From Trichormus variabilis 0441 (GTDB taxonomy: Bacteria; Cyanobacteriota; Cyanobacteriia; Cyanobacteriales; Nostocaceae), in assembly GCF_009856605.1 (NCBI RefSeq), contig NZ_CP047242.1, forward strand, positions 1,548,001 through 1,612,000: a stretch of 64,000 nt of DNA. Reading direction: 5' to 3'. This document shows positions 1-64,000 of the stretch, piece by piece; within the stretch, counting starts at the first letter, position 1; the number at the start of each line of letters is the position of its first letter. A model generated the notes under the pieces. That model searched no databases, had not been told where the DNA came from, and saw only the letters and a program-made list of their open reading frames with translations. A program made the position numbers and the translations under genes.

Positions 1-1086
1 GATCGCATCCACAGCGTGATCAAACAAGGCTTGCAACTGCTGTTCACGCTGTTGTAGACGCGCATTAGATTGCATTAGTTCGGCTGTCCGCTCCGCCACC
101 CGAAACTCTAATTCTTTTTGAGTTTGGCGCATTGATTCCTCAACTTGGTGGCGTTGTTTGATTTCTGCTTCTAACTGCTGGTTAGTTTGCTGGAGTTGAA
201 ATGTTTGCTCTGCAACTTTGGCTTCTAAGGCTTGGATGACGTTGACTATTTCTAAGGGATCAAGCACTTGCAGGAGATTGGTTTGTGTCACTAGTCCTTG
301 CATTTGGCCTTGTTCACCAACCACGACTAACCGTCGCACCCCTCGCGCTTGCATCAACAGATTAACAGTCCACAAAGATTCACGGGGACTAATACTGAAT
401 ACAGGGGAACTCATCACGGTTTGCGCTGGGGTTTGGGCGATATCTAGTCCCTGTAACTGGACTTTGAGAATATCTTTCTCTGTAATCATCCCCACAGGAA
501 TCAGTTTTGTCTCTTGCGGTGCGACAATGACAACACAACTGATCCGGCGATCGCTCATCATCTGAGATAATTCCAACACAGATGTAGTTGGCAGTGCATG
601 AATAATTTCCGTTACCATCACCTCTGTCACACATCGCAGTTTCAGCAGATGCGCTGGTTGAACCACCTGACGTATTCTGTCTTGAGTAATCAAGCCTAAC
701 AATTGTCCTTGCTCATCTACCACAGGCAAATGGCGAATGTGATGCTGGCGCATAAAAGCTAGAGCGGTGAGAGCATTTTGAGCCGCAGCTAGTGTCAAGC
801 TAATGACTGGCTGAGTCATCACCTCGGAAATTTTTTTCCTGGATATATCTACCCCTACGCCAGTGAGCCTGACTACATCCCGTAGAGTGAATATACCTAC
901 TAACTTTTTTTCCTCAACTACTAAAACACAACTACTAAAATTAGATGCAGAAACTATTGTACATCTGCTTACCGGATTCATGAGAGCAATTACATCAACG
1001 AGCAGAGTATCCGGTAATACAGTTAAAGGGTAACATTCCATTACCTGCTCTATGGTAGGTAAATCCACAGGATAAAGTGATGGCAT
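1..1086 (-). CDS. Multi-CBS, PAS-domain signalling protein, N-terminal part (cut by window edge)
   Basis: An open frame of 362 codons runs from ATG at 1086 down to base 1 and continues out of the window. I translated it by hand. About residues 10-275 hold four CBS motifs as two Bateman pairs, recognisable from repeats such as HHIRHLPVVDEQGQLLGLIT and GVRRLVVVGEQGQMQGLVT. A Gln/Glu-rich coiled coil follows (about 285-345), and the start of a PAS domain (QLQALFDHAVDAI) sits at the edge. This order is typical of cyanobacterial soluble sensor kinases or GGDEF/EAL proteins that sense adenine nucleotides through CBS. The output domain is not visible, so kinase or cyclase cannot be decided. No strong ribosome-binding site precedes the ATG. 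Confidence is high for CBS-PAS and low for the output type. Confidence 0.85.
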   Translation of the reverse strand, partial: MPSLYPVDLPTIEQVMECYPLTVLPDTLLVDVIALMNPVSRCTIVSASNFSSCVLVVEEKKLVGIFTLRDVVRLTGVGVDISRKKISEVMTQPVISLTLAAAQNALTALAFMRQHHIRHLPVVDEQGQLLGLITQDRIRQVVQPAHLLKLRCVTEVMVTEIIHALPTTSVLELSQMMSDRRISCVVIVAPQETKLIPVGMITEKDILKVQLQGLDIAQTPAQTVMSSPVFSISPRESLWTVNLLMQARGVRRLVVVGEQGQMQGLVTQTNLLQVLDPLEIVNVIQALEAKVAEQTFQLQQTNQQLEAEIKQRHQVEESMRQTQKELEFRVAERTAELMQSNARLQQREQQLQALFDHAVDAI

Positions 1087-1683
1087 TAGTTAAGTGTTTC
1101 CGTGAAAGCAATAAAAAAGTGATATTAAAAATCTGAACAGCACAAAATCAGCTTAAAAAGTATGAATCTTCAGTCCAGATGACAAAATTTAGCTTTTTTC
1201 TCAAATCACAGTTCTGATGTTAATTTTGGCTAATATACTGAGATATTATGTTGTAATTTTGATAACTTTTTTATGATTAAAATGTCTTAAATTGATTATA
1301 TAACTATTTACAAAATACAAACTAAGCAACTCTAGGAGTTAATTTCTTCCCAAGGATTGTTATAGTATAAAAAATATCAATGTTTTGAAAGTTAATGTGG
1401 TTCGCTCCGTATTTAGCTTTTAATAAAAAAAATCTATTTTAATTAGGTATAAATTTGATTTATAGTTTTGAAAAAAAACGTCAGTATCTAGTGGTTTTAC
1501 TAGTTGTAAAAAGAGCTAAAATTTTTGCCTAATCCTAGTTTAGCAAGCTGGTGTAATCGCTAATAGCTTGCAGCTGATTTTAGTAGAAAATGCCGTGATA
1601 TTCCACTATCACGACATCCAAGGGTGGTCGCGGTTTTCTCCTCTAGCTAACCAATCTCATAAGGATATATTTTAATTTTTATT
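1087..1683. other. AT-rich intergenic region upstream of the CBS/PAS gene
   Basis: I see no credible ORF here. The stretch is very AT-rich and must contain the promoter of the divergently placed CBS/PAS gene. A small perfect hairpin (CGTGATA at 1594-1600 with TATCACG at 1607-1613) is present. No function can be assigned. Confidence 0.5.
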
Positions 1684-1793
1684 AGGGACTTCCAGAAAAT
1701 AAATTATTCAATGGGTCAGAGCAAATATGATCATTGTATTCTTCCTCCCCTGCTTACCACAGTGATTGTATATTTTCTTAGTTGGAAGTCCCT
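1684..1793. repeat. MITE-like element with 11-bp terminal inverted repeats
   Basis: The perfect inverted repeat AGGGACTTCCA (1684-1694) and TGGAAGTCCCT (1783-1793) bounds 110 bp with no coding capacity. The termini stay partly complementary further in (AGAAAATA and TATTTTCT). TTA lies on both outer sides, compatible with TA-target insertion as for IS630/Tc1 relatives. I read it as a non-autonomous element; no transposase with these ends is in the window. Confidence 0.6.
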
Positions 1794-1839
1794 TAGCAGG
1801 GCATTAGCGTAACTACTAACTTTCTCAGTTACTACGTAA

Positions 1840-1864
1840 TAGAGACGCAATTGTCGCGTCTCTA
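1840..1864. repeat. Short palindromic hairpin (TAGAGACGC / GCGTCTCTA)
   Basis: A 9-bp perfect stem with a 7-nt loop lies just beyond the stop of the SRPBCC gene. Related hairpins with an AGAGACG core occur at 15560-15587 and 57276-57295, and inside the MITE pair at 11832 and 20864. At this position it could also serve as a transcription stop for the upstream-running gene. Confidence 0.6.
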
Positions 1865-1871
1865 CACTTTT

Positions 1872-2327
1872 TCAACGATTAACTGATGACTGATGAAGAT
1901 TCAGGGCATACTCCCTAAACCTTTCTAAATCAGCTTGAATTGTCGATTCCACAGCTTTACCCAAAAACAAATTATCCATGATTTTGCCTAGAAAGCCAGG
2001 GATAGCATAGGAAATAGTCATCTTGACGATACTATGACCGTGGCGATCGTAAAAGCGGATAGCGCCTTGATTGGGTAGACCATCAATCGATTCCCATTGA
2101 ATAATTTGGTTGGTAATAACCTTGGTAATGCGGGATTTCCAGGTAAATTCCAGTCCACCAGTATTTAATTTCCAAAGTGATAGATCGGGATTTTCTGGTG
2201 GAACTTTTACAGAGTCAATCCACTTCATCCACTTAGGCATTTGTTCTAAGTCAGCCCATAACCCCCATACTAAATCTATGGGGGCTTCCACTTCTACCTG
2301 TACGCTATGTTCTAGCCAGTTAGACAT
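1872..2327 (-). CDS. SRPBCC (START-like/polyketide cyclase) family protein
   Basis: This 151-aa protein has the SRPBCC/Coq10-type pattern: an N-terminal strand (VQVEVEAPIDLVWGLWADLEQMPKWM), a central ITWKS-like strand and a long C-terminal helix (LGKAVESTIQADLERFREYA). Such folds bind lipids or other hydrophobic ligands. It lies 43 bp downstream of zeta-carotene desaturase on the same strand. That pairing is, to my knowledge, common in cyanobacteria, so a role with a carotenoid or membrane-lipid ligand is plausible but inferred. The length is normal for a single-domain member. No catalytic residues can be named. Confidence 0.8.
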   Translation of the reverse strand: MSNWLEHSVQVEVEAPIDLVWGLWADLEQMPKWMKWIDSVKVPPENPDLSLWKLNTGGLEFTWKSRITKVITNQIIQWESIDGLPNQGAIRFYDRHGHSIVKMTISYAIPGFLGKIMDNLFLGKAVESTIQADLERFREYALNLHQSSVNR

Positions 2328-2370
2328 TCTATTTCGGATTTGAGATTTGATTAGATTAGCAGCTCTAACT

Positions 2371-3810
2371 CTATTTTTTAATATTATCTAGGATGACTTT
2401 TGCCGCCCTTCGTCCTGAAATTGTCGCTCCTTCCATGCTGTCGATGTAGTCTTGCTGCGTATAACTACCTGCTAGAAAGAAGTTGGCTACGGGAGTTTTT
2501 TGGTCAGGACGGTAAACATCCATACCTGGGGCTTCTCGATAGAGAGATTGGGCTAGTTTGACTACACTGTACCAAGTCATGTTTAGCTCCCGTGATGAGG
2601 GGAACAGTTCATATACTTGTTTAAGGACGTGTTGGGCGATCGCTTCGTTACTTTCTTTGATAAATGGGTCTCCTGGTGTCAATACCAGTTGCAACAACGA
2701 CCCTTGACCTTGACGATAATAATCACTAGGACTAGTCAAAGCCAAATCAGCAAAACAAGAAAAATCAGCATCTGCGGTATATAGCAAATTATCTAGCCCG
2801 GCGGCCTCTTTTAGCTGTTTGCGTTTATTTTCATCTTGCAGTTCTGTTACCCAGCCATCAAATCTCATCTGCACAGTGGCAACGGGTACTGCATCTAATT
2901 TGTAAATATTATCGAATTCTGACCATTTCCGCCATTCTTGAGGTAAAACTCGTTGTATTCCAGGGATATCGCAAGCACAAACGTAGGCATCTGCGGTAAT
3001 TTCTTCTACTTCATCACCTTTGGCTACTACTATGCCAGTGACGCGGGTTTGCCCTTCTGCTTCAGCATACTTAATTTCCCGTACTTGTCGGCGAGTATAA
3101 ACCTTTGTCCCCCTCGCTTCTAAATATTTCAGAATAGGTTGATGTAAATATTCATCAGGCGAACCTTCCAACATTCGCAGTACGGAGGCCTCGCTTCTAA
3201 CTGCGAAGAATTGGAAGATTGTTAACATACAACGGGCGGAGATATTTTCACAGTCAATAAATCCCAAGGCATAGGCAATGGGGTTCCACATCCGTTTGAT
3301 GCTACCATTGCTACCGCCGTGACTGCGAAACCAATCGGCAAAGCTAATTTTATCTAGGTTGCGGATGGTTTTCATTGCCCCTTCAAAGTCTACTAATCCA
3401 CGCACAATGGGGCTTGTACCTAGAGCGATCGCATTTTGTAGTTTATCCTGTAATGAGAGTTGAGAGGTGGTAAAAAACGCCTTCAACCCGTTGAAGGGCG
3501 CACCTGTGAAGAAACGAAAATCCAAAGCACCTGTCAGTCCCCCTTTGTTGACAAAGGTGTGGGTATGTTCTTTGAGGCGTAAATGGGAAAACGCCCCCAC
3601 CTTATTCATGAGTTCAAATAGTTGGTAGTAGCACCCGAAAAAAACGTGCAAACCCATTTCAACATGATTGCCATCGCCATCAATCCAACTGCCAACTTTA
3701 CCACCGATAAACGGACGGGATTCAAAAATTTGGACTTCACAGCCAGCATCAGCTAAATCTATAGCGGTTGCTAGCCCAGCCAATCCCGCTCCTACGATTG
3801 CAACGCGCAT
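2371..3810 (-). CDS. crtQ: Zeta-carotene desaturase (plant/cyanobacterial CrtQ/ZDS type)
   Basis: This 479-aa FAD enzyme begins directly with the dinucleotide-binding motif [20 protein letters not shown] followed by an acidic residue and GGKVGSW. It ends with the carotene-desaturase signature ([19 protein letters not shown], about residues 445-465). It converts 9,9'-di-cis-zeta-carotene through neurosporene to pro-lycopene at the thylakoid membrane, using plastoquinone as electron acceptor. Length and the [16 protein letters not shown] ending favour ZDS over phytoene desaturase CrtP. It precedes the SRPBCC gene on the same strand and is probably co-transcribed with it. The upstream region is long and AT-rich, so its promoter likely lies in 3811-3970. 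Confidence 0.93.
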
Positions 3811-4104
3811 TCCGTTCTTCCTTCTTCAGCTTCTTTACAAATTGTAACTGGCTTGGTGTCGGAATTTGCTAGTTATATAAATTTCAGCAGTGTATTGAAA
3901 GATAACAAAGTCATGCACCTGATGATCAATAAGCTTTTATTACTCCTTTTGATTCTGGTTATGAGAAACACTTGACTTGAAGTGTGCATATTCCAGTAAA
4001 CTAACTTTCGTTAGTAAAAGCAGACTAAAAAAGCATCATAGATGTTTGTTGAGTAGTCATATAGATGTAGTCGTAAATGTGCAGCAAAAAAATTACAACA
4101 CCTC

Positions 4105-4275
4105 CTATCGACTTGTTTCTTTGCTGTCATCTGATACAGGTAAACTTCTAATCAGTTCCCGAATCACATCAGTTGCTGGTCTACCTGTCTGTTGACAATA
4201 TTTTTCCAGTTTTTCTGCTTCCTGTGCTGCTAAGTTGACAGTTATGCGTTTAACGGCCCATTTTTTATTAGTCAT
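4105..4275 (-). CDS. Small ribbon-helix-helix (CopG/Arc-type) DNA-binding protein
   Basis: A 56-codon frame starts at ATG 4275; a second in-frame ATG at 4281 would add two residues. The protein reads KRITVNLAAQEAEKLEKYCQ, then TGRPATDVIRELIRSL. That is a basic beta-strand (KRITVNL) followed by two helices with a conserved turn, the canonical RHH fold of CopG/ParD/Arc regulators. No toxin gene lies next to it, so it may be an orphan regulator or a solitary antitoxin. It is shorter than most ORF cut-offs and is the only credible gene in 3.8-6.2 kb. A 72-aa frame on the opposite strand over the same DNA is a shadow. Confidence 0.7.
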   Translation of the reverse strand: MTNKKWAVKRITVNLAAQEAEKLEKYCQQTGRPATDVIRELIRSLPVSDDSKETSR

Positions 4276-4281
4276 TATCAT

Positions 4282-5869
4282 GCTATTTGCTGTGTATTGA
4301 CATCATCAAAAACAACTTAATCAAAGATGAAGACGATAAGATTATCAGAATTTGTGTCACGAAACAAGCGATACCGTTGATGACAAAAATGTCTCTTTTG
4401 TCAAATTATTCATCGTTCTTCCTGAAAATATAAGAAATTAATTACCACTGGTGAAGGAATAATAGGGTAAACTCAACTATTCCAGGTAATAACCTTAGCA
4501 ATAGGTCACTAAAGTTCGGCAATTAAATTGTAGAGGTGGGTCTGACTAATTTAATGCTCACTTTGTAGAATTCTCCAAAATTTTGAATTATCAAAACTAT
4601 GTGACATTCTAGTCCAGCTAACATCACCCACAATCTTAGATAATGGCTCTGCCATCAGCAACTACGTTAGAGTACATATCATCAAGCAATCACTCTCATG
4701 ATTAGCACAATTGAATTTTTACACTCGTAAAAATCATATTTTGGATGGTTTCCACGGTTTTTTACATCTGCATTACTTGTTCTTTCCTAGCCTCAGATAC
4801 ATATTATTGGTGTATTAGCTGAGAAAGATAACATCAGTCGGAATCATAAAATCAAACAGTCCCATCTTACATCTTGTGGTATTTTCTCTAAGATTTATGG
4901 TCAATCCGGTGAAAAGCTAAGCACTATAGGCATTGAAACAACTTATTAAAAGTCATTTGTTGCCGAAATAGTAAGATAGTAAGGATGCAATTAGTTGAAT
5001 TTTGTTCCCGTAATTCTTACTGATATGATTCACATATTGTATCAATTGCTGATTATTAATTGGTTTACTTTGTGGTTGACAACAGTGCAGCTTTACAAAA
5101 ACTGAAATCAGCTAGTTAATGTACTTATCTGCCGGAATATTTTTGCTTAGTACATGATGAGCGGATACATCTGTTTAGCGTACTATTTTTTAGCAAAATC
5201 ATAGATAATTTAACTAATTTTGGTATTTTGGGTCATGAATTGAATTGCAGGAGCTTTCAATCAATGGCTCAAATAAAAACTAGATATTGAACTATCCTAT
5301 CCCAGGATAACTAGCTTTAGTTCCCTACTGTTAGCACCCATGATAAAAATAATTAGGAACCTTTCTCTCAGCAATTAAGTGGTCGTTGTATGGCTATTAT
5401 ATCCATGTTTTTTATACTTGTATTCATCTTTATCAAAAGTACAATCTAGACTTTTTTCGTCTTTATAAGCAAAGTATGAAGTCAAAGGCTCTATTGCTAA
5501 ACTTTTGATTAAAATTATTGACAAGTAATCAAAAACATAACAAGAGAAATATCCAGGTTAATTATTGATTCACCTCAACTAGATTATTTTCCCAAAAACC
5601 CTGATAAATTTTATGCCTGGCAATTTAGGCACAACAATTTTAATTTACCCAGATAGTTAACAGAAGTTATAAGGGTAGTCCTAGTTTATAAAATTTTAAT
5701 AAAGTAAGAATATCGGCTAATAGCTTAGGAACTTCAAGGCTTTTATTGGTTGCTGTCTAGATATGCAATAGGGGATAGAGAAGAATTCCCTTCAGTGAAG
5801 AACAACAGCACGACCAAGACTGTTTTGTCGTTAGCACTTTAGTGTCGAAAAAATAACAGATGTTCGTCT
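4282..5869. other. Long AT-rich non-coding region
   Basis: About 1.6 kb without a frame that looks coding on either strand. I see no IS ends, tRNA or tandem array. Translated fragments show no family resemblance I can name. It could be decayed coding DNA, or a large regulatory and RNA-coding interval between crtQ and the 6.2-kb gene. Confidence 0.5.
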
Positions 5870-6030
5870 AAAAGCGGGGATAAATAGCGAAATCGTCGTT
5901 TATTCGCGTTTGGTTGTGGACTTTTCACAAGCGTGGAACTTACGCACCCAGGTTGTCCGTTGAGACTGGGTGTAAGGGTTTTAAGCTTGTGGAAACCCAT
6001 CTGCAAAGCGGGGATGGGATGTGAAAAGTA
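5870..6030. ncRNA. Candidate structured RNA, strand undecided
   Basis: The sequence folds into several helices under one closing stem. ACTTTTCACA (5920-5929) pairs perfectly with TGTGAAAAGT (6020-6029). Inside are CACCCAG/CTGGGTG (5945-5951/5966-5972), extended by CTTA/TAAG, and CCCATC/GATGGG (5996-6001/6013-6018). CACAAGC (5926-5932) can instead pair with GCTTGTG (5985-5991), which competes with the closing stem. A further imperfect hairpin lies at 5879-5906, and the word AGCGGGGAT occurs twice (near 5874 and 6008). The 69-aa minus-strand frame here resembles no protein I know. It could be an sRNA, a regulatory leader, or the RNA part of a lost IS200/IS605-type element. I cannot match it to a named RNA family. 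Confidence 0.4.
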
Positions 6031-6212
6031 TTTAATATATATGGTCAAGGAAGATTTTAGGAATGTCCTTCTGCGTTCCTGAAAATCGTTATTTTGAATC
6101 TAGATAAGAAAAATAAACGATATAAAACTCTTTTATTTTCTGAAAAGAATGATTTTAAGGAGTATTGCTTCTCGCCTTGTTGCTTGAGTTAAGATTGGTA
6201 TTGAACCAGATT

Positions 6213-7853
6213 TTACTCTAATTGAAACTGGGGCATCAGCTGAAGAGTTCCTAGACCTAAATCCTTGGGTGAGAGCGATCGCGCTTCAAATAGAGCCATC
6301 ATATCTCGTAATTGAGGATTGCCACGGGAAGCACCTGTCAAACCTTTGGCAATAATTAACCCACAGAAGCCTTTGGTATTTTTACAACGTTGATTCCACT
6401 TGCGACGAGCTTCTACATGAACAGGGTCATCATCTAAAAATTCGCCAAATAGAAATAATTCACCATTTTGAGTTTGCAGTAAACCCAAGTCATAGCGATC
6501 GCCATCAAAGGGATCAGCTCCCGGATTAAAGCAGATAGCTTTGAGTCCTCCGACTGCTTCAATATTTTCGATCACCGTTTTGGCTTTGGGACGAGAGGTT
6601 TGAATCAAAATTACGGGTAAACCATCACCTACTTGTTTAAATTCGCCCAGTTGATGATACTTTACTCCTTGACGTAGGTAGTCGAGCATTTCCCAGGACA
6701 CTACACCCAAACTGAGAAATGAGTCTTCTGGTATTAAGTCATCACGCAGAGAGTGAGACTCGATGGAGGTTAATTCACCAAATTCTTCGTCATCTAATAC
6801 TAAGTCTGCCATTTCTTCTAACTCTGCGGCGAGTTGTGGCATGGTAGAGACGGTGACAGATACTGCTTTGGTTGTTTCATCGGATGCAGGTAAGGAGATC
6901 CGATAACGATGGCTGATATTGGGGAAATCACCACCGGACAACTGACGACGATGGTCACGAATGAAGCGACAAAAACTTTCTAAAGCTAGGAAGACAACAG
7001 CTGCTTCCTCATCATATAAGACAGAGCGCAATCCTTCCAATGGATGGATGTTGCCAAAAGTTGGGCTAATTTCTGATAATGCCAAATCAGCTAAATCATC
7101 AAATTCATCTTCATCATCAGTATCATCTTCACGCTCAAAAGTGAGGAATAAGCAATCTTGTTTGAGAAAAGCCTCTTCTAAATGACCTTGAGATTCGTCA
7201 TCATTTAAAACGGCTGCACGAAATCGCTTGAGGGAATCTTCGGAACGATAAAACAAAATTCCATACTCCATCCCCAGCATTCCCATGACTGAGGCGTAGA
7301 GTGTACCTACATCCCATTTATTAATTTCTATAGATATGATTTGCTGTTCTTCTAAAAATTCCCAGGGTGCGGCTTGCCAAATAGCATAGGCTTTTTCGTG
7401 TAAAGGTTTGGCATACTGTGGAGGAACATCAGGAATTTGACTGTCGATGATTTCTGCAAACCCTCGAAACAGTTCATCAATTAAGGGTAGTTCTGGCGAA
7501 TAATCGATCGCAATATCCAAATCTTGGAGAACACCACGCAAATAAAATTGAATTTCCCGATCGCGCACGACAATTTTTTGGGGTCGCGCGGGTTTAGCTG
7601 GACTGTGGGGATGTTCCATTGCTCGCATTAAGGTGCGAACGATCGCTTCCGGCCCAGTATCTTCTGATATTACATCCATTCCCCGGACAATGCCTTGGGA
7701 GCCATCCACCCAGAGAATACAATCGCCCTTGGACTCTGAGTTGAAATTTGGGGTGGGCGATGATGACAACGGACGGCGATCGCCCTCCCATACAGAAGGA
7801 ATTTGGGTTAATTTCTTCAACCGACGACTGGTAGAGCGATTAAAACTTGTCAT
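6213..7853 (-). CDS. Conserved cyanobacterial protein of unknown function (DUF6930-type)
   Basis: This is a 546-aa soluble protein without membrane segments. Its N-terminus is basic (SFNRSTSRRLKKLTQIPSVW). A first module runs over about residues 45-200 (LWVDGSQGIVRGMDVISED, then a segment on IVVRDREIQFYLRGVLQDLDI). There is a very acidic linker near 255-270 (EREDDTDDEDEFDDLADLAL) and a C-terminal module ending in GLIIAKGLTGASRGNPQLRDMMALFEARSL. I associate this layout with the DUF6930 family found across cyanobacteria, but no activity is known to me and none can be read from motifs. It diverges from the Fe-S carrier gene across a 302-bp gap. Start ATG at 7853. Confidence 0.6.
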   Translation of the reverse strand: MTSFNRSTSRRLKKLTQIPSVWEGDRRPLSSSPTPNFNSESKGDCILWVDGSQGIVRGMDVISEDTGPEAIVRTLMRAMEHPHSPAKPARPQKIVVRDREIQFYLRGVLQDLDIAIDYSPELPLIDELFRGFAEIIDSQIPDVPPQYAKPLHEKAYAIWQAAPWEFLEEQQIISIEINKWDVGTLYASVMGMLGMEYGILFYRSEDSLKRFRAAVLNDDESQGHLEEAFLKQDCLFLTFEREDDTDDEDEFDDLADLALSEISPTFGNIHPLEGLRSVLYDEEAAVVFLALESFCRFIRDHRRQLSGGDFPNISHRYRISLPASDETTKAVSVTVSTMPQLAAELEEMADLVLDDEEFGELTSIESHSLRDDLIPEDSFLSLGVVSWEMLDYLRQGVKYHQLGEFKQVGDGLPVILIQTSRPKAKTVIENIEAVGGLKAICFNPGADPFDGDRYDLGLLQTQNGELFLFGEFLDDDPVHVEARRKWNQRCKNTKGFCGLIIAKGLTGASRGNPQLRDMMALFEARSLSPKDLGLGTLQLMPQFQLE

Positions 7854-8155
7854 AGAGTAGGTTAATCAGAAACAGGCGATGGAAAAGTACACTTTCGGGA
7901 ATGGCTGGCCATGAAACAAATGTTCTTGGCTTGGTTATAGCTCAGGCTGGAACTCTAAAAATACCAAATCTTTAAACACACTGAGTCTCTCAATTCTAGA
8001 ATAAAAATATTGCCCTGCTTTTGATAGAGTGTTCACAATTTAGCGATTAGCGTCATCATTGTCGCTAGAATGAATAAAAAAACTAGAAAGATGACCCAAG
8101 GGCAATCACTAGCCCGAAGCGGATATTTTACATCATTTAAGGAGTTGAAAAGCGG
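7854..8155. promoter_or_regulatory. Divergent promoter region
   Basis: These 302 bp separate two divergent genes and must hold both promoters. AAGGAG at about 8139-8144 lies 11 nt before the ATG at 8156 and fits a ribosome-binding site for the Fe-S carrier gene. I cannot place -10/-35 boxes with confidence. A 71-aa minus-strand frame here overlaps the start of the carrier gene and is not credible. Confidence 0.5.
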
Positions 8156-8512
8156 ATGACACAAGCAACTCAGTCTCAACAAAGAGGGATACTGTTGAGC
8201 GAAGCCGCTTTGCGGCAAGTAAAGTCCCTCCAAGAAAAGCAAGGTCAAGATTTATGCTTGAGGGTAGGAGTACGCCAAGGTGGCTGCTCTGGGATGTCTT
8301 ACATGATGGACTTTGAACAGGAAAGCAAGATCACTCCTCAGGACGAAGTTTTTGATTACGATGGCTTCAAAATTGTCTGCGATCGCAAAAGTATTTTATA
8401 TCTTTATGGCTTAATGCTTGATTATAGCGATGCCATGATCGGTGGTGGTTTCCAATTTACCAATCCTAATGCTACTCAGACCTGCGGTTGCGGTAAGTCG
8501 TTTGGGGTGTAA
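8156..8512 (+). CDS. A-type iron-sulfur cluster carrier (IscA/SufA/HesB family)
   Basis: The 118-aa protein has all three invariant cysteines of A-type carriers: one in the [13 protein letters not shown] motif (about residue 43) and the C-terminal CGCG pair ([10 protein letters not shown], about 110-112). Such proteins accept [2Fe-2S]/[4Fe-4S] clusters or iron and pass them to apo-targets. The N-terminus ([18 protein letters not shown]) matches the family. No other isc/suf gene adjoins it, so it is a stand-alone carrier rather than part of an assembly operon. I recall the PCC 7120 gene in this neighbourhood (alr2385) being called SufA/IscA-like, but I do not assign a symbol from memory. Start supported by AAGGAG upstream. 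Confidence 0.93.
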
Positions 8513-8515
8513 GAT

Positions 8516-8594
8516 TGTCAATTGTCAGTGGTCAGTTGTTAGTTCCGAGTAACTACTGACTAATGACTAATGACTAATGATTAATAACTAATGA
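8516..8594. repeat. STRR heptamer cluster (TTGTCAG / ACTAATG type)
   Basis: Tandem degenerate 7-mers: TTGTCAATTGTCAGTGGTCA, then repeated ACTAATG units. This matches the short tandemly repeated repetitive sequences of Nostoc/Calothrix. The last unit supplies the ATG of the next gene at 8591. Confidence 0.85.
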
Positions 8595-9013
8595 CTAACA
8601 CTGTTGATTCCCTGTTTGATACAGGATTAGAACGTTATAAAGCTGGGGAGCCTGCTGCTGATTTGATCCCCGTGTTTAAAGAAGTATGCGATCGCGCTCC
8701 CAAAGCCAGCGCCGCTTGGATCTGTCTAGCTTGGTTATATTTGCTGGAGGATAAGCCAAACTTAGCTCTCAAGGCAGCACAAAAAGCTGTAAAAATCAAT
8801 CCTCAAGACCCACAAGCTAGGGTAAATCTCGCTGTGGCTATGCTAGAAACTGGTCAAAAAGGCTTGCGGCAACATATTGACATTACACAACAATTAATGT
8901 TGGTCAATCCCGATTGGCGAGATGAGATTCAAAATAGTATTGCAGATGGTTTAAGCAGAAAACCTGATTGGCAGAGCTTGGCCAAAGTTAAAGGCTGGTT
9001 GTTTAATGAATAG
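8591..9013 (+). CDS. Small TPR-repeat protein
   Basis: This 140-aa protein is all-helical with about two TPR units over residues 10-85. KASAAWICLAWLYLLEDKPNLAL and the following helix carrying KAVKINPQDPQA have the TPR spacing of W/L, G/A, Y and P. The C-terminal half (MLVNPDWRDEIQNSIADGLSRK) is less repetitive. It probably acts as a small scaffold; no partner is visible. It follows the Fe-S carrier by 78 bp on the same strand, separated by an STRR array. The ATG used here is part of the ACTAATG heptamer array, so the N-terminus MTNTVDS is partly repeat-derived. No better downstream start exists before the conserved helices. Confidence 0.8.
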   Translation: MTNTVDSLFDTGLERYKAGEPAADLIPVFKEVCDRAPKASAAWICLAWLYLLEDKPNLALKAAQKAVKINPQDPQARVNLAVAMLETGQKGLRQHIDITQQLMLVNPDWRDEIQNSIADGLSRKPDWQSLAKVKGWLFNE

Positions 9014-9079
9014 TGGCTAGGGAATTGGGGATAGAGACTAGAGGTTAAGCTGTTACGCATTTAAATCGTATATTTCGCA

Positions 9080-9252
9080 CTCAGGTGTCAAAAGTCCACA
9101 GTCCACAGTCCAAGCTAGCCTTCAATTCTGGACTCTTGACTATGGACAGCCCTGAAGCAAGAATCTTTGATCGAGGTGCGTATCTCCGATAACTGAATTT
9201 TCAGATCATTGTTTCGTCCCCAATCCCCAATCACTCATCCCCAATCCCCACT
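9080..9252. repeat. STRR-type repeats
   Basis: Two patches of heptamers: CCACAGT units near 9087-9110 and CCCCAAT units near 9217-9250. The latter ends just before the next ATG. No gene lies in this 244-bp gap. Confidence 0.75.
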
Positions 9253-9257
9253 TTCTT

Positions 9258-9515
9258 ATGAAAGAAAAATTATTAAACTGGCTAAATTTGATTTTAGTAG
9301 CAGATGTATTTCTGGTATTGTTAGGCTTTTTTTGGTTTGCGATCGCTGTCATGGGTGAAGCGATCGGCGTTAATCTAGGTCTAGATTTGTGGCACAAACT
9401 TTGGCAACCTGTATTTAACCCAGCGATCGGCATTCTGATGGGTGGTGCAATTCTGAGTGGTTTGATTAGTTGGGTATCCCGAAAATTCTTCAAAAAACCA
9501 ACAACTGACTACTGA
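9258..9515 (+). CDS. Small integral membrane protein, unknown function
   Basis: 85 aa with two predicted transmembrane helices: about 13-35 (LILVADVFLVLLGFFWFAIAV) and about 52-72 (FNPAIGILMGGAILSGLISWV). It ends in a basic tail (SRKFFKKPTTDY). It resembles small conserved cyanobacterial membrane proteins, but I recognise no named family. ATG at 9258 directly follows a CCCCAAT repeat patch. The frame contains three GCGATCG words, typical of resident genes here. A 95-aa frame on the other strand is its shadow. Confidence 0.7.
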   Translation: MKEKLLNWLNLILVADVFLVLLGFFWFAIAVMGEAIGVNLGLDLWHKLWQPVFNPAIGILMGGAILSGLISWVSRKFFKKPTTDY

Positions 9516-9531
9516 CCACTGACAAAGAGCA

Positions 9532-10452
9532 TTATTGCAAAATTTCTTGTAAGGCTGGTTGTAAATTCTGATACTGATATTTAATCCCGGCTTCTAAGGC
9601 TCGTTTGGGAAGTACTTGTTGACCTTCTAGAACAACGATCGCCCCATCTCCCAAAAGAGCTTCTAGAGCAAAAGCCGGGACAGGTAACCATGAAGGACGG
9701 TTCATTACTTGTCCCATCGTTTGGCTTAAGTCAGTCATGCGAACTGGATGGGGTGCAGTAGCATTATATACCCCTTCTAGTTGTGGGTTGGTTAAGGCTT
9801 GCACAATCAGATTCACCAAATCATCAATGTGAATCCAAGAAAACCATTGACGACCGCTACCAATTGGCCCCCCAGCATAGAGTTTAAAAGGGGTAATCAT
9901 TTTTCCTAAAGCACCACCCAACCCTAGAACAATACCTAAACGTAGTATCACTAGGCGAACGCCTGATTGTTTCACTTTTTGGGCTTCTGCTTCCCAAGCT
10001 TGACAAACTTGAGCGAGAAAATCCCTACCAGAGGGGCTATTTTCATCAAAGGTAGTGGTTTCACTTGTACCGTAATAACCAATAGCCGAAGCGTTAACTA
10101 ATACTGTAGGCTTGGGGTTAGCTTTCGCTATGGCTTCGACTATTTTCTGTGTGCCTAGTTGACGACTGTTAAGAATCTCTCGTTTGTGTTCTGGTGTCCA
10201 GCGTGCCTCTGCGATGGGTTCTCCTGCCAAGTTGACTACACCATCACAACCGGCAATTACATCTTGCCACGCCCCGGATGTAGTGGGTGTATAAGCAACA
10301 ATTTCTACATTGGCAAATGTTTGTGCAGGAAAATGCCTGCGAGCCGATGCAGTGTTACGGGTTAAGACAATTATTTGATGACCTTCTTTGTGAAGTCTTT
10401 GTACTAGTCGAGTTCCGACAAATCCTGTTGCGCCTGTAATTGCTACTTTCAT
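9532..10452 (-). CDS. TIGR01777-family NAD(P)-dependent epimerase/SDR (SulA/GC1-like)
   Basis: 306 aa from ATG 10452, supported by GGAGGT just upstream; the longer frame to 10467 adds only five residues before MKVAITGATGFVG. An extended-SDR Rossmann motif GATGFVG is at the N-terminus. NLAGEPIAEARWTPEHKREI, NASAIGYYG (active-site tyrosine region) and SWIHIDDLVNLI follow, all typical of TIGR01777. The C-terminal ~50 residues match the associated DUF1731 helix. Plant GIANT CHLOROPLAST 1 and Synechocystis SulA belong to this family and affect division; the enzymatic substrate is unknown. Lying close to fraCDE and MltA, a septum-related role is attractive but inferred. Confidence 0.85.
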   Translation of the reverse strand: MKVAITGATGFVGTRLVQRLHKEGHQIIVLTRNTASARRHFPAQTFANVEIVAYTPTTSGAWQDVIAGCDGVVNLAGEPIAEARWTPEHKREILNSRQLGTQKIVEAIAKANPKPTVLVNASAIGYYGTSETTTFDENSPSGRDFLAQVCQAWEAEAQKVKQSGVRLVILRLGIVLGLGGALGKMITPFKLYAGGPIGSGRQWFSWIHIDDLVNLIVQALTNPQLEGVYNATAPHPVRMTDLSQTMGQVMNRPSWLPVPAFALEALLGDGAIVVLEGQQVLPKRALEAGIKYQYQNLQPALQEILQ

Positions 10453-10526
10453 AATGCACCTCCCCAAACCCTTATTTTAAAGTTTTTTATCAAATTTTCA
10501 ACTTATGTTGCTAGGATTGGGGACAA

Positions 10527-10599
10527 GTCAATAGTCAATAGTCAATAGTCAATAGTCAATAGCTAAAGACCTTCATTTTTGACTGTTGACTGTTGACCA
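10527..10599. repeat. STRR array (AGTCAAT)n
   Basis: Five to six tandem AGTCAAT heptamers are followed by TGACTGT units. The array lies between two minus-strand genes. It is typical dispersed heptamer repeat DNA without coding capacity. Confidence 0.9.
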
Positions 10600-10601
10600 A
10601 C

Positions 10602-11807
10602 TTAAAAGTCTACGCCCCTTTTTAGTTCTACACCTTGATTGGCATAGTGTTTGTGGCAGTAAACTTCGGAGTGAATACTGGCTAGGTCAAAGTAAGCGGG
10701 TTGATTTTGGCAACGTCCAGTAATAATGATTTCAGTGTCGCGGGGTTTACGAAGTAAGGCTTGGACAATTGGCTCTACAGGAAGTAGTTCCAAGTCAACA
10801 GTGGGATTGAGTTCATCAAGGATGATGGTTTTGTAGAGTCCAGAGGCGATCGCAACTTTAGCTATTTCCCAACCCCGTTCTGCTTCTACGTAGTCTAATT
10901 CTTGTCGAGAATTGCGCCAAACAATCGCATCTCGACCGCAGCGTTGATGATCTACCACTTCCGGGTATGATTGCCGTAAAGCGGCGATCGCTGCATCTTC
11001 TGTATAACCGCTACCACCTTTGAGCCACTGCATAATTAATACCCGCGTTGACCCTGGATGGTTAATACCTCTGCCAATCGCTTGTAATGCCTTACCTAAA
11101 GCACTGGTAGATTTACCTTTACCTGCACCAGTATAAATTTCAATCCCCTTCATCAAAAGTTCTGTGGCTTTGGGGTGGTGTAAAGGTTTCATTTCTGAGT
11201 GTAAATCCGCAATGTCAAGTAATTTTTGCGGCGCACCTCTTCCCGTCGCAATAATTTCTAACTCTTGGGGTTTAGATTTTAATGTCCCCACTACCTCATC
11301 TACCGAAAGTAACCCTAAATCGAGGACTGGGTTAATTTCATCCAAGACAACAACAGAATATAAACCAGAAGCGATCGCACCTTTGGCGACATCCCAACCC
11401 CGTCCCGCTTCACTACGGTCAAAAGTTGTAATTTCTTCTGGGCCAAAAAATTCTGCTCTCCCGGTGCGTACTTGGTCTATTAAATGGGGGAATCCACGCT
11501 GTAATGCAGCGATCGCTCCATCTTCGTCGTAATCTCGTTCGGGTCCTTTTAAAAAGCGTAATAGCAGTACACGATTGGAATTGTTCGGTGCGTTTATTCC
11601 TAAGCCTATCGAGCGTAAAACTACACCCAACGCTGCTTGCGACTTACCTTTACCGACACCATCATATACATGAATTTGGCCAGTAAGCCGTTCTGAACGC
11701 ACTTGTGCCGTGCGGATACCGATGCCGTTCCTTGTCATCTGTTGAAAAGCTGTAACGTGGCAGTTTCCTATCTTACCGGAGGTTAGGGCGCTACGCTCTA
11801 AATTCAA
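10602..11807 (-). CDS. Tandem CobO/BtuR-like corrinoid adenosyltransferase (two P-loop domains)
   Basis: 401 aa made of two homologous CobO-type domains. Domain 1 (about 43-215) has Walker A GVGKGKSQ near residue 52; domain 2 (about 218-390) has GAGKGKST near 225. Each is followed by the same series: LRFLKG / MQWLKGG, AIAALQRGFP / AIAALRQSYP, then VVLDEINPVLDLGL / IILDELNPTVDLEL and a final ITGR/ATGR. CobO transfers adenosyl from ATP to cob(I)yrinic acid a,c-diamide; single-domain enzymes are ~190 aa, so this is an internal duplication. Domain 1 deviates at the P-loop (Q instead of T), so it may be regulatory. The true start could be an internal Met, since the first ~40 residues look unconserved. 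No cobalamin riboswitch is visible upstream. Confidence 0.8.
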   Translation of the reverse strand: MNLERSALTSGKIGNCHVTAFQQMTRNGIGIRTAQVRSERLTGQIHVYDGVGKGKSQAALGVVLRSIGLGINAPNNSNRVLLLRFLKGPERDYDEDGAIAALQRGFPHLIDQVRTGRAEFFGPEEITTFDRSEAGRGWDVAKGAIASGLYSVVVLDEINPVLDLGLLSVDEVVGTLKSKPQELEIIATGRGAPQKLLDIADLHSEMKPLHHPKATELLMKGIEIYTGAGKGKSTSALGKALQAIGRGINHPGSTRVLIMQWLKGGSGYTEDAAIAALRQSYPEVVDHQRCGRDAIVWRNSRQELDYVEAERGWEIAKVAIASGLYKTIILDELNPTVDLELLPVEPIVQALLRKPRDTEIIITGRCQNQPAYFDLASIHSEVYCHKHYANQGVELKRGVDF

Positions 11808-11831
11808 AACCTTACACTCTTACACCCTTAC

Positions 11832-11932
11832 ACCAATTCAATTAATGATGGCAACACATCATTGGGTGAAGACGCGATTCATCGCGTCTCTACAGATGGT
11901 TTATTTGTCGCATTCTTTTTTCAAATTGGTAT
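11832..11932. repeat. MITE, copy 1 (ends like ACCAATT…AATTGGTAT)
   Basis: About 100 bp with central palindrome GACGCGAT-TC-ATCGCGTC (11871-11888). Over its whole length the reverse complement matches 20864-20969 with few differences. The inner parts of the two arms are otherwise not complementary. A 67-aa frame through it (11845-12048) is an artefact of the repeat. It lies between the tandem CobO gene and fraC. Confidence 0.8.
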
Positions 11933-12035
11933 TACGCCCCTATACCCCTACACCCAGTCTCAACAGAAAATCTGGGTACATAAGTCTTATTAAAGATAAA
12001 TCGGAGTATACTGGCACACCAAGAGAGTTAATAAG

Positions 12036-12112
12036 GATTGGGAATTGAAGAGTGAGGATTGGAGAATTATGACTCAGTACTTAGTACTCATTACTCAGCA
12101 CTCATTATTACG
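12036..12112. repeat. STRR-like repeats upstream of fraC
   Basis: Degenerate heptamers (GAGGATTGGA, ACTCAGTACTTAGTACTCAT, CTCAGCACTCAT) end about 40 bp before the fraC start. With the MITE at 11832 they fill the 344-bp gap, leaving little room for a promoter other than 12080-12150 or one reading in from further upstream. Confidence 0.6.
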
Positions 12113-12151
12113 GCTATACTCTCTACAGTTTCCCTTTTTTGTTGAGTGTCT

Positions 12152-12691
12152 ATGTTTGAAGATTTGACTATACCCAGGATTTGGCCGATTGGCGCAATTT
12201 TGTTTAACTTGTTGTTTTTACTGATTGCTATTCCCATAGAAGGTTACATCTACCATAAAAGACTCAAATTTGATAAGAAGACTAGTATCTTTTATGCGAT
12301 CGCCGTCAATAGCTTTTCTGGTGTCATCGGCTGGGTGATATTTTTTTTCGCAGAGCCTGTATTACCAGTACCGATCAAGGCTGAGTTAATTAATTACATA
12401 TTTTTTAATATTTTTAGATCAACCAATACCCAAGGTATTCTGATTTTAACTACTTTTATCATTTTCTTTTCGACTTTTTTAATGAAATTTTTTCTTTTGA
12501 GGCTTTTTGTTTTTACCTTAAGTGAAGATATAGGTAAAAAGCAAGAAGAACCCCAACCATTTTATCGGCAGAAAATCCGTTTCATCAGTAAAATTAGGCT
12601 GCAAGATACAAACTTATTAACTACAACACTTATTGCCAATTCATTAAGTTACACCGCCATAACTATTATTTTATTGATACGCAATAGGTAA
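12152..12691 (+). CDS. fraC: Filament integrity protein FraC
   Basis: 179 aa from ATG 12152, the length I recall for FraC; a GTG at 12146 would add only Met-Ser. Hydrophobic segments lie at about 10-32 ([21 protein letters not shown]), 45-68 and 92-125, so it is an integral membrane protein with three or four segments. FraC is needed for long filaments and for correct septal localisation of the septal-junction protein SepJ and for intercellular molecular exchange. The identification rests on length, membrane layout and especially the three-gene order with FraD and the ABC-2 permease FraE, which is diagnostic for heterocyst-forming cyanobacteria. Confidence 0.88.
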
Positions 12692-12739
12692 GCAAAATCA
12701 AGGTTATTCGTAATACAAAAATACAAAGGTAGGTAAATT

Positions 12740-13771
12740 GTGAATTTATTATTCAAAGACCTTTTTGGGATATTTAAAATTTTTGAAGATGTTTATGAGC
12801 GGGTCAGAAAAATATTAGTCCCAACCACAGCTTATTCTTGGCAGACATTCATTTATTTGAGTGTATTTTCTTGGGTAATGTCCTATTTTGCTACAGGTTA
12901 TATCAGAGATATAATTGCCCTTTGCGGTTGGTTGTTTTTAATTGCAGGTACAGCTTGGTACACAACGGATGATCCGTTAAGAGTTCCTGGGACTTTCATG
13001 CCAGTGGGAGCGGTGATTACAGGATTTTTAGTTAGTGTGTTTGCTTTCAGTAATCAAGAAGATGTTATTACATCTAGAACAGTTGTACTTTGGCCGACAA
13101 TATCAGCATTAATCACGGCAATTCCTGAATTTATTGAAGGAAGCGACACTGACTCTAAAACTCGGATTCCTAAACCAGATGCACGGCAAAAAATCATTGT
13201 TTTAGTTGCTAGTTGTATGATGATAAGTTGCTGGCTTCAGTTTTACTTTGTTCTAGATAAATGGTTACAAGAATATCCTAGTTTATTAGCTGAAAACTTT
13301 GGGCGTAGTACTTTTGTAATTACCAGAGAAGAGCAACAAAAAATTCCTACTAATGGAGTTGTAATTTTAGATAGACTGCAACCATTAGTTGAGGAACAAA
13401 TCGCTGAAAAACCTTGGTCAGAGGTTGAAAGATGGCTCCTGGAAGCAAATGTTAGAGTTGGTCAATTAGGTAGGGAAGTATTAAATAATAACTTGGCACA
13501 ATATGAAGAAAAAGCACTCTGGCGTGTTGAGCCGCGTGTAGTTAATAATAAGTCAGGTTACAGGTTAGATTTACTCAGCATTTGGACAGGCCCGACGGCT
13601 AATCCTCGTGGTTATTTTCTGCGGAAATCATGCCAAATTGACCCAGTGGCAACAACACCAATTAATACTACTACTAACAGTAGAACACCGGAGGAGAAAA
13701 AAGCCGTTGCAGAAATACAATGCGATCGCTTGAATAAATTATTCTCAGGTGCAGCACCACCGCAGCAGTAA
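12740..13771 (+). CDS. fraD: Septal protein FraD
   Basis: 343 aa, the expected FraD length. A short N-terminal amphipathic stretch (FGIFKIFEDVYERVRKILV) precedes five membrane helices (about 35-54, 57-76, 86-104, 114-133 and 152-173). A ~170-residue hydrophilic C-terminal domain follows, expected on the periplasmic side, rich in charged helices (VEERWLLEANVRVG-like region) and a Tyr/Arg strand part (WRVEPRVVNNKSGYRLDLLSIW). FraD is a structural part of septal junctions and is required for septal peptidoglycan nanopores. It sits 48 bp after fraC and 34 bp before fraE, and is read as one operon with them. Confidence 0.9.
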   Translation: MNLLFKDLFGIFKIFEDVYERVRKILVPTTAYSWQTFIYLSVFSWVMSYFATGYIRDIIALCGWLFLIAGTAWYTTDDPLRVPGTFMPVGAVITGFLVSVFAFSNQEDVITSRTVVLWPTISALITAIPEFIEGSDTDSKTRIPKPDARQKIIVLVASCMMISCWLQFYFVLDKWLQEYPSLLAENFGRSTFVITREEQQKIPTNGVVILDRLQPLVEEQIAEKPWSEVERWLLEANVRVGQLGREVLNNNLAQYEEKALWRVEPRVVNNKSGYRLDLLSIWTGPTANPRGYFLRKSCQIDPVATTPINTTTNSRTPEEKKAVAEIQCDRLNKLFSGAAPPQQ

Positions 13772-13805
13772 GGGATTGGGTATTGGGTATTGGGGAGGAT
13801 AAATT

Positions 13806-14579
13806 ATGATGAGAACTTTTGTAATTGCTAAGAATGTATTTCAGGAAGTGGTACGCGATCGCATCCTGTATATTATCGGTTTTTATGTCTTGCTGTTGGC
13901 TGTGGCTATCCGGGCTTTGCCTGAGTTTGCTGCATCAACTGAAGATAAAATGTTTCTAGATTTCGGTTTGGCGGCGATGAGTGTCATCAGTTTGATTATC
14001 GCTGTCTTTGTGGGTACAGGATTGATTAATAAGGAAATAGATAAAAGAACTATTTTGTTGTTAATTGCTAAACCTGTAAGCCGTGGAGAAATTATCACGG
14101 GGAAATTTTTTGGTTTATCGTCCGTACTGACTGTTTTAGTTGTCAGTATGACGGCAATTTATTTACTCTTTTTGCAATTTGGCAATATTCCCCATACAAC
14201 GCCGAGTATTTTAATTGCCGTCTTGTTTTTATGTTTGCAGTTATCTTTGATAACGGCTGTAGCTATTACCTTCGGGGTTTTTACTAGCTCCTTACTGGCT
14301 ATAGCTTTAACTTTTGCCGTGTATCTTATGGGAAATATTACTCAGAATATAGTAGAGTTTAGCCGCCTTAGTCGTAACCCTGCAATGGAAGGTATTAGTC
14401 AGATTTTATATCTGATATTGCCAGATTTATCTCGATTAGATTTAAAAAATGATGCTGTTTACGGTATGCAGGCACTACCTGACACGATCGCACTCATGGG
14501 TAATGCTGTCTATGGTTTTGTATATATTGCCATGTTATTGGCGATCGCTATTTCCCTTTTCTCACGTCGGGAGTTTTAA
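13806..14579 (+). CDS. fraE: FraE, ABC-2-type permease of the filament integrity operon
   Basis: 257 aa with about six transmembrane helices (about 22-40, 55-78, 105-128, 138-160, 168-190 and 232-252). The family motif LLLIAKPVSRGEIITGKFFG occurs after the second helix, as in ABC-2 permeases. FraE is required for filament integrity and diazotrophic growth; its substrate is unknown and no ATPase gene is adjacent, so it must use one encoded elsewhere. It is the third gene of the fraCDE operon. ATG at 13806 (MMRTFVIAKNVFQEVVRDR); the second Met at 13809 is an equally good start. It converges tail-to-tail with the pentapeptide gene, the two stops being one base apart. Confidence 0.9.
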   Translation: MMRTFVIAKNVFQEVVRDRILYIIGFYVLLLAVAIRALPEFAASTEDKMFLDFGLAAMSVISLIIAVFVGTGLINKEIDKRTILLLIAKPVSRGEIITGKFFGLSSVLTVLVVSMTAIYLLFLQFGNIPHTTPSILIAVLFLCLQLSLITAVAITFGVFTSSLLAIALTFAVYLMGNITQNIVEFSRLSRNPAMEGISQILYLILPDLSRLDLKNDAVYGMQALPDTIALMGNAVYGFVYIAMLLAIAISLFSRREF

Positions 14580-14580
14580 A

Positions 14581-15240
14581 TTATTCCCAAATCACTATTT
14601 GGGGATTGCAGATTTTACCATCAGGCATAATGGTATCGTGTAACTTAGCTAAAGCTATTTTTGTTCCTTCTAGGTTGGCATTAGTTAAGTTGGCTTTGGT
14701 CAAATTTGCCCATGTCAGGTCAGTGTTAGTGAAGTTGACCCCTGTTAAGTTAGCTTCTAGTAGTGTGGCTCCAGATAACTTTGCATCTGTCAAATTAGCT
14801 CTGGATAGATTGCCCTCAATTAAAGATGTCTCTACTAATGTGCCTTGAGTTAGGTCAGCTTCACGTAAATCAGCCGCGCATAAAGAAGCACCCCAAAGAT
14901 TAATATTACGACATTGCGATCGCCATAACAAAGCTCCACACAAATTCGCTTGTGTTAAATCGGCATCTGTCAAATTAGCTTCTGATAAAACAGCTTCATG
15001 CAACTTAGCCTCACGCAAATTAGCTTGCATTAAGTTTGCTTCAGTCAGGTTTGCACCCGTAAGAATACAACCAGACAAATTGGCAAAACTTAAATCTGCC
15101 CCTATTAAGTTAACACCACTTAAATCAACTGTACTTAAGTCAATTCCACTCAAATTACAGCCATTAAAATCTCGACGCGGACAAAGTTTATCTTTGATTT
15201 GACTCAGGAGTAATGCTTGTGGTTCAGCAAAATTTCTCAT
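14581..15240 (-). CDS. Pentapeptide-repeat protein
   Basis: 219 aa from ATG 15240, preceded at 8 nt by AGG; a GTG at 15249 is the alternative. From about residue 28 to 205 nearly the whole protein follows the A(D/N)LxX five-residue period (SGANLTEANLMQANLREAKL and similar), predicting a right-handed quadrilateral beta-helix of about 8-9 coils. A short break occurs around LLWRSQCRNINLWGASL. There is no signal peptide, so it is probably cytoplasmic. Molecular role unknown; such proteins are very numerous in Nostoc. Its stop is one base from the fraE stop on the other strand. Confidence 0.9.
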   Translation of the reverse strand: MRNFAEPQALLLSQIKDKLCPRRDFNGCNLSGIDLSTVDLSGVNLIGADLSFANLSGCILTGANLTEANLMQANLREAKLHEAVLSEANLTDADLTQANLCGALLWRSQCRNINLWGASLCAADLREADLTQGTLVETSLIEGNLSRANLTDAKLSGATLLEANLTGVNFTNTDLTWANLTKANLTNANLEGTKIALAKLHDTIMPDGKICNPQIVIWE

Positions 15241-15249
15241 GTTATTCAC

Positions 15250-15744
15250 CTGCGAGTGTCAATGAGCAAACAAGACTATTATGAAAGATACTGTATAACG
15301 AGATTACACCCTGAAAGCTAAATGAACATAGCAAAATTTTCCTAAAAAATAGAATTTATTTTGCTATTCTGCAAAATTCCTTTAGTTCAGCCATTTTAAC
15401 AACATAGATAGCTGATCAAAGTCATGAAACACTGATACAGAACTGACGCAACTGGCACAATAGTAGAGTCCATCAGGTATGGAAAATCCTCTGTACAAAA
15501 TTATTAGGACTGACGCACCCTAATACCCATTCTCTATGAAGTTGCGCCAAATAAATGATGTAGAGACGTTGTGTGCAACGTCTCTACAGTACAGAATAAA
15601 TGGCATCTTCATCAAGAAACAGTATCAAGTTAGTTTGATTATGACACTTGCCTAAGTCCTATAATAATGACAAAGGTAATTGGTAATGAGTGACTAGATA
15701 ATCAGCACTCATCACTCATAGACTATTTATGCAGATTTTAGGTT
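15250..15744. other. Intergenic region with a perfect palindrome and STRR traces
   Basis: No ORF. It contains a perfect 12-bp stem with a 4-nt loop, GTAGAGACGTTG (15560-15571) and CAACGTCTCTAC (15576-15587), of the same family as the hairpin at 1840. Degenerate CACTCAT heptamers lie at about 15705-15720. The pentapeptide gene promoter should be in 15250-15350. Confidence 0.6.
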
Positions 15745-17109
15745 TCATTTTTTCACCAAAAAATATGCTGTGGCATATTCAGGTAACTGCCGAATATATT
15801 GCCTAAAAGAGTTTTGGCTGGGAAAAATTCCAGCTAGAAAATCAAGTTGGTATAAATTAGGTAAAAATGCTCCACCTGTATCTGCAATAACTCCCATTTG
15901 TAATTGCTTACGTCCACCTTGCGTATGCTCTAACAAAACTACTCTACCTAAGCCAATATTTAAAACATCTCCGGCAAAAGTAACTCCTGGCTTAACGGAA
16001 ATTTTAGCGTCTATCTTGTGTCCGTAACCTTTAATTGCATCAACTTGCCGAAAATACCAATAACGCTTTTGTGATGTGGCTTTTAATCCACGGACATAAG
16101 ACATCCCGTTATTTCTATCCACGTTAAAAAATGCTCTAGAGCCATCAGTAAAATTTACGAGAATTGTCCCTTGCATTAAAGCTTCTTCGAGTCCATTTCT
16201 GGTTAAATAAGCCAGAGGTTCAACTTTGCCAAATTCCTTACCACCCGGTTCATAAATGCCAGATAAAACATCCTGTTTTGTATATCTGGTATAAAATTTG
16301 TCGGTAATATTATTGTCTTTTAAACTATAAATTGGTGTGTTAAAAGTTGCTGTGCGTTTTCGAGAGCCTGGGTGAGTAAATACAGCATATTTTGTCAATC
16401 TCAATTGCTTTTGTACTTGATTTTCTGGGTTATATGCTGTCCATTTAATGACTCGGAAGTTGCGGTTGATAAAGTTAGGATTTTGTAACCGAGTGATGCG
16501 ATTTTTGGCGATGTCTTCCTTGAGGACTTCAATCATGAAGTCCAGAGTCTTGAGGATATCTTCTGTTGTGACTTTTTGCGTACTCAGTAATCCGGGACGT
16601 AAAATATCTGGGTCGTCTGAACCGTGTTCTTGAAAGTATTGCCTTGTGTTGACAAGGACTGTTAATAAATCTGATTGATTAACATTAACTTTAGCCGTCG
16701 GTAATTGTACTGGAGACAAAATTTGATTACCATTGACGCTAAATTTATACTTTCTCCACTCATCAATAATAGGATAAGTGATAGATGTTGTGGCTACATC
16801 GGGAGTTGAGTCAGGCGTATTTTGTGGCGTTATCTGTTGGGAAGATGTTCCCACCTGATTAATTCCTGTTTTTTGCCCCAAAGAGGTATTTATTGGGGGA
16901 TTATGAATAGTTGCTTGAGTTACCCTGAGTTGAGATTTATTAGCTATTACCTGTTGATTTAAGTCGAAACTTTTATCCTCTAGAGATTTTTGGTCTGGCT
17001 GTTTAGCTTGGGAGTAACTATCATATATAGTACTACTCGCTATACCCACCAGTGATAAAGCTGCAACACCTAGCAAGAGTCTCATTTTTGGGCTGAACAG
17101 GATACTCAT
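15745..17109 (-). CDS. mltA: Membrane-bound lytic murein transglycosylase A (MltA family)
   Basis: 454 aa. The N-terminus MSILFSPKMRLLLGVAALSLVGIA is a signal peptide or anchor, followed by a ~90-residue low-complexity Gln/Thr-rich linker. From about 150 the MltA barrel begins (LLTVLVNTRQYFQEHGSDDP), with IYEPGGKEFGKVEPLAYLTR in the middle. The C-terminal 3D domain has its aspartates in GYGHKIDAKI, ADTGGAF and YQLDFLAG. MltA cleaves the MurNAc-GlcNAc bond forming 1,6-anhydro ends; the DTGGAF segment contains the catalytic Asp region. Residue length is above the ~365 of E. coli MltA because of the linker. Its closeness to fraCDE suggests, but does not show, septal wall remodelling. Confidence 0.88.
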   Translation of the reverse strand: MSILFSPKMRLLLGVAALSLVGIASSTIYDSYSQAKQPDQKSLEDKSFDLNQQVIANKSQLRVTQATIHNPPINTSLGQKTGINQVGTSSQQITPQNTPDSTPDVATTSITYPIIDEWRKYKFSVNGNQILSPVQLPTAKVNVNQSDLLTVLVNTRQYFQEHGSDDPDILRPGLLSTQKVTTEDILKTLDFMIEVLKEDIAKNRITRLQNPNFINRNFRVIKWTAYNPENQVQKQLRLTKYAVFTHPGSRKRTATFNTPIYSLKDNNITDKFYTRYTKQDVLSGIYEPGGKEFGKVEPLAYLTRNGLEEALMQGTILVNFTDGSRAFFNVDRNNGMSYVRGLKATSQKRYWYFRQVDAIKGYGHKIDAKISVKPGVTFAGDVLNIGLGRVVLLEHTQGGRKQLQMGVIADTGGAFLPNLYQLDFLAGIFPSQNSFRQYIRQLPEYATAYFLVKK

Positions 17110-17502
17110 AAATTGCCAACAAATTTCCCAATACTAATTTGATAATGCGCTTTTAAGGCATTTGACAGGGCATCAAAGCTCTCCCACTTCTAGGGAGAAA
17201 ATCAGCCTAACGTCACATTATAACCTGCATACTGATGACTAAACTTTCATTCCTATTCTTGAGCCTTTGACTATAGTCTGTCTACTAGCCAATATAAACA
17301 CTCAGTAATTGGGGGAAATGCAGATTGCTGAGGAATCTTTCTAGAGATTCGTGAAAAATTGTTTGTATTTTTTGACGATCGCAATCATATATTCTTGTCG
17401 GTTTGTCAATTACTAAGTTATACACATAGAGAATCACACACTACTGTTAAGAATTACACTGGGTAGTTTAATTATCCGGATACAGAAATACCTGAAAACA
17501 AA
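17110..17502. promoter_or_regulatory. Divergent promoter region between mltA and the aminotransferase
   Basis: These 393 bp between divergent genes carry both promoters. I looked for an NtcA-type GTA-N8-TAC box and did not find a convincing one. No ORF, repeat or hairpin stands out. Confidence 0.45.
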
Positions 17503-18798
17503 ATGTTAAGTATCCCTATTAATCAACATTTGCCTCATACACCTCATTTGGTGACATCATTACCGGGGCCTAGAGCTAAAGCAATTGTAGAACGCGATCG
17601 CGCTGTTACTTCTCCTTCTTATACCCGCGACTATCCCTTGGTGGTGAATCGTGGTGAGGGCTGTATGGTGGAAGATGTGGATGGCAATGTATTTTTAGAT
17701 ATGACAGCAGGTATCGCCGTCACCGCCACCGGACACGCCCACCCAGAAGTAGTCAGGGCAATTCAAGAACAGTCGGCGCGTCTCATACATATGTCGGGGA
17801 CGGATTTCTATTATGAGCCGATGGTGGAACTAGCGGAAAACCTAGCCAGCCAAGCCCCTTTTGTTCATGATACAAAGGTATTCTTCACCAATTCCGGTGC
17901 AGAGTCCAACGAAGGAGCCATCAAACTAGCTCGATATTACACCAAGCGATCGCTCATCATCGCTTTTTTAGGCGCATTCCACGGACGCACCTACGGGGCT
18001 ATGTCTTTGACTGGTTCTAAAACTGTACAGCGTGCCAATTTTGGGCCGTTAGTACCAGGGGTGACTCACATTCCCTACGGCACTCACGCTAGCCTAGATT
18101 ACTTAGAAAACAATTTATTGACTACAATCATCCCTGCCCATGAAGTAGCGGCTATTGTTGTTGAACCAATCCAGGGAGAAGGCGGTTATATTGTGCCAGA
18201 GGATGGATTTTTGCAGAGAATCCGTAATATCTGCGATCGCTATGGCATATTAATGGTAGTCGATGAAGTGCAATCAGGTATGGGGCGCACCGGCCGCTTA
18301 TTTGCCATTGAGCATTGGAATGTCACACCTGATATTATTACCACCGCCAAAGGTATCGCTAGCGGGATGCCCTTGGGAGCGATTTTAGCCCGTGCTGAAT
18401 TGATGACTTGGCCTCCCGGTTCCCACGCCACCACATTCGGCGGCAATCCGGTAGCTTGTGCGGCGGGTATTGTCACCCTCAAACTACTCGAAAGTGGCTT
18501 GATGGATAACGCCACCCAAATGGGTGAATTATTACAAACTGGTTTAACTCAATTGCATCAACAATTCCCCAGAATGTCCTTACCTAGAGGTAAAGGATTG
18601 ATGGTGGCGGTGGATTTATTAGATGAAGACGGTAATTTTGATTCTAAGTTGCGCGATCGCATCATTCAAGAGGCCTTCTATCACGGACTGTTATTACTGG
18701 GTTGTGGTAAAGCTGCAATCCGTTTCTGTCCACCGCTAGTTATCAACCGTGAACAAATCCAAACCACTCTGGATATCCTCGCGGAAATTTTAAGATAA
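17503..18798 (+). CDS. Class-III PLP aminotransferase (acetylornithine/4-aminobutyrate type)
   Basis: 431 aa. Typical class-III motifs: GHAHPEVVRAIQEQ, the PLP-phosphate site NSGAESNEGAIKLAR (about 124-138), FHGRTYGAMSLTGS, DEVQSGMGRTG with the PLP-binding Asp (about 254), and TTAKGIASGMPLGA with the Schiff-base Lys (about 286). It transfers an amino group from a terminal-amino substrate to 2-oxoglutarate. The segment MSGTDFYYEPMVELAENLA is closer to archaeal-type acetylornithine/GABA aminotransferases than to the usual cyanobacterial ArgD, so the substrate (N-acetylornithine, GABA or ornithine) is open and I give no symbol. It is a stand-alone gene with no arg gene beside it. HIP1 sites are frequent in it, so it looks native. 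Confidence 0.85.
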   Translation: MLSIPINQHLPHTPHLVTSLPGPRAKAIVERDRAVTSPSYTRDYPLVVNRGEGCMVEDVDGNVFLDMTAGIAVTATGHAHPEVVRAIQEQSARLIHMSGTDFYYEPMVELAENLASQAPFVHDTKVFFTNSGAESNEGAIKLARYYTKRSLIIAFLGAFHGRTYGAMSLTGSKTVQRANFGPLVPGVTHIPYGTHASLDYLENNLLTTIIPAHEVAAIVVEPIQGEGGYIVPEDGFLQRIRNICDRYGILMVVDEVQSGMGRTGRLFAIEHWNVTPDIITTAKGIASGMPLGAILARAELMTWPPGSHATTFGGNPVACAAGIVTLKLLESGLMDNATQMGELLQTGLTQLHQQFPRMSLPRGKGLMVAVDLLDEDGNFDSKLRDRIIQEAFYHGLLLLGCGKAAIRFCPPLVINREQIQTTLDILAEILR

Positions 18799-18826
18799 GT
18801 TCTACTTTTGACGGAAAACTCACATT

Positions 18827-19606
18827 TTATAGATTATCAGGGTCAATATTCAATTCTCGCAACTTAGCGGCTAGGCGTTCAGCACGTTGCTTTTCTTGTT
18901 CAGCACGCAGTGTTTCTTGTTCAGCACGTAGTGTTTGCTGTTCCGCGCGCAATGTTTCCTGTTGTGCCAATTCTTCAGGTGTTGGTACTAACTGTCCTTC
19001 TGCTGTGAAATAGCGTAACTGATTGTTCTGCACACCCAAGTGTAAATCTAACTGCTGACTCCATAACCAACCTTGGGGATTTGGTTCTATAGGTTGATAA
19101 TGACCATCTACTAAATGAAATCCGACAAATTCTAAATTATTGGGGTCAAACCAAAAATATTCTGGTGTGCGAAAGATATCTTGATAAATTTGCTTTTTTA
19201 AATCTTTATCCGTGGCTTTTGTCGAAGGTGACAGCAATTCAACAATGATATTGGGATACTTACCGTCTTCTTGCCAGATTACCCAACTTTTGCGTGGTTT
19301 CTTGTCGCATCCTCGCACCACAAAAAAATCAGGGCCGCGAAAGTCCTCTGATTTGAGTTGACGTTGGCTATAATAAATTGTCAAATTTCCCGCCGCATAA
19401 AAGTCATTGCGGTTTTGCCACCACAATTCTAAGCACTGTAATAACAGAATAATCTGGCGTAGATGTAAATCGCTTTCCAATGGTGGTTCGTGACTTTCAA
19501 TATCTCCTGGCGGAAATATTATATCTTCTATTGGTTGGTCACTTTCAATATCTCCTGGCGGAAATATTATACCTGCTACTGGTTGTAAATCTTGGGCGAT
19601 TGACAT
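18827..19606 (-). CDS. Uma2-family (DUF820) putative PD-(D/E)XK nuclease with repeat tail
   Basis: 259 aa. The core (about 45-200) has the Uma2 pattern: LTIYYSQRQLKSEDFRGPDF, then a strand with NIIVELLSPSTKATDKDLK (the E and K of the nuclease core), and YWFDPNNLEFVGF. The C-terminus is a heptad-like tandem repeat (TLRAEQ five times), predicting a coiled coil. The N-terminus carries a duplicated 14-residue unit (IIFPPGDIES twice), matched by a DNA-level duplication at about 19490-19570. Uma2 proteins are extremely abundant in cyanobacteria and their function is unproven. It converges on the aminotransferase gene, 28 bp apart. Confidence 0.85.
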   Translation of the reverse strand: MSIAQDLQPVAGIIFPPGDIESDQPIEDIIFPPGDIESHEPPLESDLHLRQIILLLQCLELWWQNRNDFYAAGNLTIYYSQRQLKSEDFRGPDFFVVRGCDKKPRKSWVIWQEDGKYPNIIVELLSPSTKATDKDLKKQIYQDIFRTPEYFWFDPNNLEFVGFHLVDGHYQPIEPNPQGWLWSQQLDLHLGVQNNQLRYFTAEGQLVPTPEELAQQETLRAEQQTLRAEQETLRAEQEKQRAERLAAKLRELNIDPDNL

Positions 19607-19792
19607 GACTTAATTGGGGCTAAGGGTGATATACGAGGATGGGATGCACAGGTGTTATTACTATCATAATCTGGCTGATCTCTAGTTCTCAGTTATGATC
19701 GAATCTACTTACAGTCTTACCAATATTCTGTTTAGGTGTGATTTTTCCTGCTGAATGACTAAACTGTGCTTAAGCCTCTACAGTTAATCATC

Positions 19793-20734
19793 ATGTCACC
19801 GAAAACCGCACTCAATCTTTTTTCATTATTGTGGCAAAACTATAGCGCCAGAGTTCCTTATGCACGTACTTATGAGCAAATGATTACTGCGGCTGGTGGA
19901 ACTGTGGCTAATGACCATATTGCTTTTCGGTCGTTACGTTTATTGGTAGATAGCCCACGAGGTAAAGTAAATCTGGGTATTAACTATCTGTCTCAAATAG
20001 CTGAAGCTTTGGGTTACGAACCTGCGGGAGAATATAACTTTCCCCAAACTCATCTTTATGCCCGTCACTATCGTCATCCTCAACAAATAGAGTTTGATTT
20101 ACCTAAGTTATTTATCAGCGAATTAATTGTTGATGAATTGCCAGATAATATTATCCAACTCATTACTCAAACAGTCTCTACCGTTGCTGATGAATTTACT
20201 TCGCCTCTAACTTATTTCTCACCAGCAGAAGGAAACGACGGAGTTATTGCCCAACAATTGCAAAAGTTTTTCACCCGTCCTTGGATGACTCCTCGACGTT
20301 CTGTGGTGGAAGCAGTTAATCAAGTTACTCAATATGGTGCATGGGTATTGTTACACGGCTATGCTGTTAACCACTTTACAGGCTATGTTAATCGCCATCA
20401 AACTCCAGAATATGCAGATATAGATGATACTGCCCGTGGTTTGGCTAATTTGGGTGTACCTATGAAGGCAGAAATTGAAGGCGATGTTACCTGGGGTTTG
20501 CGTCAAACAGCAACCCAAGCAGTTAAGGAAATGGTAACAGTTATAGATGATATTAGTGGTCAAGAAGTCGAAATTCCTTGGACTTACGCCTATTACGAAA
20601 TAGCCCAACGTTATCCCCTACAAGTGGAACCTGGAAAAGAGAAGCTATTTGATGGTTTTCTGGGAAATAATGCCCAACAGCTATTTGAAATGACTAGACT
20701 GGTTGAGTGCGATGCCGCAAAGATAGGGAAATAA
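19793..20734 (+). CDS. DUF1338 / HglS-type metal-dependent 2-oxoacid dioxygenase
   Basis: 313 aa from ATG 19793; a GTG at 19766 would add nine residues. The family motif NDHIAFRSLR (about 40-50) carries the first metal His. LHGYAVNHFTGYVNRHQTPEY (about 185-205) carries another, with a Glu in the following AEIEGDVTWGL. DUF1338 is a VOC-like fold; the studied member HglS (YdcJ-type) converts 2-oxoadipate to D-2-hydroxyglutarate with Fe(II). The substrate in this organism is not known. It is preceded by the Uma2 gene in divergent orientation (186 bp). A frame on the other strand inside it is a shadow. Confidence 0.8.
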   Translation: MSPKTALNLFSLLWQNYSARVPYARTYEQMITAAGGTVANDHIAFRSLRLLVDSPRGKVNLGINYLSQIAEALGYEPAGEYNFPQTHLYARHYRHPQQIEFDLPKLFISELIVDELPDNIIQLITQTVSTVADEFTSPLTYFSPAEGNDGVIAQQLQKFFTRPWMTPRRSVVEAVNQVTQYGAWVLLHGYAVNHFTGYVNRHQTPEYADIDDTARGLANLGVPMKAEIEGDVTWGLRQTATQAVKEMVTVIDDISGQEVEIPWTYAYYEIAQRYPLQVEPGKEKLFDGFLGNNAQQLFEMTRLVECDAAKIGK

Positions 20735-20863
20735 TAAGGTTGAAAAGCATTGTATGCGATCGCCATTGCGCTAGGAAATGATTTATCACGCAGAGGAGGA
20801 CACTTGCGTGGGCGGGTTCCCGAATTGAGCAAAGTGTCTGTCGCGCAGAGGCGCGGAGAGTTA

Positions 20864-20969
20864 TACCAATTAGAAAAAAGAATGGGACAAATAAACCATC
20901 TGTAAAGACGCGATAAATCGCGTCTTCTTCACCCAAGGATGTGTTGCAATCATTAATTGAATTGGTATT
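20864..20969. repeat. MITE, copy 2 (ATACCAATT…AATTGGTAT)
   Basis: 106 bp with 9-bp terminal inverted repeats ATACCAATT (20863-20871) and AATTGGTAT (20961-20969), and central palindrome GACGCGATAAATCGCGTC. TA at both ends fits TA-target insertion. It is the reverse-complement sibling of 11832-11932. It fills most of the gap between the DUF1338 gene and the convergent ligase gene. Confidence 0.85.
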
Positions 20970-20978
20970 AGGAGAGAA

Positions 20979-22496
20979 TTATTGGCGTGTATAGCGATGT
21001 TTTACACCGATGGGGAAATATTCGTGATCGCCCATTGGTGCTAGGGCTATCTGTGGTGTTTGATATTCTGGGGGGACATAGTTGGCAAATTCACCGTTCA
21101 GGCGCAATAGTTGGGTGAGAATTGATGTGGCTATGGTTTGGCGTTTGTCTTCGCTATCTTCTACCCCTGGTGCTAGTTCTACAACTACGGATAAAAAGCG
21201 GTTTTTGTCAGCGTCTTCTTTTACTTGCAAGACGAATTTACCTGTTACCCATGCTTGAATAACTGGTTGTTCTAAACCGACGGAGATGTTTTCCGGGTAA
21301 ATATTGGCTCCAAAATAAGAGACTGTAAAGTTTGAGCGTCCAAAGACGTAGACGAAGGGTAGTTGATTAATTCCTCTAGAAGGGTTGGGAGTAGTAGCAG
21401 CAAGGGTTTCTAGGGGATTAAAGCCCCAATTGGCGAGGAATTGGAGCATAGCATCATAACTGATGATTCCGCCTGTGTCTAAGATGTTGTAGCGGATGAG
21501 GGGAACACCGTTGTTACCAGAAAAGAGTAATTGACCGTCTTGGACTTGAAAAAAGCGGTTAACTGGGTCATATTGTACCAGGGTAGGTAAGCGGGATTCA
21601 CCAAATAAAGCTTTGGCTGCTTCGGGATTTTGGGCTAAAAAGCGGCGAATGCAAATACTTAAGGGTGTTTCGTTCCCCAACACACCCGCATCGGCTGTAC
21701 CGTAAAGTGATGCTGAGTCATAACAAGGGTTTTGGGAACCCACTCTTTCCCCAACTAAACTACGCCATTCCTCACTGAATACTTCCCCCGCCATCACCAG
21801 TTTAATTTGATAGCGTTGCCACTCCACACCACGGGCAATTCCTGTATCAATCACATCTTTGAGGAATGGTGGATATCCCAACAGCACCACTTGGTCAAAA
21901 TTACCACCGAGTTCCTGCACTACCCGTAAAATATCTTCTTTATTATTACCCGGTGTAATGACGGTGATGAGGTAGCCTTTACTGGCAAGATAACGACAGC
22001 AATTAGTAGTAAACATACCACCCACCCATGTACCTAAAGTGAAACAAATCACTGCTAGGGTGCGTCTGGTGTCAGCAGCAAAGCTATCGTGAAAAATCTG
22101 CTCAAAGCGTGTAGCGATTTGCAGTTCATCAGTGAAGAAACGAGGCCAAAATGTGGGTTTACCTGTGGAGCCAGAGGAAGCAGCTATCATATCGCAACCA
22201 GACAAATTGCCGTGGCGACACAAGTCAGTCAGAGGATAACGAGAAATATAATTATCTTTAGCGATCGCAGGTAATCTGCCAAAATCCTCTAAAGTTTGAA
22301 TAGCAGCAGCATCAATTCCTCTTTCTGCTAAAAAAGCCTGATACGCAGGTACATGAGCCACTACATCATGAAATAAACTTAAAACTGCTGACTCATCAGA
22401 GGTTCCGATATGTTCTTTCAGTAAAGATTCCAGGGAAGTAGAAACAAAATCTCCCCAAGCCTCAATCACGTCTTTTCTTCTAGATTCTTGATTCAT
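20979..22496 (-). CDS. Phenylacetate-CoA ligase-like (PaaK/F390-synthetase-type) adenylating enzyme
   Basis: 505 aa from ATG 22496, with AGGTG upstream; the frame to 22511 adds only five residues. The ANL adenylation P-loop is ASSGSTGKPTFW (about 107-118). The later motifs YGTADAGVLGNE (A5 region) and LIRYNILDTGG (A7) are present, and the C-terminus is short, as in PaaK. It should activate a carboxylate by adenylation, possibly to a CoA thioester; the substrate cannot be told. No paa or other aromatic-degradation genes are near, so 'phenylacetate' is only the family name. It diverges from the kinase gene at 22625 across an STRR array. Confidence 0.8.
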   Translation of the reverse strand: MNQESRRKDVIEAWGDFVSTSLESLLKEHIGTSDESAVLSLFHDVVAHVPAYQAFLAERGIDAAAIQTLEDFGRLPAIAKDNYISRYPLTDLCRHGNLSGCDMIAASSGSTGKPTFWPRFFTDELQIATRFEQIFHDSFAADTRRTLAVICFTLGTWVGGMFTTNCCRYLASKGYLITVITPGNNKEDILRVVQELGGNFDQVVLLGYPPFLKDVIDTGIARGVEWQRYQIKLVMAGEVFSEEWRSLVGERVGSQNPCYDSASLYGTADAGVLGNETPLSICIRRFLAQNPEAAKALFGESRLPTLVQYDPVNRFFQVQDGQLLFSGNNGVPLIRYNILDTGGIISYDAMLQFLANWGFNPLETLAATTPNPSRGINQLPFVYVFGRSNFTVSYFGANIYPENISVGLEQPVIQAWVTGKFVLQVKEDADKNRFLSVVVELAPGVEDSEDKRQTIATSILTQLLRLNGEFANYVPPEYQTPQIALAPMGDHEYFPIGVKHRYTRQ

Positions 22497-22500
22497 AATG

Positions 22501-22541
22501 CACCTAGTCAATAGTTAATAGTCAATAGTCAATAGTCAACA
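22501..22541. repeat. STRR array (AGTCAAT)n
   Basis: Four to five tandem AGTCAATAGT(C/T)AAT heptamers begin directly upstream of the ligase start codon, so its leader is made of repeat DNA. Confidence 0.85.
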
Positions 22542-22624
22542 CTCCGCATCTTTAGAGAATATTCGTAAATGCGACTACAGTTGTTGTAGTAATTTAGAAA
22601 AACCCTTACCTATCCTTCAGCATC

Positions 22625-24316
22625 ATGCAGGTTTATTGCAGTAAGCAACACGCAAATAATGGCGGTAATCGTTTTTGTACTCACTGTGGTGAGCCTTTAC
22701 CGCTTGCTGTGAAGCAAGTTGTAGATAATCGCTATCGCATCATACGTCAATTAGGACAGGGTGGTTTTGGACGCACTTATTTAGCTGAAGATATTAAAAA
22801 ATCTCATAAAACTTGTGTACTGAAGGAATTTGCACCCCAAGTAGAACACAAAGAGGATTTACAAAAAGCCAAGGAGTTGTTTGAGCGAGAAGCAAATGTT
22901 CTCAAGAAACTCCAGCATTCCCAGATTCCCCGTTTTCACGGTTCCCTACAAGCCAAGATTGGTACTAAAGATTTCTTCTTTTTAGTACAAGATTATGTGG
23001 AGGGTGATAATTATCTCCAACTTTTAGAACAGCGTCAAACTCAGGGGAAAACTTTTACTGAAGAAGAAGTGATTACTCTATTACGGCAAATTTTACCTGT
23101 TTTGATTTATATTCACTCTCAAAACACTGTTCACCGCGATATTTCCCCCGATAATTTGATTTTGCGCCGTTCTGATAATTTACCAGTACTCATTGACTTT
23201 GGCGGTGTGAAACAATTACCAGCGTCTCAGGGTTTCTGGTCTACCAAGTTGGCTGGTAATAATACTTTGTTAGGTAAAAAAGGTTACGCACCAGAGGAAC
23301 AACTACGTCAGGGAAAAGTATTTATAAACAGCGATTTATACTCTTTGGCGGTGACGGCTCTAGTCTTACTCACAGGTAAAGAACCACAAAAATTATACGA
23401 CAGCTATCAGGGTGTTTGGCGTTGGGGGAAAGAAATCAACGCCAGTATTCAACTAGAATCTGTGTTAAAAAGGATGCTTGCTTATAAGCCAGGCGATCGC
23501 TATCAAAATGCAGCACAAATCCTCACCGACTTACCCTCACCCTCATCCCTCACTAAGCCGCCAACTACCCATCTCACTAAGATTAAGACGATGGTAGTGT
23601 CTCCCGGACGCAAGGTAACAGTTCTCGCGGGTAAACTACACAACAAAACTCAAGCAGTGAGCCAAAAGTTACCTTTACCTGTTTGGCTACGTCCTTTCGC
23701 CGTTAGTTTTGGGGGAACAGCTTTAGTTGTCTTAACTGGTGCAGGTACTTGGGCATTAGTAAATTCCGTAGTTCGAGGGGTATCTTCAATCACGATTCCT
23801 TCGATTTCCTTACCCGAATTACCATCCTTACCCAACCCACTAGCCCAACCAGTCAGCGACAAAAACAAAACTAGTAGCAGTGAAGTTCTCAGCCGTCGTC
23901 AACAGCTAGAAATCCCCGAAACATTTTTTATTCAGATCACAGATAGCTTATTCTATGCTCAAAAGCCAGAATTAAAAGGACGTAGCCTCACATCAAAACC
24001 AGAAGATGCACCGCTAAGAGATCAATGGCACGCTGTCGCTGGTGAATTTTTGAATAAAATAGAACAAGCGAACCTCAGTACAGCAGCTCGGCGCAAACTG
24101 GGAAGCTATACCCAAAAAGACTATGAAAACTGGAGAAGACAAGCACGTTCTGGACAACTAGGAAATTACACAGCTAGCCAACTAAATAAAGACACAAATG
24201 AAAAATTTGATCAGTTGTTTCCTGGTCAGCAGCGTGGGAAACTGAATCAACAAACTTTTGGTCAAGTTTGGTATGCGATCGCAGCTGATCAAGTAAGTAA
24301 AGCACAATCTAAGTAG
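22625..24316 (+). CDS. Serine/threonine protein kinase with N-terminal zinc ribbon and membrane anchor
   Basis: 563 aa. A zinc-ribbon-like head (C5, then C18-x2-C21: FCTHCGEPL) precedes a protein kinase domain (about 36-300). The domain has glycine loop LGQGGFGRTYLAED, VAIK-lysine equivalent in CVLKEF, catalytic loop VHRDISPDNLILR and metal-binding IDFGGVKQ. The usual HRDxK lysine is Ser here. A single membrane helix (about 358-382) leads to a ~140-residue outer domain with LKGRSLTSKPEDAPLRDQW and FGQVWYAIAADQV, shared with the next kinase. It likely senses an envelope signal and phosphorylates cytoplasmic targets. It is followed 64 bp downstream by its paralogue, a tandem duplication. Confidence 0.92.
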   Translation: MQVYCSKQHANNGGNRFCTHCGEPLPLAVKQVVDNRYRIIRQLGQGGFGRTYLAEDIKKSHKTCVLKEFAPQVEHKEDLQKAKELFEREANVLKKLQHSQIPRFHGSLQAKIGTKDFFFLVQDYVEGDNYLQLLEQRQTQGKTFTEEEVITLLRQILPVLIYIHSQNTVHRDISPDNLILRRSDNLPVLIDFGGVKQLPASQGFWSTKLAGNNTLLGKKGYAPEEQLRQGKVFINSDLYSLAVTALVLLTGKEPQKLYDSYQGVWRWGKEINASIQLESVLKRMLAYKPGDRYQNAAQILTDLPSPSSLTKPPTTHLTKIKTMVVSPGRKVTVLAGKLHNKTQAVSQKLPLPVWLRPFAVSFGGTALVVLTGAGTWALVNSVVRGVSSITIPSISLPELPSLPNPLAQPVSDKNKTSSSEVLSRRQQLEIPETFFIQITDSLFYAQKPELKGRSLTSKPEDAPLRDQWHAVAGEFLNKIEQANLSTAARRKLGSYTQKDYENWRRQARSGQLGNYTASQLNKDTNEKFDQLFPGQQRGKLNQQTFGQVWYAIAADQVSKAQSK

Positions 24317-24317
24317 G

Positions 24318-24384
24318 GTAATTGATAATTGGTAACTACTGACAACTGACTATGGACTAATGACTAATGACTAATGACTAATGA
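24318..24384. repeat. STRR array; last unit provides next start codon
   Basis: TTGATAATTGGTAACTACTG followed by at least four TGACTAA heptamers up to the ATGACTAAA that opens the second kinase gene at 24381. Confidence 0.9.
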
Positions 24385-26489
24385 CTAAATTATATTGTTC
24401 AAAAGGACACGAGAATTACCCAGGGACTCGGTTCTGTCTTAAGTGTGGGGAGAAGTTGGTGGATAATTTTTTTACACAGGGAATTCAACCTGGGTTAACT
24501 TTAAGTGATCGCTATCTGATTGTACGTCAAGTTGGTCAGGGGGGATTTGGGCGCACTTATTTAGCTGAAGATATTAACCGTTTTCGTGAACTTTGTATTT
24601 TAAAAGAATTTTCACCCCAAGTTCAAACAGCCTACGTCTTACAAAAAGCTGAGGAGTTGTTTCAACGGGAAGCCAAGGTTCTCCATCAGCTACAACATCC
24701 CCAAATACCCCGCTTTCGAGAAATATTTCGTGTCAATCTAGCCGGTAAAGAATATCTATTTTTAGTTCAAGATTATGTAGAAGGGGAAACTTATAGTGGG
24801 TTATTAAATCAACGCATACAGCAAGGGTTACGGTTTACAGAAGCAGAAATCCGTCAACTGTTGCAGCAAATTCTCCCAGTTTTGGACTATATCCATTCTC
24901 TGGGTGTGATTCATCGTGATATATCCCCAGATAATCTCATTCTTCGCAGTGTTGACAAGCTACCAGTATTGATTGATTTTGGTGGTGTCAAACAAGTAGT
25001 AGCCGTTGTTGCATCTCAATATTATCAACCAGGTGTAGTTGCATCTCCTCCAGCCGCTACCCTACTAGGTAAAGTGGGATTTGCACCACCAGAACAGATG
25101 CAAACTGGAAATGTCTCTCCCCACAGTGATTTATATGCTTTGGCGGTCACGGCAGTAGTTTTACTGACTGGAAAACAACCACAGGAATTACTTGATACAT
25201 ATAACTTATCTTGGAATTGGCGACGAGAAATTAGCCTTAGTCCAATTTTTGGGCAAGTATTAGATAAAATGCTGGCGGCTAGACCAGGCGATCGCTATCA
25301 GTCTGCCCAGCAAATATTACACGCGCTTAACCCAGCACCAGTCAATTATCCCCCCACTCAACCCCCCATACCAACACCCCTTCCCACACCACCACCTGTT
25401 TCTACACCCGATACAATTGCCGTAGCCCCATCCCTTCCCACTCCTGACATTTCCCCCGCACCCCAAAGGAAAAACTGGTTGATACCAACCGCCGCATTCT
25501 TATTAGTCGGTACTGTTGGCTTAGTTTGGTTAGGAATGAGTAACAGCGATCGCAACTCTATCTCAGTTGACCCCACTCCCACCCCCACAGAGACACAACC
25601 CACCAACCCCCTAGATAAATACTCCCCCGCAGAACGGCAACGCAAACAAACATTGAACGATCGCCGTCAACAGTTGGGTATAGATTTTAACTTTTACATT
25701 AATGTAGTCAATCAAATTTTCTGGGACAGAAACCCTAGTGAACGGGGACGCACCCTCAGCGATGGGGCAGAAGATGAAAACTTACGGACCGAATGGGATG
25801 CAGTCGCCGCCGAATTGTTAGATAAACTCAAACCCCTGAGTAATCGGGCTAGACGACAACTAGGTACTTATACTGCCGCAGAACGCGATCGCTGGAAAGT
25901 AGAAGTCAATCAAATCAACGTTGGTAGCCGTTCTTTATATGATTTAGGTGATGCAGCCTTCTTCAGAGCATTTCCTGAACAGAAGGGTAAAAACTTTATC
26001 GAACAACCAATTGGACAAGTTTGGCAAGCCTTTGTCAGTGATAAACTGAGTGCGATCGTTGCTGGTACTGTCTTTCAAAAGATTGTCTTTGATCCAGGCG
26101 CTACAAGTAAAACAGTCAGTGGCACTCTCCAGCCTGCTGGCGGTAGAGTTTTTATTGCTGACTTAGCTCAAAACCAATCTCTAGAATTGCAGCTACAAGC
26201 CAACTCCAAAGTTTTATTATCGGTATATTCCCCCTCAGGAAAAACCATATTTTTAGAAGATTCTGAAAAACGCAGCTTATCAACTGAACTCCCAGAATCG
26301 GGATTTTATGAGTTCGTTGTCGTGTCTACTGCATCCACATCCGCAGATTATCAACTCACCCTCACAGTAGAAAATCCCACCCCGCCACCAGAACCGACAC
26401 CAACCCCCAGCGAAACGACCACGCCTACACCAACTCCCAGTGAAACGCCCACAGAAACGCCCACACCTACACCAACTACAGCACCGTAA
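24381..26489 (+). CDS. Serine/threonine protein kinase, paralogue with extra C-terminal domain
   Basis: 702 aa. The zinc-ribbon head (LYCSKGHENYPG, FCLKCGEKL) and kinase domain (about 45-320) are like its neighbour: VGQGGFGRTYLAED, CILKEF, IHRDISPDNLILR (again Ser for Lys), IDFGGVKQ. A Pro/Thr linker and membrane helix (about 372-390, WLIPTAAFLLVGTVGLVWLG) lead to the shared outer domain (RGRTLSDGAEDENLRTEWDAV … FIEQPIGQVWQAF). It has in addition a beta-rich domain resembling bacterial pre-peptidase C-terminal (PPC) domains (about 565-670), and a Thr/Pro-rich tail made of TPTPSETP repeats. The tail could span the wall. ATG lies within the ACTAATG repeat array. A frame on the reverse strand is a shadow of the Pro-rich part. 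Confidence 0.92.
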   Translation: MTKLYCSKGHENYPGTRFCLKCGEKLVDNFFTQGIQPGLTLSDRYLIVRQVGQGGFGRTYLAEDINRFRELCILKEFSPQVQTAYVLQKAEELFQREAKVLHQLQHPQIPRFREIFRVNLAGKEYLFLVQDYVEGETYSGLLNQRIQQGLRFTEAEIRQLLQQILPVLDYIHSLGVIHRDISPDNLILRSVDKLPVLIDFGGVKQVVAVVASQYYQPGVVASPPAATLLGKVGFAPPEQMQTGNVSPHSDLYALAVTAVVLLTGKQPQELLDTYNLSWNWRREISLSPIFGQVLDKMLAARPGDRYQSAQQILHALNPAPVNYPPTQPPIPTPLPTPPPVSTPDTIAVAPSLPTPDISPAPQRKNWLIPTAAFLLVGTVGLVWLGMSNSDRNSISVDPTPTPTETQPTNPLDKYSPAERQRKQTLNDRRQQLGIDFNFYINVVNQIFWDRNPSERGRTLSDGAEDENLRTEWDAVAAELLDKLKPLSNRARRQLGTYTAAERDRWKVEVNQINVGSRSLYDLGDAAFFRAFPEQKGKNFIEQPIGQVWQAFVSDKLSAIVAGTVFQKIVFDPGATSKTVSGTLQPAGGRVFIADLAQNQSLELQLQANSKVLLSVYSPSGKTIFLEDSEKRSLSTELPESGFYEFVVVSTASTSADYQLTLTVENPTPPPEPTPTPSETTTPTPTPSETPTETPTPTPTTAP

Positions 26490-26532
26490 TTTTACGTGAG
26501 TTTGCTAAATTCGGAATAACACCTCTCCATAG
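26490..26532. repeat. Left-end fragment of the 160-bp dispersed repeat
   Basis: ACGTGAGTTTGCTAAATTCG and the following ACCTCTCC match the left end of the elements at 58449 and (inverted) 35626. It starts immediately after the stop of the kinase gene. The rest of that element is absent. Confidence 0.65.
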
Positions 26533-26756
26533 CTTGCTACTCTACGAGTTCTCCGCAGGAGTACCCGCAGGGTACCTCTCTCCGAAACCTACGGTGTACA
26601 CACAAGCCTGATCAACCTTGCCTCATAACGTTTTGATCCCCCCTAACCCCCCTTAAAAAAGGGGGGAATTATAATTAAAGTCCCCCTTTTGAAGGGGGAT
26701 TTAGGGGGATCGAACCACATTTTGTACCCAGCACAAAGATGTGTGTATGCCGTAGG
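26533..26756. repeat. Nested inverted repeats, terminator-like
   Basis: Inner pair: GATCCCCCC (from 26635) with TTAGGGGGATC (26701-26711), itself containing CCCCCCTTAAAAAAGGGGGG and CCCCCTTTTGAAGGGGG hairpins. Outer pair: CCTACGGTGTACACACAA (26588-26605) with ATGTGTGTATGCCGTAGG (26739-26756), 16 of 18 complementary. Short palindromes (GTACCCGCAGGGTAC) lie to the left. The convergent genes on either side could both terminate here. Confidence 0.7.
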
Positions 26757-26776
26757 CTATTTTGAATTTTGAATTT

Positions 26777-27979
26777 TTAAACTTTCTCTCTCGGTGGTGT
26801 AGCAATGCCTCGTTTCAATAAATTTGCTTCCAGTTCTTTGATGAATCGCAAATCTTCTACCAACAAAGCCTGATTGTCGCTATCAACAGAGTTATTTTCT
26901 AGGAAAGTGAAGGCTTGGCGAAATTGTTCAGGACTGGCGATAAATGGTGAGTCAAAGTGACAGGAAATAATCTGTTGAAAATTCCACTGTGCTACTGTAT
27001 CAGCCCAGTTAAGAACTTTCTTTGGGGCTTGGGGCAGAATCAGCACTTGTAAAATCGGGGCGACAAAAGGTCGTCCATTGGCGGATAAGGCAGCAAAGGA
27101 CTGTTGCCAATTTTCTTGCCAGCGAAAGGGGAAAAAACCGAAGTATGCTTTGGCGGAATGATCTGGTGCTTTGAGTGCATCGCGCCACATCTGCCCCAAT
27201 TCAGTTAATCCCAGGGCGCTAGGGCGAAAGTAAATAGCAAATAGGGCAATACGCTGCCATCCTTGGCGACGGTTAGCTGGGTTATCTTCAATGACTTGCC
27301 CTGCGTTATCCCTGGCGTGAAATAGCAAGGGGTAAGGTTCTAATTCCAAGATAGCGGGTGGTTCTGCTGGCACAGACAGAACAGCATCGGTAACAAGTAG
27401 AGTATGCGATCGCCTATGGAAAAATGCCACCTCCACAAAAGAACCTCGTCCCAGATTAATATCCAGTACTGCATAATCAAACTCATCCGCAAAAGGCGTT
27501 TGACTAGAGTCTTCTGGTAGTACTTGAGTCCGGTTTTGGGGAAAACCCAGCCAACTCAGTGGTAAATTAAATGGGAAACTCCACTGATGGGGGGCAACAA
27601 ATACCTGTGCTTGGGGAAACTTACGCGCAAAGGGGCCGACAAATATTTTATGTTCCAGACCAGAACTGGTAGGTAGAATTATGTACTTAACTTCACCATG
27701 CTGGGCAACTAACTCATTAACTAATCGGACACATTCCTTCGTTGGGGCGACTGGCGCATAAATTAGCAAGCCACCTGCATTTAGCTTGATTACAGTCATC
27801 CTAATCGGCACTACGGTGTAGAGAATGCCTTGAACTTGGTCAAATGTCCAAATGGTATCTTTAACTACTTCCCGGCAAAGTGTGCGCTTTCTACCGTAGG
27901 GATAAAGCGGTAAAGCAGGCCAGAACGGCCATGACCAATCTTGGGGATTATTGTTGTGGGAGTGTACTTGTGGATTCAT
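26777..27979 (-). CDS. DUF4336 family protein (metallo-beta-lactamase-like)
   Basis: 400 aa. DUF4336 features: WTFDQVQGILYTVVPIRMTV, LIYAPVAPTKECVRLVNEL, then YIILPTSSGLEHKIFVGPFARKFP and VAPHQWSFP. In place of the HxHxD of true metallo-beta-lactamases stands the SGLEHK segment, so metal binding is uncertain. LLVTDAVLSVP (about 195) and CHFDSPF near the end supply further conserved Asp/His. Activity unknown. The N-terminus up to residue ~35 is Pro/Trp-rich. It stands alone, convergent with the kinase gene and separated from it by nested repeats. Confidence 0.78.
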   Translation of the reverse strand: MNPQVHSHNNNPQDWSWPFWPALPLYPYGRKRTLCREVVKDTIWTFDQVQGILYTVVPIRMTVIKLNAGGLLIYAPVAPTKECVRLVNELVAQHGEVKYIILPTSSGLEHKIFVGPFARKFPQAQVFVAPHQWSFPFNLPLSWLGFPQNRTQVLPEDSSQTPFADEFDYAVLDINLGRGSFVEVAFFHRRSHTLLVTDAVLSVPAEPPAILELEPYPLLFHARDNAGQVIEDNPANRRQGWQRIALFAIYFRPSALGLTELGQMWRDALKAPDHSAKAYFGFFPFRWQENWQQSFAALSANGRPFVAPILQVLILPQAPKKVLNWADTVAQWNFQQIISCHFDSPFIASPEQFRQAFTFLENNSVDSDNQALLVEDLRFIKELEANLLKRGIATPPREKV

Positions 27980-27982
27980 CTT

Positions 27983-28102
27983 TTAGTCAGTGGTCAGTTG
28001 TCAGTTGTCAATAGTCAATAGTCAGTAGTCAGTAGTCAATTTTCTTCCTCCTACCTCCCCAATCCCCAATCCCTAATCCCCAGTCCCCAATCTCCAGTCT
28101 CT
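27983..28102. repeat. STRR cluster (TTGTCAG, AGTCAGT and CCCCAAT types)
   Basis: A long run of heptamers of three classes occupies most of the 182 bp between two divergent genes: TCAGTTG units, AGTCAAT/AGTCAGT units, then CCCCAAT/CCCCAGT units. Confidence 0.9.
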
Positions 28103-28161
28103 CTTATGGGACGTTGATCCATATAATGAAGAAAAGTTAATTTGTACTTAAAAAAGTAAAC

Positions 28162-28857
28162 ATGAGTCAAACTGCTTTAAATCTAGTTGCAATCTCTGTT
28201 TTTCTCATGACGATGTCGGCTTTATTGGGGCCGTTAATTAACTTATCGCCAGCAGTCCCCGCGATCGCTACCTTCACAATTTTAGGTATAGCAACTTTTG
28301 ATAGTTTTAGCTTGCAAGGCAAAGGCGGAACTATCCTTTTAGATTGGATTGCGGGGTTTTCACCACAACACCGCGATCGCATTATTCACCACGAAGCTGG
28401 ACACTTTTTAGTGGCATACCTCTTGGGCGTTCCTGTTACAGGTTACACTCTCAGTGCATGGGAAGCGTGGAGGCAAGGGCAACCTGGCCAAGGCGGTGTT
28501 ACCTTTGATGATGTTGAATTAGTGTCTCAAGTAGAACAAGGTAAAATCAGTAATCAGGCATTGGAACGCTACTGCACTATTTGTATGGCAGGAATCGCTG
28601 CGGAAACTTTGGTTTTTGAGCGCGCTGAAGGTGGAACCGATGATAAAAGCAAATTAGCAACTATCTTTAAAGTCTTGGGTTTTTCTGAGTCAGTTTGTCA
28701 GCAGAAACAACGGTTTCATGTCCTCCAAGCCAAAACTTTACTACAGAATAACTGGGCGAGTTACCAAGCTTTAGTCCAAGCTATACGTCAAAAATCAACG
28801 ATCGCCGATTGTCAAACAGCGATCGCTAATGCTCCTGTGGAAGCAGACAGAAGCTAG
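28162..28857 (+). CDS. M41-like (FtsH-peptidase-type) zinc protease without AAA domain
   Basis: 231 aa. Two N-terminal hydrophobic segments (about 5-25 and 31-50) anchor it in a membrane. The zinc motif HHEAGHFLVAYLLGVPV (about 77-93) and the later AEGGTDDKSKL (about 155-165, third ligand Asp) correspond to HExxH and the distal Asp of FtsH. The AAA ATPase of FtsH is missing, as in chloroplast/cyanobacterial FtsH-like inactive or ATP-independent relatives. Here both zinc motifs are intact, so activity is possible. ATG 28162 is preceded by an A/T-rich leader without a clear Shine-Dalgarno. It converges on the polytopic membrane protein at 28896. Confidence 0.8.
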   Translation: MSQTALNLVAISVFLMTMSALLGPLINLSPAVPAIATFTILGIATFDSFSLQGKGGTILLDWIAGFSPQHRDRIIHHEAGHFLVAYLLGVPVTGYTLSAWEAWRQGQPGQGGVTFDDVELVSQVEQGKISNQALERYCTICMAGIAAETLVFERAEGGTDDKSKLATIFKVLGFSESVCQQKQRFHVLQAKTLLQNNWASYQALVQAIRQKSTIADCQTAIANAPVEADRS

Positions 28858-28895
28858 TGAGCAAATATACTTAATTGTTGGCAGTAAAATTGCAG

Positions 28896-29657
28896 TTACC
28901 CGTCATTGCGTATAGAGTAATTAGTTTCCTGTATATTTCCTATGTGCATTCTTTCCTGCTCAATCCCAATAGAACTTTTTAACTGTTGATAAGAACAATC
29001 CATGAAATAGCTGAACCAAGTTACAATCCCCAAGAATTTTAAACCTTCTTCAATTGTGTAATGTAAGAACATACTCTCTGGTGTAGCTATATCAACGATA
29101 GTGGAAATTGCAAAGAATGAAAGAGCTAAAAGTAAAATATTGTAATTAGTTATTTTAAAAATAGATTTAAATCGATATAAATACATACCAATTAAAATCA
29201 TATAAATAATAAAAAATACTGTCTCAAAGAAATTTTGAACTCTTCTAGGATTTTCCCAAGTCTTCAAATCTACAAAGGGATGGAAATAATATTCGTGAAT
29301 CTGAAATAAGTCATCAAGAAGGATAAACAGAGTCAGAAATCCGGATAATAAGAGGAAATTCGACCATTTTTTTGACCTTACGAGCTTATTTTTACTTAAA
29401 AAGCTAGCAGTAAATATAGAAATTGCTGCCGATGCACACCAGAAAAGTATGCCTAACATAGAAATCATGCCAGCATAAGGAGGTAGCTTGCCAATTTCGT
29501 TGGGATCTGCAACCAATGTATAAAAGGGAATGCCATTTAGCTTAAATATAATCTGCATTAGGAGAAGAAAAACAGTCGCAGGTAAAACTACTGTGACTAT
29601 CAGCAATCGCATATTTTTAAATAATCCTAAATTCGCCATATCCCCTTGTTTTGCCAT
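28896..29657 (-). CDS. Polytopic membrane protein with conserved-looking acidic/His residues, unknown function
   Basis: 253 aa from ATG 29657, with AAGGAG about 8 nt upstream; the in-frame TTG at 29660 is less likely. About seven hydrophobic helices: 12-35, 62-85, 95-112, 130-152, 158-175, 180-198 and 205-225. Between helices 3 and 4 lies LLDDLFQIHEYYFHPF, and near the end HYTIEEGLKFLGIVTWFSY. Asp, His and Glu placed near membrane faces recall membrane hydrolases such as the CREST ceramidases, but the defining motifs are not complete and I do not assign it. The gene is more AT-rich than its neighbours and has no HIP1 site, hinting at later acquisition. Confidence 0.7.
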   Translation of the reverse strand: MAKQGDMANLGLFKNMRLLIVTVVLPATVFLLLMQIIFKLNGIPFYTLVADPNEIGKLPPYAGMISMLGILFWCASAAISIFTASFLSKNKLVRSKKWSNFLLLSGFLTLFILLDDLFQIHEYYFHPFVDLKTWENPRRVQNFFETVFFIIYMILIGMYLYRFKSIFKITNYNILLLALSFFAISTIVDIATPESMFLHYTIEEGLKFLGIVTWFSYFMDCSYQQLKSSIGIEQERMHIGNIQETNYSIRNDG

Positions 29658-30409
29658 CAAAAAATTACTCCTTTTGATAGATACAAATTCAATAATGGCC
29701 GTTGACAGTTAACCGTCAACAGTCAACAAACCATGCAAGTGATTATGTAATTTAAAAGCGTCATAGCTTATGTAAAAACCGATCACACAAAGGTGTCAAA
29801 GCAGATCCAAAAACATCTGACAACTGAAAGGCGATCGCTTAATAAACTATTTTGTTAAGATTCGTTTACCTAGAGCATGAAAAATCATGGGATTACAATA
29901 TTTAGGTTAACTCTAGATTAACCAATGAATAATAAAATTTTAAAATAAAACGTGGAAAATTCTACTGAATGCTTTTATTTCGTCAGTGGAGTTAATCACA
30001 TGAGAAAAAATCAGGGTTTTGGGATGTAGATGCGTAAATATTCAAAACCCTGACACCGAAGTCAATTTCAGAGTCTACTAGCTGAGGAAATAAACAAATG
30101 AATTGTTAGGGCTTACATCTGTTTTAGATAAAGCTTTTAGACTCTTATATACGTGAGTTGTTACTGCTTTAACAAAAACAATTACATACTCATTTATACG
30201 CTTACTAATTTATATGGGTATTAACAAGATTAAGCAAATAACAAGCACTATTTGTTGACGTTGATATCCAACTAATTTACGGTACAGTTCACATACCATC
30301 AGCTCGTTTTGTAAGCGTAGTGGCAGTCAGAACACAGCTAAGTGTAATTCGATATGGACTAACGAAATACTATACTTAGCAATAAATTTGTTAGCAAAGA
30401 AAAACACCA
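29658..30409. other. Long intergenic region with an 11-bp hairpin
   Basis: No ORF. A short GTTGACAGTT/AACCGTCAAC palindrome lies at 29700-29720. A long hairpin TCAGGGTTTTG (30011-30021) / CAAAACCCTGA (30043-30053) with a 21-nt loop stands in AT-rich DNA about 350 bp from the nearest gene end. One HIP1 site is at about 29831. Confidence 0.5.
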
Positions 30410-31408
30410 TCAAGAAACAGCTTTTAGGGATGACAATTTAGATAATCGATGCTCCCCGATAACTTGGTTACGTCCAGATGCTTTAGCTGCGAGTAGGCAT
30501 TGATCGGCGCGATCTAACAGGCTATTTCCCTGTTCATCATCATCTGTTCCCAGACAAGCCACACCCAAGCTAATGGTGACACTAATCATGAGTTTACTAT
30601 TGATACTAAACTGCTGTTCACCTACTATCCGATTGAGGCGTTCCGCCACGATCATTGCTTCTTCACCGGTGGTATGAGCCAGAATGACGACAAACTCCTC
30701 ACCACCATAACGGAACGCGGTATCTTGAGAGCGTAAATTATGGCGTAGCCGAGTACATAACAACTGCAACAGGCGATCGCCAATTAAGTGTCCATACTGA
30801 TCATTGACTTTCTTAAAATAATCCACATCTAGAATCACTAAACTCAAAGGAAGATTTTGATTACGAGCTTTGGTAATTTGTCTGGGTAAATCCCATTCCA
30901 AGGCGCGCCGATTGTTCAATTCTGTCAAAGAATCAGCTAAAGCGATCGCTGATAAGATATGGTTTTTCTGGAGCAAATCGCGGTACTTCTGCGCTTTACG
31001 CAAACCAACTGTTAATTGACCCAATATCAGATTGTGAGTTGCCGTTACTTCCGTCGGCAGTTGCCAAATATAAGCATCTGCACCTTGGTGAAGTGCTGTG
31101 GCAGTCATCTCAAACTCCCATTCCCAGCCGTTTTGACTTCGCTGTGCTAGTTGTTGAGGACGATCTTCCACGAGAATACAGTGTATACACGATAGCTGAG
31201 TTTGTTCTTTCAACCAGCTGCACAATTCTACACTACCCTTGAGGCTTGCCTGCACAAATATGACATCAGGTGACGCAGTTTGGATCTGCGATGCGGCCTG
31301 ATGAAAATCCGTAATCACTACTAACTTATCAGTAGCTCTCTTATGGATCTGATCGGGAAGTTTTGTGAGAAAGTCATAACTTCCAAAGACCAGAATTGTC
31401 ATAGTCAT
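30410..31408 (-). CDS. Diguanylate cyclase (GGDEF) with degenerate receiver domain
   Basis: 332 aa. Residues 1-130 fold like a response-regulator receiver (TILVFGSYDFL … SPDVIFVQASLKG … ADAYIWQLP), but the phospho-acceptor Asp is replaced by Gln (VQAS) and the acidic pocket is missing. A helix/coil (135-160) leads to a GGDEF domain (165-325): LTELNNRRAL, LDVDYFKKVNDQYGH, and active site RYGGEEFVVIL (about 231-241). The product-inhibition I-site RSQD lies five residues upstream of GGEEF. It should make c-di-GMP in the cytoplasm, with input not by phosphorylation. It stands alone, flanked by long AT-rich gaps. Confidence 0.9.
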   Translation of the reverse strand: MTMTILVFGSYDFLTKLPDQIHKRATDKLVVITDFHQAASQIQTASPDVIFVQASLKGSVELCSWLKEQTQLSCIHCILVEDRPQQLAQRSQNGWEWEFEMTATALHQGADAYIWQLPTEVTATHNLILGQLTVGLRKAQKYRDLLQKNHILSAIALADSLTELNNRRALEWDLPRQITKARNQNLPLSLVILDVDYFKKVNDQYGHLIGDRLLQLLCTRLRHNLRSQDTAFRYGGEEFVVILAHTTGEEAMIVAERLNRIVGEQQFSINSKLMISVTISLGVACLGTDDDEQGNSLLDRADQCLLAAKASGRNQVIGEHRLSKLSSLKAVS

Positions 31409-32194
31409 GGCTGTATTTTTTGCCTTTTTTCTAGCTAAGAATTACTGATATTCTGCCGATTCATGAATATATTGTCTCTGGAAACAAGAGACCTTTACAT
31501 ATACTGATATAGTCTTAACTCTAAATATAATATTACCTAGTAATTTTAATGTCATCTTAATACATTACTTAAGATAGATGAAAATCATATAAAGATAGAC
31601 TATTGTTACTAATCTCTAGTTTTTATATTTTATTTTTTAAACAGTGAAAATACTGAAAATTTTATATTATAGCCATATAATCACTGTATTTACTCAGGTA
31701 TTTAGAGCTTAAAAATATTAACCGGATCATGGTTTTTAAATTTCTTGTTTAGGATCTAGGATTTTTTTATAGTTCATTAATCAATAATTATAAATATTTT
31801 ATATTTCCAGAAAATAAGTATAGATAACTACTCGAAATGACTATACTTTATGCTATCCACCGGATTTTCCTATGTGATTATACTTAATTGATAGGTCTTA
31901 TTGAGGTATTTACTCAAATATATATCACTTAGCTATGTAAGTGTATCTACTCTGTAACAAAATATTTTTTGAGAATAATTTGTGAAATAGCTCTTTAAAA
32001 AAGACTATTTCCCGTAGAATTTAGCAATTATTAATAATATCCTTTGCAAGGGAACACAAAACATTAAATATTACTTTTACCTAATCCTAATATTAAGGGG
32101 GTATTTGCTATTACAATCAATAGATACAAACATGAAAGCAAACATTACCTAAATGCAGTGATATCAACTTTATATCTTGGTAAGAATATGATAA
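31409..32194. other. AT-rich intergenic region
   Basis: About 790 bp, extremely AT-rich, no credible ORF and no HIP1 site. A small hairpin GTCTCTGGAAACAAGAGAC lies near 31473-31491. It must contain the promoter of the GGDEF gene. Nothing else stands out. Confidence 0.5.
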
Positions 32195-32398
32195 TTATTG
32201 ATAACCCTCTATACTATAACCAGTAGCCACAATTACTTGTTTAATAGACTCATCAGAAGCTTTAGAGTCTACAGTGACTGTTTTATCCTGAACATCTACC
32301 TTTACTAGAGCATCTGGTTCCATCACATGAATAGATTCAGTAATTTTAACTGCACAACTATCACAGGCAATATCAGGAACTTTAAGTTTTAGAGACAT
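32195..32398 (-). CDS. Heavy-metal-associated (CopZ/Atx1-like) chaperone
   Basis: 67 aa from ATG 32398, which has GAGG 9 nt upstream; the longer frame to 32449 adds an unconserved 17 residues. The HMA fold is clear: LKLKVPDIACDSCAVKITESI with the CxxC copper site (CDSC, residues 12-15), a central strand VKVDVQDKTVTVDS, and VIVATGYSIE at the end. It should bind Cu(I) or another soft metal and hand it to a P-type ATPase; none is in the window. The usual M(T/H)CxxC start is here DIACDSC, as in other cyanobacterial Atx1 proteins. It is a monocistronic gene in AT-rich surroundings. Confidence 0.88.
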   Translation of the reverse strand: MSLKLKVPDIACDSCAVKITESIHVMEPDALVKVDVQDKTVTVDSKASDESIKQVIVATGYSIEGYQ

Positions 32399-32842
32399 GA
32401 CTGACCTCGGTACGTACTTTGAATTCAACTTATCTAAGTGAATTGTCAATATTCATCTGACTAAAGATATAGGATTCATACTGGATTTCTGAAATATATG
32501 TAGGGTGGGCATTGCCCATTAAAACCTTGAGAGGGTGGGCATTGCCTAAAAATAGGTAGTTGAAGAAATACATACATAGAAATACAGAAAAATTGCGGAG
32601 GTGAGCCTACCTACAAAAGCCACTGGCAGCAAAAGCAAACAAAATGCAAAAATATATAAAGCTACTTATGAAAATACACTTAGTAGACCCAAGTCCCAAG
32701 GCTGCTGACTCTTAACATAGTTGTCCTACCTTGAGGCATACTTTTTATGTATTGGGAACTGGGATAAAAGAATTAGTACTAATACCTAATCCCCAATCCC
32801 CAATCCCTAGTCCCCCATTAAACTACTTTTTCCTTTCCTCCC
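32399..32842. other. Intergenic region with short repeats upstream of alaS
   Basis: It contains the word GGGTGGGCATTGCC twice (about 32503 and 32534; TGGGCATTGCCCA is palindromic), and a CCCCAAT STRR cluster at about 32777-32818 just before alaS. No gene seen. The alaS promoter should lie between. Confidence 0.6.
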
Positions 32843-35485
32843 ATGTCTTCAAACCCGCAGCACCTGAGTGGTAACGAAATTCGCACCCGATTCCTCGACT
32901 TCTATGCCCAAAGGGGACACCAAATTTTGGCTAGTGCTTCCCTTGTGCCGGAAGATCCAACCGTGCTGCTGACGATCGCGGGGATGCTACCATTTAAGCC
33001 GATATTCCTGGGGCAGCGCACACCAGAATTTAAACGGGCGACAACTTCGCAAAAGTGCATCCGTACTAACGACATCGAGAATGTGGGACGCACCAAACGG
33101 CATCAAACCTTTTTTGAAATGCTGGGTAACTTCAGCTTTGGTGACTACTTTAAAGAACAAGCGATCGCCTGGGGTTGGGAAATCTCCACAGAAGTTTTTG
33201 GCTTACCCAAAGAACGCCTAGTAGTCAGCGTTTTTGAGGAAGATGATGAAGCCTACGTAATTTGGCGCGATCAAATTGGTGTAACGGAAGCCAGAATTAA
33301 GCGCATGGGTGCAGATGATAACTTTTGGGTATCTGGCCCCACTGGCCCCTGTGGCCCTTGTTCAGAAATTTATTACGACTTCCACCCAGAACGGGGGGAT
33401 GAAAATATTGATTTAGAAGATGACACCCGGTTTATCGAGTTTTATAACTTGGTATTCATGCAATACAATCGGGATGCGTCGGGTAATTTAACACCACTGC
33501 AAAACAAAAACATTGATACCGGGATGGGTTTGGAGAGAATCACCCAAATCCTGCAACAAGTACCGAATAATTACGAAACTGACTTAATTTTCCCGATTAT
33601 CGAGACAGCAGCCAAAATTGCTGGCATTGACTACCACAGCAGCGATGAGACTACCAAAGTTTCCCTGAAGGTGATTGGTGATCATGTCCGTTCCGTTGTC
33701 CACATGATTGCTGATGAAATTCGCGCCTCCAATGTGGGGCGGGGTTATGTGTTGCGGCGATTAATTCGGCGGGTGGTGCGTCATGGACGATTGATTGGGA
33801 TTAGCGGGGAGTTTATTAACCAAGTAGCCGAAAGAGCGATCGCTCTTTCCGAATCAGCATACCCCAATGTTCGCAAACGGGAAACCGTCATCAAAGCAGA
33901 ACTAGAACGGGAAGAAGCTAATTTCCTCAAAACCCTTGATAGAGGGGAAAAACTCCTAGAGGAAATTATCCAACAGGTGAAGAAGCAAGGACAAACAATT
34001 ATTAGTGGTGAAAGTGCTTTCACTCTTTACGATACCTACGGCTTCCCCCTGGAACTAACTCAAGAAATCGCCGAAGAAAACAACCTCACCGTTGATGAGG
34101 ACGACTTTAATGTCGAGATGCAGAAACAAGTGGAACGCGCTAAAGCAGCCCACGAAACCATCGATTTAACTGTGCAAGGTTCCCTCGACAAATTAGCAGA
34201 ACATATCCACGCTACCGAGTTCATCGGTTATAGCCAAGCAACAGCAACAGCAAAAGTAGAAGTTTTGTTAGTAGATGGTGTTGTTCAAGAAGAAGCAGAA
34301 GCAGGAACCGAAGTACAGATTGTCCTTGACAAAACGCCATTCTATGCTGAATCTGGGGGACAAATAGGCGATCGCGGTTATATCTCCGGTGATGGGATCG
34401 TTGTTCAGGTGGAAGATGTCAAAAAAGAATCTGATTTCTTCGTACATTTCGGACGCATCGAACGGGGAACCCTGCGCGTAGGTGATAGCGTCACCGCCCA
34501 AATTGACCGCGCTGGTCGTCGTCGCGCCCAAGCGAACCATACCGCCACCCATCTATTACAAGCAGCCTTAAAGACCATTGTTGATGGTGGCATATCGCAA
34601 GCCGGTTCTCTCGTCTCTTTCGACAGATTGCGCTTTGACTTCAACTCTCCCCGTGGGTTGACAGCAGAGGAAATTCAACAAGTTGAAGAACAGATTAACA
34701 CCTGGATTGCTGAAGCCCACTCCGCCAAAATCGAAGTATTACCCCTAGCTGAGGCGAAAGCCAGAGGTGCGGTAGCCATGTTTGGGGAAAAATACGGTGA
34801 TGAAGTCCGAGTCATAGATTTCCCCGGCGTATCGATGGAACTATGCGGTGGTACGCACGTAAGTAATACCGCAGAGATCGGCGTATTTAAGATTATTTCT
34901 GAAGCTGGTGTTGCTTCCGGAGTGCGGCGGATTGAAGCTGTGTCTGGACTAGCTGTACTGGATTACTTGAATGTGCGGGATAAAGTAGTTAAAGACTTAA
35001 GCGATCGCTTTAAAGTCAAACCCGAAGAACTACCAGAGAGAATCACCACTCTGCAAAATGAACTGAGAACCACAGAAAAGCAACTAGAAACCCTCAAGGG
35101 ACAACTAGCGATCGCCAAATCCGACAGCCTACTACAAACAGCAGACACTCTTGGCGACCATAAAATCATAGTTGCCCAATTGGAAGGCGTAGACCCAGAA
35201 TCCTTGAAAAGTGCAGCCGAACGCCTACTACAAAAAATCGGTAACGGCGCTGTGGTGTTGGGTTCCGTTCCCGAAGCCGACAAAGTTAGCTTAGTTGCAG
35301 CCTTCAGCCCAGAAGTCAACAAAAAAGGACTACAGGCCGGTAAATTCATTGGTGCGATCGCCAAAATTTGCGGCGGTGGCGGCGGCGGTAGACCAAACCT
35401 CGCCCAAGCCGGCGGACGCGATGCCAGTAAACTACCAACCGCCTTGGAACAAGCCCAGAGTGAGTTAAAATCGGCGTTAGGTTAG
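32843..35485 (+). CDS. alaS: Alanyl-tRNA synthetase
   Basis: 880 aa, the normal bacterial length. Class-II catalytic core at the N-terminus ([24 protein letters not shown], motif 2 around [18 protein letters not shown]). The editing domain has zinc-site [11 protein letters not shown] (HxxxH, about 563-567), and a later CGGTHV (about 672) supplies the Cys and His. The C-terminal Ala domain ends in [18 protein letters not shown]. It charges tRNA-Ala in the cytoplasm and clears Ser/Gly mischarging. Six HIP1 sites mark it as a resident gene. Accessory DNA begins right after its stop. Confidence 0.97.
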
Positions 35486-35496
35486 GACGTGAGAAA

Positions 35497-35622
35497 TTAA
35501 GTTGTGGGGGTGTACTCACAAAATCGCTCCCATAACCCACGGAGAAAAACTACAGGCTTTTTTAGTTGTGAAAGACACTCAATTGTCTTGTTGCAATTTT
35601 GTACTTGAGCATCATTTCTCAT
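35497..35622 (-). pseudogene. Remnant of the 3' end of a second STAND/TPR gene
   Basis: Translating from an ATG at 35622 gives 41 residues containing NDAQVQNCNKTIECLSQLKK and PVVFLRGLW. This matches the end of the STAND gene at 36579 (DANVQNCNDAIERLSQPQTP, VVTRRGFW). The DNA similarity is plain as well: ACTACAGGC, GAAAGAC, CTCAATTG, GTTGCAATT and GCATCA are shared in the same order with 36650-36720. Everything upstream of this tail is missing, replaced by the repeat at 35626. I read it as the stump of a lost paralogue, 12 bp from the alaS stop. The 41-aa frame is not expected to be a functional gene. Confidence 0.75.
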
Positions 35623-35625
35623 GAC

Positions 35626-35785
35626 TTAACTTGAGTTCGACGGAACCTAACCCCAACCCCTTCCCTACAAGGGAAGGCTGCTCAAAATCTATAACTGAGT
35701 ACAAATAATGAAGGTTTTAAGCCTCTCCCCGACGCGGGGAGAGGTTTGGAGAGGGGTTCTTCCCAATTTATCGAACTCACGTTAA
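35626..35785. repeat. 160-bp dispersed MITE-like repeat, copy 1
   Basis: Terminal inverted repeats TTAACTTGAGTTCGA (35626-35640) and TCGAACTCACGTTAA (35771-35785), 14 of 15 complementary. Inside are two hairpins: AACCCCTTCCCT/AAGGGAAGG and CCTCTCCCCGACGCGGGGAGAGG. It is inverted relative to 58449-58609. It is inserted between the STAND remnant and the HNH gene. Confidence 0.85.
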
Positions 35786-35800
35786 CTTAATATTGAATGC

Positions 35801-36250
35801 TTAACTTATTTCTTCGATTGGATCTTCTGGCGGAGGATGGCGGTTAACTACTTTGTCAGCCGCACGAATATTCACAATTCTTTCTCGGTTTAAATTTAGC
35901 GCCGCTATTGTTGCTTTGCCAGTCGGTGTTAACCCATTAATTTTTAGTTTATCGGCAGACCAAATAAAATGCTCACTCCAAAGGCTTTGTCTTGGATTAA
36001 ATAATGGAACTTCTAAACCAGATTCAGGATCTAAAGCTGTGGTTTTGGCTGACTTTCTACGGTTGCAATGAAAACAAGCTAAAGCCAAATTCTCTATAGT
36101 ATCTTCACCGTTTTGACTTAAGGGAATAATATGATCCACCGTAAATAATACATACTGCCATTTTTCAGAGGCGTGGCAATATTCACATAATTCAGAGGCT
36201 CGTTGACGTATTTGTTGCTGAATTGCATCGGAAATTTTACGACTAGCCAC
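35801..36250 (-). CDS. HNH endonuclease
   Basis: 149 aa, start GTG 36250. The beta-beta-alpha-metal core is complete: CEYC (residues 19-22), YVLFTVDHIIPLSQNGEDTIENL (catalytic D-H, about 38-39) and CFHCNRRKS (CxxC with the final N/R). Zinc is held by the two CxxC pairs; the His-Asn-His residues should cut DNA. The C-terminal part (PRQSLWSEHFIWSADKLKINGLTPTGKATI) is typical of stand-alone HNH proteins of cyanobacteria. It follows the 88-aa gene by 15 bp and the STAND gene in the same direction, so it may be the effector of that cluster. A homing or restriction-type HNH unrelated to the neighbours is the alternative. Confidence 0.88.
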   Translation of the reverse strand: MASRKISDAIQQQIRQRASELCEYCHASEKWQYVLFTVDHIIPLSQNGEDTIENLALACFHCNRRKSAKTTALDPESGLEVPLFNPRQSLWSEHFIWSADKLKINGLTPTGKATIAALNLNRERIVNIRAADKVVNRHPPPEDPIEEIS

Positions 36251-36265
36251 ATTTATATAATCTGG

Positions 36266-36532
36266 TTATTGGGGGTTTTGTAAAAGATTGCGAGCTATAC
36301 GATTGAGAAAACTCAGGTAGTCGTCAATTTCTTCGTAGCTATCTAGTTCTTGTTCTTCTTCGGGTGTGAGTGGAGAAATTAGTTGTTTGGCTAGTAAAAC
36401 TTCAATGCGGTTTTGGACAATATTAGAAGCCCTAAATATAGGTATTCCCGCTTGTAACTCAATGCTGATTACACCCTCTAAAGGTAAGTTAGCGGGTAGG
36501 TTTTGAAGCTTTGGCAGCAATGGAGTTGTCAT
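36266..36532 (-). CDS. Small acidic protein upstream of the HNH gene, unknown function
   Basis: 88 aa from ATG 36532 (MTTPLLPKLQNLPANLPLEG). The frame is open further upstream to 36640, but that part is the STAND gene's end read in another frame and is Gly/Cys-rich noise. The protein is acidic in its second half (LTPEEEQELDSYEEIDDYLSFLNRIARNLL), with one predicted helix pair and no membrane segment. It lies 46 bp after the STAND stop and 15 bp before the HNH start. Size and position recall an antitoxin or immunity partner of the nuclease, but no antitoxin fold can be named. Confidence 0.7.
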   Translation of the reverse strand: MTTPLLPKLQNLPANLPLEGVISIELQAGIPIFRASNIVQNRIEVLLAKQLISPLTPEEEQELDSYEEIDDYLSFLNRIARNLLQNPQ

Positions 36533-36578
36533 AGTTAATTCTATGAAATGTTGTGATTGATTATAGCTTATATCTTGT

Positions 36579-38648
36579 TTACCGCCGGAACCAAGAGTGA
36601 AGCCAACGCCACAACCGCCGCAACCACGCCCAAAAACCACGGCGAGTAACTACAGGCGTTTGTGGTTGAGAAAGACGCTCAATTGCATCGTTGCAATTCT
36701 GCACATTGGCATCAAGTCCCATTTTTTGATAAAGTTCGCGTGCATTGCGATAAGCACCAAGCGCGTCTGATTCTCGGTTGACGTTTTCTAATGTCAAACC
36801 TAAATTAAACCAGGCTATTGCTTCCCCTCGAATATCGCCTATTTCTTTTGCTATTTCCAAAGACTGCTGGTAGAACTCAATCGCCCGTTGGTATTGCTCT
36901 AAGTAATAATGAGCAAGGCCTAAATTACTTAAAAATGAGCATTTTACATTGCGATCATTAGATATTACTAAAGACTGCTGGAAGAACTTTATTGCCCGTT
37001 GGTACTGCCCTAAAGATAAGTACACAAGACCCAAATTACCTAAAGATTTGCTTTCTGCATCACGGTCGCCAATCTTTCTAAATATTTCCCAAGACTTTTT
37101 GTAGAACTCAATTGCTGCTTGGTACTGTTTTAGACATAAGTAAATATTTCCCAAATTAGCTAAGGATTTGCCTTCTGTTGTTTTGTGATCACTTATTTCC
37201 CTAGATATTGTCAAAGACTGTTCGTAGAATTCGATTGCACTGTGATACTGCCCCTGTAATATGTAAGCATTACCCAACCCTGTTAAGGAAGCATTCTCCC
37301 AGAAGAGATCGCCTACCTGCCTAGATACTGTCAAAGACTGTTGAAAGAAAAAAATTGCCTGTGGGTAATATCCCAGAGAGTTGTAAGCATTGCCTAACGA
37401 AGTGAGAGTCGCTCGATAATTCCTGTTTTCGCTCTTGCCAGTTTTATTCCATGCTTGTACTAATTGCTCATATAAATCAACTTGGACAGTGTAATAGCCC
37501 CGCAAGCTCAAAAAATAATCGCAAAATTTTAATATATCAAATGCTGAGTCATAATTTTCTAGTTGAAACCAGTGATAAAAAACTTCTAGATATTCTTTGA
37601 TATCATCTTTAGTCTGCCAAGGTTTTTGTTTAAAATTCAAAAGATAGTAATTAATAGCTCGTTGATGCGCCTCACTTTGATCACCAGCTTTATAACGCAC
37701 ATATTCCAACACCACAGGCTGAAACCCAAATTGCCGCTTACCATTGAGTTTTTCTACCAGCAAAGAACGCTTAACGATATTCCTTAATTCTCTCTCAATC
37801 TCTGGTGCTGAACTTCCCGGCAACATCGCTACGGCTGCTGCACTGTCAACCGCAACACGATAAACACTAATATTCAGCAATAACGCTTTTTGCAGTTCAC
37901 TCAATCTATTAAAACTGGCATCCAATACCAACACCATCCCCACATTTTCCCGGCGATGCACACCTACTACTTGGGCATCTGTCAACAACTGCTGCAAATT
38001 CCCTAAGCCTAAATCTGCTAATCTGCTTAAATTCGGGTCTTGTGAATATTCTTCTTTTAATAAATCTGCTACCAATCTCAACAATAGGGGATGCCCATCT
38101 ACTAACTTGACAAACTCCCCTAAATCCCCTTTAATACCCAATGCTGTTAATAGTGCTACCCCTTCATCTACTTGTAAACCCTTCAGGGATAGCCACTCAA
38201 AGCCTTTTAATTCCGGTCTTTCCCTGGTGGTAACTAACACCTTACTATTACCGCCAGATTCCACCCATGTTTGGAAAAAGTCGCCGTAAAATAAACTTCC
38301 CCACTGTCTATCAGGTTGTAATAAGCTTTCCAGGTTGTCAATAATCAGTAAAAATTGCCCAGAACGCAAGCACCTAACTAACGCCTCCACTAACTGCGTT
38401 TCTTGTTCTGGTACATAAAAGCCAAATTCTGTTAATACTTCTCTGGCTAAATCGCTAAAACTTGCACCGTTACTGACATCAGCCCAAAATCGCTTGGGGA
38501 AACCCGCAATTTCATCATAAATCTTTGTCGCCAGCGTTGATTTACCCGTGCCACCGATGCCTTCTATACCAATTAAAAAGGTATCATCATCACTTAACCA
38601 TTGCTGTATTTGAGCGTATTCTGTTTTTCGTCCTTGCCAGTAAGCCAA
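36579..38648 (-). CDS. NB-ARC/STAND NTPase with TPR repeats (NLR-like)
   Basis: 689 aa if begun at TTG 38648. The NB-ARC module (about 20-330) has Walker A GIGGTGKST (30-38), Walker B FLLIIDNLESLL (Asp 104), a sensor VLVTTRERPE, and GHPLLLRLVADLL like the plant GLPLA motif. Six or more TPR units follow (about 400-645; repeated GNxYxxLxQYxxAIEFYxQSL), probably for target recognition. The tail RGFWAWLRRLWRWLHSWFRR is Trp/Arg-rich. The frame is open another ~37 codons upstream to a TGA but contains no ATG/GTG there, so the real start is unclear. It overlaps the region of the small helical gene upstream and is followed by the 88-aa and HNH genes. Such proteins switch on by nucleotide-driven oligomerisation; the function here is inferred. 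Confidence 0.88.
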   Translation of the reverse strand: MAYWQGRKTEYAQIQQWLSDDDTFLIGIEGIGGTGKSTLATKIYDEIAGFPKRFWADVSNGASFSDLAREVLTEFGFYVPEQETQLVEALVRCLRSGQFLLIIDNLESLLQPDRQWGSLFYGDFFQTWVESGGNSKVLVTTRERPELKGFEWLSLKGLQVDEGVALLTALGIKGDLGEFVKLVDGHPLLLRLVADLLKEEYSQDPNLSRLADLGLGNLQQLLTDAQVVGVHRRENVGMVLVLDASFNRLSELQKALLLNISVYRVAVDSAAAVAMLPGSSAPEIERELRNIVKRSLLVEKLNGKRQFGFQPVVLEYVRYKAGDQSEAHQRAINYYLLNFKQKPWQTKDDIKEYLEVFYHWFQLENYDSAFDILKFCDYFLSLRGYYTVQVDLYEQLVQAWNKTGKSENRNYRATLTSLGNAYNSLGYYPQAIFFFQQSLTVSRQVGDLFWENASLTGLGNAYILQGQYHSAIEFYEQSLTISREISDHKTTEGKSLANLGNIYLCLKQYQAAIEFYKKSWEIFRKIGDRDAESKSLGNLGLVYLSLGQYQRAIKFFQQSLVISNDRNVKCSFLSNLGLAHYYLEQYQRAIEFYQQSLEIAKEIGDIRGEAIAWFNLGLTLENVNRESDALGAYRNARELYQKMGLDANVQNCNDAIERLSQPQTPVVTRRGFWAWLRRLWRWLHSWFRR

Positions 38649-38752
38649 ACTTTTACCTGGATTCCCCGCTTTGAGAACCCCCGGCGATTCTGCCTTGGTA
38701 CTGCTTTCTAATAAAGTTAAGATTTCCTCCTGTTGAGCAGTAATAATATTAA

Positions 38753-39184
38753 TTACTTTGGGTTGTCGTACCTCCTCAAATCATAGGTAGGATTATTAAC
38801 GTTACCGGCTGTATTTATCTGTATACTTTCACCATAAGCTTGAGCATTGAGATTAACAGAACTATCATTAGATTTTGTTGCTTGCAAAATCTGGGCTATT
38901 TCCTCAGCCAGTGTTGTATCAGCATCCAAAATTTTCTTGAGTTGCACCCGCAGACTTGCTTGTAAATCCTCATCCTCTGGCTTTTGTGCTACATCCGCCG
39001 CCGCTTCTTTGGCGGCTTCCTTAGCCTCTACTTTTGGCTGTAGCTTACCCCAAATAGCCTTGGCTTTATCCCAACCATCTGCACCAGCTTGTTGATATGC
39101 ACCTTCGGCAACTTTACTACCCACATTCAGCAGAGATGGCAGATAGGGTGCAAGAAATGTAACGATTGAGGCGATATCTATCAT
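38753..39184 (-). CDS. Small helical protein preceding the STAND gene (putative adaptor)
   Basis: 143 aa, ATG 39184. The N-terminus MIDIASIVTFLAPYLPSLLN is a hydrophobic helix. A Lys/Glu/Ala-rich segment follows (AKAIWGKLQPKVEAKEAAKE), then an amphipathic pair (LQASLRVQLKKILDADTTLA) and an Asn-rich C-terminus (NDSSVNLNAQAYGESIQINT). I have seen this pattern in front of STAND/TPR proteins in Nostoc and actinobacteria, where it is thought to act as a membrane-associated or homotypic adaptor, but no activity is established. Its final codons overlap the open frame of the STAND gene (AAGTAATTAAT), implying translational coupling. Confidence 0.75.
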   Translation of the reverse strand: MIDIASIVTFLAPYLPSLLNVGSKVAEGAYQQAGADGWDKAKAIWGKLQPKVEAKEAAKEAAADVAQKPEDEDLQASLRVQLKKILDADTTLAEEIAQILQATKSNDSSVNLNAQAYGESIQINTAGNVNNPTYDLRRYDNPK

Positions 39185-39312
39185 TGTGAGAACTTATACA
39201 ATACGTTTGTAACTGTTAGGTGGGATCTTAGCGTATTTACTTAGGTGTGAAAAGTAATGTAGCAGTTTGTAGTTGAGTCAAATACAGACCTAACCCCCAG
39301 CCCCTTCCCTAC
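39185..39312. promoter_or_regulatory. Probable promoter region of the STAND cluster
   Basis: These 128 bp lie between the first cluster gene and the IS630 element. On the minus strand TGTATAAG about 15 bp before the ATG could be a -10-type box; no good -35 is seen. At 39285-39312 begins the dispersed-repeat sequence (CCTAACCCCCAGCCCCTTCC) into which the IS is inserted. Confidence 0.35.
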
Positions 39313-39327
39313 ATGGAAGTTAAGGAA

Positions 39328-40170
39328 TTATGTCGGTAATAAGCCAACGTAGTGGAGGAGGTCTAAAGACCCTTGACGGAACTGTTCAAGGAAATCGGCC
39401 ACTCGTTGTTTGAGTGTATTCCAATCGTCGCTCAAACGATGTAAATGAATTACCTGTTGCCTTAACCAGCGCCAAAGCTTTTCAATCGGGTTGAGCCAAG
39501 GGGCATAAGTGGGCAAGTTGAGCAGGGTAATCGGTAATGGGTCGCTGGAGCGTTCTGGCATCTTCAACTGAGACCAACTGTTGGGTAATTTGGGGGAATA
39601 AGCAAAGTCCTGCGCTTGCAACTGAGCCAGTAGATTAGGGTGAAAATGCACTGGCCAGTTATCCTCCACAACATAAATTTGTTCCACCGTGGGATAATCC
39701 GCTCGAATCATGCCATAAAACTTGGACAGTACCGAGACACTGATTTGGGATCGCAACAAGTACGTTAGTTGTCCGCTCAGTGGATTGAGCGCGCCAATAC
39801 CCCGATAGCATGTGTCGCTTTTGTGAGAGCGACGGGCTAAGGGTTGAGAGGAACCCACTGCTTCCCAGTCTGGCGCTAAACTCGGCTGACGATAGAACCC
39901 AAACTCATCGAGATAGACTAGGACATAGCGTTGTGGGTCATACCAAGCTCGCAATAAGGCTAACTCAATTTGACTGCACTTGTCCTCATAGAAACGATCT
40001 GGGCTATGCACATAGTCTCGCCCTCGCTTATAACTGATACCCAGACGTTCTAGCAGTTGCGATAAGCCCGCTTTGGTTGTGACTCGCAGCCACCGACAGC
40101 AATCAGCGAGCGCTTGCAAACTCCACCGACTTTGAGCATATCCCAACACTTGCGGGTCACGCCGAACCAC
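39328..40170 (-). CDS. IS630 transposase, catalytic DDE part (downstream frame)
   Basis: 280 aa as an isolated frame; it normally continues from the 40205-40489 frame by a frameshift. DDE residues: Asp in LVYLDEFGFYRQ, Asp in VVEDNWPVHFHP, Glu in NPIEKLWRWLRQQ, all present, so it is potentially active. The upstream part (QALADCCRWL, SQLLERLGISYKRGRDY) holds a second HTH typical of IS630 proteins. The stop lies inside the terminal inverted repeat. The in-frame Met at 40170 is probably not a real start. A 75-aa frame on the other strand is a shadow. Confidence 0.88.
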   Translation of the reverse strand: MVRRDPQVLGYAQSRWSLQALADCCRWLRVTTKAGLSQLLERLGISYKRGRDYVHSPDRFYEDKCSQIELALLRAWYDPQRYVLVYLDEFGFYRQPSLAPDWEAVGSSQPLARRSHKSDTCYRGIGALNPLSGQLTYLLRSQISVSVLSKFYGMIRADYPTVEQIYVVEDNWPVHFHPNLLAQLQAQDFAYSPKLPNSWSQLKMPERSSDPLPITLLNLPTYAPWLNPIEKLWRWLRQQVIHLHRLSDDWNTLKQRVADFLEQFRQGSLDLLHYVGLLPT

Positions 40171-40204
40171 AGATATAAGTTCCGCTTTGGCTGTAGCGCT
40201 ATCC

Positions 40205-40489
40205 TCACACTGAGGGAAAAAAAGCGGGCTTACGTCCTCGTCCTGAGCGAATCATTAATCCTGCTATCCCTTCGCGCTGATAGCGTTTCACCCATCCATA
40301 TACTGTATCGGGGTCACGAGGTTTCAGTAACCCTGTAGTGGCAACTTGCAATCCAGATTCTCCATCTGCTATTTTCAGTAACCCAGCCGCACGTTCTCGA
40401 ATATACGGACGCGAATCATGATCTCGCGCAAACTCTAATTCATCTTTTTGCTCAGCCTTGAGAGCCAAGCTGATCGGTTTTCGACTCAT
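40205..40489 (-). CDS. IS630 transposase, N-terminal HTH part (upstream frame)
   Basis: 94 aa, ATG 40489 (MSRKPISLALKAEQKDELEF). It contains a helix-turn-helix (GESGLQVATTGLLKPRDPDTVYGWVKRYQ split over two helices) and the typical GRGRKPAFFPSV ending, stopping at TGA. At a run of seven T on the coding strand (40223-40217) removing one T would join it to PQCEDSATAKAEL and the 39328-40170 frame. This suggests slippage that makes a full-length ~380-aa transposase. Confidence 0.85.
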   Translation of the reverse strand: MSRKPISLALKAEQKDELEFARDHDSRPYIRERAAGLLKIADGESGLQVATTGLLKPRDPDTVYGWVKRYQREGIAGLMIRSGRGRKPAFFPSV

Positions 40490-40579
40490 CCTACAAAACC
40501 TGCTGATCTCTCCTCTTCTAAATTACCGAATTATTTTCTTTACTTCCATCAAGGGAAGGGAGTAATACTCAAAGCCTCT

Positions 40580-42415
40580 CTCCTACAAGGATACTGTTGG
40601 CGAATTATTGAAGGGTTAAGCCCCTCAAGAGTTTGGAACAGTGGAAAAAAGAGAATAAGTATATTGAGCGTAGCATCTACAAAGATTATGACCCTGCACC
40701 CGCGTGATATGTCGCAGATTCCTGAAACAACAGCGCAAGTAGCCCGGAATTCATTTCCCAAAGGGAACATATATATGAAGATGCGGGATGAAATAGGAGT
40801 GTTATATAAGGATGAGGATTTTGTCAAACTTTACCGCGCAGATTGTGGTCAAAGTGGAATATCAGCAGGACAACTGGCATTAGTGACAGTAATGCAATTT
40901 ATCGAAGGTTTAACGGATAGACAAGCGGCGGATGCAGTGAGGGGTCATATTGATTGGAAATACGCACTATCGTTGGAATTAAATGACCCAGGGTTTGATT
41001 ATTCAGTACTTTCAGAATTTCGTCAGCGATTAATCAAAGCAGGACGAGAGCGAGAGTTACTCAACCAAATGCTAGCTCGTTTCCAAGAACTAGGTTGGCT
41101 CAAAAATCGCGGCCGTGTCAGAACTGATTCAACTCACGTATTAGCCGCAGTACGACAGTTAAATCGTTTGGAATTAGTGGGAGAAACTTTACGTCATACC
41201 TTAAATGACTTGGCTTATTTTGCCCCTGATTGGCTCAAATCGAGAGTTGACGTTGATTGGTTTGAACGTTACTCCCTGAGATTTGAGCAATACCGCTTGC
41301 CCAAATCAAAAGCCGAACGTGAGAAATTGAGGCGAAAAATTGGTGAGGATGGTCATCATTTGCTATCCGCTTTGTATGCAGACTCAACTTGTAATTGGCT
41401 GTGGCAGATTCCATCAGTGGAAACATTACGTATAGTTTGGGTGCAACAATACTATATTCAATTGCAACAAGTCTATTGGCGAGAACAAGATAACTTACCA
41501 CCAAATAGACTACAGATTGAATCTCCTTACGATGTTGATGCACGCAATTCCAGCAAGCGAGAAATCAACTGGACTGGTTATAATCTGCATCTGACAGAAA
41601 TTTGTCACCCCATACTGCCAAACTTAATTATCAATGTGGAAACGTCCGTGGCCACAAGTGCGGATGTTGAGATGACACCAGTAATTCATTCTCGTTTAAA
41701 CCAGAACAATCTTTTGCCACAAGAACATGTTGTCGATACTGGCTATGTCAATGCTCAAAACTTAGTCGATAGTCAATCCCATTTTCATGTTGATTTAGTA
41801 GGAAAAGTTCCCCCCGGAACTAGTTGGCAAGCAACAGCACAATCCGGCTTTGAGCAAAATTGCTTCACTATTCATTGGGATTTGATGCGTGTTGATTGCC
41901 CAATGGGTAAACAAAGTAAGTCCTGGCGTACAACTGTCGATAGCCATGACAATCCAGTAGTCAAAATACAATTTGACAAATCCGATTGTTCGCTTTGTTC
42001 AAGTCGCTCAAAATGCACTCGCTCCAAAAAACTACCGCGTCTTCTGACCCTCAAACCACAGGAACTACATCTTGCATTACATGATGCTCGCATTCGCCAA
42101 AAAACTGAATCTTTTCAACAAATTTATCACCAACGTGCTGGCGTTGAAGGCTTGATTTCCCAAGCTACTGGTCGCTACCAATTACGCCGTTGTCGCTACA
42201 TTGGTCTTGCCAAAACTCTCTTGCAGCATGTCATTACTGCTGCTGCTATCAACTTCAGTCGGATGTGGGATTGGTGGCAACATGTCCCACGCAGTCAGAC
42301 TCGCGTTTCTCACTTTGCTCGAATTGCTCCCACTGCCTCATAGTATTCCTGATTTTCTATTTTGTGATGATTGGTTTTGCCCTCTATCAATTCGCCAACA
42401 GTATCCTTGTAGGAG
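40580..42415 (+). mobile_element. IS1182-family insertion sequence
   Basis: 1836 bp with perfect 27-bp terminal inverted repeats (40580-40606 and 42389-42415; core CTACAAGGATACTGTTGGCG). It contains one transposase gene. The left flank AAAGCCTCTCTC and right flank GAGGTTTGGAGAGAGGTC are the two arms of the second hairpin of the 160-bp repeat, so this element also sits at a hairpin tip. It lies 30 bp from the IS630 element. Perfect ends suggest recent insertion. Confidence 0.9.
40688..42343 (+). CDS. IS1182-family transposase
   Basis: 551 aa from ATG 40688 (MTLHPRDMSQIPETTAQVAR). The frame is open back to 40448, but that stretch crosses the left inverted repeat and the neighbouring IS end, so it is not coding. 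Family features: the N-terminal DUF772-type domain (SAGQLALVTVMQFIEGLTDRQAADAVRGH), the first catalytic Asp in GRVRTDSTHVLAAVR, the second in VVDTGYVNAQNL, the Cys-rich zinc-like CSLCSSRSKCTRS, and the C-terminal Glu in QRAGVEGLISQATGRYQLRR. No frameshift or stop is seen, so it is probably active. HIP1 sites are absent. Confidence 0.92.
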   Translation: MTLHPRDMSQIPETTAQVARNSFPKGNIYMKMRDEIGVLYKDEDFVKLYRADCGQSGISAGQLALVTVMQFIEGLTDRQAADAVRGHIDWKYALSLELNDPGFDYSVLSEFRQRLIKAGRERELLNQMLARFQELGWLKNRGRVRTDSTHVLAAVRQLNRLELVGETLRHTLNDLAYFAPDWLKSRVDVDWFERYSLRFEQYRLPKSKAEREKLRRKIGEDGHHLLSALYADSTCNWLWQIPSVETLRIVWVQQYYIQLQQVYWREQDNLPPNRLQIESPYDVDARNSSKREINWTGYNLHLTEICHPILPNLIINVETSVATSADVEMTPVIHSRLNQNNLLPQEHVVDTGYVNAQNLVDSQSHFHVDLVGKVPPGTSWQATAQSGFEQNCFTIHWDLMRVDCPMGKQSKSWRTTVDSHDNPVVKIQFDKSDCSLCSSRSKCTRSKKLPRLLTLKPQELHLALHDARIRQKTESFQQIYHQRAGVEGLISQATGRYQLRRCRYIGLAKTLLQHVITAAAINFSRMWDWWQHVPRSQTRVSHFARIAPTAS

Positions 42416-42629
42416 CGAGGTTTGGAGAGAGGTCAAAGTGTATTGCATACAAACGAGAAGCGCTAGATTAGTCTAATCTATTACTAGTATGAGGGCATCT
42501 AGTATGAGTGTATAAGGTGCGATATTTTTAACCCCTTCCCGTGTTGGAAAGGGGTTAGGTTTTATATATCTCACCTTTAATTAGTGCGATCGCACTTACT
42601 CAGAGGCTATCCTTTGACAATAGAATTGA
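42416..42629. other. Gap with a hairpin and one HIP1 site
   Basis: After the IS flank comes a hairpin AACCCCTTCCC-GTGTT-GGAAAGGGGTT (about 42530-42556), followed on the plus strand by AGGTTTTATATATC. It could end transcription out of the IS. A HIP1 copy (GCGATCGC) near 42588 marks the return to resident DNA. Confidence 0.45.
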
Positions 42630-43397
42630 TTAGGGATAATCAAAAACCACACGACCGCCTGGCCGCCAGTCGCAGTGGATGAAACCTCGGTGCATACCTC
42701 TACCTAGTCCTGTACAGTCAGAAGCACGGCAAATTTGTAAGAGTTTGCCAAAATTACCATCTACAGGAGCAATATCCAAAGCGAGACCGTTAATATGCTG
42801 GGAAAAACGAGCGCCACCTATGCGACGATTCACAGCAGGTGTACGATAGGCAGAATTAATGGAAATTGGGCTGTCGTATTTATCTCGAATTTTGCCAAAG
42901 CCTCTGGCTGCTTTGATAATATTATTAATAACTGCTTTTGATTCTGGATTTCTTTCTGGGTCACATCCCTTAGTAATTTCGCCCCAAGTTAAGGGAATAC
43001 CCGCCACCACTAACTCATTTTCGTATACTGTTTCTCCAGTCACTAACCTTAAAGAACGTCCAGTTTTAGTTCCTAATGTTGATGTAGGTAAAGGTGTGAG
43101 TGTGCGAGTTTGTTCTTCATTGGTTTGATGCTCTTCTGCAATCTCTAGTAATGCAGCAGCAGTAGTCGGTCCCAATAAATCAGGGGAATCGAGCCAAACA
43201 CTCTCTTTAAATTCTGCAAATGCTTTTTGGGTGAGATTACCAGCAACGCCGTCAACACCACCTTTATAAAGTCCCTTCTTATTCAGTAGGGTTTGAATTT
43301 CTTTGATAATATCAGTATCAGCTTCGCTAAGCTTAAGAGTACCATTACTGGCTTGAAATTTTTCTAAGCTAGAAAATTCTACGGTAGATTCTGCCAT
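42630..43397 (-). CDS. Peptidoglycan-binding, M15-type (D-Ala-D-Ala) peptidase
   Basis: 255 aa from ATG 43397 (MAESTVEFSSLEKFQ), with AAGGAG 9 nt upstream; the longer frame to 43496 is poorly supported. A peptidoglycan_binding_1 domain (about 22-85; LNKKGLYKGGVDGVAGNLTQKAF) is joined by a Thr-rich linker to an M15 peptidase domain (about 130-255). INSAYRTPAVNRRIGGARFSQ, HINGLALDIAP (H and D zinc ligands) and FIHCDWRPGG (final His ligand) are present. It should trim peptide stems or act on loose muropeptides. No signal peptide is evident, as in phage endolysins and some cyanobacterial homologues, so an endolysin-like origin is possible. Confidence 0.85.
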   Translation of the reverse strand: MAESTVEFSSLEKFQASNGTLKLSEADTDIIKEIQTLLNKKGLYKGGVDGVAGNLTQKAFAEFKESVWLDSPDLLGPTTAAALLEIAEEHQTNEEQTRTLTPLPTSTLGTKTGRSLRLVTGETVYENELVVAGIPLTWGEITKGCDPERNPESKAVINNIIKAARGFGKIRDKYDSPISINSAYRTPAVNRRIGGARFSQHINGLALDIAPVDGNFGKLLQICRASDCTGLGRGMHRGFIHCDWRPGGRVVFDYP

Positions 43398-43957
43398 GAA
43401 TACATCTCCTTGGGTAATGAATTGAAGCATTACTGCTTCAGCGTTTCTATCTGGCTGCTTAATGTGGTGATAAAGAACTACAATTCCCTTGGTCAAATTT
43501 CCAATAAGACAAGATTACTCATTGGAAAAAGTAATACAAAGCTATGCCGACGGGTACAGCAGCGCTTAGGGCTGTAGTGGGAGTTGTCCAGCGTGTTGAA
43601 TAAATAAGCCCTAGTTCCTTTATATACTAGTAGTTTTGACTAGTCATCTAGTATAACTCTGTAAAATAAAATCGCAAACAAGTAGTGGAAATGATACCAA
43701 TTTTAATTATTTTGTTGATATATGAATGAACATCATAACTTAGTAGAATAAGCGCTCATCCAGGCATCTGTCATTTTATTTCTACAAATGGGTATTATCT
43801 AAGTCGGTCACATTTAGATAATATATTAGTGATAAATATTACATTACCAGCTAAACCACATAATTATTTTCTGATCTTGTATTAAAATTTATTAATAGAA
43901 ATTCTCGATATCAACTCAAAAGCTGTAACTAGTACACACTTCATGAAGGAAAGCCGT
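43398..43957. other. Intergenic region, 560 bp, no gene recognised
   Basis: The promoter of the M15 gene should lie at 43420-43560. At 43697-43710 GATACCAATTTTAATTATT resembles the ACCAATT end of the MITE pair, but the other end is absent. Otherwise AT-rich without signals. Confidence 0.45.
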
Positions 43958-44446
43958 ATGAAAAGAATTATCTGGTATCCTCTGATGAGTGCTTTACTAA
44001 TAGGAGTACATGGGCAAGGAATATCTCCAGCAAGTGCAGGGAACACTCAAAGTACTGCCAAGCAAATTCACCAGGAACCAGTTCAACCACAATTCCTAGC
44101 TAGACTTCATAAAACTAATACTGTCAATGTCAGTCAGACGACAAAAGAAATTAATGAAAAAACAGCTTATAGCTTAGTCTGGAATCTTCCGCAGGTACAA
44201 CGCAAAGCTAGAACAATTCAGAGACTATCAAGAGGAGCTATCAAGGTAGATGCGATCGTTGATGGTTTACCTACCCCTGATGATCCTTACTACAAAGTTC
44301 GCGTCTATGAAGACCAGCCAGACCATAATACAACCATTTATTGGTTTCGTGTGTCTAAAACTGGTGTAATAGAGGCTTTAGATGTTATAGAAAATCAGTA
44401 TATCTCTTTAGAAGCATGGACACAGCAATTGAGAAGAAGACGCTAA
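43958..44446 (+). CDS. Secreted protein of unknown function
   Basis: 162 aa from ATG 43958 (MKRIIWYPLMSALLIGVHG), preceded 7 nt away by GAAGGAA; an ATG at 43943 would place that site inside the gene. The first ~32 residues form a signal peptide with a likely cut after ASAG. The mature part has an unstructured stretch (QSTAKQIHQEPVQPQ), then a compact alpha/beta domain (YSLVWNLPQVQRKARTIQRL, DPYYKVRVYEDQPDHNTTIYWFRVSKTGVIEALDV). Conserved-looking W and Y residues suggest a fold like small cyanobacterial periplasmic proteins, but I recognise no family. It is probably co-transcribed with the 78-aa membrane protein 38 bp downstream. Confidence 0.75.
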   Translation: MKRIIWYPLMSALLIGVHGQGISPASAGNTQSTAKQIHQEPVQPQFLARLHKTNTVNVSQTTKEINEKTAYSLVWNLPQVQRKARTIQRLSRGAIKVDAIVDGLPTPDDPYYKVRVYEDQPDHNTTIYWFRVSKTGVIEALDVIENQYISLEAWTQQLRRRR

Positions 44447-44484
44447 TACTAAGTGAAAATTACAACTAGAACAAAATATAACTT

Positions 44485-44721
44485 ATGTCTGAGCAAAAAA
44501 CTCTGAATCCCTGGAATTATAAACCTTGGTGGTGTCAACCCTGGTCAATTTTACTGACTGGTTTAACCCTAATTGGTGGTAGCTGGTTACTGTTGAAAAT
44601 TATCTGGGTAACTGTAATGGTTGCTATTCCTGTATTAGTTTGGATGGGATTTTTTTTGTTGATTTGGCCGCAACTAATGATTCGCAGTGGAGTTTTAGAA
44701 TCTGCCGAGTTGGATTCTTAA
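44485..44721 (+). CDS. Small two-helix membrane protein
   Basis: 78 aa. An N-terminal Trp/Pro-rich motif (NPWNYKPWWCQPWSI) is followed by hydrophobic helices at about 24-46 (LLTGLTLIGGSWLLLKIIWV) and 48-68 (VMVAIPVLVWMGFFLLIWPQL). The KPWWCQPWSI motif is common in small DUF-type proteins of plants and cyanobacteria described as 'PWW' proteins by shape only; the function is unknown to me. Same strand as the secreted protein, probably one transcript. Confidence 0.75.
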   Translation: MSEQKTLNPWNYKPWWCQPWSILLTGLTLIGGSWLLLKIIWVTVMVAIPVLVWMGFFLLIWPQLMIRSGVLESAELDS

Positions 44722-44945
44722 TACAACAGTATTGCCAAATCGAATTTTGGCAATTTGCTACTGAATAATTTATTCCTAAAGATTGATAAATATTTATATT
44801 GGTTAATTAAACTTAATCTTTATAAGAGTTATGAACTAAGATACTTTTAAGTACGAGAATTTTATTAATTTGGGTTTAATCCCAAAAGATTTTATTTCTA
44901 ATCTATTAAGTCTATTCAATAATTAACGTTAGTAAACTTAATAAT

Positions 44946-47900
44946 ATGAAAATTTTAATTGTCGAGGATGACGAGTTAAATGCTTATGCGCTGACAGCCG
45001 TTCTCACGAATCAGAACTATGCAGTTGAAGTAGGATCTGATGGTATTACTGCTTGGGAATTAATCCAAACTTACGATTATGATTTGATTCTTTTGGATGT
45101 GATACTACCCAGATTGGATGGGATTAGTCTTTGTCGGCAAATACGGTCAAGTGGTCGGCAGATGCCAATTTTATTATTAACCGGTTGTGATAGTAGCCAC
45201 GAAAAGGCGATTGGGTTAGATGCAGGTGCAGATGATTATGTAGTTAAACCGTTTGATGAAGAAGAATTAGTGGCGCGTGTACGGGCTTTGTTACGTCGGG
45301 GAGGCACAACAGCCCAGCCGATTCTAGAATGGGGTAATTTGCAGCTTGACCCCAGTAGTTGTGAAGTCAGATACAATCAAAATTTACTATCATTAACTCC
45401 CAAGGAATATGCACTTTTGGAGTTATTTCTGCGTCACAGCCGCCGAGTGTTCAGCTGTAGCATGATTTTAGAACACATATGGTCTTATGAAGACACTCCA
45501 GGAGAAGAAGCGGTACGCACCCATATAAAGGGCTTGCGGATGAAGTTGCGTAACGCGGGAGCGCCTGGTGATTTAGTAGAAACAGTCTATGGAATTGGTT
45601 ATCGCCTCAAAGCACAGGAAGAGGAACAAGGAAGTAAGGACGAGGTAAAACATTCTCAGTCTACTTCAAAAGGCAAATCTCAGCAGCAAACACTGACTGC
45701 AATAGCTGGTATTTGGCAAAAGTTTTATGGGCGGGTAGATGAGCAAGTCAAGGTATTGGAACAAGCGGCGATGACCTCTGACCGACCGGAAATCGTCACC
45801 CTTACTCAAGAGACTTTAAACCCAGAATTACGCTCACAAGCAATACGAGAAGCCCACACACTAGCCGGTTCACTGGGGACTTTTGGTTTACCTGAAGGGT
45901 CGAAGTTAGCCAGGAAAATTGAGCAACTATTGAAATCTGGTAAGAAATTAACGCCGACTGAGATTCAAAGTTTGCAAAATTGGGTCAAGTTATTAAGGCA
46001 AGAGGTTGCAGCACATGAACCGCAAGCAGCATCACCCGAAACAACTTCAGCAGCTATCCTCCAGCTACAACCTCCTCAAGCAGAAGCAAAAGTCTTAGCA
46101 GTAGACGACGACCCGCAAATTCTCGCCATATTGCAAACATTACTTCATCCTTGGGGATTACAAGTAATTACCTTAGATGATCCGCGTCAATTTTGGGAAA
46201 CGTTAAGAGATGTGAATCCAGACCTGTTAATTCTAGATGTGGAGATGCCTTATACCAATGGTATAGAACTATGCCAGGTGGTGAGAAATGATCCCCAATG
46301 GAGTGAATTGCCCATACTCTTCCTGACGGTTCACAAAGATGGGGAAATTGTCAATCAGGTATTTAGTGTTGGTGCTGACGACTTTGTTAGTAAACCCATC
46401 GTCGGGCCAGAGCTAGTAACGCGAATTATCAATCGGTTAGAACGGGTGAAATTGCTACATAAAGTAAGTGAGAGTAGGGGTATAGGGGAAAAAAATTCTC
46501 CCCCATCCCCTAGCTTCACAGATTGGCGCACTATTTTCAACGCTGAACCAGAATGCGTCACCATAGTGGCTACTGATGGTACTTTATTGGATATTAATCC
46601 AGCCGGTGTGGCAGCTATAGAAGCAGATAGTGCTGGTGCAGTGATTGGTAAGCGGGTGTATTCGTTGGTAGTTCCTGAATATCAACAGGTGTTTCGCCAA
46701 CTCAATGAAAGCGTTTGTCAAGGAGAACAAGGAACACTAGAATTTGAAATTATCACTTGTCGTGGTAACCGTCGTTGGATGGCGACTCACGCTGTACCTG
46801 TGCGAAATGAAACAGATGGTAATTTGGTGCAGTTGTCAATTACACGGGATGTCACCCAATACAAACAAGCAGAACTGGAAATTAAACGCATTAATCGCAC
46901 CTTGCAAACTTTAAGTGACTGCAATCAATTAGTAATACGTACTCAAGATGAAGGTGAGTTATTGCAGAAAGTTTGCCAAATTTTAGTGGATGTTGGTAAC
47001 TATCGATTAGCTTGGGTGGCTTTTGCAGAAAATGATGCTGAAAAAAGTATTCATCCAGTGGCTCAAGCTGGTTATGAACAAGGATATCTGCAATCTCTCA
47101 ATCTTACTTGGGCAGATACAATCCGGGGTCAAGGGCCGACAGGAACGGCAATTCGCACCGGAAAAACAGCCATTATTCAAAATATTTTGACTGATCCTAG
47201 ATTTGAAATTTGGCGCTGTCAAGCTAGTAATCGGGGTTACGCATCGTCCATTTCTTTACCCTTAATGAATAATGGTCAAGCTTTTGGTGCCTTGAACATC
47301 TACGCTGCGGAAGCGAATGCTTTTGATAGTGATGAGGTGAAACTTTTAGAGGAACTGACAGCAGATGTGGCTTATGGCATAGTAGCATTACGCAATCGGC
47401 GCGATCGCCAAATTGCCGAAGCAGCACTACGCGAAAGTCAAGAACGTCTGGCTTTGACCCTAGAAGCAGTCAACTTAGGCATTTGGGACTGGAACATCAC
47501 GACTAACCAAATTATCTGGTCTGAAGGTCACGCCCGATTATTTGGCATAGAATCAGAGAAATTTGACGGGACTTATGAAGCCTTTCAAGCTTGTATCTAT
47601 CCGGAAGACAGGGGAGGCTTGGCAGAGGTAATCAATTCGGCTCGCCAGCAAAAAACTGACTACAGTCATGAATTTCGCATCATTTCGCCAGATGGTAATA
47701 TTCACTGGATTGAAGGAACAGGCAAACTCTACTACAACGAAATGGGTGAAGCAGTGCGGATGTTGGGTATAGTCAGAGATATTACTTCCCGCAAGCAAAT
47801 AGAAGCAACTCTGCAAAAAGTCAATAACGAACTGGAGTTGAGAGTAGCAGAACGAACTGCTGAGTTAGTCAACGTCAATCGACAATTGCAATCAGAACTC

Positions 47901-49835
47901 GACGAACGCCAGCGCGTAGAGGAAGCACTACGCATATCGCAAGTGCGGCTGGCACGCATTTTAGACATTGCTGATGATGCCATTATTTCTATTAACGGTA
48001 ACCAACAAATCACTTTATTTAATCAAGGTGCAGAGAAAATTTTTGGCTACTCTGCCGAGGCAATTATCGGACAACGCCTAGATACACTTATACCCCAGCG
48101 TTTCACCCAGGCACATCGTCAGCACGTAGCTGATTTTGGACAGGCTCCCAACTTGGCACGGCGTATGGGAGAGCGGCGAGAGATATTTGGTCGTCGTCAA
48201 GATGGAACAGAATTCCCGGCTGAGGCTTCTATCTCCAAATTTCAACTAGATAAAGAGGTATTTTATACTGTAATTTTACGTGATATTACAGAAAGAAAAC
48301 AAATTGAACGGATGAAAGATGAGTTTGTTTCTGTTGTCAGTCATGAACTCCGCACCCCCTTAACTTCTATTCATGGTTCCTTAGGAATGCTAGCTAGTGG
48401 TTTATTACCAGCCGACTCAGAACAGGGGAGACGTTTGTTGGAAATTGCCACTGATAGTACAGAACGCCTAGTACGGTTGATTAACGACATATTAGATATA
48501 GAACGTATCGAATCTGGTAGGGTGAAAATGGAGCGAGAAAGTTGCAACCTTACCGACTTGATTGAGTCCGCAGTTAGTATTATGCGGCCTTTAGCTAATA
48601 AAGCTGGAGTGAAATTATCAGTTTCCCATCCATCAATTCAATTATGGGTTGATCCAGACCGGATTGTGCAGACATTAACTAATCTGTTGAGTAATGCGAT
48701 TAAATTTTCGACGGCGGAGAAAACAGTATGGTTAGTAGCACAACAATATGGCGATGAACTATTGGTGACGGTGAAAGATAACGGACGCGGTATTCCCGCC
48801 GACAAACTTGATAGTATTTTTGAGCGGTTTCAACAGGTAGATTCTTCCGATTCACGCAACCATGACGGTACTGGTTTGGGCTTAGCTATTTGCCAAAGTA
48901 TTGTACAGCAGCATGGCGGACGCATCTGGGCAGAAAGTGTCTTGAGCGAAGGTAGTAATTTTTACTTTACTTTACCAATTTTACCAATATCCCCAAATTC
49001 AGAACTTCCCGACTCTCTCACCCATTACCCCTTATCCCCAGAGGGGGACTTACCTTCCCCAATTCCCAGTACCCACTCCCCCCTAGTTTTAGTTTGTGAC
49101 GATGATCCACTTATCCGCACAGAACTACAGTCACTCTTAGAACAAGGAGGATATCGAGTAGTCACGGTGGCTACTGGAAAAGAAGCGATTGCCTCAGCGT
49201 CAACTCAACATCCAGATGTGATTGTACTAGATTTACTCATGCCAGGGATGAATGGTTGGGAAACAATGGCTATGTTGAAGGAAAGTACAGAAACCAAACA
49301 TATCCCAATTGTGATTTGCAGTGTCTACAAACCGACTACAAATAACCAACCCAGTAGTGATTTTGTTGATTGGATAAGTAAACCAGTCCAAGAAAGCTAT
49401 CTGTTACATTCTCTCAGACAAGCAATAGCCAAATCTTCCCGCCGAGTCCGCATTCTTATTGTTGAAGATGATGCAGATTTAGCTGAGTTGTTTGTTACCT
49501 TGTTTGAAAGACATGATATTGAAACCTTCTCAGCCAAAACCGGACGGGAAGCCATCCACCTCAGCCAAGAAGTAAATCCTGATTTACTCATTCTTGATTT
49601 AATTTTGCCAGAAACTGACGGATTTGCTGTTGTAGATTGGCTACAGAAGCACCAGCGCCTATGTAATATCCCTGTAGTGGTTTACTCTGCTAAAGACTTG
49701 GATGAATCAGAACGTAAACGCCTCAAGCTAGGACATACAGAATTTTTAACCAAAGGCCGTGTCACAACCAAAGAGTTTGAACAACGAGTAATTGAACTAC
49801 TTCAGCGAATTACGCCGACTAATGTTAGGGATTAG
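44946..49835 (+). CDS. Giant hybrid sensor kinase with internal OmpR-type response regulator
   Basis: 1629 aa, soluble. Order: receiver (1-118, Asp51 in LILLDVILPRLDG), OmpR-type winged-helix (about 126-222; LTPKEYALLELFLRHSRRVF), HPt (about 245-360; His about 303 in EAHTLAGSLG), receiver (380-500; LLILDVEMPYTNG), PAS (520-640), GAF (653-825), PAS (840-960), PAS (1000-1120), HisKA (His in VVSHELRTPL, about 1134), HATPase_c (DNGRGIPADKL, GTGLGLAI), and receivers 3 and 4 (1380-1490 and 1500-1620). All phospho-sites look intact. It could run a whole phosphorelay to DNA in one chain. A CheY-like gene follows 52 bp on. ATG 44946; no Shine-Dalgarno of note. Confidence 0.93.
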   Translation: MKILIVEDDELNAYALTAVLTNQNYAVEVGSDGITAWELIQTYDYDLILLDVILPRLDGISLCRQIRSSGRQMPILLLTGCDSSHEKAIGLDAGADDYVVKPFDEEELVARVRALLRRGGTTAQPILEWGNLQLDPSSCEVRYNQNLLSLTPKEYALLELFLRHSRRVFSCSMILEHIWSYEDTPGEEAVRTHIKGLRMKLRNAGAPGDLVETVYGIGYRLKAQEEEQGSKDEVKHSQSTSKGKSQQQTLTAIAGIWQKFYGRVDEQVKVLEQAAMTSDRPEIVTLTQETLNPELRSQAIREAHTLAGSLGTFGLPEGSKLARKIEQLLKSGKKLTPTEIQSLQNWVKLLRQEVAAHEPQAASPETTSAAILQLQPPQAEAKVLAVDDDPQILAILQTLLHPWGLQVITLDDPRQFWETLRDVNPDLLILDVEMPYTNGIELCQVVRNDPQWSELPILFLTVHKDGEIVNQVFSVGADDFVSKPIVGPELVTRIINRLERVKLLHKVSESRGIGEKNSPPSPSFTDWRTIFNAEPECVTIVATDGTLLDINPAGVAAIEADSAGAVIGKRVYSLVVPEYQQVFRQLNESVCQGEQGTLEFEIITCRGNRRWMATHAVPVRNETDGNLVQLSITRDVTQYKQAELEIKRINRTLQTLSDCNQLVIRTQDEGELLQKVCQILVDVGNYRLAWVAFAENDAEKSIHPVAQAGYEQGYLQSLNLTWADTIRGQGPTGTAIRTGKTAIIQNILTDPRFEIWRCQASNRGYASSISLPLMNNGQAFGALNIYAAEANAFDSDEVKLLEELTADVAYGIVALRNRRDRQIAEAALRESQERLALTLEAVNLGIWDWNITTNQIIWSEGHARLFGIESEKFDGTYEAFQACIYPEDRGGLAEVINSARQQKTDYSHEFRIISPDGNIHWIEGTGKLYYNEMGEAVRMLGIVRDITSRKQIEATLQKVNNELELRVAERTAELVNVNRQLQSELDERQRVEEALRISQVRLARILDIADDAIISINGNQQITLFNQGAEKIFGYSAEAIIGQRLDTLIPQRFTQAHRQHVADFGQAPNLARRMGERREIFGRRQDGTEFPAEASISKFQLDKEVFYTVILRDITERKQIERMKDEFVSVVSHELRTPLTSIHGSLGMLASGLLPADSEQGRRLLEIATDSTERLVRLINDILDIERIESGRVKMERESCNLTDLIESAVSIMRPLANKAGVKLSVSHPSIQLWVDPDRIVQTLTNLLSNAIKFSTAEKTVWLVAQQYGDELLVTVKDNGRGIPADKLDSIFERFQQVDSSDSRNHDGTGLGLAICQSIVQQHGGRIWAESVLSEGSNFYFTLPILPISPNSELPDSLTHYPLSPEGDLPSPIPSTHSPLVLVCDDDPLIRTELQSLLEQGGYRVVTVATGKEAIASASTQHPDVIVLDLLMPGMNGWETMAMLKESTETKHIPIVICSVYKPTTNNQPSSDFVDWISKPVQESYLLHSLRQAIAKSSRRVRILIVEDDADLAELFVTLFERHDIETFSAKTGREAIHLSQEVNPDLLILDLILPETDGFAVVDWLQKHQRLCNIPVVVYSAKDLDESERKRLKLGHTEFLTKGRVTTKEFEQRVIELLQRITPTNVRD

Positions 49836-49890
49836 GGGTTAGGGATTGGGGTGCAGGGGAAGCAGGGGGTGCAAAGAACAATAACTAATG
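49828..49890. repeat. STRR-like repeats between kinase and CheY-like gene
   Basis: TTAGGGATTAGGGGTTAGGG, then AGCAGGGGGTGC and ACTAATG words; the last supplies the ATG at 49888. Confidence 0.7.
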
Positions 49891-50286
49891 ACTAATTTAA
49901 CTATGAACAACAAACGAATTTTAGTGGTCGATAACGAGCAGTATATTCAAGAAGTTGCCAAGATTTGCTTGGAAACAGTTGCAGGCTGGGAGGTTGTCAC
50001 AGCCAGTTCAGGACAAGAAGGCATAAATAAAGCCGAGACTTACCAACCAGATGCAATTTTACTAGATGTGATGATGCCGGATATGGATGGTATCGCTACA
50101 TTTGAGAAACTGCAAGCCAATTCCGTCACCCAAAAAATACCAGTAATCTTATTAACCGCCAAAATCCAAGCCTCTGACCGTCGCCGCTACTCCCAATTGG
50201 GGATGGTGAGTGCGATCGCTAAACCCTTCAATCCGCTAGAATTAGCTGGTCAAGTAGCCACCGCCCTTGGTTGGAATTTAGCCTGA
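49888..50286 (+). CDS. Single-domain response regulator (CheY-like)
   Basis: 132 aa from ATG 49888, or 127 aa from ATG 49903 (MNNKRILVVDNEQYIQEVAK). One receiver domain: acidic pocket (VVDNEQ), phospho-acceptor Asp in AILLDVMMPDMDG (about residue 59), Thr in ILLTAK and Lys in AIAKPFNPLEL. No output domain. It lies immediately after the 1629-aa hybrid kinase on the same strand and is the natural further target of its relay. The first ATG is part of an ACTAATG heptamer, so the exact start is unsure. Confidence 0.9.
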   Translation: MTNLTMNNKRILVVDNEQYIQEVAKICLETVAGWEVVTASSGQEGINKAETYQPDAILLDVMMPDMDGIATFEKLQANSVTQKIPVILLTAKIQASDRRRYSQLGMVSAIAKPFNPLELAGQVATALGWNLA

Positions 50287-50334
50287 ACTACCAATATCAA
50301 GCCCAACTAATTACCAATTACCAATTACCCATTC

Positions 50335-53300
50335 TCAAAACCTAGTTTGAAACTCAACTACTGCACGACTATCATCTTCTAAATTAGTAGAAGCACGTAT
50401 ACGAAACTCATCATTGATACGGTAATTAAGACCCCACTGGAAAGGATCATTTGCCGTTAAAATTTTAATGCTAGAAATAGAGAACTTGTTAGAAATATCT
50501 ACTCCCGCTTCAGCTGCCAATTCTATACTGGAACCCACTCTACTGCTATTACTATTACTAGCTTCTGGATTGTCAGAAATCACAGTGGGGAAAATTCGCA
50601 GTTCACTTAAACCAAAAGCAGTACCGATTTGATTAAAAGCAGATTGAAAGTTACCGAAAACGGCTGACCCGGCGATGTTAATTAAACCTAAGGTACTGTC
50701 ACCACGTCCTTGAGTATCGACAAATCCACCACCTAAAAGGGCGACTAATTCAGTTTCACTGCGTGAGGGGCTACTTCTTAATTCCAAGGTTTCATTCAGT
50801 CTGCTGGCTGGGCCTTTAATATTGGCTTCAACTCTCACAGTTTCTAAAGCACCTAACCCGACAGAATTAATTCTGTTTAAGTCACTGTTCTGCACCACCT
50901 CTAGCACTTTAGCCAGTAGTTGAATATCTAAATCGGGATCACGGGGTTGATTAGCTCTAAAGGTAGCGGTGTGTTCGTAACCACGAGTCAAGTTAAACTG
51001 AGTTGTAAACAAATTCACGCCACCTTTTCTTAAGCGAATAGTGCCTACAGGTATGGGATCAGCTAAAGAACCATTAACTTTTAGATTTCCTGTAGCAGCG
51101 AAGCTGAGAAGAGGAGGACGGGCAATTTCTACGTCCTTACCTAACTCCAGTTCTAAATTATTGAAACTCGTGTTGGCACTGCTAGTTATGGGTGTATCTT
51201 GTTTGTTAAACTTCGTTAGTGATATAGCAGAAACATTATTTGCAGGTTGGTTAGGATCACTAGATTCTGCTAATAATATTTGACCACTATACAAATCTAC
51301 CTTACCACCGATTCTAGGGTTGAGGGCAGAACCAGTAACTTGAATATTTCCGCTAGCACCGCCTTGATACAGGCCTTTGAGGTTCAATCTTAGCTGCTCA
51401 AGGTTGACAGTTAGAGGATTCTCGATAGTGACACTACTGTTGTCGAATACAGGAATTGCTCCAGATGCTTGTACTTGTCCGCGACTAAATCTGCCTTCCA
51501 GACTTTCTACTAAAATTTGGTCAAAATTAAACCGGACTCTACCTGTAACACCTCTGACTTTTCCTGGTAAAGCTTGAGCCGCAAAAGTAGCATCTTGGAT
51601 AGTAGCAATACCCTCAACTATGGGCTGTTCTCTGGTTCCACTTACCTTCAAGTCTATTTGACCCTGACCTTTTTCAAAAGCTACCTGATTACTTAATAGA
51701 TTTAATAGTGCCAATCCTTCATTTTCAACTTTGACATCCAAACTGATTTGATTGTTATCAGGAGCGACGGAGGCAAAAGGTAACTGATAAGGTATGCTAC
51801 CTGAAATATTCACCGGTTGCGGCCCAGTAATAGCGACGGTACTACCAAAATTTAAGCGACCATTGGCGTAACTAAAACTAGCTGTGGCTGATTCCACAGG
51901 TTTTTGGTTGAGTGTACCCTCAGTGATTTGCCATTCTCCTCTGGCTTGAGGGTTGGCAATACTACCTGCTAAAGCTGCTGTTCCACTGAGATTTCCCGTC
52001 ACACCGACTGGGAGATTGACGAAGTTATTGAGTAACTGAAGGGGAAAGTTATTGACGCGCAGTTGTCCAGATTGTTCGTTCCCGCCTATATTACCAGTGA
52101 AGGCTAACAGACTATTCTCGGACTCAATACGCACTGGTCGCAGCTGCAAAACCCCATCAGCAAAACTACCTTCAGCAATGATATTATCGGCACGATAAAA
52201 ACGATTGGGTTCTGCTTCCTTACCCCAGACAAAGTTTTGACCATTCAAATTGAACTGTACTGCTAAACCATTAGCAGTGGCAGTGTCTACAGCTACTTCT
52301 CCGTTAAAGGTTCCTTGCAAATCTGCTAGGTTTGGTATGGGTGAAGCATTACGTTCTTCTTCTTGTTTTGCGATGATCGCATCAATTTCGTAAAAGCGCT
52401 TGATTTGGTCGAATAAAGACTGATCAGGCAAACCTTGGGCGTAGGTCTTGAGATCCGAGGCCGTACCGTAGTTGGGTTCGTCTCCATTACGCTGGAAGTC
52501 TTGTAAATCAAAGATTTGTGCTACTGTCAGCACATCTTGGATGTTACCTTGAGTAACGTTCAGCTTGCCTTGGATGCGGGGGCCTTTGGGGGTTAGCCCA
52601 AAATTACCAGCTAAGGCGTAACGACTGTTTCCTTTGATAAATTGGCTACTGGTGAGGGTGGCTGTACCATCACTGTAGCGGAATTGGGTTGTGAAGCGAT
52701 CGCCTTTAATTCTGCCAACTTCGGGATTAGCGATCGCCAAATTGACGTTAGTCGCAAATGTACGCTGGTTAAACTGCACATCCCCTGTCACTGTCCCGGC
52801 TACTCTACCAGCACCTAAACGCAGACTTGGCGGTGGTGACAAGTTGAATAGAGTTAAGGGGAAGTTGGCAACTTTCACAGCCCAATCATTGCCTTTAATT
52901 TGACCTGAGGCTAAAGCTTGTTGCCATTGTACTAGGAAGGATTGGGGGCGATTATTACTATCTAAACTCAGGGCAAGGCGATCGCTATTCCCAGCTAAAT
53001 TTAAGTTTAATCCTTGTCCCGATTGAATCCTACCTGTTAATAAAGGTTCAAAAGCAATATTTTGGACTACTAAATCTTTTAAGCTGAGTTGCCCGTTAAC
53101 ATTGGGCAAAGGCAATTTACCTGTAACTTTACCGTTAAAATCTGCCCTACCTGTCACAGCTACTTGATTCGGTAAGGTGACTGGTAACTGTTGTAGATCG
53201 AAGTCCTGGGCTTGGACGTTGAGATTGAGGGCGGTAATTTCTGGTATGCCTGGTTTGGTGGCGTTGGCTAAGATATCACCATTGATATTTAAACCGGGGG

Positions 53301-56300
53301 CTGTAGCTTGTTGAATTGTTAACCTTTCACCATTCCAGGCGATCGCCGCATTCAAGGGACGCTCAACACCGGGGAGGCCTTGAGTTAATTGTACCTGACC
53401 CGCAGCACTGACATCAGCTAACCGCGTCGAACCCAAGTTACCTGCTAGTTGCAATTGACCTGCAAATTGACCCCGCAACTGTTGATTAAACCGATTTAAC
53501 TGCACCCCAGTCGCCGCCACTACAGTCTGATAACGACCTTTAGCCAGTTGGATATTCGCCGCATTAATCGTACCCCCTCCCGCTACTTGTAGTTGTGCTT
53601 GACCACTGGCTTGAATAGATTGGGGACTCAAAGATGCAGCAGAACCAGCAACATTAAATTGCCCATTCAAATTACCTTGCAACTGGGGCGGTACAGCAGC
53701 CAAACGTTGTACAGGTACGTTATTGGCTTGGACTTGCGCCTGATAGTTACCATTTGTCACTCGGATGTTAGAGGCTGTGATGGTGCCATTGCCAACATTT
53801 AACTGTGCTTGACCACTGGCTTGGATAGATTGGGGAGTAAAAGGTGCAACAGAACCAGCCAGATTTAATTGCCCGTTCAAATTACCTTGCAACTGAGGCG
53901 GTACGGCGGCTAAACGTTGTACAGGGACGTTATTAGCTTGGACTTGCGCTTGATATCTACCGTTAGCTAATTGAATGTTAGAGGCGGTAATCGTACCATT
54001 GCCGACATTTAAACGCCCTTGACCACTGGCTTGAATAGATTGGGGATTGAAGGGTGCAACGGAACCAGCAACATTAAATTGTCCAGTTAAATTACCTTGA
54101 AACTTTGGTGGTACGGCGGCTAAACGTTGTACAGGGACATTATTGGCTTGGACTTGTGCCTGATATATACCGTTAGCTAATTGAATGTTGGAGGAGGTAA
54201 TCGTACCATTGCCAACATTTAACCGTGCTTGACCACTGGCTTGGATAGATTGGGGACTGAAGGACTCAGCAGAACCAGTAACAGCAAATTTCCCGGTCAG
54301 ATTACCTTGAAACTGGGGTGGTAAGGTTGCCAGGCGTTGCACAGGGACGTTACTGGCTTGGACTTGCGCCTGATATACACCGTTAGCTAATTGAATATTC
54401 CCGGCCGTAACTGTTCCTCTACCTACACTAAGGCGGGCATCACCTGTAGCTTGTAAGGTTTTGAGGCTGAAGTTTTCTCTGTTACCGGCTACTTGGAATG
54501 TCCCAGCCAAAGGATTAGCTAAAGCTGGCGGCGCATTTTTCAGGATGCGTGCTAGGCGGACATTATTCGCCACCAACTTGGCGGCAAAGGCTTGATCTTG
54601 CAGTTGAATGTTAGATACTGCAACTGTCCCGCCACCAATTTGCACCCCTGCCCCTTCTGTACGAATGCTGGCAATTTGAAAGGGTGTAGCAGTACCAGCC
54701 AGAATTAAACGACCGTTAAATTGCGCCCCTGCTAAGGAGACATTTTCTAGTTGATTCTGGTTGACAAATGGTGCTAAATTCACCCCATTAGCTTGAGCTA
54801 CAGCCTGCCAACGTTCATTAGCAAAATTGCCATAACCCCGCACCGTTCCACCCGCAACCTTCACAGCCACATTGCGAAAGTTAATATTACGATTAGCACC
54901 GATAATCACTTCCCCAGTGGCGGGATAGGCTGCCTGCGGTGCGGCAAAGTTTACTAAAGTTCTGACATTGGTGGGCGTACCTGTGACTTGAGCCGTAGCC
55001 GATACAGTACCAATTTGAAACGGAGTATTGGCATTGTATAGTTTGGCGATCGCATCTCCGGCTACATTTCTGGCAGTGAAATTCAGATTCAGTTGGGCAT
55101 TTTCCCCAACTAAGATTCTGCCACCACCAGTAATTGCTCCGCCTGTTGTGGTCTTGCCTTGAACATCTGCCAAACTAACTAAGTTGTTGTTGGGCGAAAA
55201 CTCAAACTTACTACTAATACTTTGAAAATTAACTTTATCGATGCGGGCAGTATTAATAGTCCTAACTGTACCTGAGAGAATAGGCTGATTTGCGGCTCCT
55301 ACCACCTGCAAATCGGCTTGTAATTGTCCAGCTACGGGTACAGGGAATTTTAATTTGAGTGTGTTTTGGGCATTGGCTACACTGACTGAGTTAACGCGCC
55401 CTGCTAGCTTATAGCCTGCTTTGGTGTCGATTGTTCCCGCCGCCACTAGAGGTATGCTGCCATAGTTAGCTACAACATTTTCTAATTTTACTTCTGTCCC
55501 TTGGAAGTAGGCATTAGCTTGGGTATTTGTCAAGACTTGCGGTGCGCGAGGAATTTGGACTGTTACCTTTTGCAAATCAGCACTGCCATATAGTAAAGGG
55601 GTTTGTCCTGGTAATAATTCGACTCGCAAATCACCATTAACTTTACCGGCTTCTAAACCAACTGGTAACTTTACCAAGCGACTAACATCCGCCGCCAGTA
55701 ATTCTTGCCCTCGCACTTGAATATTAGCCGCAGTTGTCTTAGGACGTACTTCGCCCTCCATCTCCACACTGCCCCCGCTATCGGATATACCTTTAGCGGA
55801 GAACTTAATTAGCTGGTTGTTTTCCAGTATTTGAGCCGTTCCATTGAGTTGCGAAAATTCTAATGGAGGCAAGGTGCAGGCTTTCCCCTCTGGGCAGGGG
55901 ATAGGGGGGTATAAAGAAGACGAGGGGGTTGTAGTTTTAGCTTCACCCACTGCCAAATTTCTCACCTGTGGTAGCAGCGACAACTTACCATTACGGAAAT
56001 TGATATGATCTAAATCCGTTTTAATAGCTCCTGCTGCACCTGGTGGCGCTATGGTCGTAGTGATCCAGCGTCCTTGGTTATCCTGTTCGATGTAAACATC
56101 AGGATTGACTAAGGTCACATTTAGTTTTAACTGGCGATTAAAAACTAACAGCAGTGGATTAAAACCCACTTCCACTGCATCCATTGTTAACTTATCTGGG
56201 TCTGTAGGCGTAGCAGGAATGGACGAAGCCGCAAACTGTACTCCAGTTAACGAAAAATTAGTGACTTTTCCCAGTTGTACGGGACGGTTAAGAGTTGTAG

Positions 56301-56484
56301 TCAGACTTTCTTGCGCTAACGGTGTTAATTCCTTCTGTACGAAAGTCCATAAACGCCAAACACCTCCCATCAAACCCACAATTAAAAGTCCACCTACTGC
56401 CATACCGCCACGACTCAAAATCAGCAACCATAGACTCCTAAGTGAGGTTTGTGGGCTTTGATTTTGCTTGGGAGGATTATTCAT
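50335..56484 (-). CDS. TamB-like translocation and assembly module protein (DUF490)
   Basis: 2049 aa. An N-terminal membrane anchor (about 20-48; LWLLILSRGGMAVGGLLIVGL) is followed by AsmA/TamB-like beta-rich repeats over the whole length and a C-terminal DUF490 domain (about 1650-2049), ending VEFQTRF with a terminal Phe. TamB spans the periplasm as a hydrophobic beta-groove that moves lipids or outer-membrane proteins; in chloroplasts the relative is TIC236. Residues about 640-970 contain 70-residue repeats (QASGQARLNVGNGTITxSNI, QANNVPVQRLAAVPPQ) that are still near-identical in DNA. It is cut off from other genes by 49-336 bp gaps. Two acidic insertions (DEPNYGTASDLKTYAQ, EEERNASPIP) occur near 1330-1380. 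Confidence 0.9.
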   Translation of the reverse strand: MNNPPKQNQSPQTSLRSLWLLILSRGGMAVGGLLIVGLMGGVWRLWTFVQKELTPLAQESLTTTLNRPVQLGKVTNFSLTGVQFAASSIPATPTDPDKLTMDAVEVGFNPLLLVFNRQLKLNVTLVNPDVYIEQDNQGRWITTTIAPPGAAGAIKTDLDHINFRNGKLSLLPQVRNLAVGEAKTTTPSSSLYPPIPCPEGKACTLPPLEFSQLNGTAQILENNQLIKFSAKGISDSGGSVEMEGEVRPKTTAANIQVRGQELLAADVSRLVKLPVGLEAGKVNGDLRVELLPGQTPLLYGSADLQKVTVQIPRAPQVLTNTQANAYFQGTEVKLENVVANYGSIPLVAAGTIDTKAGYKLAGRVNSVSVANAQNTLKLKFPVPVAGQLQADLQVVGAANQPILSGTVRTINTARIDKVNFQSISSKFEFSPNNNLVSLADVQGKTTTGGAITGGGRILVGENAQLNLNFTARNVAGDAIAKLYNANTPFQIGTVSATAQVTGTPTNVRTLVNFAAPQAAYPATGEVIIGANRNINFRNVAVKVAGGTVRGYGNFANERWQAVAQANGVNLAPFVNQNQLENVSLAGAQFNGRLILAGTATPFQIASIRTEGAGVQIGGGTVAVSNIQLQDQAFAAKLVANNVRLARILKNAPPALANPLAGTFQVAGNRENFSLKTLQATGDARLSVGRGTVTAGNIQLANGVYQAQVQASNVPVQRLATLPPQFQGNLTGKFAVTGSAESFSPQSIQASGQARLNVGNGTITSSNIQLANGIYQAQVQANNVPVQRLAAVPPKFQGNLTGQFNVAGSVAPFNPQSIQASGQGRLNVGNGTITASNIQLANGRYQAQVQANNVPVQRLAAVPPQLQGNLNGQLNLAGSVAPFTPQSIQASGQAQLNVGNGTITASNIRVTNGNYQAQVQANNVPVQRLAAVPPQLQGNLNGQFNVAGSAASLSPQSIQASGQAQLQVAGGGTINAANIQLAKGRYQTVVAATGVQLNRFNQQLRGQFAGQLQLAGNLGSTRLADVSAAGQVQLTQGLPGVERPLNAAIAWNGERLTIQQATAPGLNINGDILANATKPGIPEITALNLNVQAQDFDLQQLPVTLPNQVAVTGRADFNGKVTGKLPLPNVNGQLSLKDLVVQNIAFEPLLTGRIQSGQGLNLNLAGNSDRLALSLDSNNRPQSFLVQWQQALASGQIKGNDWAVKVANFPLTLFNLSPPPSLRLGAGRVAGTVTGDVQFNQRTFATNVNLAIANPEVGRIKGDRFTTQFRYSDGTATLTSSQFIKGNSRYALAGNFGLTPKGPRIQGKLNVTQGNIQDVLTVAQIFDLQDFQRNGDEPNYGTASDLKTYAQGLPDQSLFDQIKRFYEIDAIIAKQEEERNASPIPNLADLQGTFNGEVAVDTATANGLAVQFNLNGQNFVWGKEAEPNRFYRADNIIAEGSFADGVLQLRPVRIESENSLLAFTGNIGGNEQSGQLRVNNFPLQLLNNFVNLPVGVTGNLSGTAALAGSIANPQARGEWQITEGTLNQKPVESATASFSYANGRLNFGSTVAITGPQPVNISGSIPYQLPFASVAPDNNQISLDVKVENEGLALLNLLSNQVAFEKGQGQIDLKVSGTREQPIVEGIATIQDATFAAQALPGKVRGVTGRVRFNFDQILVESLEGRFSRGQVQASGAIPVFDNSSVTIENPLTVNLEQLRLNLKGLYQGGASGNIQVTGSALNPRIGGKVDLYSGQILLAESSDPNQPANNVSAISLTKFNKQDTPITSSANTSFNNLELELGKDVEIARPPLLSFAATGNLKVNGSLADPIPVGTIRLRKGGVNLFTTQFNLTRGYEHTATFRANQPRDPDLDIQLLAKVLEVVQNSDLNRINSVGLGALETVRVEANIKGPASRLNETLELRSSPSRSETELVALLGGGFVDTQGRGDSTLGLINIAGSAVFGNFQSAFNQIGTAFGLSELRIFPTVISDNPEASNSNSSRVGSSIELAAEAGVDISNKFSISSIKILTANDPFQWGLNYRINDEFRIRASTNLEDDSRAVVEFQTRF
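53600..54460. repeat. 210-bp periodic repeats inside the TamB-like gene
   Basis: The motif TTG(A/G)ATAGATTGGGGA occurs at 53611, 53821, 54031 and 54241, exactly 210 bp apart, with a weaker copy at 54451. Each unit encodes 70 aa. Sequence drift between copies is small, which indicates recent duplication or gene conversion. Confidence 0.9.
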
Positions 56485-56820
56485 GGTATGAGTTTACTTT
56501 TATTTGCTGGAGGTGGTTGACGCACTGCAAGCATTATTTGGCATTTGCGTTTATATGCCAATACCAGGATACAAATCAATTGGGACTTTTGACATTCGGA
56601 TCAACTCGGTGAGTGAAATTGACTAGGGGCTGTTGACTGGTGACTAAGAATTTTTGCTCTTTGCTACCCTACCTCTTCATCTCCCATATCCTGAATGCGG
56701 GAAAATAAACCATTAATATTGTCAGTCAAATCTGAATTAAAGTGAAAATATTGCTGTGACTTTCCCAGGTACACGGTCTAGAACTTTAATTAATCAATAG
56801 ACCTCGGAACATAAGGATAG
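56485..56820. other. Divergent promoter region between the TamB-like gene and DUF3110 gene
   Basis: 336 bp; no ORF. A single GACTGGTGACTAAG word resembles STRR units. AAGGA 5 nt before the ATG at 56821 is a probable ribosome-binding site. Promoter boxes are not assigned. Confidence 0.45.
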
Positions 56821-57255
56821 ATGATTACGCCAATGCGGGTTTTTGTTTTGATTTTTAACGCTAATACGGAAAATGAGGGGATTCATACCGTTCGTGTGGG
56901 CGATCGCAATAAAATTCTCATGTTTGAATCCCAAGATGATGCTGTCCGTTTTGCCCTCATGTTGGAAGCGCAGGATTTCCCCACTCCCACAGTAGAGGGA
57001 ATTGATGCGGAGGATGTTAAGGAATTTTGCGCCAGTGCTAATTATGATTGGGAATTAATCCCAGAAAATAGCGACCTCGTAATTCCCCCAGATATTAACG
57101 TGGAAGAAACTGACTGGCAACCTGATGGTCAGTATGATGACGAGGATACTGAGGACGAAATTTTTGAGTCCGACCTAGTACCACCGGCTCAAGATTCGGA
57201 GTTTTCTGAGACTGAGTTGGAAAATATTCGTCGCAAATTGGAAGGATTGTTGTAA
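56821..57255 (+). CDS. DUF3110 family protein
   Basis: 144 aa. The DUF3110 core is near the N-terminus: MRVFVLIFNANTENEGIHTVRVGDRNKILMFESQ split over strand-helix, DDAVRFALMLEAQDFPTPTVE and DAEDVKEFC. The C-terminal half is very acidic (about 12 Asp/Glu in ETDWQPDGQYDDEDTEDEIF). The family is restricted to cyanobacteria and plastids and has no known activity. ATG 56821 has AAGGA upstream; Met 5 (56833) is the alternative. It is followed by murQ after 70-90 bp containing a hairpin, so co-transcription is uncertain. Confidence 0.85.
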   Translation: MITPMRVFVLIFNANTENEGIHTVRVGDRNKILMFESQDDAVRFALMLEAQDFPTPTVEGIDAEDVKEFCASANYDWELIPENSDLVIPPDINVEETDWQPDGQYDDEDTEDEIFESDLVPPAQDSEFSETELENIRRKLEGLL

Positions 57256-57275
57256 CTTAGTCGTTTAGTCATTAG

Positions 57276-57295
57276 AGACGTTTCATGCAACGTCT
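57276..57295. repeat. Small AGACGTT/AACGTCT hairpin
   Basis: 7-bp stem, 6-nt loop, related to the AGAGACG palindromes at 1840 and 15560. It lies between the DUF3110 gene and murQ. Confidence 0.5.
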
Positions 57296-57346
57296 GTAGA
57301 TGAAGATTCTTGACTAAATTACATAATGGCAGGGGAAATCACATAC

Positions 57347-58270
57347 ATGGCAAATTTGCAGGAACGTGGGCATTTATTGACCGAACAAGTCAATCCTCTG
57401 AGTCAGAACTTAGATCAACTCAGTTCTCTGGAATTGGTGGAGTTGTTTAATAGTGAAGACCGCAAGACTATTGAGGCGGTGGCGGCGGCTAAAGTCCAGA
57501 TTGCGACAGCAATTGAACAGACAGCCGATCGCCTGCGTCAAGGAGGACGCTTGTTTTATGTTGGTGCTGGAACCAGTGGTAGGTTGGGTGTGTTAGATGC
57601 GGCTGAGTGTCCACCAACTTTTTGTACCCCGCCAGAATTGGTACAGGGAATTATTGCTGGTGGTGCTGGTGCATTGGTACGCAGTTCGGAAGATTTAGAA
57701 GACCGGGCAGAAGATGGAGACGCAGCGATCGCTCAACGTCATATTACCCAGTTAGATGTTGTTGTTGGTATTACGGCTGGCGGGACAACGCCTTTTGTCC
57801 AAGGTGCGATTAACTCTGCTCGTCAACGGGGAGCCTTGACAATTTTCATCGCTTGTGTTCCTGCTGAACAAGTGAGTTTTACAGCTGATATTGATATCCG
57901 CTTGTTAACAGGGCCAGAAATATTGGCTGGTTCCACACGTCTCAAAGCCGGTACAGTTACTAAATTAACGCTAAATATCCTCTCGACTGGGGTGATGGTC
58001 AAGCTGGGCAAAGTTTACGGTAATCGCATGGTGGATGTAGCAGTCACAAATCAGAAGTTACGCGATCGCGCTTTGCGAATTTTGGAAGACCTCACCGGGT
58101 TAAGTCGGGAAGCGGCTGGTTTTTTATTAGAACGTAGTGGTAAATGGGTAAAACTGGCGCTGGTGATGCACTGGACTGGTTTGGATAAAGACGCAGGCGA
58201 TCGGCTCTTATCAGCACATCAAGGAAATCTGAGGGAAGCTGTTGCTAGTTATAAAAATCAAGGTAATTAG
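57347..58270 (+). CDS. murQ: N-acetylmuramic acid 6-phosphate etherase
   Basis: 307 aa from ATG 57347 (MANLQERGHLLTEQVNP); an ATG at 57326 would add seven residues. SIS-fold motifs: GRLFYVGAGTSGRLGVLDAAECPPTF (about 72-97, sugar-phosphate loop) and VGITAGGTTPFVQGAI. MurQ cleaves the lactyl ether of MurNAc-6-P to GlcNAc-6-P and D-lactate in wall recycling. The TFCTPP segment agrees with the usual TFGTPP active-site region with Gly to Cys. The C-terminus (SREAAGFLLERSGKWVKLALV) is standard. No murP or anmK gene is next to it. Confidence 0.94.
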   Translation: MANLQERGHLLTEQVNPLSQNLDQLSSLELVELFNSEDRKTIEAVAAAKVQIATAIEQTADRLRQGGRLFYVGAGTSGRLGVLDAAECPPTFCTPPELVQGIIAGGAGALVRSSEDLEDRAEDGDAAIAQRHITQLDVVVGITAGGTTPFVQGAINSARQRGALTIFIACVPAEQVSFTADIDIRLLTGPEILAGSTRLKAGTVTKLTLNILSTGVMVKLGKVYGNRMVDVAVTNQKLRDRALRILEDLTGLSREAAGFLLERSGKWVKLALVMHWTGLDKDAGDRLLSAHQGNLREAVASYKNQGN

Positions 58271-58362
58271 TTAGTGGTTAGTTGTCAGTGGTCAGTTGTC
58301 ATTAGTCAATAGTCCATAGTCAAAAATCTTGCAATGTTGACTATTGACCATTGACTTTTAAG
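58266..58362. repeat. STRR cluster
   Basis: TTAGTTGTCAGTGGTCAGTTG units followed by AGTCAAT/AGTCCAT and TTGACTATTGACCATTGAC heptamers, directly after the murQ stop. Confidence 0.9.
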
Positions 58363-58448
58363 TATATTCGCTAATTTGTTGTCATCTACCAACCTTTTGC
58401 GTAAAAAGTTGGTAGATTATTATTTGAAGCCAAAATGAGGAATCTTAA

Positions 58449-58609
58449 TTAACGTGAGTTCGATAAATTCGGAAGAACCCCTCTCCAAACCTCTCCCCGA
58501 CGCGGAGAGAGGCTTAAAACTCTGATTCTTTGATACTCAGTTATAGATTTTCAGCCCCTTCCCTTGTAGGGAAGGGGTTGGGGTTAGGTTCCGTCGAACT
58601 CACGTTTAA
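58449..58609. repeat. 160-bp dispersed MITE-like repeat, copy 2
   Basis: TTAACGTGAGTTCGA (58449-58463) and TCGAACTCACGTT (58594-58606) end an element that is the reverse complement of 35626-35785. The two inner hairpins are retained (CCTCTCCCCGACGCGGAGAGAGG and CCCCTTCCCTTGTAGGGAAGGGG). It lies 80 bp upstream of modBC. Confidence 0.88.
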
Positions 58610-58689
58610 TTACTACAAGATTTGTTGCTAATTCATAAAACTCTGAGCGCAAAGTAATTACAAATTACGAACTCTACACATATATCACC

Positions 58690-60495
58690 ATGCCACTGGA
58701 TTTGTCGCCGCTTTGGATATCACTCAAAACGTCCTTACTTGCCACATTTATCACCTTCTTTTTAGGAATTGCTGCTGCTTATTGGATGTTGAGTTATCGC
58801 GGTAAAGGCAAATCTTTGATTGAAGGTATCTTTGTCGCTCCCTTGATTTTACCCCCTACGGTTGTCGGCTTTCTGCTACTGCTGTTTTTCGGGAAAAACG
58901 GCCCTATGGGGAAACTGATGGGGCTTTTTGACTTCAGTATAGTTTTTACATGGTATGGGGCGGCGATCGCCGCGACCATTGTCTCTTTTCCTCTCATGTA
59001 TAAAACCTCACTGGGAGCTTTTGCCCAGATTGACGGTAATTTACTGCGGGTAGCGAGAACCTTGGGGGCTAGTGAATCTACTATCTTTTGGCGTATCAGT
59101 TTACCTTTGGCATTCCCTGGGATTGTAGCCGCGACAATGTTATCTTTTGCCCGTGCTTTGGGTGAATTTGGTGCAACGTTAATGTTGGCTGGGAATATCC
59201 CCGGACAAACGCAAACAATCCCAATGGCGATTTACTTCGCAGTGGAAGCCGGGGCGACCAATGAGGCTTGGTTTTGGGCAATTATGATTATGGTGATTTC
59301 CCTATCGGGGATTCTTGCTGTTAATTTATGGCAAGAGGTGAGGGAGAAGAAGGGACGAGGGGGACAAGTAAAACAGACAAAAGGACAAGGGAGTGAGGTA
59401 GTTTTGTTGTCTGCGCCTGCTTCTCAAGTGGAACTGTTGGTAGATATAGAAAAACATCTGCCGAGTTTTCATCTAAAAGTTGCTTTCACCACAGATGAAC
59501 AACCTTTGGGATTGTTGGGGGGTTCGGGTGCAGGTAAGAGTATGATTCTGCGGTGTATTGCGGGGATTGAAACACCAACCAGGGGACGGATAGTTTTGAA
59601 TGGTAGGGTATTATTTGATTCCGAACAGGGGATTAATTTGCCTAGCCGCGATCGCCGCATTGGTTTTTTAGTCCAAAATTACGCCCTGTTTCCCCACATG
59701 ACAGTGGCGCAAAATATTGCTTTCGGCTTACCCAAAAAACTATCAGACAACAGTATGCGGGTGCAGGTAGAAGAACAACTCATCGCCATGCAGTTACAAG
59801 GATTAGGCGATCGCTATCCCCACCAACTTTCGGGAGGACAACAACAACGGGTAGCCTTAGCTAGGGCTTTAGCCAGTCAACCAGAAGCTTTGCTGTTAGA
59901 TGAACCATTTTCAGCTCTTGATACCCACCTGCGGAGTCAATTAGAACAGCAAATGATGGAAACCCTCACAGACTACCAAGGTGTATCTTTATTTGTCACC
60001 CATAACATGGAAGAAGCTTACCGAATTTGCCCCAATCTCTTGGTATTGGAGGACGGTAGCCCGGTACATTATGGTTCTAAATATGATATTTTTGAGCATC
60101 CGGCTACTGTGAGTGTGGCTCAAATCACTGGCTGCAAGAACTTCTCCAGCGCTATTGTCGAATCAGGGCAACAAATAGAAGCAATAGACTGGGGTTGTCA
60201 TCTCAAAGTTATGGAACCAATTCCCCAAGAATTATCTCACATTGGCATCCGCGCCCATCAAATCACCTTTACCAATGACCCCAACCAAGAAAACACCTTC
60301 CCCTGCTGGTTAGTACGAACAAATGAAACCCCCCATCGCATCACATTATTTTTAAAACTCCATTCCCCAGCCAGCAGCCCACAAGATTATCATCTCCAAG
60401 CAGAAGTTTTCAAAGAAAAATGGCTGACTATCAAAGAAAAACCATTTCCTTGGTATGTGCATTTAGATCCACTGCGCTTAATTCTCATGAATTAA
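58690..60495 (+). CDS. modBC: Fused molybdate ABC transporter, permease plus ATPase (ModBC)
   Basis: 601 aa. Residues about 1-220 are a ModB permease with five to six helices and the EAA-like loop RVARTLGASESTIFWRISLPLA. A Lys/Gly-rich linker (about 222-240) joins the ModC ATPase (about 255-480): Walker A GGSGAGKSM, signature LSGGQQQRVALARAL, Walker B ALLLDEPFSALD, and H-loop FVTHNMEEAY. The C-terminal 110 residues are a MOP/TOBE-like regulatory part. It imports molybdate, needed for nitrogenase and nitrate reductase. No modA is adjacent, so the binding protein must be elsewhere. The fusion is known from Anabaena. Confidence 0.93.
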   Translation: MPLDLSPLWISLKTSLLATFITFFLGIAAAYWMLSYRGKGKSLIEGIFVAPLILPPTVVGFLLLLFFGKNGPMGKLMGLFDFSIVFTWYGAAIAATIVSFPLMYKTSLGAFAQIDGNLLRVARTLGASESTIFWRISLPLAFPGIVAATMLSFARALGEFGATLMLAGNIPGQTQTIPMAIYFAVEAGATNEAWFWAIMIMVISLSGILAVNLWQEVREKKGRGGQVKQTKGQGSEVVLLSAPASQVELLVDIEKHLPSFHLKVAFTTDEQPLGLLGGSGAGKSMILRCIAGIETPTRGRIVLNGRVLFDSEQGINLPSRDRRIGFLVQNYALFPHMTVAQNIAFGLPKKLSDNSMRVQVEEQLIAMQLQGLGDRYPHQLSGGQQQRVALARALASQPEALLLDEPFSALDTHLRSQLEQQMMETLTDYQGVSLFVTHNMEEAYRICPNLLVLEDGSPVHYGSKYDIFEHPATVSVAQITGCKNFSSAIVESGQQIEAIDWGCHLKVMEPIPQELSHIGIRAHQITFTNDPNQENTFPCWLVRTNETPHRITLFLKLHSPASSPQDYHLQAEVFKEKWLTIKEKPFPWYVHLDPLRLILMN

Positions 60496-60592
60496 ATTTC
60501 CAAGCATAAACAATCTAATTTTGCGGTTCATCAACAACTGTTTTTTGTAATTCAGTGTTTCAATATGAAAGCCGTAAATTACAAAGAATGGT

Positions 60593-61786
60593 ATGCCACA
60601 GAAATCAGCCGCGTTAAGGTTTGTCATATTATTGGGTTTCGTGAGCCTCTGCGCCGATGCGACCTATGAAGGGGCGCGCAGTATCACAGGGGCTTATTTA
60701 CAGGTTTTAGGTGCTAGCGGCACTGTGGTAGGCTTGGTAGCTGGTTTTGGTGAGTTAATTGGCTATGGCTTGCGGTTAGTGATTGGTTATCTCAGCGACC
60801 AGTCACGGAAATATTGGGGAATTACAACCTTAGGTTACATCCTCAACACTGCCGTTGTACCATTGTTAGCCTTGACCGGAAGATGGGAAGCAGCCGCAGG
60901 TTTGATGATGGCTGAACGTACTGGTAAAGCCGTGCGTACTCCCCCACGAGATGCGCTGCTTTCCCACGGCGCGAGTCAAATTGGCAGAGGCTTTGGCTTT
61001 GGTTTACATGAAGCAATGGATCAGACTGGTGCAGTCATGGGGCCTTTGGCTGTGGCTGCAATGGTCTATTTCCAGGGTGAGTATCGTCACGCCTTTACAA
61101 TTTTGATTGTACCTGCGGTCTTGGGATTGGTGGTGTTGTTAGTATTACAATTTCTCTATCCCAATCCCAGTGATTTTGAAGAGGAAACAGAGGAACAGAA
61201 ACAACAAGAAGGATTACCCCGCATATTTTGGATTTATCTAGGTGCAGTAGCTGTTATTGCCGCCGGATATGCAGATTTTCCCCTAATTGCCTTCCATTTT
61301 CAAAAATCAGGCATTGCTACAGGAGAGACAATACCTCTGTTTTATGCCTTAGCGATGGGTGTAGATGCGATCGCCGCTTTAATATTTGGCTACGTATTTG
61401 ACCGACTAGGCATTTCTATCTTAATCATCGCGGCTTTTATCTCATGTTTATTTGCCCCACTGGTATTTTTAGGCGATACCAATCTGGCACTCTTAGGCAT
61501 AGCATTTTGGGGTATTGGTATGGGAGCGCAAGAATCCATTTTAAAAGCGGCGATCGCCGGTATGGTTCCCAAACATAAACGCGCCACCGCCTACGGCATT
61601 TTCAGCACTGGTTACGGTCTATCCTGGTTCTTAGGCAGCGCTCTCATGGGGATTCTATACGACCATTCCATCACTACATTGATCGTCTTCTCTTCTGCAA
61701 CCCAGCTTTTAGCCATTCCCTTCTTCACCTGGGTAAAACTAAAAGCCGATGATTCCCCTAAGACAATCACAAATCAAGCGTCTTGA
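60593..61786 (+). CDS. Major facilitator superfamily transporter
   Basis: 397 aa with twelve predicted helices and a cytoplasmic acidic loop (NPSDFEEETEEQKQQEGLP, about 192-210) between the halves. The MFS signature between helices 2 and 3 is GYLSDQSRKYWG. RTPPRDALLSHGA after helix 4 and ISCLFAPLVFLG-type C-terminal helices fit drug/metabolite efflux members. The substrate is unknown. It follows modBC by 97 bp on the same strand, but a joint role in molybdate transport is unlikely. ATG 60593. Confidence 0.87.
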   Translation: MPQKSAALRFVILLGFVSLCADATYEGARSITGAYLQVLGASGTVVGLVAGFGELIGYGLRLVIGYLSDQSRKYWGITTLGYILNTAVVPLLALTGRWEAAAGLMMAERTGKAVRTPPRDALLSHGASQIGRGFGFGLHEAMDQTGAVMGPLAVAAMVYFQGEYRHAFTILIVPAVLGLVVLLVLQFLYPNPSDFEEETEEQKQQEGLPRIFWIYLGAVAVIAAGYADFPLIAFHFQKSGIATGETIPLFYALAMGVDAIAALIFGYVFDRLGISILIIAAFISCLFAPLVFLGDTNLALLGIAFWGIGMGAQESILKAAIAGMVPKHKRATAYGIFSTGYGLSWFLGSALMGILYDHSITTLIVFSSATQLLAIPFFTWVKLKADDSPKTITNQAS

Positions 61787-61846
61787 GGATTGGGGACTGG
61801 GGATTGAGTTAAAAATCCCTACACCCTTACACCCCTATTCCCACTT
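61786..61846. repeat. STRR cluster (GGATTGGGGACTG / CACCCTTACACC types)
   Basis: Short heptamer-like runs between the MFS gene and the toxin gene, which are convergent. Confidence 0.7.
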
Positions 61847-61850
61847 GAGA

Positions 61851-62114
61851 TCAAGAGTAAAATTGCTCATAGTCATCATGACTACCAATCCAAAACCATG
61901 TCACAGTGTTACCATCTAACACACCAAGCGCGCGATAATTTCGATTCACTCTGACAGACCAAATTCCTTCCTCAGTGTTAATACATTTGAAATGCAAAGA
62001 CGGATGAAATGGATTTTCTGCCCAAAGTCGATAAGCTTTCCGCGCACTCAGCCTAACTTCATCATTTAACCGTCGATACGCAGCCCAAAACGATCGCAAC
62101 GTGGCTGATTTCAT
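61851..62114 (-). CDS. RelE/ParE-superfamily toxin-like protein
   Basis: 87 aa. Pattern of RelE/HigB-like toxins: an N-terminal helix pair (FWAAYRRLNDEVRLSARKAYRLW), then a beta-sheet with HFKCINTEEGIWSVRVNRNYRALGVL and WFWIGSHDDYEQF. The Arg-x-Asn-x-x-Tyr-Arg row and the SHDDYEQF end are typical of this branch of the family. It is expected to act on mRNA at ribosomes or be inactive. It overlaps the upstream gene by 4 bp (ATGA), so the two are translationally coupled. Confidence 0.82.
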   Translation of the reverse strand: MKSATLRSFWAAYRRLNDEVRLSARKAYRLWAENPFHPSLHFKCINTEEGIWSVRVNRNYRALGVLDGNTVTWFWIGSHDDYEQFYS

Positions 62115-62341
62115 AGTTGGTCATAGTCCATCGGGGCGGCTTCTCCCTGAGCGATTTCTTCTCTAGCACGACGAGCCGCAGCAATCAGGTTAGCTTGTGT
62201 CTTCTGAAACGATTGCTCCCATCGTGCTTCATCTTGTAAATCGCTAATATACTCTCGAAGATGTTCTGCAACTTGCACCTGAATCTCTACAGGTAGAGAC
62301 TCCATCATTTTGATAACTGTTGTAATTGCGGTGGATGACAT
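62111..62341 (-). CDS. Putative antitoxin partner of the RelE/ParE-like protein
   Basis: 76 aa, start ATG 62341. An N-terminal helix (TTVIKMMESLPVEIQVQVAEHLREYI) like those of DUF2281/Phd-type partners, then a charged helix (EARWEQSFQKTQANLIAAARRARE) and an acidic tail (GEAAPMDYDQL). It lies first in the two-gene unit, in the antitoxin-then-toxin order, with a 4-bp overlap with the toxin. No DNA-binding motif can be assigned. Confidence 0.75.
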   Translation of the reverse strand: MSSTAITTVIKMMESLPVEIQVQVAEHLREYISDLQDEARWEQSFQKTQANLIAAARRAREEIAQGEAAPMDYDQL

Positions 62342-62440
62342 TGCATAACTCCAATTTTCAAACTCTTACCCTCCGCGTACCTCTGCATTGAAAATAAGAT
62401 ACCGGAATTCTCAAAAATCCAGGTATCTTATTTCTCATCC

Positions 62441-64000
62441 CTAAGACTTCGGTTTATAAGTCGAAGCAACGTGTAATTCCTTCAACTGCTTGACATCTAC
62501 ACCAGAAGGTGCGTCTGTTAACAAACAACGTGCTTGCTGTGTTTTCGGAAAAGCAATAACATCTCGAATCGATTCTTCCCCAGCAAACAACATCACCAAT
62601 CGGTCTAAACCGTAGGCAATGCCACCGTGTGGCGGTGTACCATATTCAAACGCTTCCAACAGGAAACCAAATTTATTTTGGGCTTCTTCGGGAGATAAAC
62701 CGATGGTTTCAAATACCTGTTCTTGGACTTCCCGTTGATAAATCCGCCGACTACCGCCACCAACTTCAAAACCGTTGAATACTAAATCATAGGCTTGAGC
62801 GCGGGCTGTTTTTAAGTCGTGTAAATCATCAGGATGGGGTGCGGTAAATGGGTGGTGTAGTGCTTCTAGGCGTTTCTCGTCTGCATTCCACTCAAACATG
62901 GGGAAATCGACAACCCAAAGCAAGTTAATTTTATCTGGATCAATTAAACCAAACTCTTTGGCGATCGCTTGCCGCAATCTATCCAAGGTTTTATTTACGG
63001 TAGCCGCATCACCAGCACCAAACAGTAACAGATGTCCTGGTTTTGCACCTGTGCGCTGCAAGATTTCCTGTTTCTGCTCTTCTGAGAGGTTATCTTTAAT
63101 TGCGCCTATGGTGTCAATTTCCCCATCTTCCCGCACCCGGATGTAAGCCAAACCTTTTGCACCGGCTTCGCTGGCTTCTCTGAATAAATCCCCACCCGGT
63201 TTAATCCGCACGTTAGAGATTTGCTCGTTACCGTTGGGAATTGGCAGAATTTTGACGATACCACCATTGGCGACAGCATCCCGAAAGACTTTGAAACCAG
63301 AGTCTTTCATGACATCGGAAACATTAACCAGTTGTAAATCGTAGCGGGTATCTGGTTTATCACAACCGTAACGTTCCATTGCTTCGGCGTAGGTGAGACG
63401 GGGGAACGGAAGCGGTAACTCAACACCCTTAACGGTTTTGAAGATATAACTAACTAACTTTTCGTTGAGTTGGATAATTTCTTCCTCAGACATGAAACTC
63501 ATTTCCATGTCCAATTGGGTAAATTCTGGCTGTCTGTCGGCGCGTAAGTCCTCATCGCGGAAGCATCGCGCAATTTGATAGTATCTATCCATGCCCGATA
63601 CCATGAGGATCTGTTTAAATAGCTGTGGTGATTGGGGTAACGCAAACCATTCCCCTGGATTGACGCGGCTAGGTAGCACGTAATCCCGCGCGCCTTCGGG
63701 GGTGGAACGGGTGAGAATAGGAGTTTCCACTTCGATGAAACCTTCTACGTCTTCCAAATAACGACGCATCGCTTTCACCACTTGATGACGTAGTTGTATG
63801 TTACGCGCCATGCGATCGCGCCGCAAGTCTAAGTAACGATATTTCAGCCGCAAGTCTTCCCTAACTGTCTCAGTGTCGGCGGTGGAAACTTGGAATGGTA
63901 ACTGTTTCCGCACCCCATTGAGTAGTTCAATCTTATCGGCGTAGATTTCCACTTCCCCAGTCGGGATGCGGCTATTCAGTGATTCTTCTGGACGTTGTGT
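62441..64000 (-). CDS. aspS: Aspartyl-tRNA synthetase, C-terminal part (cut by window edge)
   Basis: 519 codons are visible; the frame runs off the right end in phase (the GTG at 63952 is not the start). Class-II motifs: motif 1 region [24 protein letters not shown], motif 2 [23 protein letters not shown], bacterial GAD insertion (about residues 290-410 of the visible part), and motif 3 [27 protein letters not shown]. It charges tRNA-Asp (possibly also tRNA-Asn in organisms lacking AsnRS). Only the first ~75 residues of the anticodon-binding domain are outside the window. HIP1 sites are present. The stop is 100 bp from the antitoxin start. Confidence 0.96.

Follow-up and report, generated by a model that had tools for sequence, protein, structure and literature searches.

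Amyloid signalling pairs of the BELL/BASS–NLR type were reportedly first described in filamentous bacteria by Dyrka et al. 2020. The locus described here resembles these pairs, as the accessible part of PMC7889193 presents them, in that a small protein with a hydrophobic segment and a C-terminal motif, here the 143-aa protein p143, lies beside an NB-ARC/TPR receptor; two-gene sister loci bear a matching motif on both proteins, and CHAT variants exist. It differs from them in that the receptor of what we call frameshift-type loci has neither a motif of its own nor a nearby start, and we propose that it is fused to p143 via a −1 shift. In the fungal HELLP/PNT1 and HET-S/NWD2 pairs, according to the same part of PMC7889193, an NLR (NB-ARC plus TPR in the case of PNT1) likewise activates a partner directed at the membrane, through templating of a motif that both possess. 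The fungal genes are separate, whereas here one message would encode both partners and a frameshift would link them covalently.

The junction between p143 and the receptor resembles the −1 sites of dnaX and of insertion sequence (IS) transposases, which, in the portion of PMC5009743 available, have an X_XXY_YYZ heptamer and, in part, a Shine–Dalgarno (SD)-like element 5′ and a stem 3′ of it. The heptamer is C_CCA_AAG, rated there as ‘highly shift-prone’ in E. coli, or A_AAA_AAG, which E. coli uses in dnaX; some dnaX genes also have a 0-frame stop right behind the slip site, and IS elements join a small first ORF to the one that follows it. In contrast to these cases, a putative immune receptor is concerned here, with a presumed effector as the short product and a receptor bearing this effector as the long one. 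The NTP-dependent conflict systems of multicellular bacteria, many of them cyanobacterial, are similar in combining STAND NTPases with adaptor/effector modules, as far as the main texts of PMC7159879 and PMC8195603 go, but the word ‘frameshift’ is absent from both main texts; it is also absent from the accessible portions of PMC7889193, PMC8086366 and PMC12261475. Our literature search, in which few subscription papers were covered, found nothing joining ribosomal frameshifting with NB-ARC, NLR or antiphage defence.

The window analysed here is a stretch of 64,000 nucleotides from Trichormus variabilis 0441 (contig NZ_CP047242.1), and the features of the locus are listed in Table 1. The initial annotation had placed four ORFs on one strand, which the coordinates and Pfam domains bear out, and the flanks are as it described them: a decayed paralogue, a repeat, two IS-like regions and no HIP1 site in 35486–40170, compared to 60 in the whole window. 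The receptor matches Pfam NB-ARC (2e-13) and TPR_12 (1.9e-41) and its Walker A, GIEGIGGTGKS, is readable in the sequence; with NB-ARC domain, Walker A and TPR array all present, it is an NB-ARC STAND NTPase with TPRs. Its frame opens at the final heptamer of the p143 gene, C_CCA_AAG, beside the TAA and in the −1 frame. One feature had gone unnoticed in the initial annotation, namely that the receptor frame has no ATG, GTG or TTG before 38648, yet conserved coding reaches the p143 stop.

Table 1. Features of the p143–receptor locus and its surroundings (positions within the window)
Feature	Position	Strand	Description
p143	39184–38756	minus	0-frame product; hydrophobic N-terminus, Asn/Gln-rich C-terminal motif; stop TAA 38755–38753
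Slip heptamer C_CCA_AAG	38756–38762	minus	Abuts 0-frame TAA; a −1 slip would lead into the receptor frame
AGGAGG, Shine–Dalgarno-like	38771–38776	minus	8 nt 5′ of heptamer
Candidate 3′ stimulator	38699–38742	minus	7-bp stem, 38742–38736 with 38705–38699; 13 nt after heptamer
Receptor frame	36582–38756	minus	725 codons from GTA post-slip; NB-ARC STAND NTPase, TPRs, Trp/Arg-rich C-terminal tail
p88	36269–36532	minus	Antitoxin-like small protein; module separate from receptor, shared with HNH
HNH nuclease	35804–36250	minus	Pfam HNH 2.2e-17; p88 partner; separate module
Receptor 3′-end remnant	35529–35622	minus	94 nt, 78% identical to 36629–36722
Repeat, 167 nt	35628–35794		90% inverted copy at 58441–58606
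Two transposase-like ORF regions	39328–40489 and 40448–42343		Identified by eye

Frameshift-type loci were chosen by a receptor match less than 60 nt from the p143 stop, and the heptamer played no part in the choice. The 217 genomes of the family Nostocaceae searched yielded 49 such records, of which 27 with identical junctions were dropped to leave 22 distinct loci in 21 genomes; L119/L174, where a fragment of p143 lies at the end of a contig, was also dropped, and L147 was removed from the two-gene loci as the same locus as L080. The family yielded 91 p143 matches, 53 of which were opened singly; the remaining 38, almost all of them weaker, were reached solely through a junction-profile search, whose filters are strict and can lose weak matches. 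In all 22 distinct loci, the receptor frame is −1 and an X_XXY_YYZ heptamer abuts the TAA, with C_CCA_AAG in 21 and A_AAA_AAG in one (L073). A canonical start (ATG, GTG or TTG) upstream in the −1 frame is found in none of the 22 loci, where this frame is open for 0–21 nt before the site (0 nt in eight), and the first canonical start downstream appears at +41 to +188, in six loci at +107 or later. These loci are related, so they do not represent 22 independent events.

As a control set, 442 mechanical ATG ORFs of at least 80 codons were drawn from the window and 67 loci not of frameshift type (577,230 nt, partly overlapping). Six of these ORFs end in a slip heptamer and nine have a long −1 frame, and the two features are combined in a single ORF, which is the p143 of the window. 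The junction profile, when run against the 217 genomes, recovered the 22 loci from which it had been built and, weakly, five two-gene receptors without the heptamer, and the distant p143 relatives outside the family, which make up 26 of a set of 29 loci, showed no frameshift case. A C-terminal PK or KK is found in 57 of the 120 p143 homologues listed, out of 259, and a p143 with 81% identity ends in NSPK. The invariance of the heptamer codons is unremarkable in p143, and codon conservation there was set aside as weak stand-alone evidence, since 13 of 59 conserved columns likewise use a single codon.

Close relatives also occur in a second layout of two separate genes, in which the receptor has its own start, canonical in 21 of 21 cases (20 ATG, 1 TTG). 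All 21 two-gene loci carry a matched motif on the effector C-terminus and the receptor N-terminus, compared to none of the 22 frameshift loci when these are read as separate ORFs; the frameshift-type receptor would gain the motif through its fusion to p143. Across the two layouts, identity reaches 98% for the p143 domain and 96% for NB-ARC. On the NB-ARC tree they are intermixed, with 14 changes, at least six of them forced by well-supported branches, and the clustering of the layouts does not exceed that of shuffled labels. The tree lends no support to one origin for all frameshift loci; from the intermixing of layouts, the junction seems to have been swapped between them or to have arisen repeatedly.

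Outside a short linker, selection on the receptor frame is purifying. The dN/dS is 0.38 over alignment columns 3–45 and 0.20 and 0.18 further on, and about 1 for the linker alone (columns 3–20). The three lowest of 64 synonymous-divergence windows sit just 3′ of the slip site, at 0.10–0.22 compared to a median of 0.40, and non-synonymous divergence is not reduced there. The two-gene receptors show no such dip, with their first 16 windows at 0.41–0.60.

The RNA form found in the family has a 9-bp stem (S2) and, in most relatives, a 7-bp stem (S1), with pairing in 180 of 190 scorable cells for S2 and 137 of 150 for S1; S1 is absent in the window and poor in L065, L073 and L078. The fold z-scores were −0.7 to −2.9 in the seven loci folded. 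The covariation score beats shuffles (1/500) but the number of pairs changed on both sides does not (107/500), and the one varying stem pair has five G–U cells, two of them from rows with uncertain gap placement. The 3′ arm of S2 also encodes a conserved Ser–Thr. The spacers after the heptamer, 9–12 nt for S1, 19–22 nt for S2 (where the search strings were found) and 13 nt for the stem in the window, exceed the 5–9 nt usually studied, with other cases of 3 to 11–14 nt also mentioned in the accessible part of PMC5009743. The support for a 3′ RNA structure as a candidate stimulator is only moderate. An SD-like stretch lies 5′ of the heptamer in 7 of 22 loci, and the spacing of the AGGAGG in the window is just under the 9–14 nt that the cited literature, as far as available, gives for SD stimulators of −1 shifting.

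On the basis of the junction and its relatives, we consider it likely that programmed −1 ribosomal frameshifting joins p143 and the receptor, with free p143 and a p143–receptor fusion as its products. In-frame reading of C_CCA_AAG_TAA would end at the stop and release p143, while a fraction of ribosomes would slip one base back, from CCA-AAG to CCC-AAA, and go on as GTA-ATT-AAT into a p143–NB-ARC–TPR fusion of 868 aa. The slip efficiency would fix the receptor:effector ratio and keep both always cognate, a job that two separate genes with matching motifs would do in the sister loci. The signalling steps that could follow have, in our judgement, an even chance of being right as a whole: a ligand sensed by the TPRs would cause NB-ARC to oligomerise, the clustered p143 parts of the fusion would seed assembly of free p143, and this assembly would act on the membrane so that the infected cell is killed or arrested. 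In these steps p143 would serve as a BELL-like, putatively helical domain with a candidate self-assembly (amyloid) motif, an assignment based on the layout and on reviews. A search of p143 against Pfam, NCBIfam and PDB gave no convincing relative, and its profile matched four designed helical proteins and, weakly, SIL1 among PDB sequences (best E 0.0086). The N-terminus was hydrophobic in two p143-type proteins tried (maximum KD19 1.6 and 2.0). Homologues of p143 adjoin, or are fused to, NB-ARC, nSTAND1 or CHAT proteins, which supports the STAND/NLR-type reading that the initial annotation gave to p143 and the receptor.

We lean towards the broader view that this is an NLR-type receptor made only via a −1 frameshift, in which one gene would give both a free death effector and an effector-linked receptor, in proportions that the slip determines, and that this layout has been repeatedly swapped with a two-gene, motif-matching one on near-identical protein backgrounds. 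The slip site would then be a self-cognate alternative to the co-evolution of amyloid motifs, and both the existence and the dose of an immune-type receptor would hang on a recoding signal. Gene calling based on start codons would split such a receptor in two and hide the link, as in the ORF list of this stretch. Because both layouts exist at such identities (up to 98% in p143 and 96% in NB-ARC), they would allow a direct test of how many receptors an NLR system needs per effector and how its signalling specificity is kept up.

The receptor could instead be a separate protein made by ordinary translational coupling, with termination at the p143 TAA and re-initiation at a nearby non-AUG codon (e.g. 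ATT). In its favour, the window has an upstream AGGAGG, the linkers of the loci read contain an ATT or ATC codon, and the distant p143 relatives L013, L015 and L026 show ordinary stop–start overlaps. However, no fixed start position is seen and canonical starts are variable or late, whereas the conserved element is the heptamer, whose sole variant is also a slip heptamer; moreover, the two-gene relatives all retain a canonical start, and a receptor begun in this way would be without the motif, and we regard re-initiation as unlikely. Loss of the receptor start by deletion in a decaying pseudogene is highly improbable: although a receptor remnant and insertion sequences border the locus in the window, and the receptor frame of L079 stops early (327 codons), the arrangement is common to the 22 distinct loci, 19 of their receptor frames are open for 656–1496 codons with two of the other three reaching a contig end, and dN/dS is 0.18–0.38 beyond the short linker. 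We give almost no credence to transcriptional, rather than ribosomal, slippage as the source of the −1 frame, as the C_CCA_AAG of 21 of the 22 loci has just three consecutive A, even if seven stand in a row there in L073.

The initial annotation had also combined the receptor with its downstream neighbours into a four-gene system of TPR sensor, NB-ARC switch, HNH effector and p88 as partner or immunity factor. The genes share one strand, with 46 nt from the receptor stop to the p88 start and 15 nt from the p88 stop to the HNH start. Among 25 distinct loci (24 plus the window, all having a complete receptor followed by 1 kb or more of sequence), p88 lies directly behind the receptor in four, one copy (L122) being broken, and p88 plus HNH in two, but the other 21 have no p88 in this place; from the p88 side, a receptor is upstream at 1 of 30 loci opened, namely the window. 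HNH as effector with p88 as partner was rejected on these neighbourhood counts, and we consider the four-gene system very unlikely. The p88/HNH pair is a separate module and an occasional neighbour of the receptor. These counts are of the kind that the initial annotation had named as breaking the system reading, p88 being mostly found without the receptor, apart from the recurrence of the association. The HNH protein matches PtuB in PADLOC (best 3.9e-15) and NCBIfam entries far under their cut-offs, matches that indicate an HNH domain only. The association recurs at L108, where p88 and HNH lie right behind the receptor and the HNH protein is 93% identical to that of the window.

All four ORFs that the initial annotation had placed on one strand are present in the window, carried by a genome of 7.1 Mb, and all lie on the minus strand: p143 (the gene of a 143-aa protein), an NB-ARC-TPR receptor of the STAND/NLR type, p88 (88 aa) and an HNH nuclease. 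Searches of Pfam and NCBIfam gave no convincing family for p143 or p88, and the named p143 relatives are mostly from Nostoc, Anabaena and other Nostocaceae. The ORF list puts the receptor start at a TTG (38648); receptor coding conservation extends above this codon to the p143 stop, through a stretch with no ATG, GTG or TTG. The final seven bases of p143 are C_CCA_AAG, phased as in a −1 slip heptamer with TAA directly 3′, and a −1 slip there leads directly into the receptor frame (GTA ATT AAT ATT...). A review calls C_CCA_AAG 'highly shift-prone' in E. coli (PMC5009743).

Features of the p143–receptor locus and its surroundings
Feature	Coordinates	Strand	Remark
p143	39184-38756	minus	
NB-ARC-TPR receptor frame	from p143 end down to 36582	minus	
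Trp/Arg-rich amphipathic tail of the receptor	36582-36650	minus	conserved; RRGFWAWLRRLWRWLHSWFRR
p88	36532-36269	minus	
HNH nuclease	36250-35804	minus	
MITE-like repeat	35628-35794		167 nt
Inverted copy of the repeat	58441-58606		90% identical
Split transposase	39328-40489		two ORFs (280 aa, 94 aa)
Transposase-like ORF	40448-42343		631 aa

Relatives of p143 gave 91 matches in 74 of 217 Nostocaceae genomes, and 53 loci of the 91 were examined. Selection for a receptor match less than 60 nt from the p143 stop, with the heptamer disregarded, yielded 49 records, and in all 49 the receptor lies in the −1 frame and p143 ends in CCCAAAGTAA (47) or AAAAAAGTAA (2). These represent 22 distinct junctions in 21 genomes, which are not 22 independent events because the loci share ancestry and may swap the junction as a single piece. 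The heptamer is C_CCA_AAG in 21 junctions and A_AAA_AAG in one (L073), with variable bases on both sides. No start codon in the −1 frame was found upstream of the heptamer in any of the 22 loci, a −1 frame stop stands immediately 5′ of it in eight, and the first canonical start downstream falls at +41 to +188; that of L073 stands immediately before the P-loop. Among the p143 matches listed from a large protein set (120 of 259, the window's own included), 57 C-termini are PK or KK (four KK), 37 are of the type found where the receptor has its own start, and 26 are other or incomplete. Three homologues (P0044, P0059 and P0092) end in NEKK, whose coding sequence could contain an A_AAA_AAG site like that of L073 (P0042).

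To assess chance, ATG ORFs from 80 codons up were called mechanically in the window and 67 loci of other layout (577,230 nt, partly overlapping), which gave 442. An XXXYYYZ end occurs in six and a −1 frame open for at least 600 nt from the ORF end in nine; the single ORF combining both is p143 of the window. In the receptor frame of the frameshift loci, the lowest synonymous divergence (0.15, 0.10 and 0.22, against a median of 0.40 over 64 windows) is that of the three windows immediately 3′ of the heptamer. Non-synonymous divergence shows no such drop at these windows (about 0.17), and therefore recent spread alone does not explain the dip. Receptors with their own start show synonymous divergence of 0.41–0.60 over their first 16 windows. 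The dN/dS of the receptor frame is about 1 in columns 3–20 because synonymous divergence is so low there, 0.38 in columns 3–45, and 0.20 and 0.18 further down. A junction profile built from the 22 loci and searched in the 217 genomes recovered its sources and five weak matches, all two-gene receptors without a heptamer.

An RNA element at the frameshift junction is likely, and two stems are candidates for its fold. In most loci the RNA could adopt a 9-bp stem (S2; 180 of 190 scorable cells pair in codon register), with which a 7-bp stem (S1) would interleave as a pseudoknot (137 of 150). In the MAFFT alignment one S2 pair varies between A-U (11), G-C (5) and G-U (5, two in rows with uncertain gaps). 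The covariation score was matched by 1 of 500 shuffles, but the number of pairs with both partners changed is unremarkable (107 of 500). Fold z-scores of seven loci range from −0.7 to −2.9. Where the search strings were found, the spacers after the heptamer are 9–12 nt for S1 and 19–22 nt for S2, exceeding the usual 5–9 nt. S1 is not formed in the window, where a 7-bp stem remains 13 nt downstream of the heptamer and AGGAGG lies 8 nt 5′ of it; Shine–Dalgarno-like stretches occur in 7 of the 22 loci.

In 21 further distinct loci, separate from the 22, the receptor has its own start codon (20 ATG and one TTG by the script's first-start rule), 46–855 nt after the p143 stop, and the usual p143 C-terminus is ...Q(V/I)GK... 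followed by a short tail. The receptor N-terminus aligns to the p143 C-terminus in all 21 of these loci (at most 5 of 500 shuffles were equally good) and in 0 of the 22 frameshift loci. Identity between layouts reaches 98% over the first 100 p143 residues and 96% over NB-ARC, and the two are interspersed in an NB-ARC tree that is poorly resolved over much of its extent; the same protein pair therefore exists in two forms, as two motif-matched genes or as a single gene that contains a slip site.

The two-gene layout is the same as that of BELL/BASS-NLR pairs, in which a small helical, presumably membrane-targeting effector carries a C-terminal amyloid motif, the NLR bears the effector's motif at its N-terminus, and CHAT is an occasional partner (PMC7889193). 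CHAT fusions occur here too: by Pfam, p143 stands in front of CHAT in L007 and CHAT is joined directly to the same NB-ARC lineage in L172, and by eye a p143-type domain and motif follow a CHAT-like domain in L137 and L138. With a slip site in place of a second start, motif and helical domain would reach the receptor through fusion to p143, and non-slipping ribosomes would supply free p143; oligomerisation of the receptor would next bring p143 parts together, which would seed assembly of the free protein. The sequence features are observed directly; slip efficiency, p143 assembly, membrane action and a defence role are inferred. Elsewhere (L013, L015, L026 and others), p143-like genes of other families lie upstream of other STAND-type receptors, and by eye a repeat of the type G-Q-x-I-G-x-M seems to recur in the p143-like protein and at the N-terminus of the receptor, likely another motif-matched pair. 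In L022 (G072, minus strand), a distant p143-like gene (weak match, 7e-4) has an in-frame TGA followed by a same-frame STAND frame lacking ATG, GTG or TTG for 51 codons, an arrangement that may reflect readthrough, decay or chance.

The Trp/Arg-rich receptor tail is found in the window and 17 of 28 rows (L060, L091, L094, L095, L098, L099, L106, L108, L109, L110, L121, L122, L129, L130, L132, L135 and L136), several other rows being masked or incomplete, and a hydrophobic segment replaces it in three (L090, L092 and L118). The C-terminus may be an anchor that places the receptor at the membrane.

The initial annotation had also read the four genes as one candidate system, which the distribution of p88 and HNH does not bear out. 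Among 25 receptor loci (24 and the window), p88 lies directly behind the receptor in four and p88 with HNH in two. In an order-wide sample (matches in 69 of 148 genomes, 30 loci examined), HNH starts within about 55 nt of the p88 end in 16 loci, two of them only fragments, and the receptor lies upstream of p88 in one, the window itself; because the window's family is thinly represented in this sample, the p88–receptor link may be understated. The p88–HNH pair (35804-36532 in the window) recurs widely, mostly without the receptor, and the HNH gene starts 18 to about 35 nt behind the end of the p88 coding sequence. The predicted p88 structure, a beta hairpin and two helices (mean pLDDT 85), looks antitoxin-like, and we take p88–HNH to be a self-contained, perhaps toxin–antitoxin-like pair that now and then settles behind receptor genes. 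Behind the two-gene receptor of L060 (G111, same genus), PIN-type and small antitoxin-like ORFs, assigned by eye, occupy 10662-11932, with no p88–HNH there. The MITE noted earlier was found as a MITE-like repeat with an inverted copy. About 140 nt separate the p143 start from the split transposase upstream of it, which is presumably IS630-like and perhaps itself a product of frameshifting or decay, and we take the 631-aa ORF to be IS1182-like.
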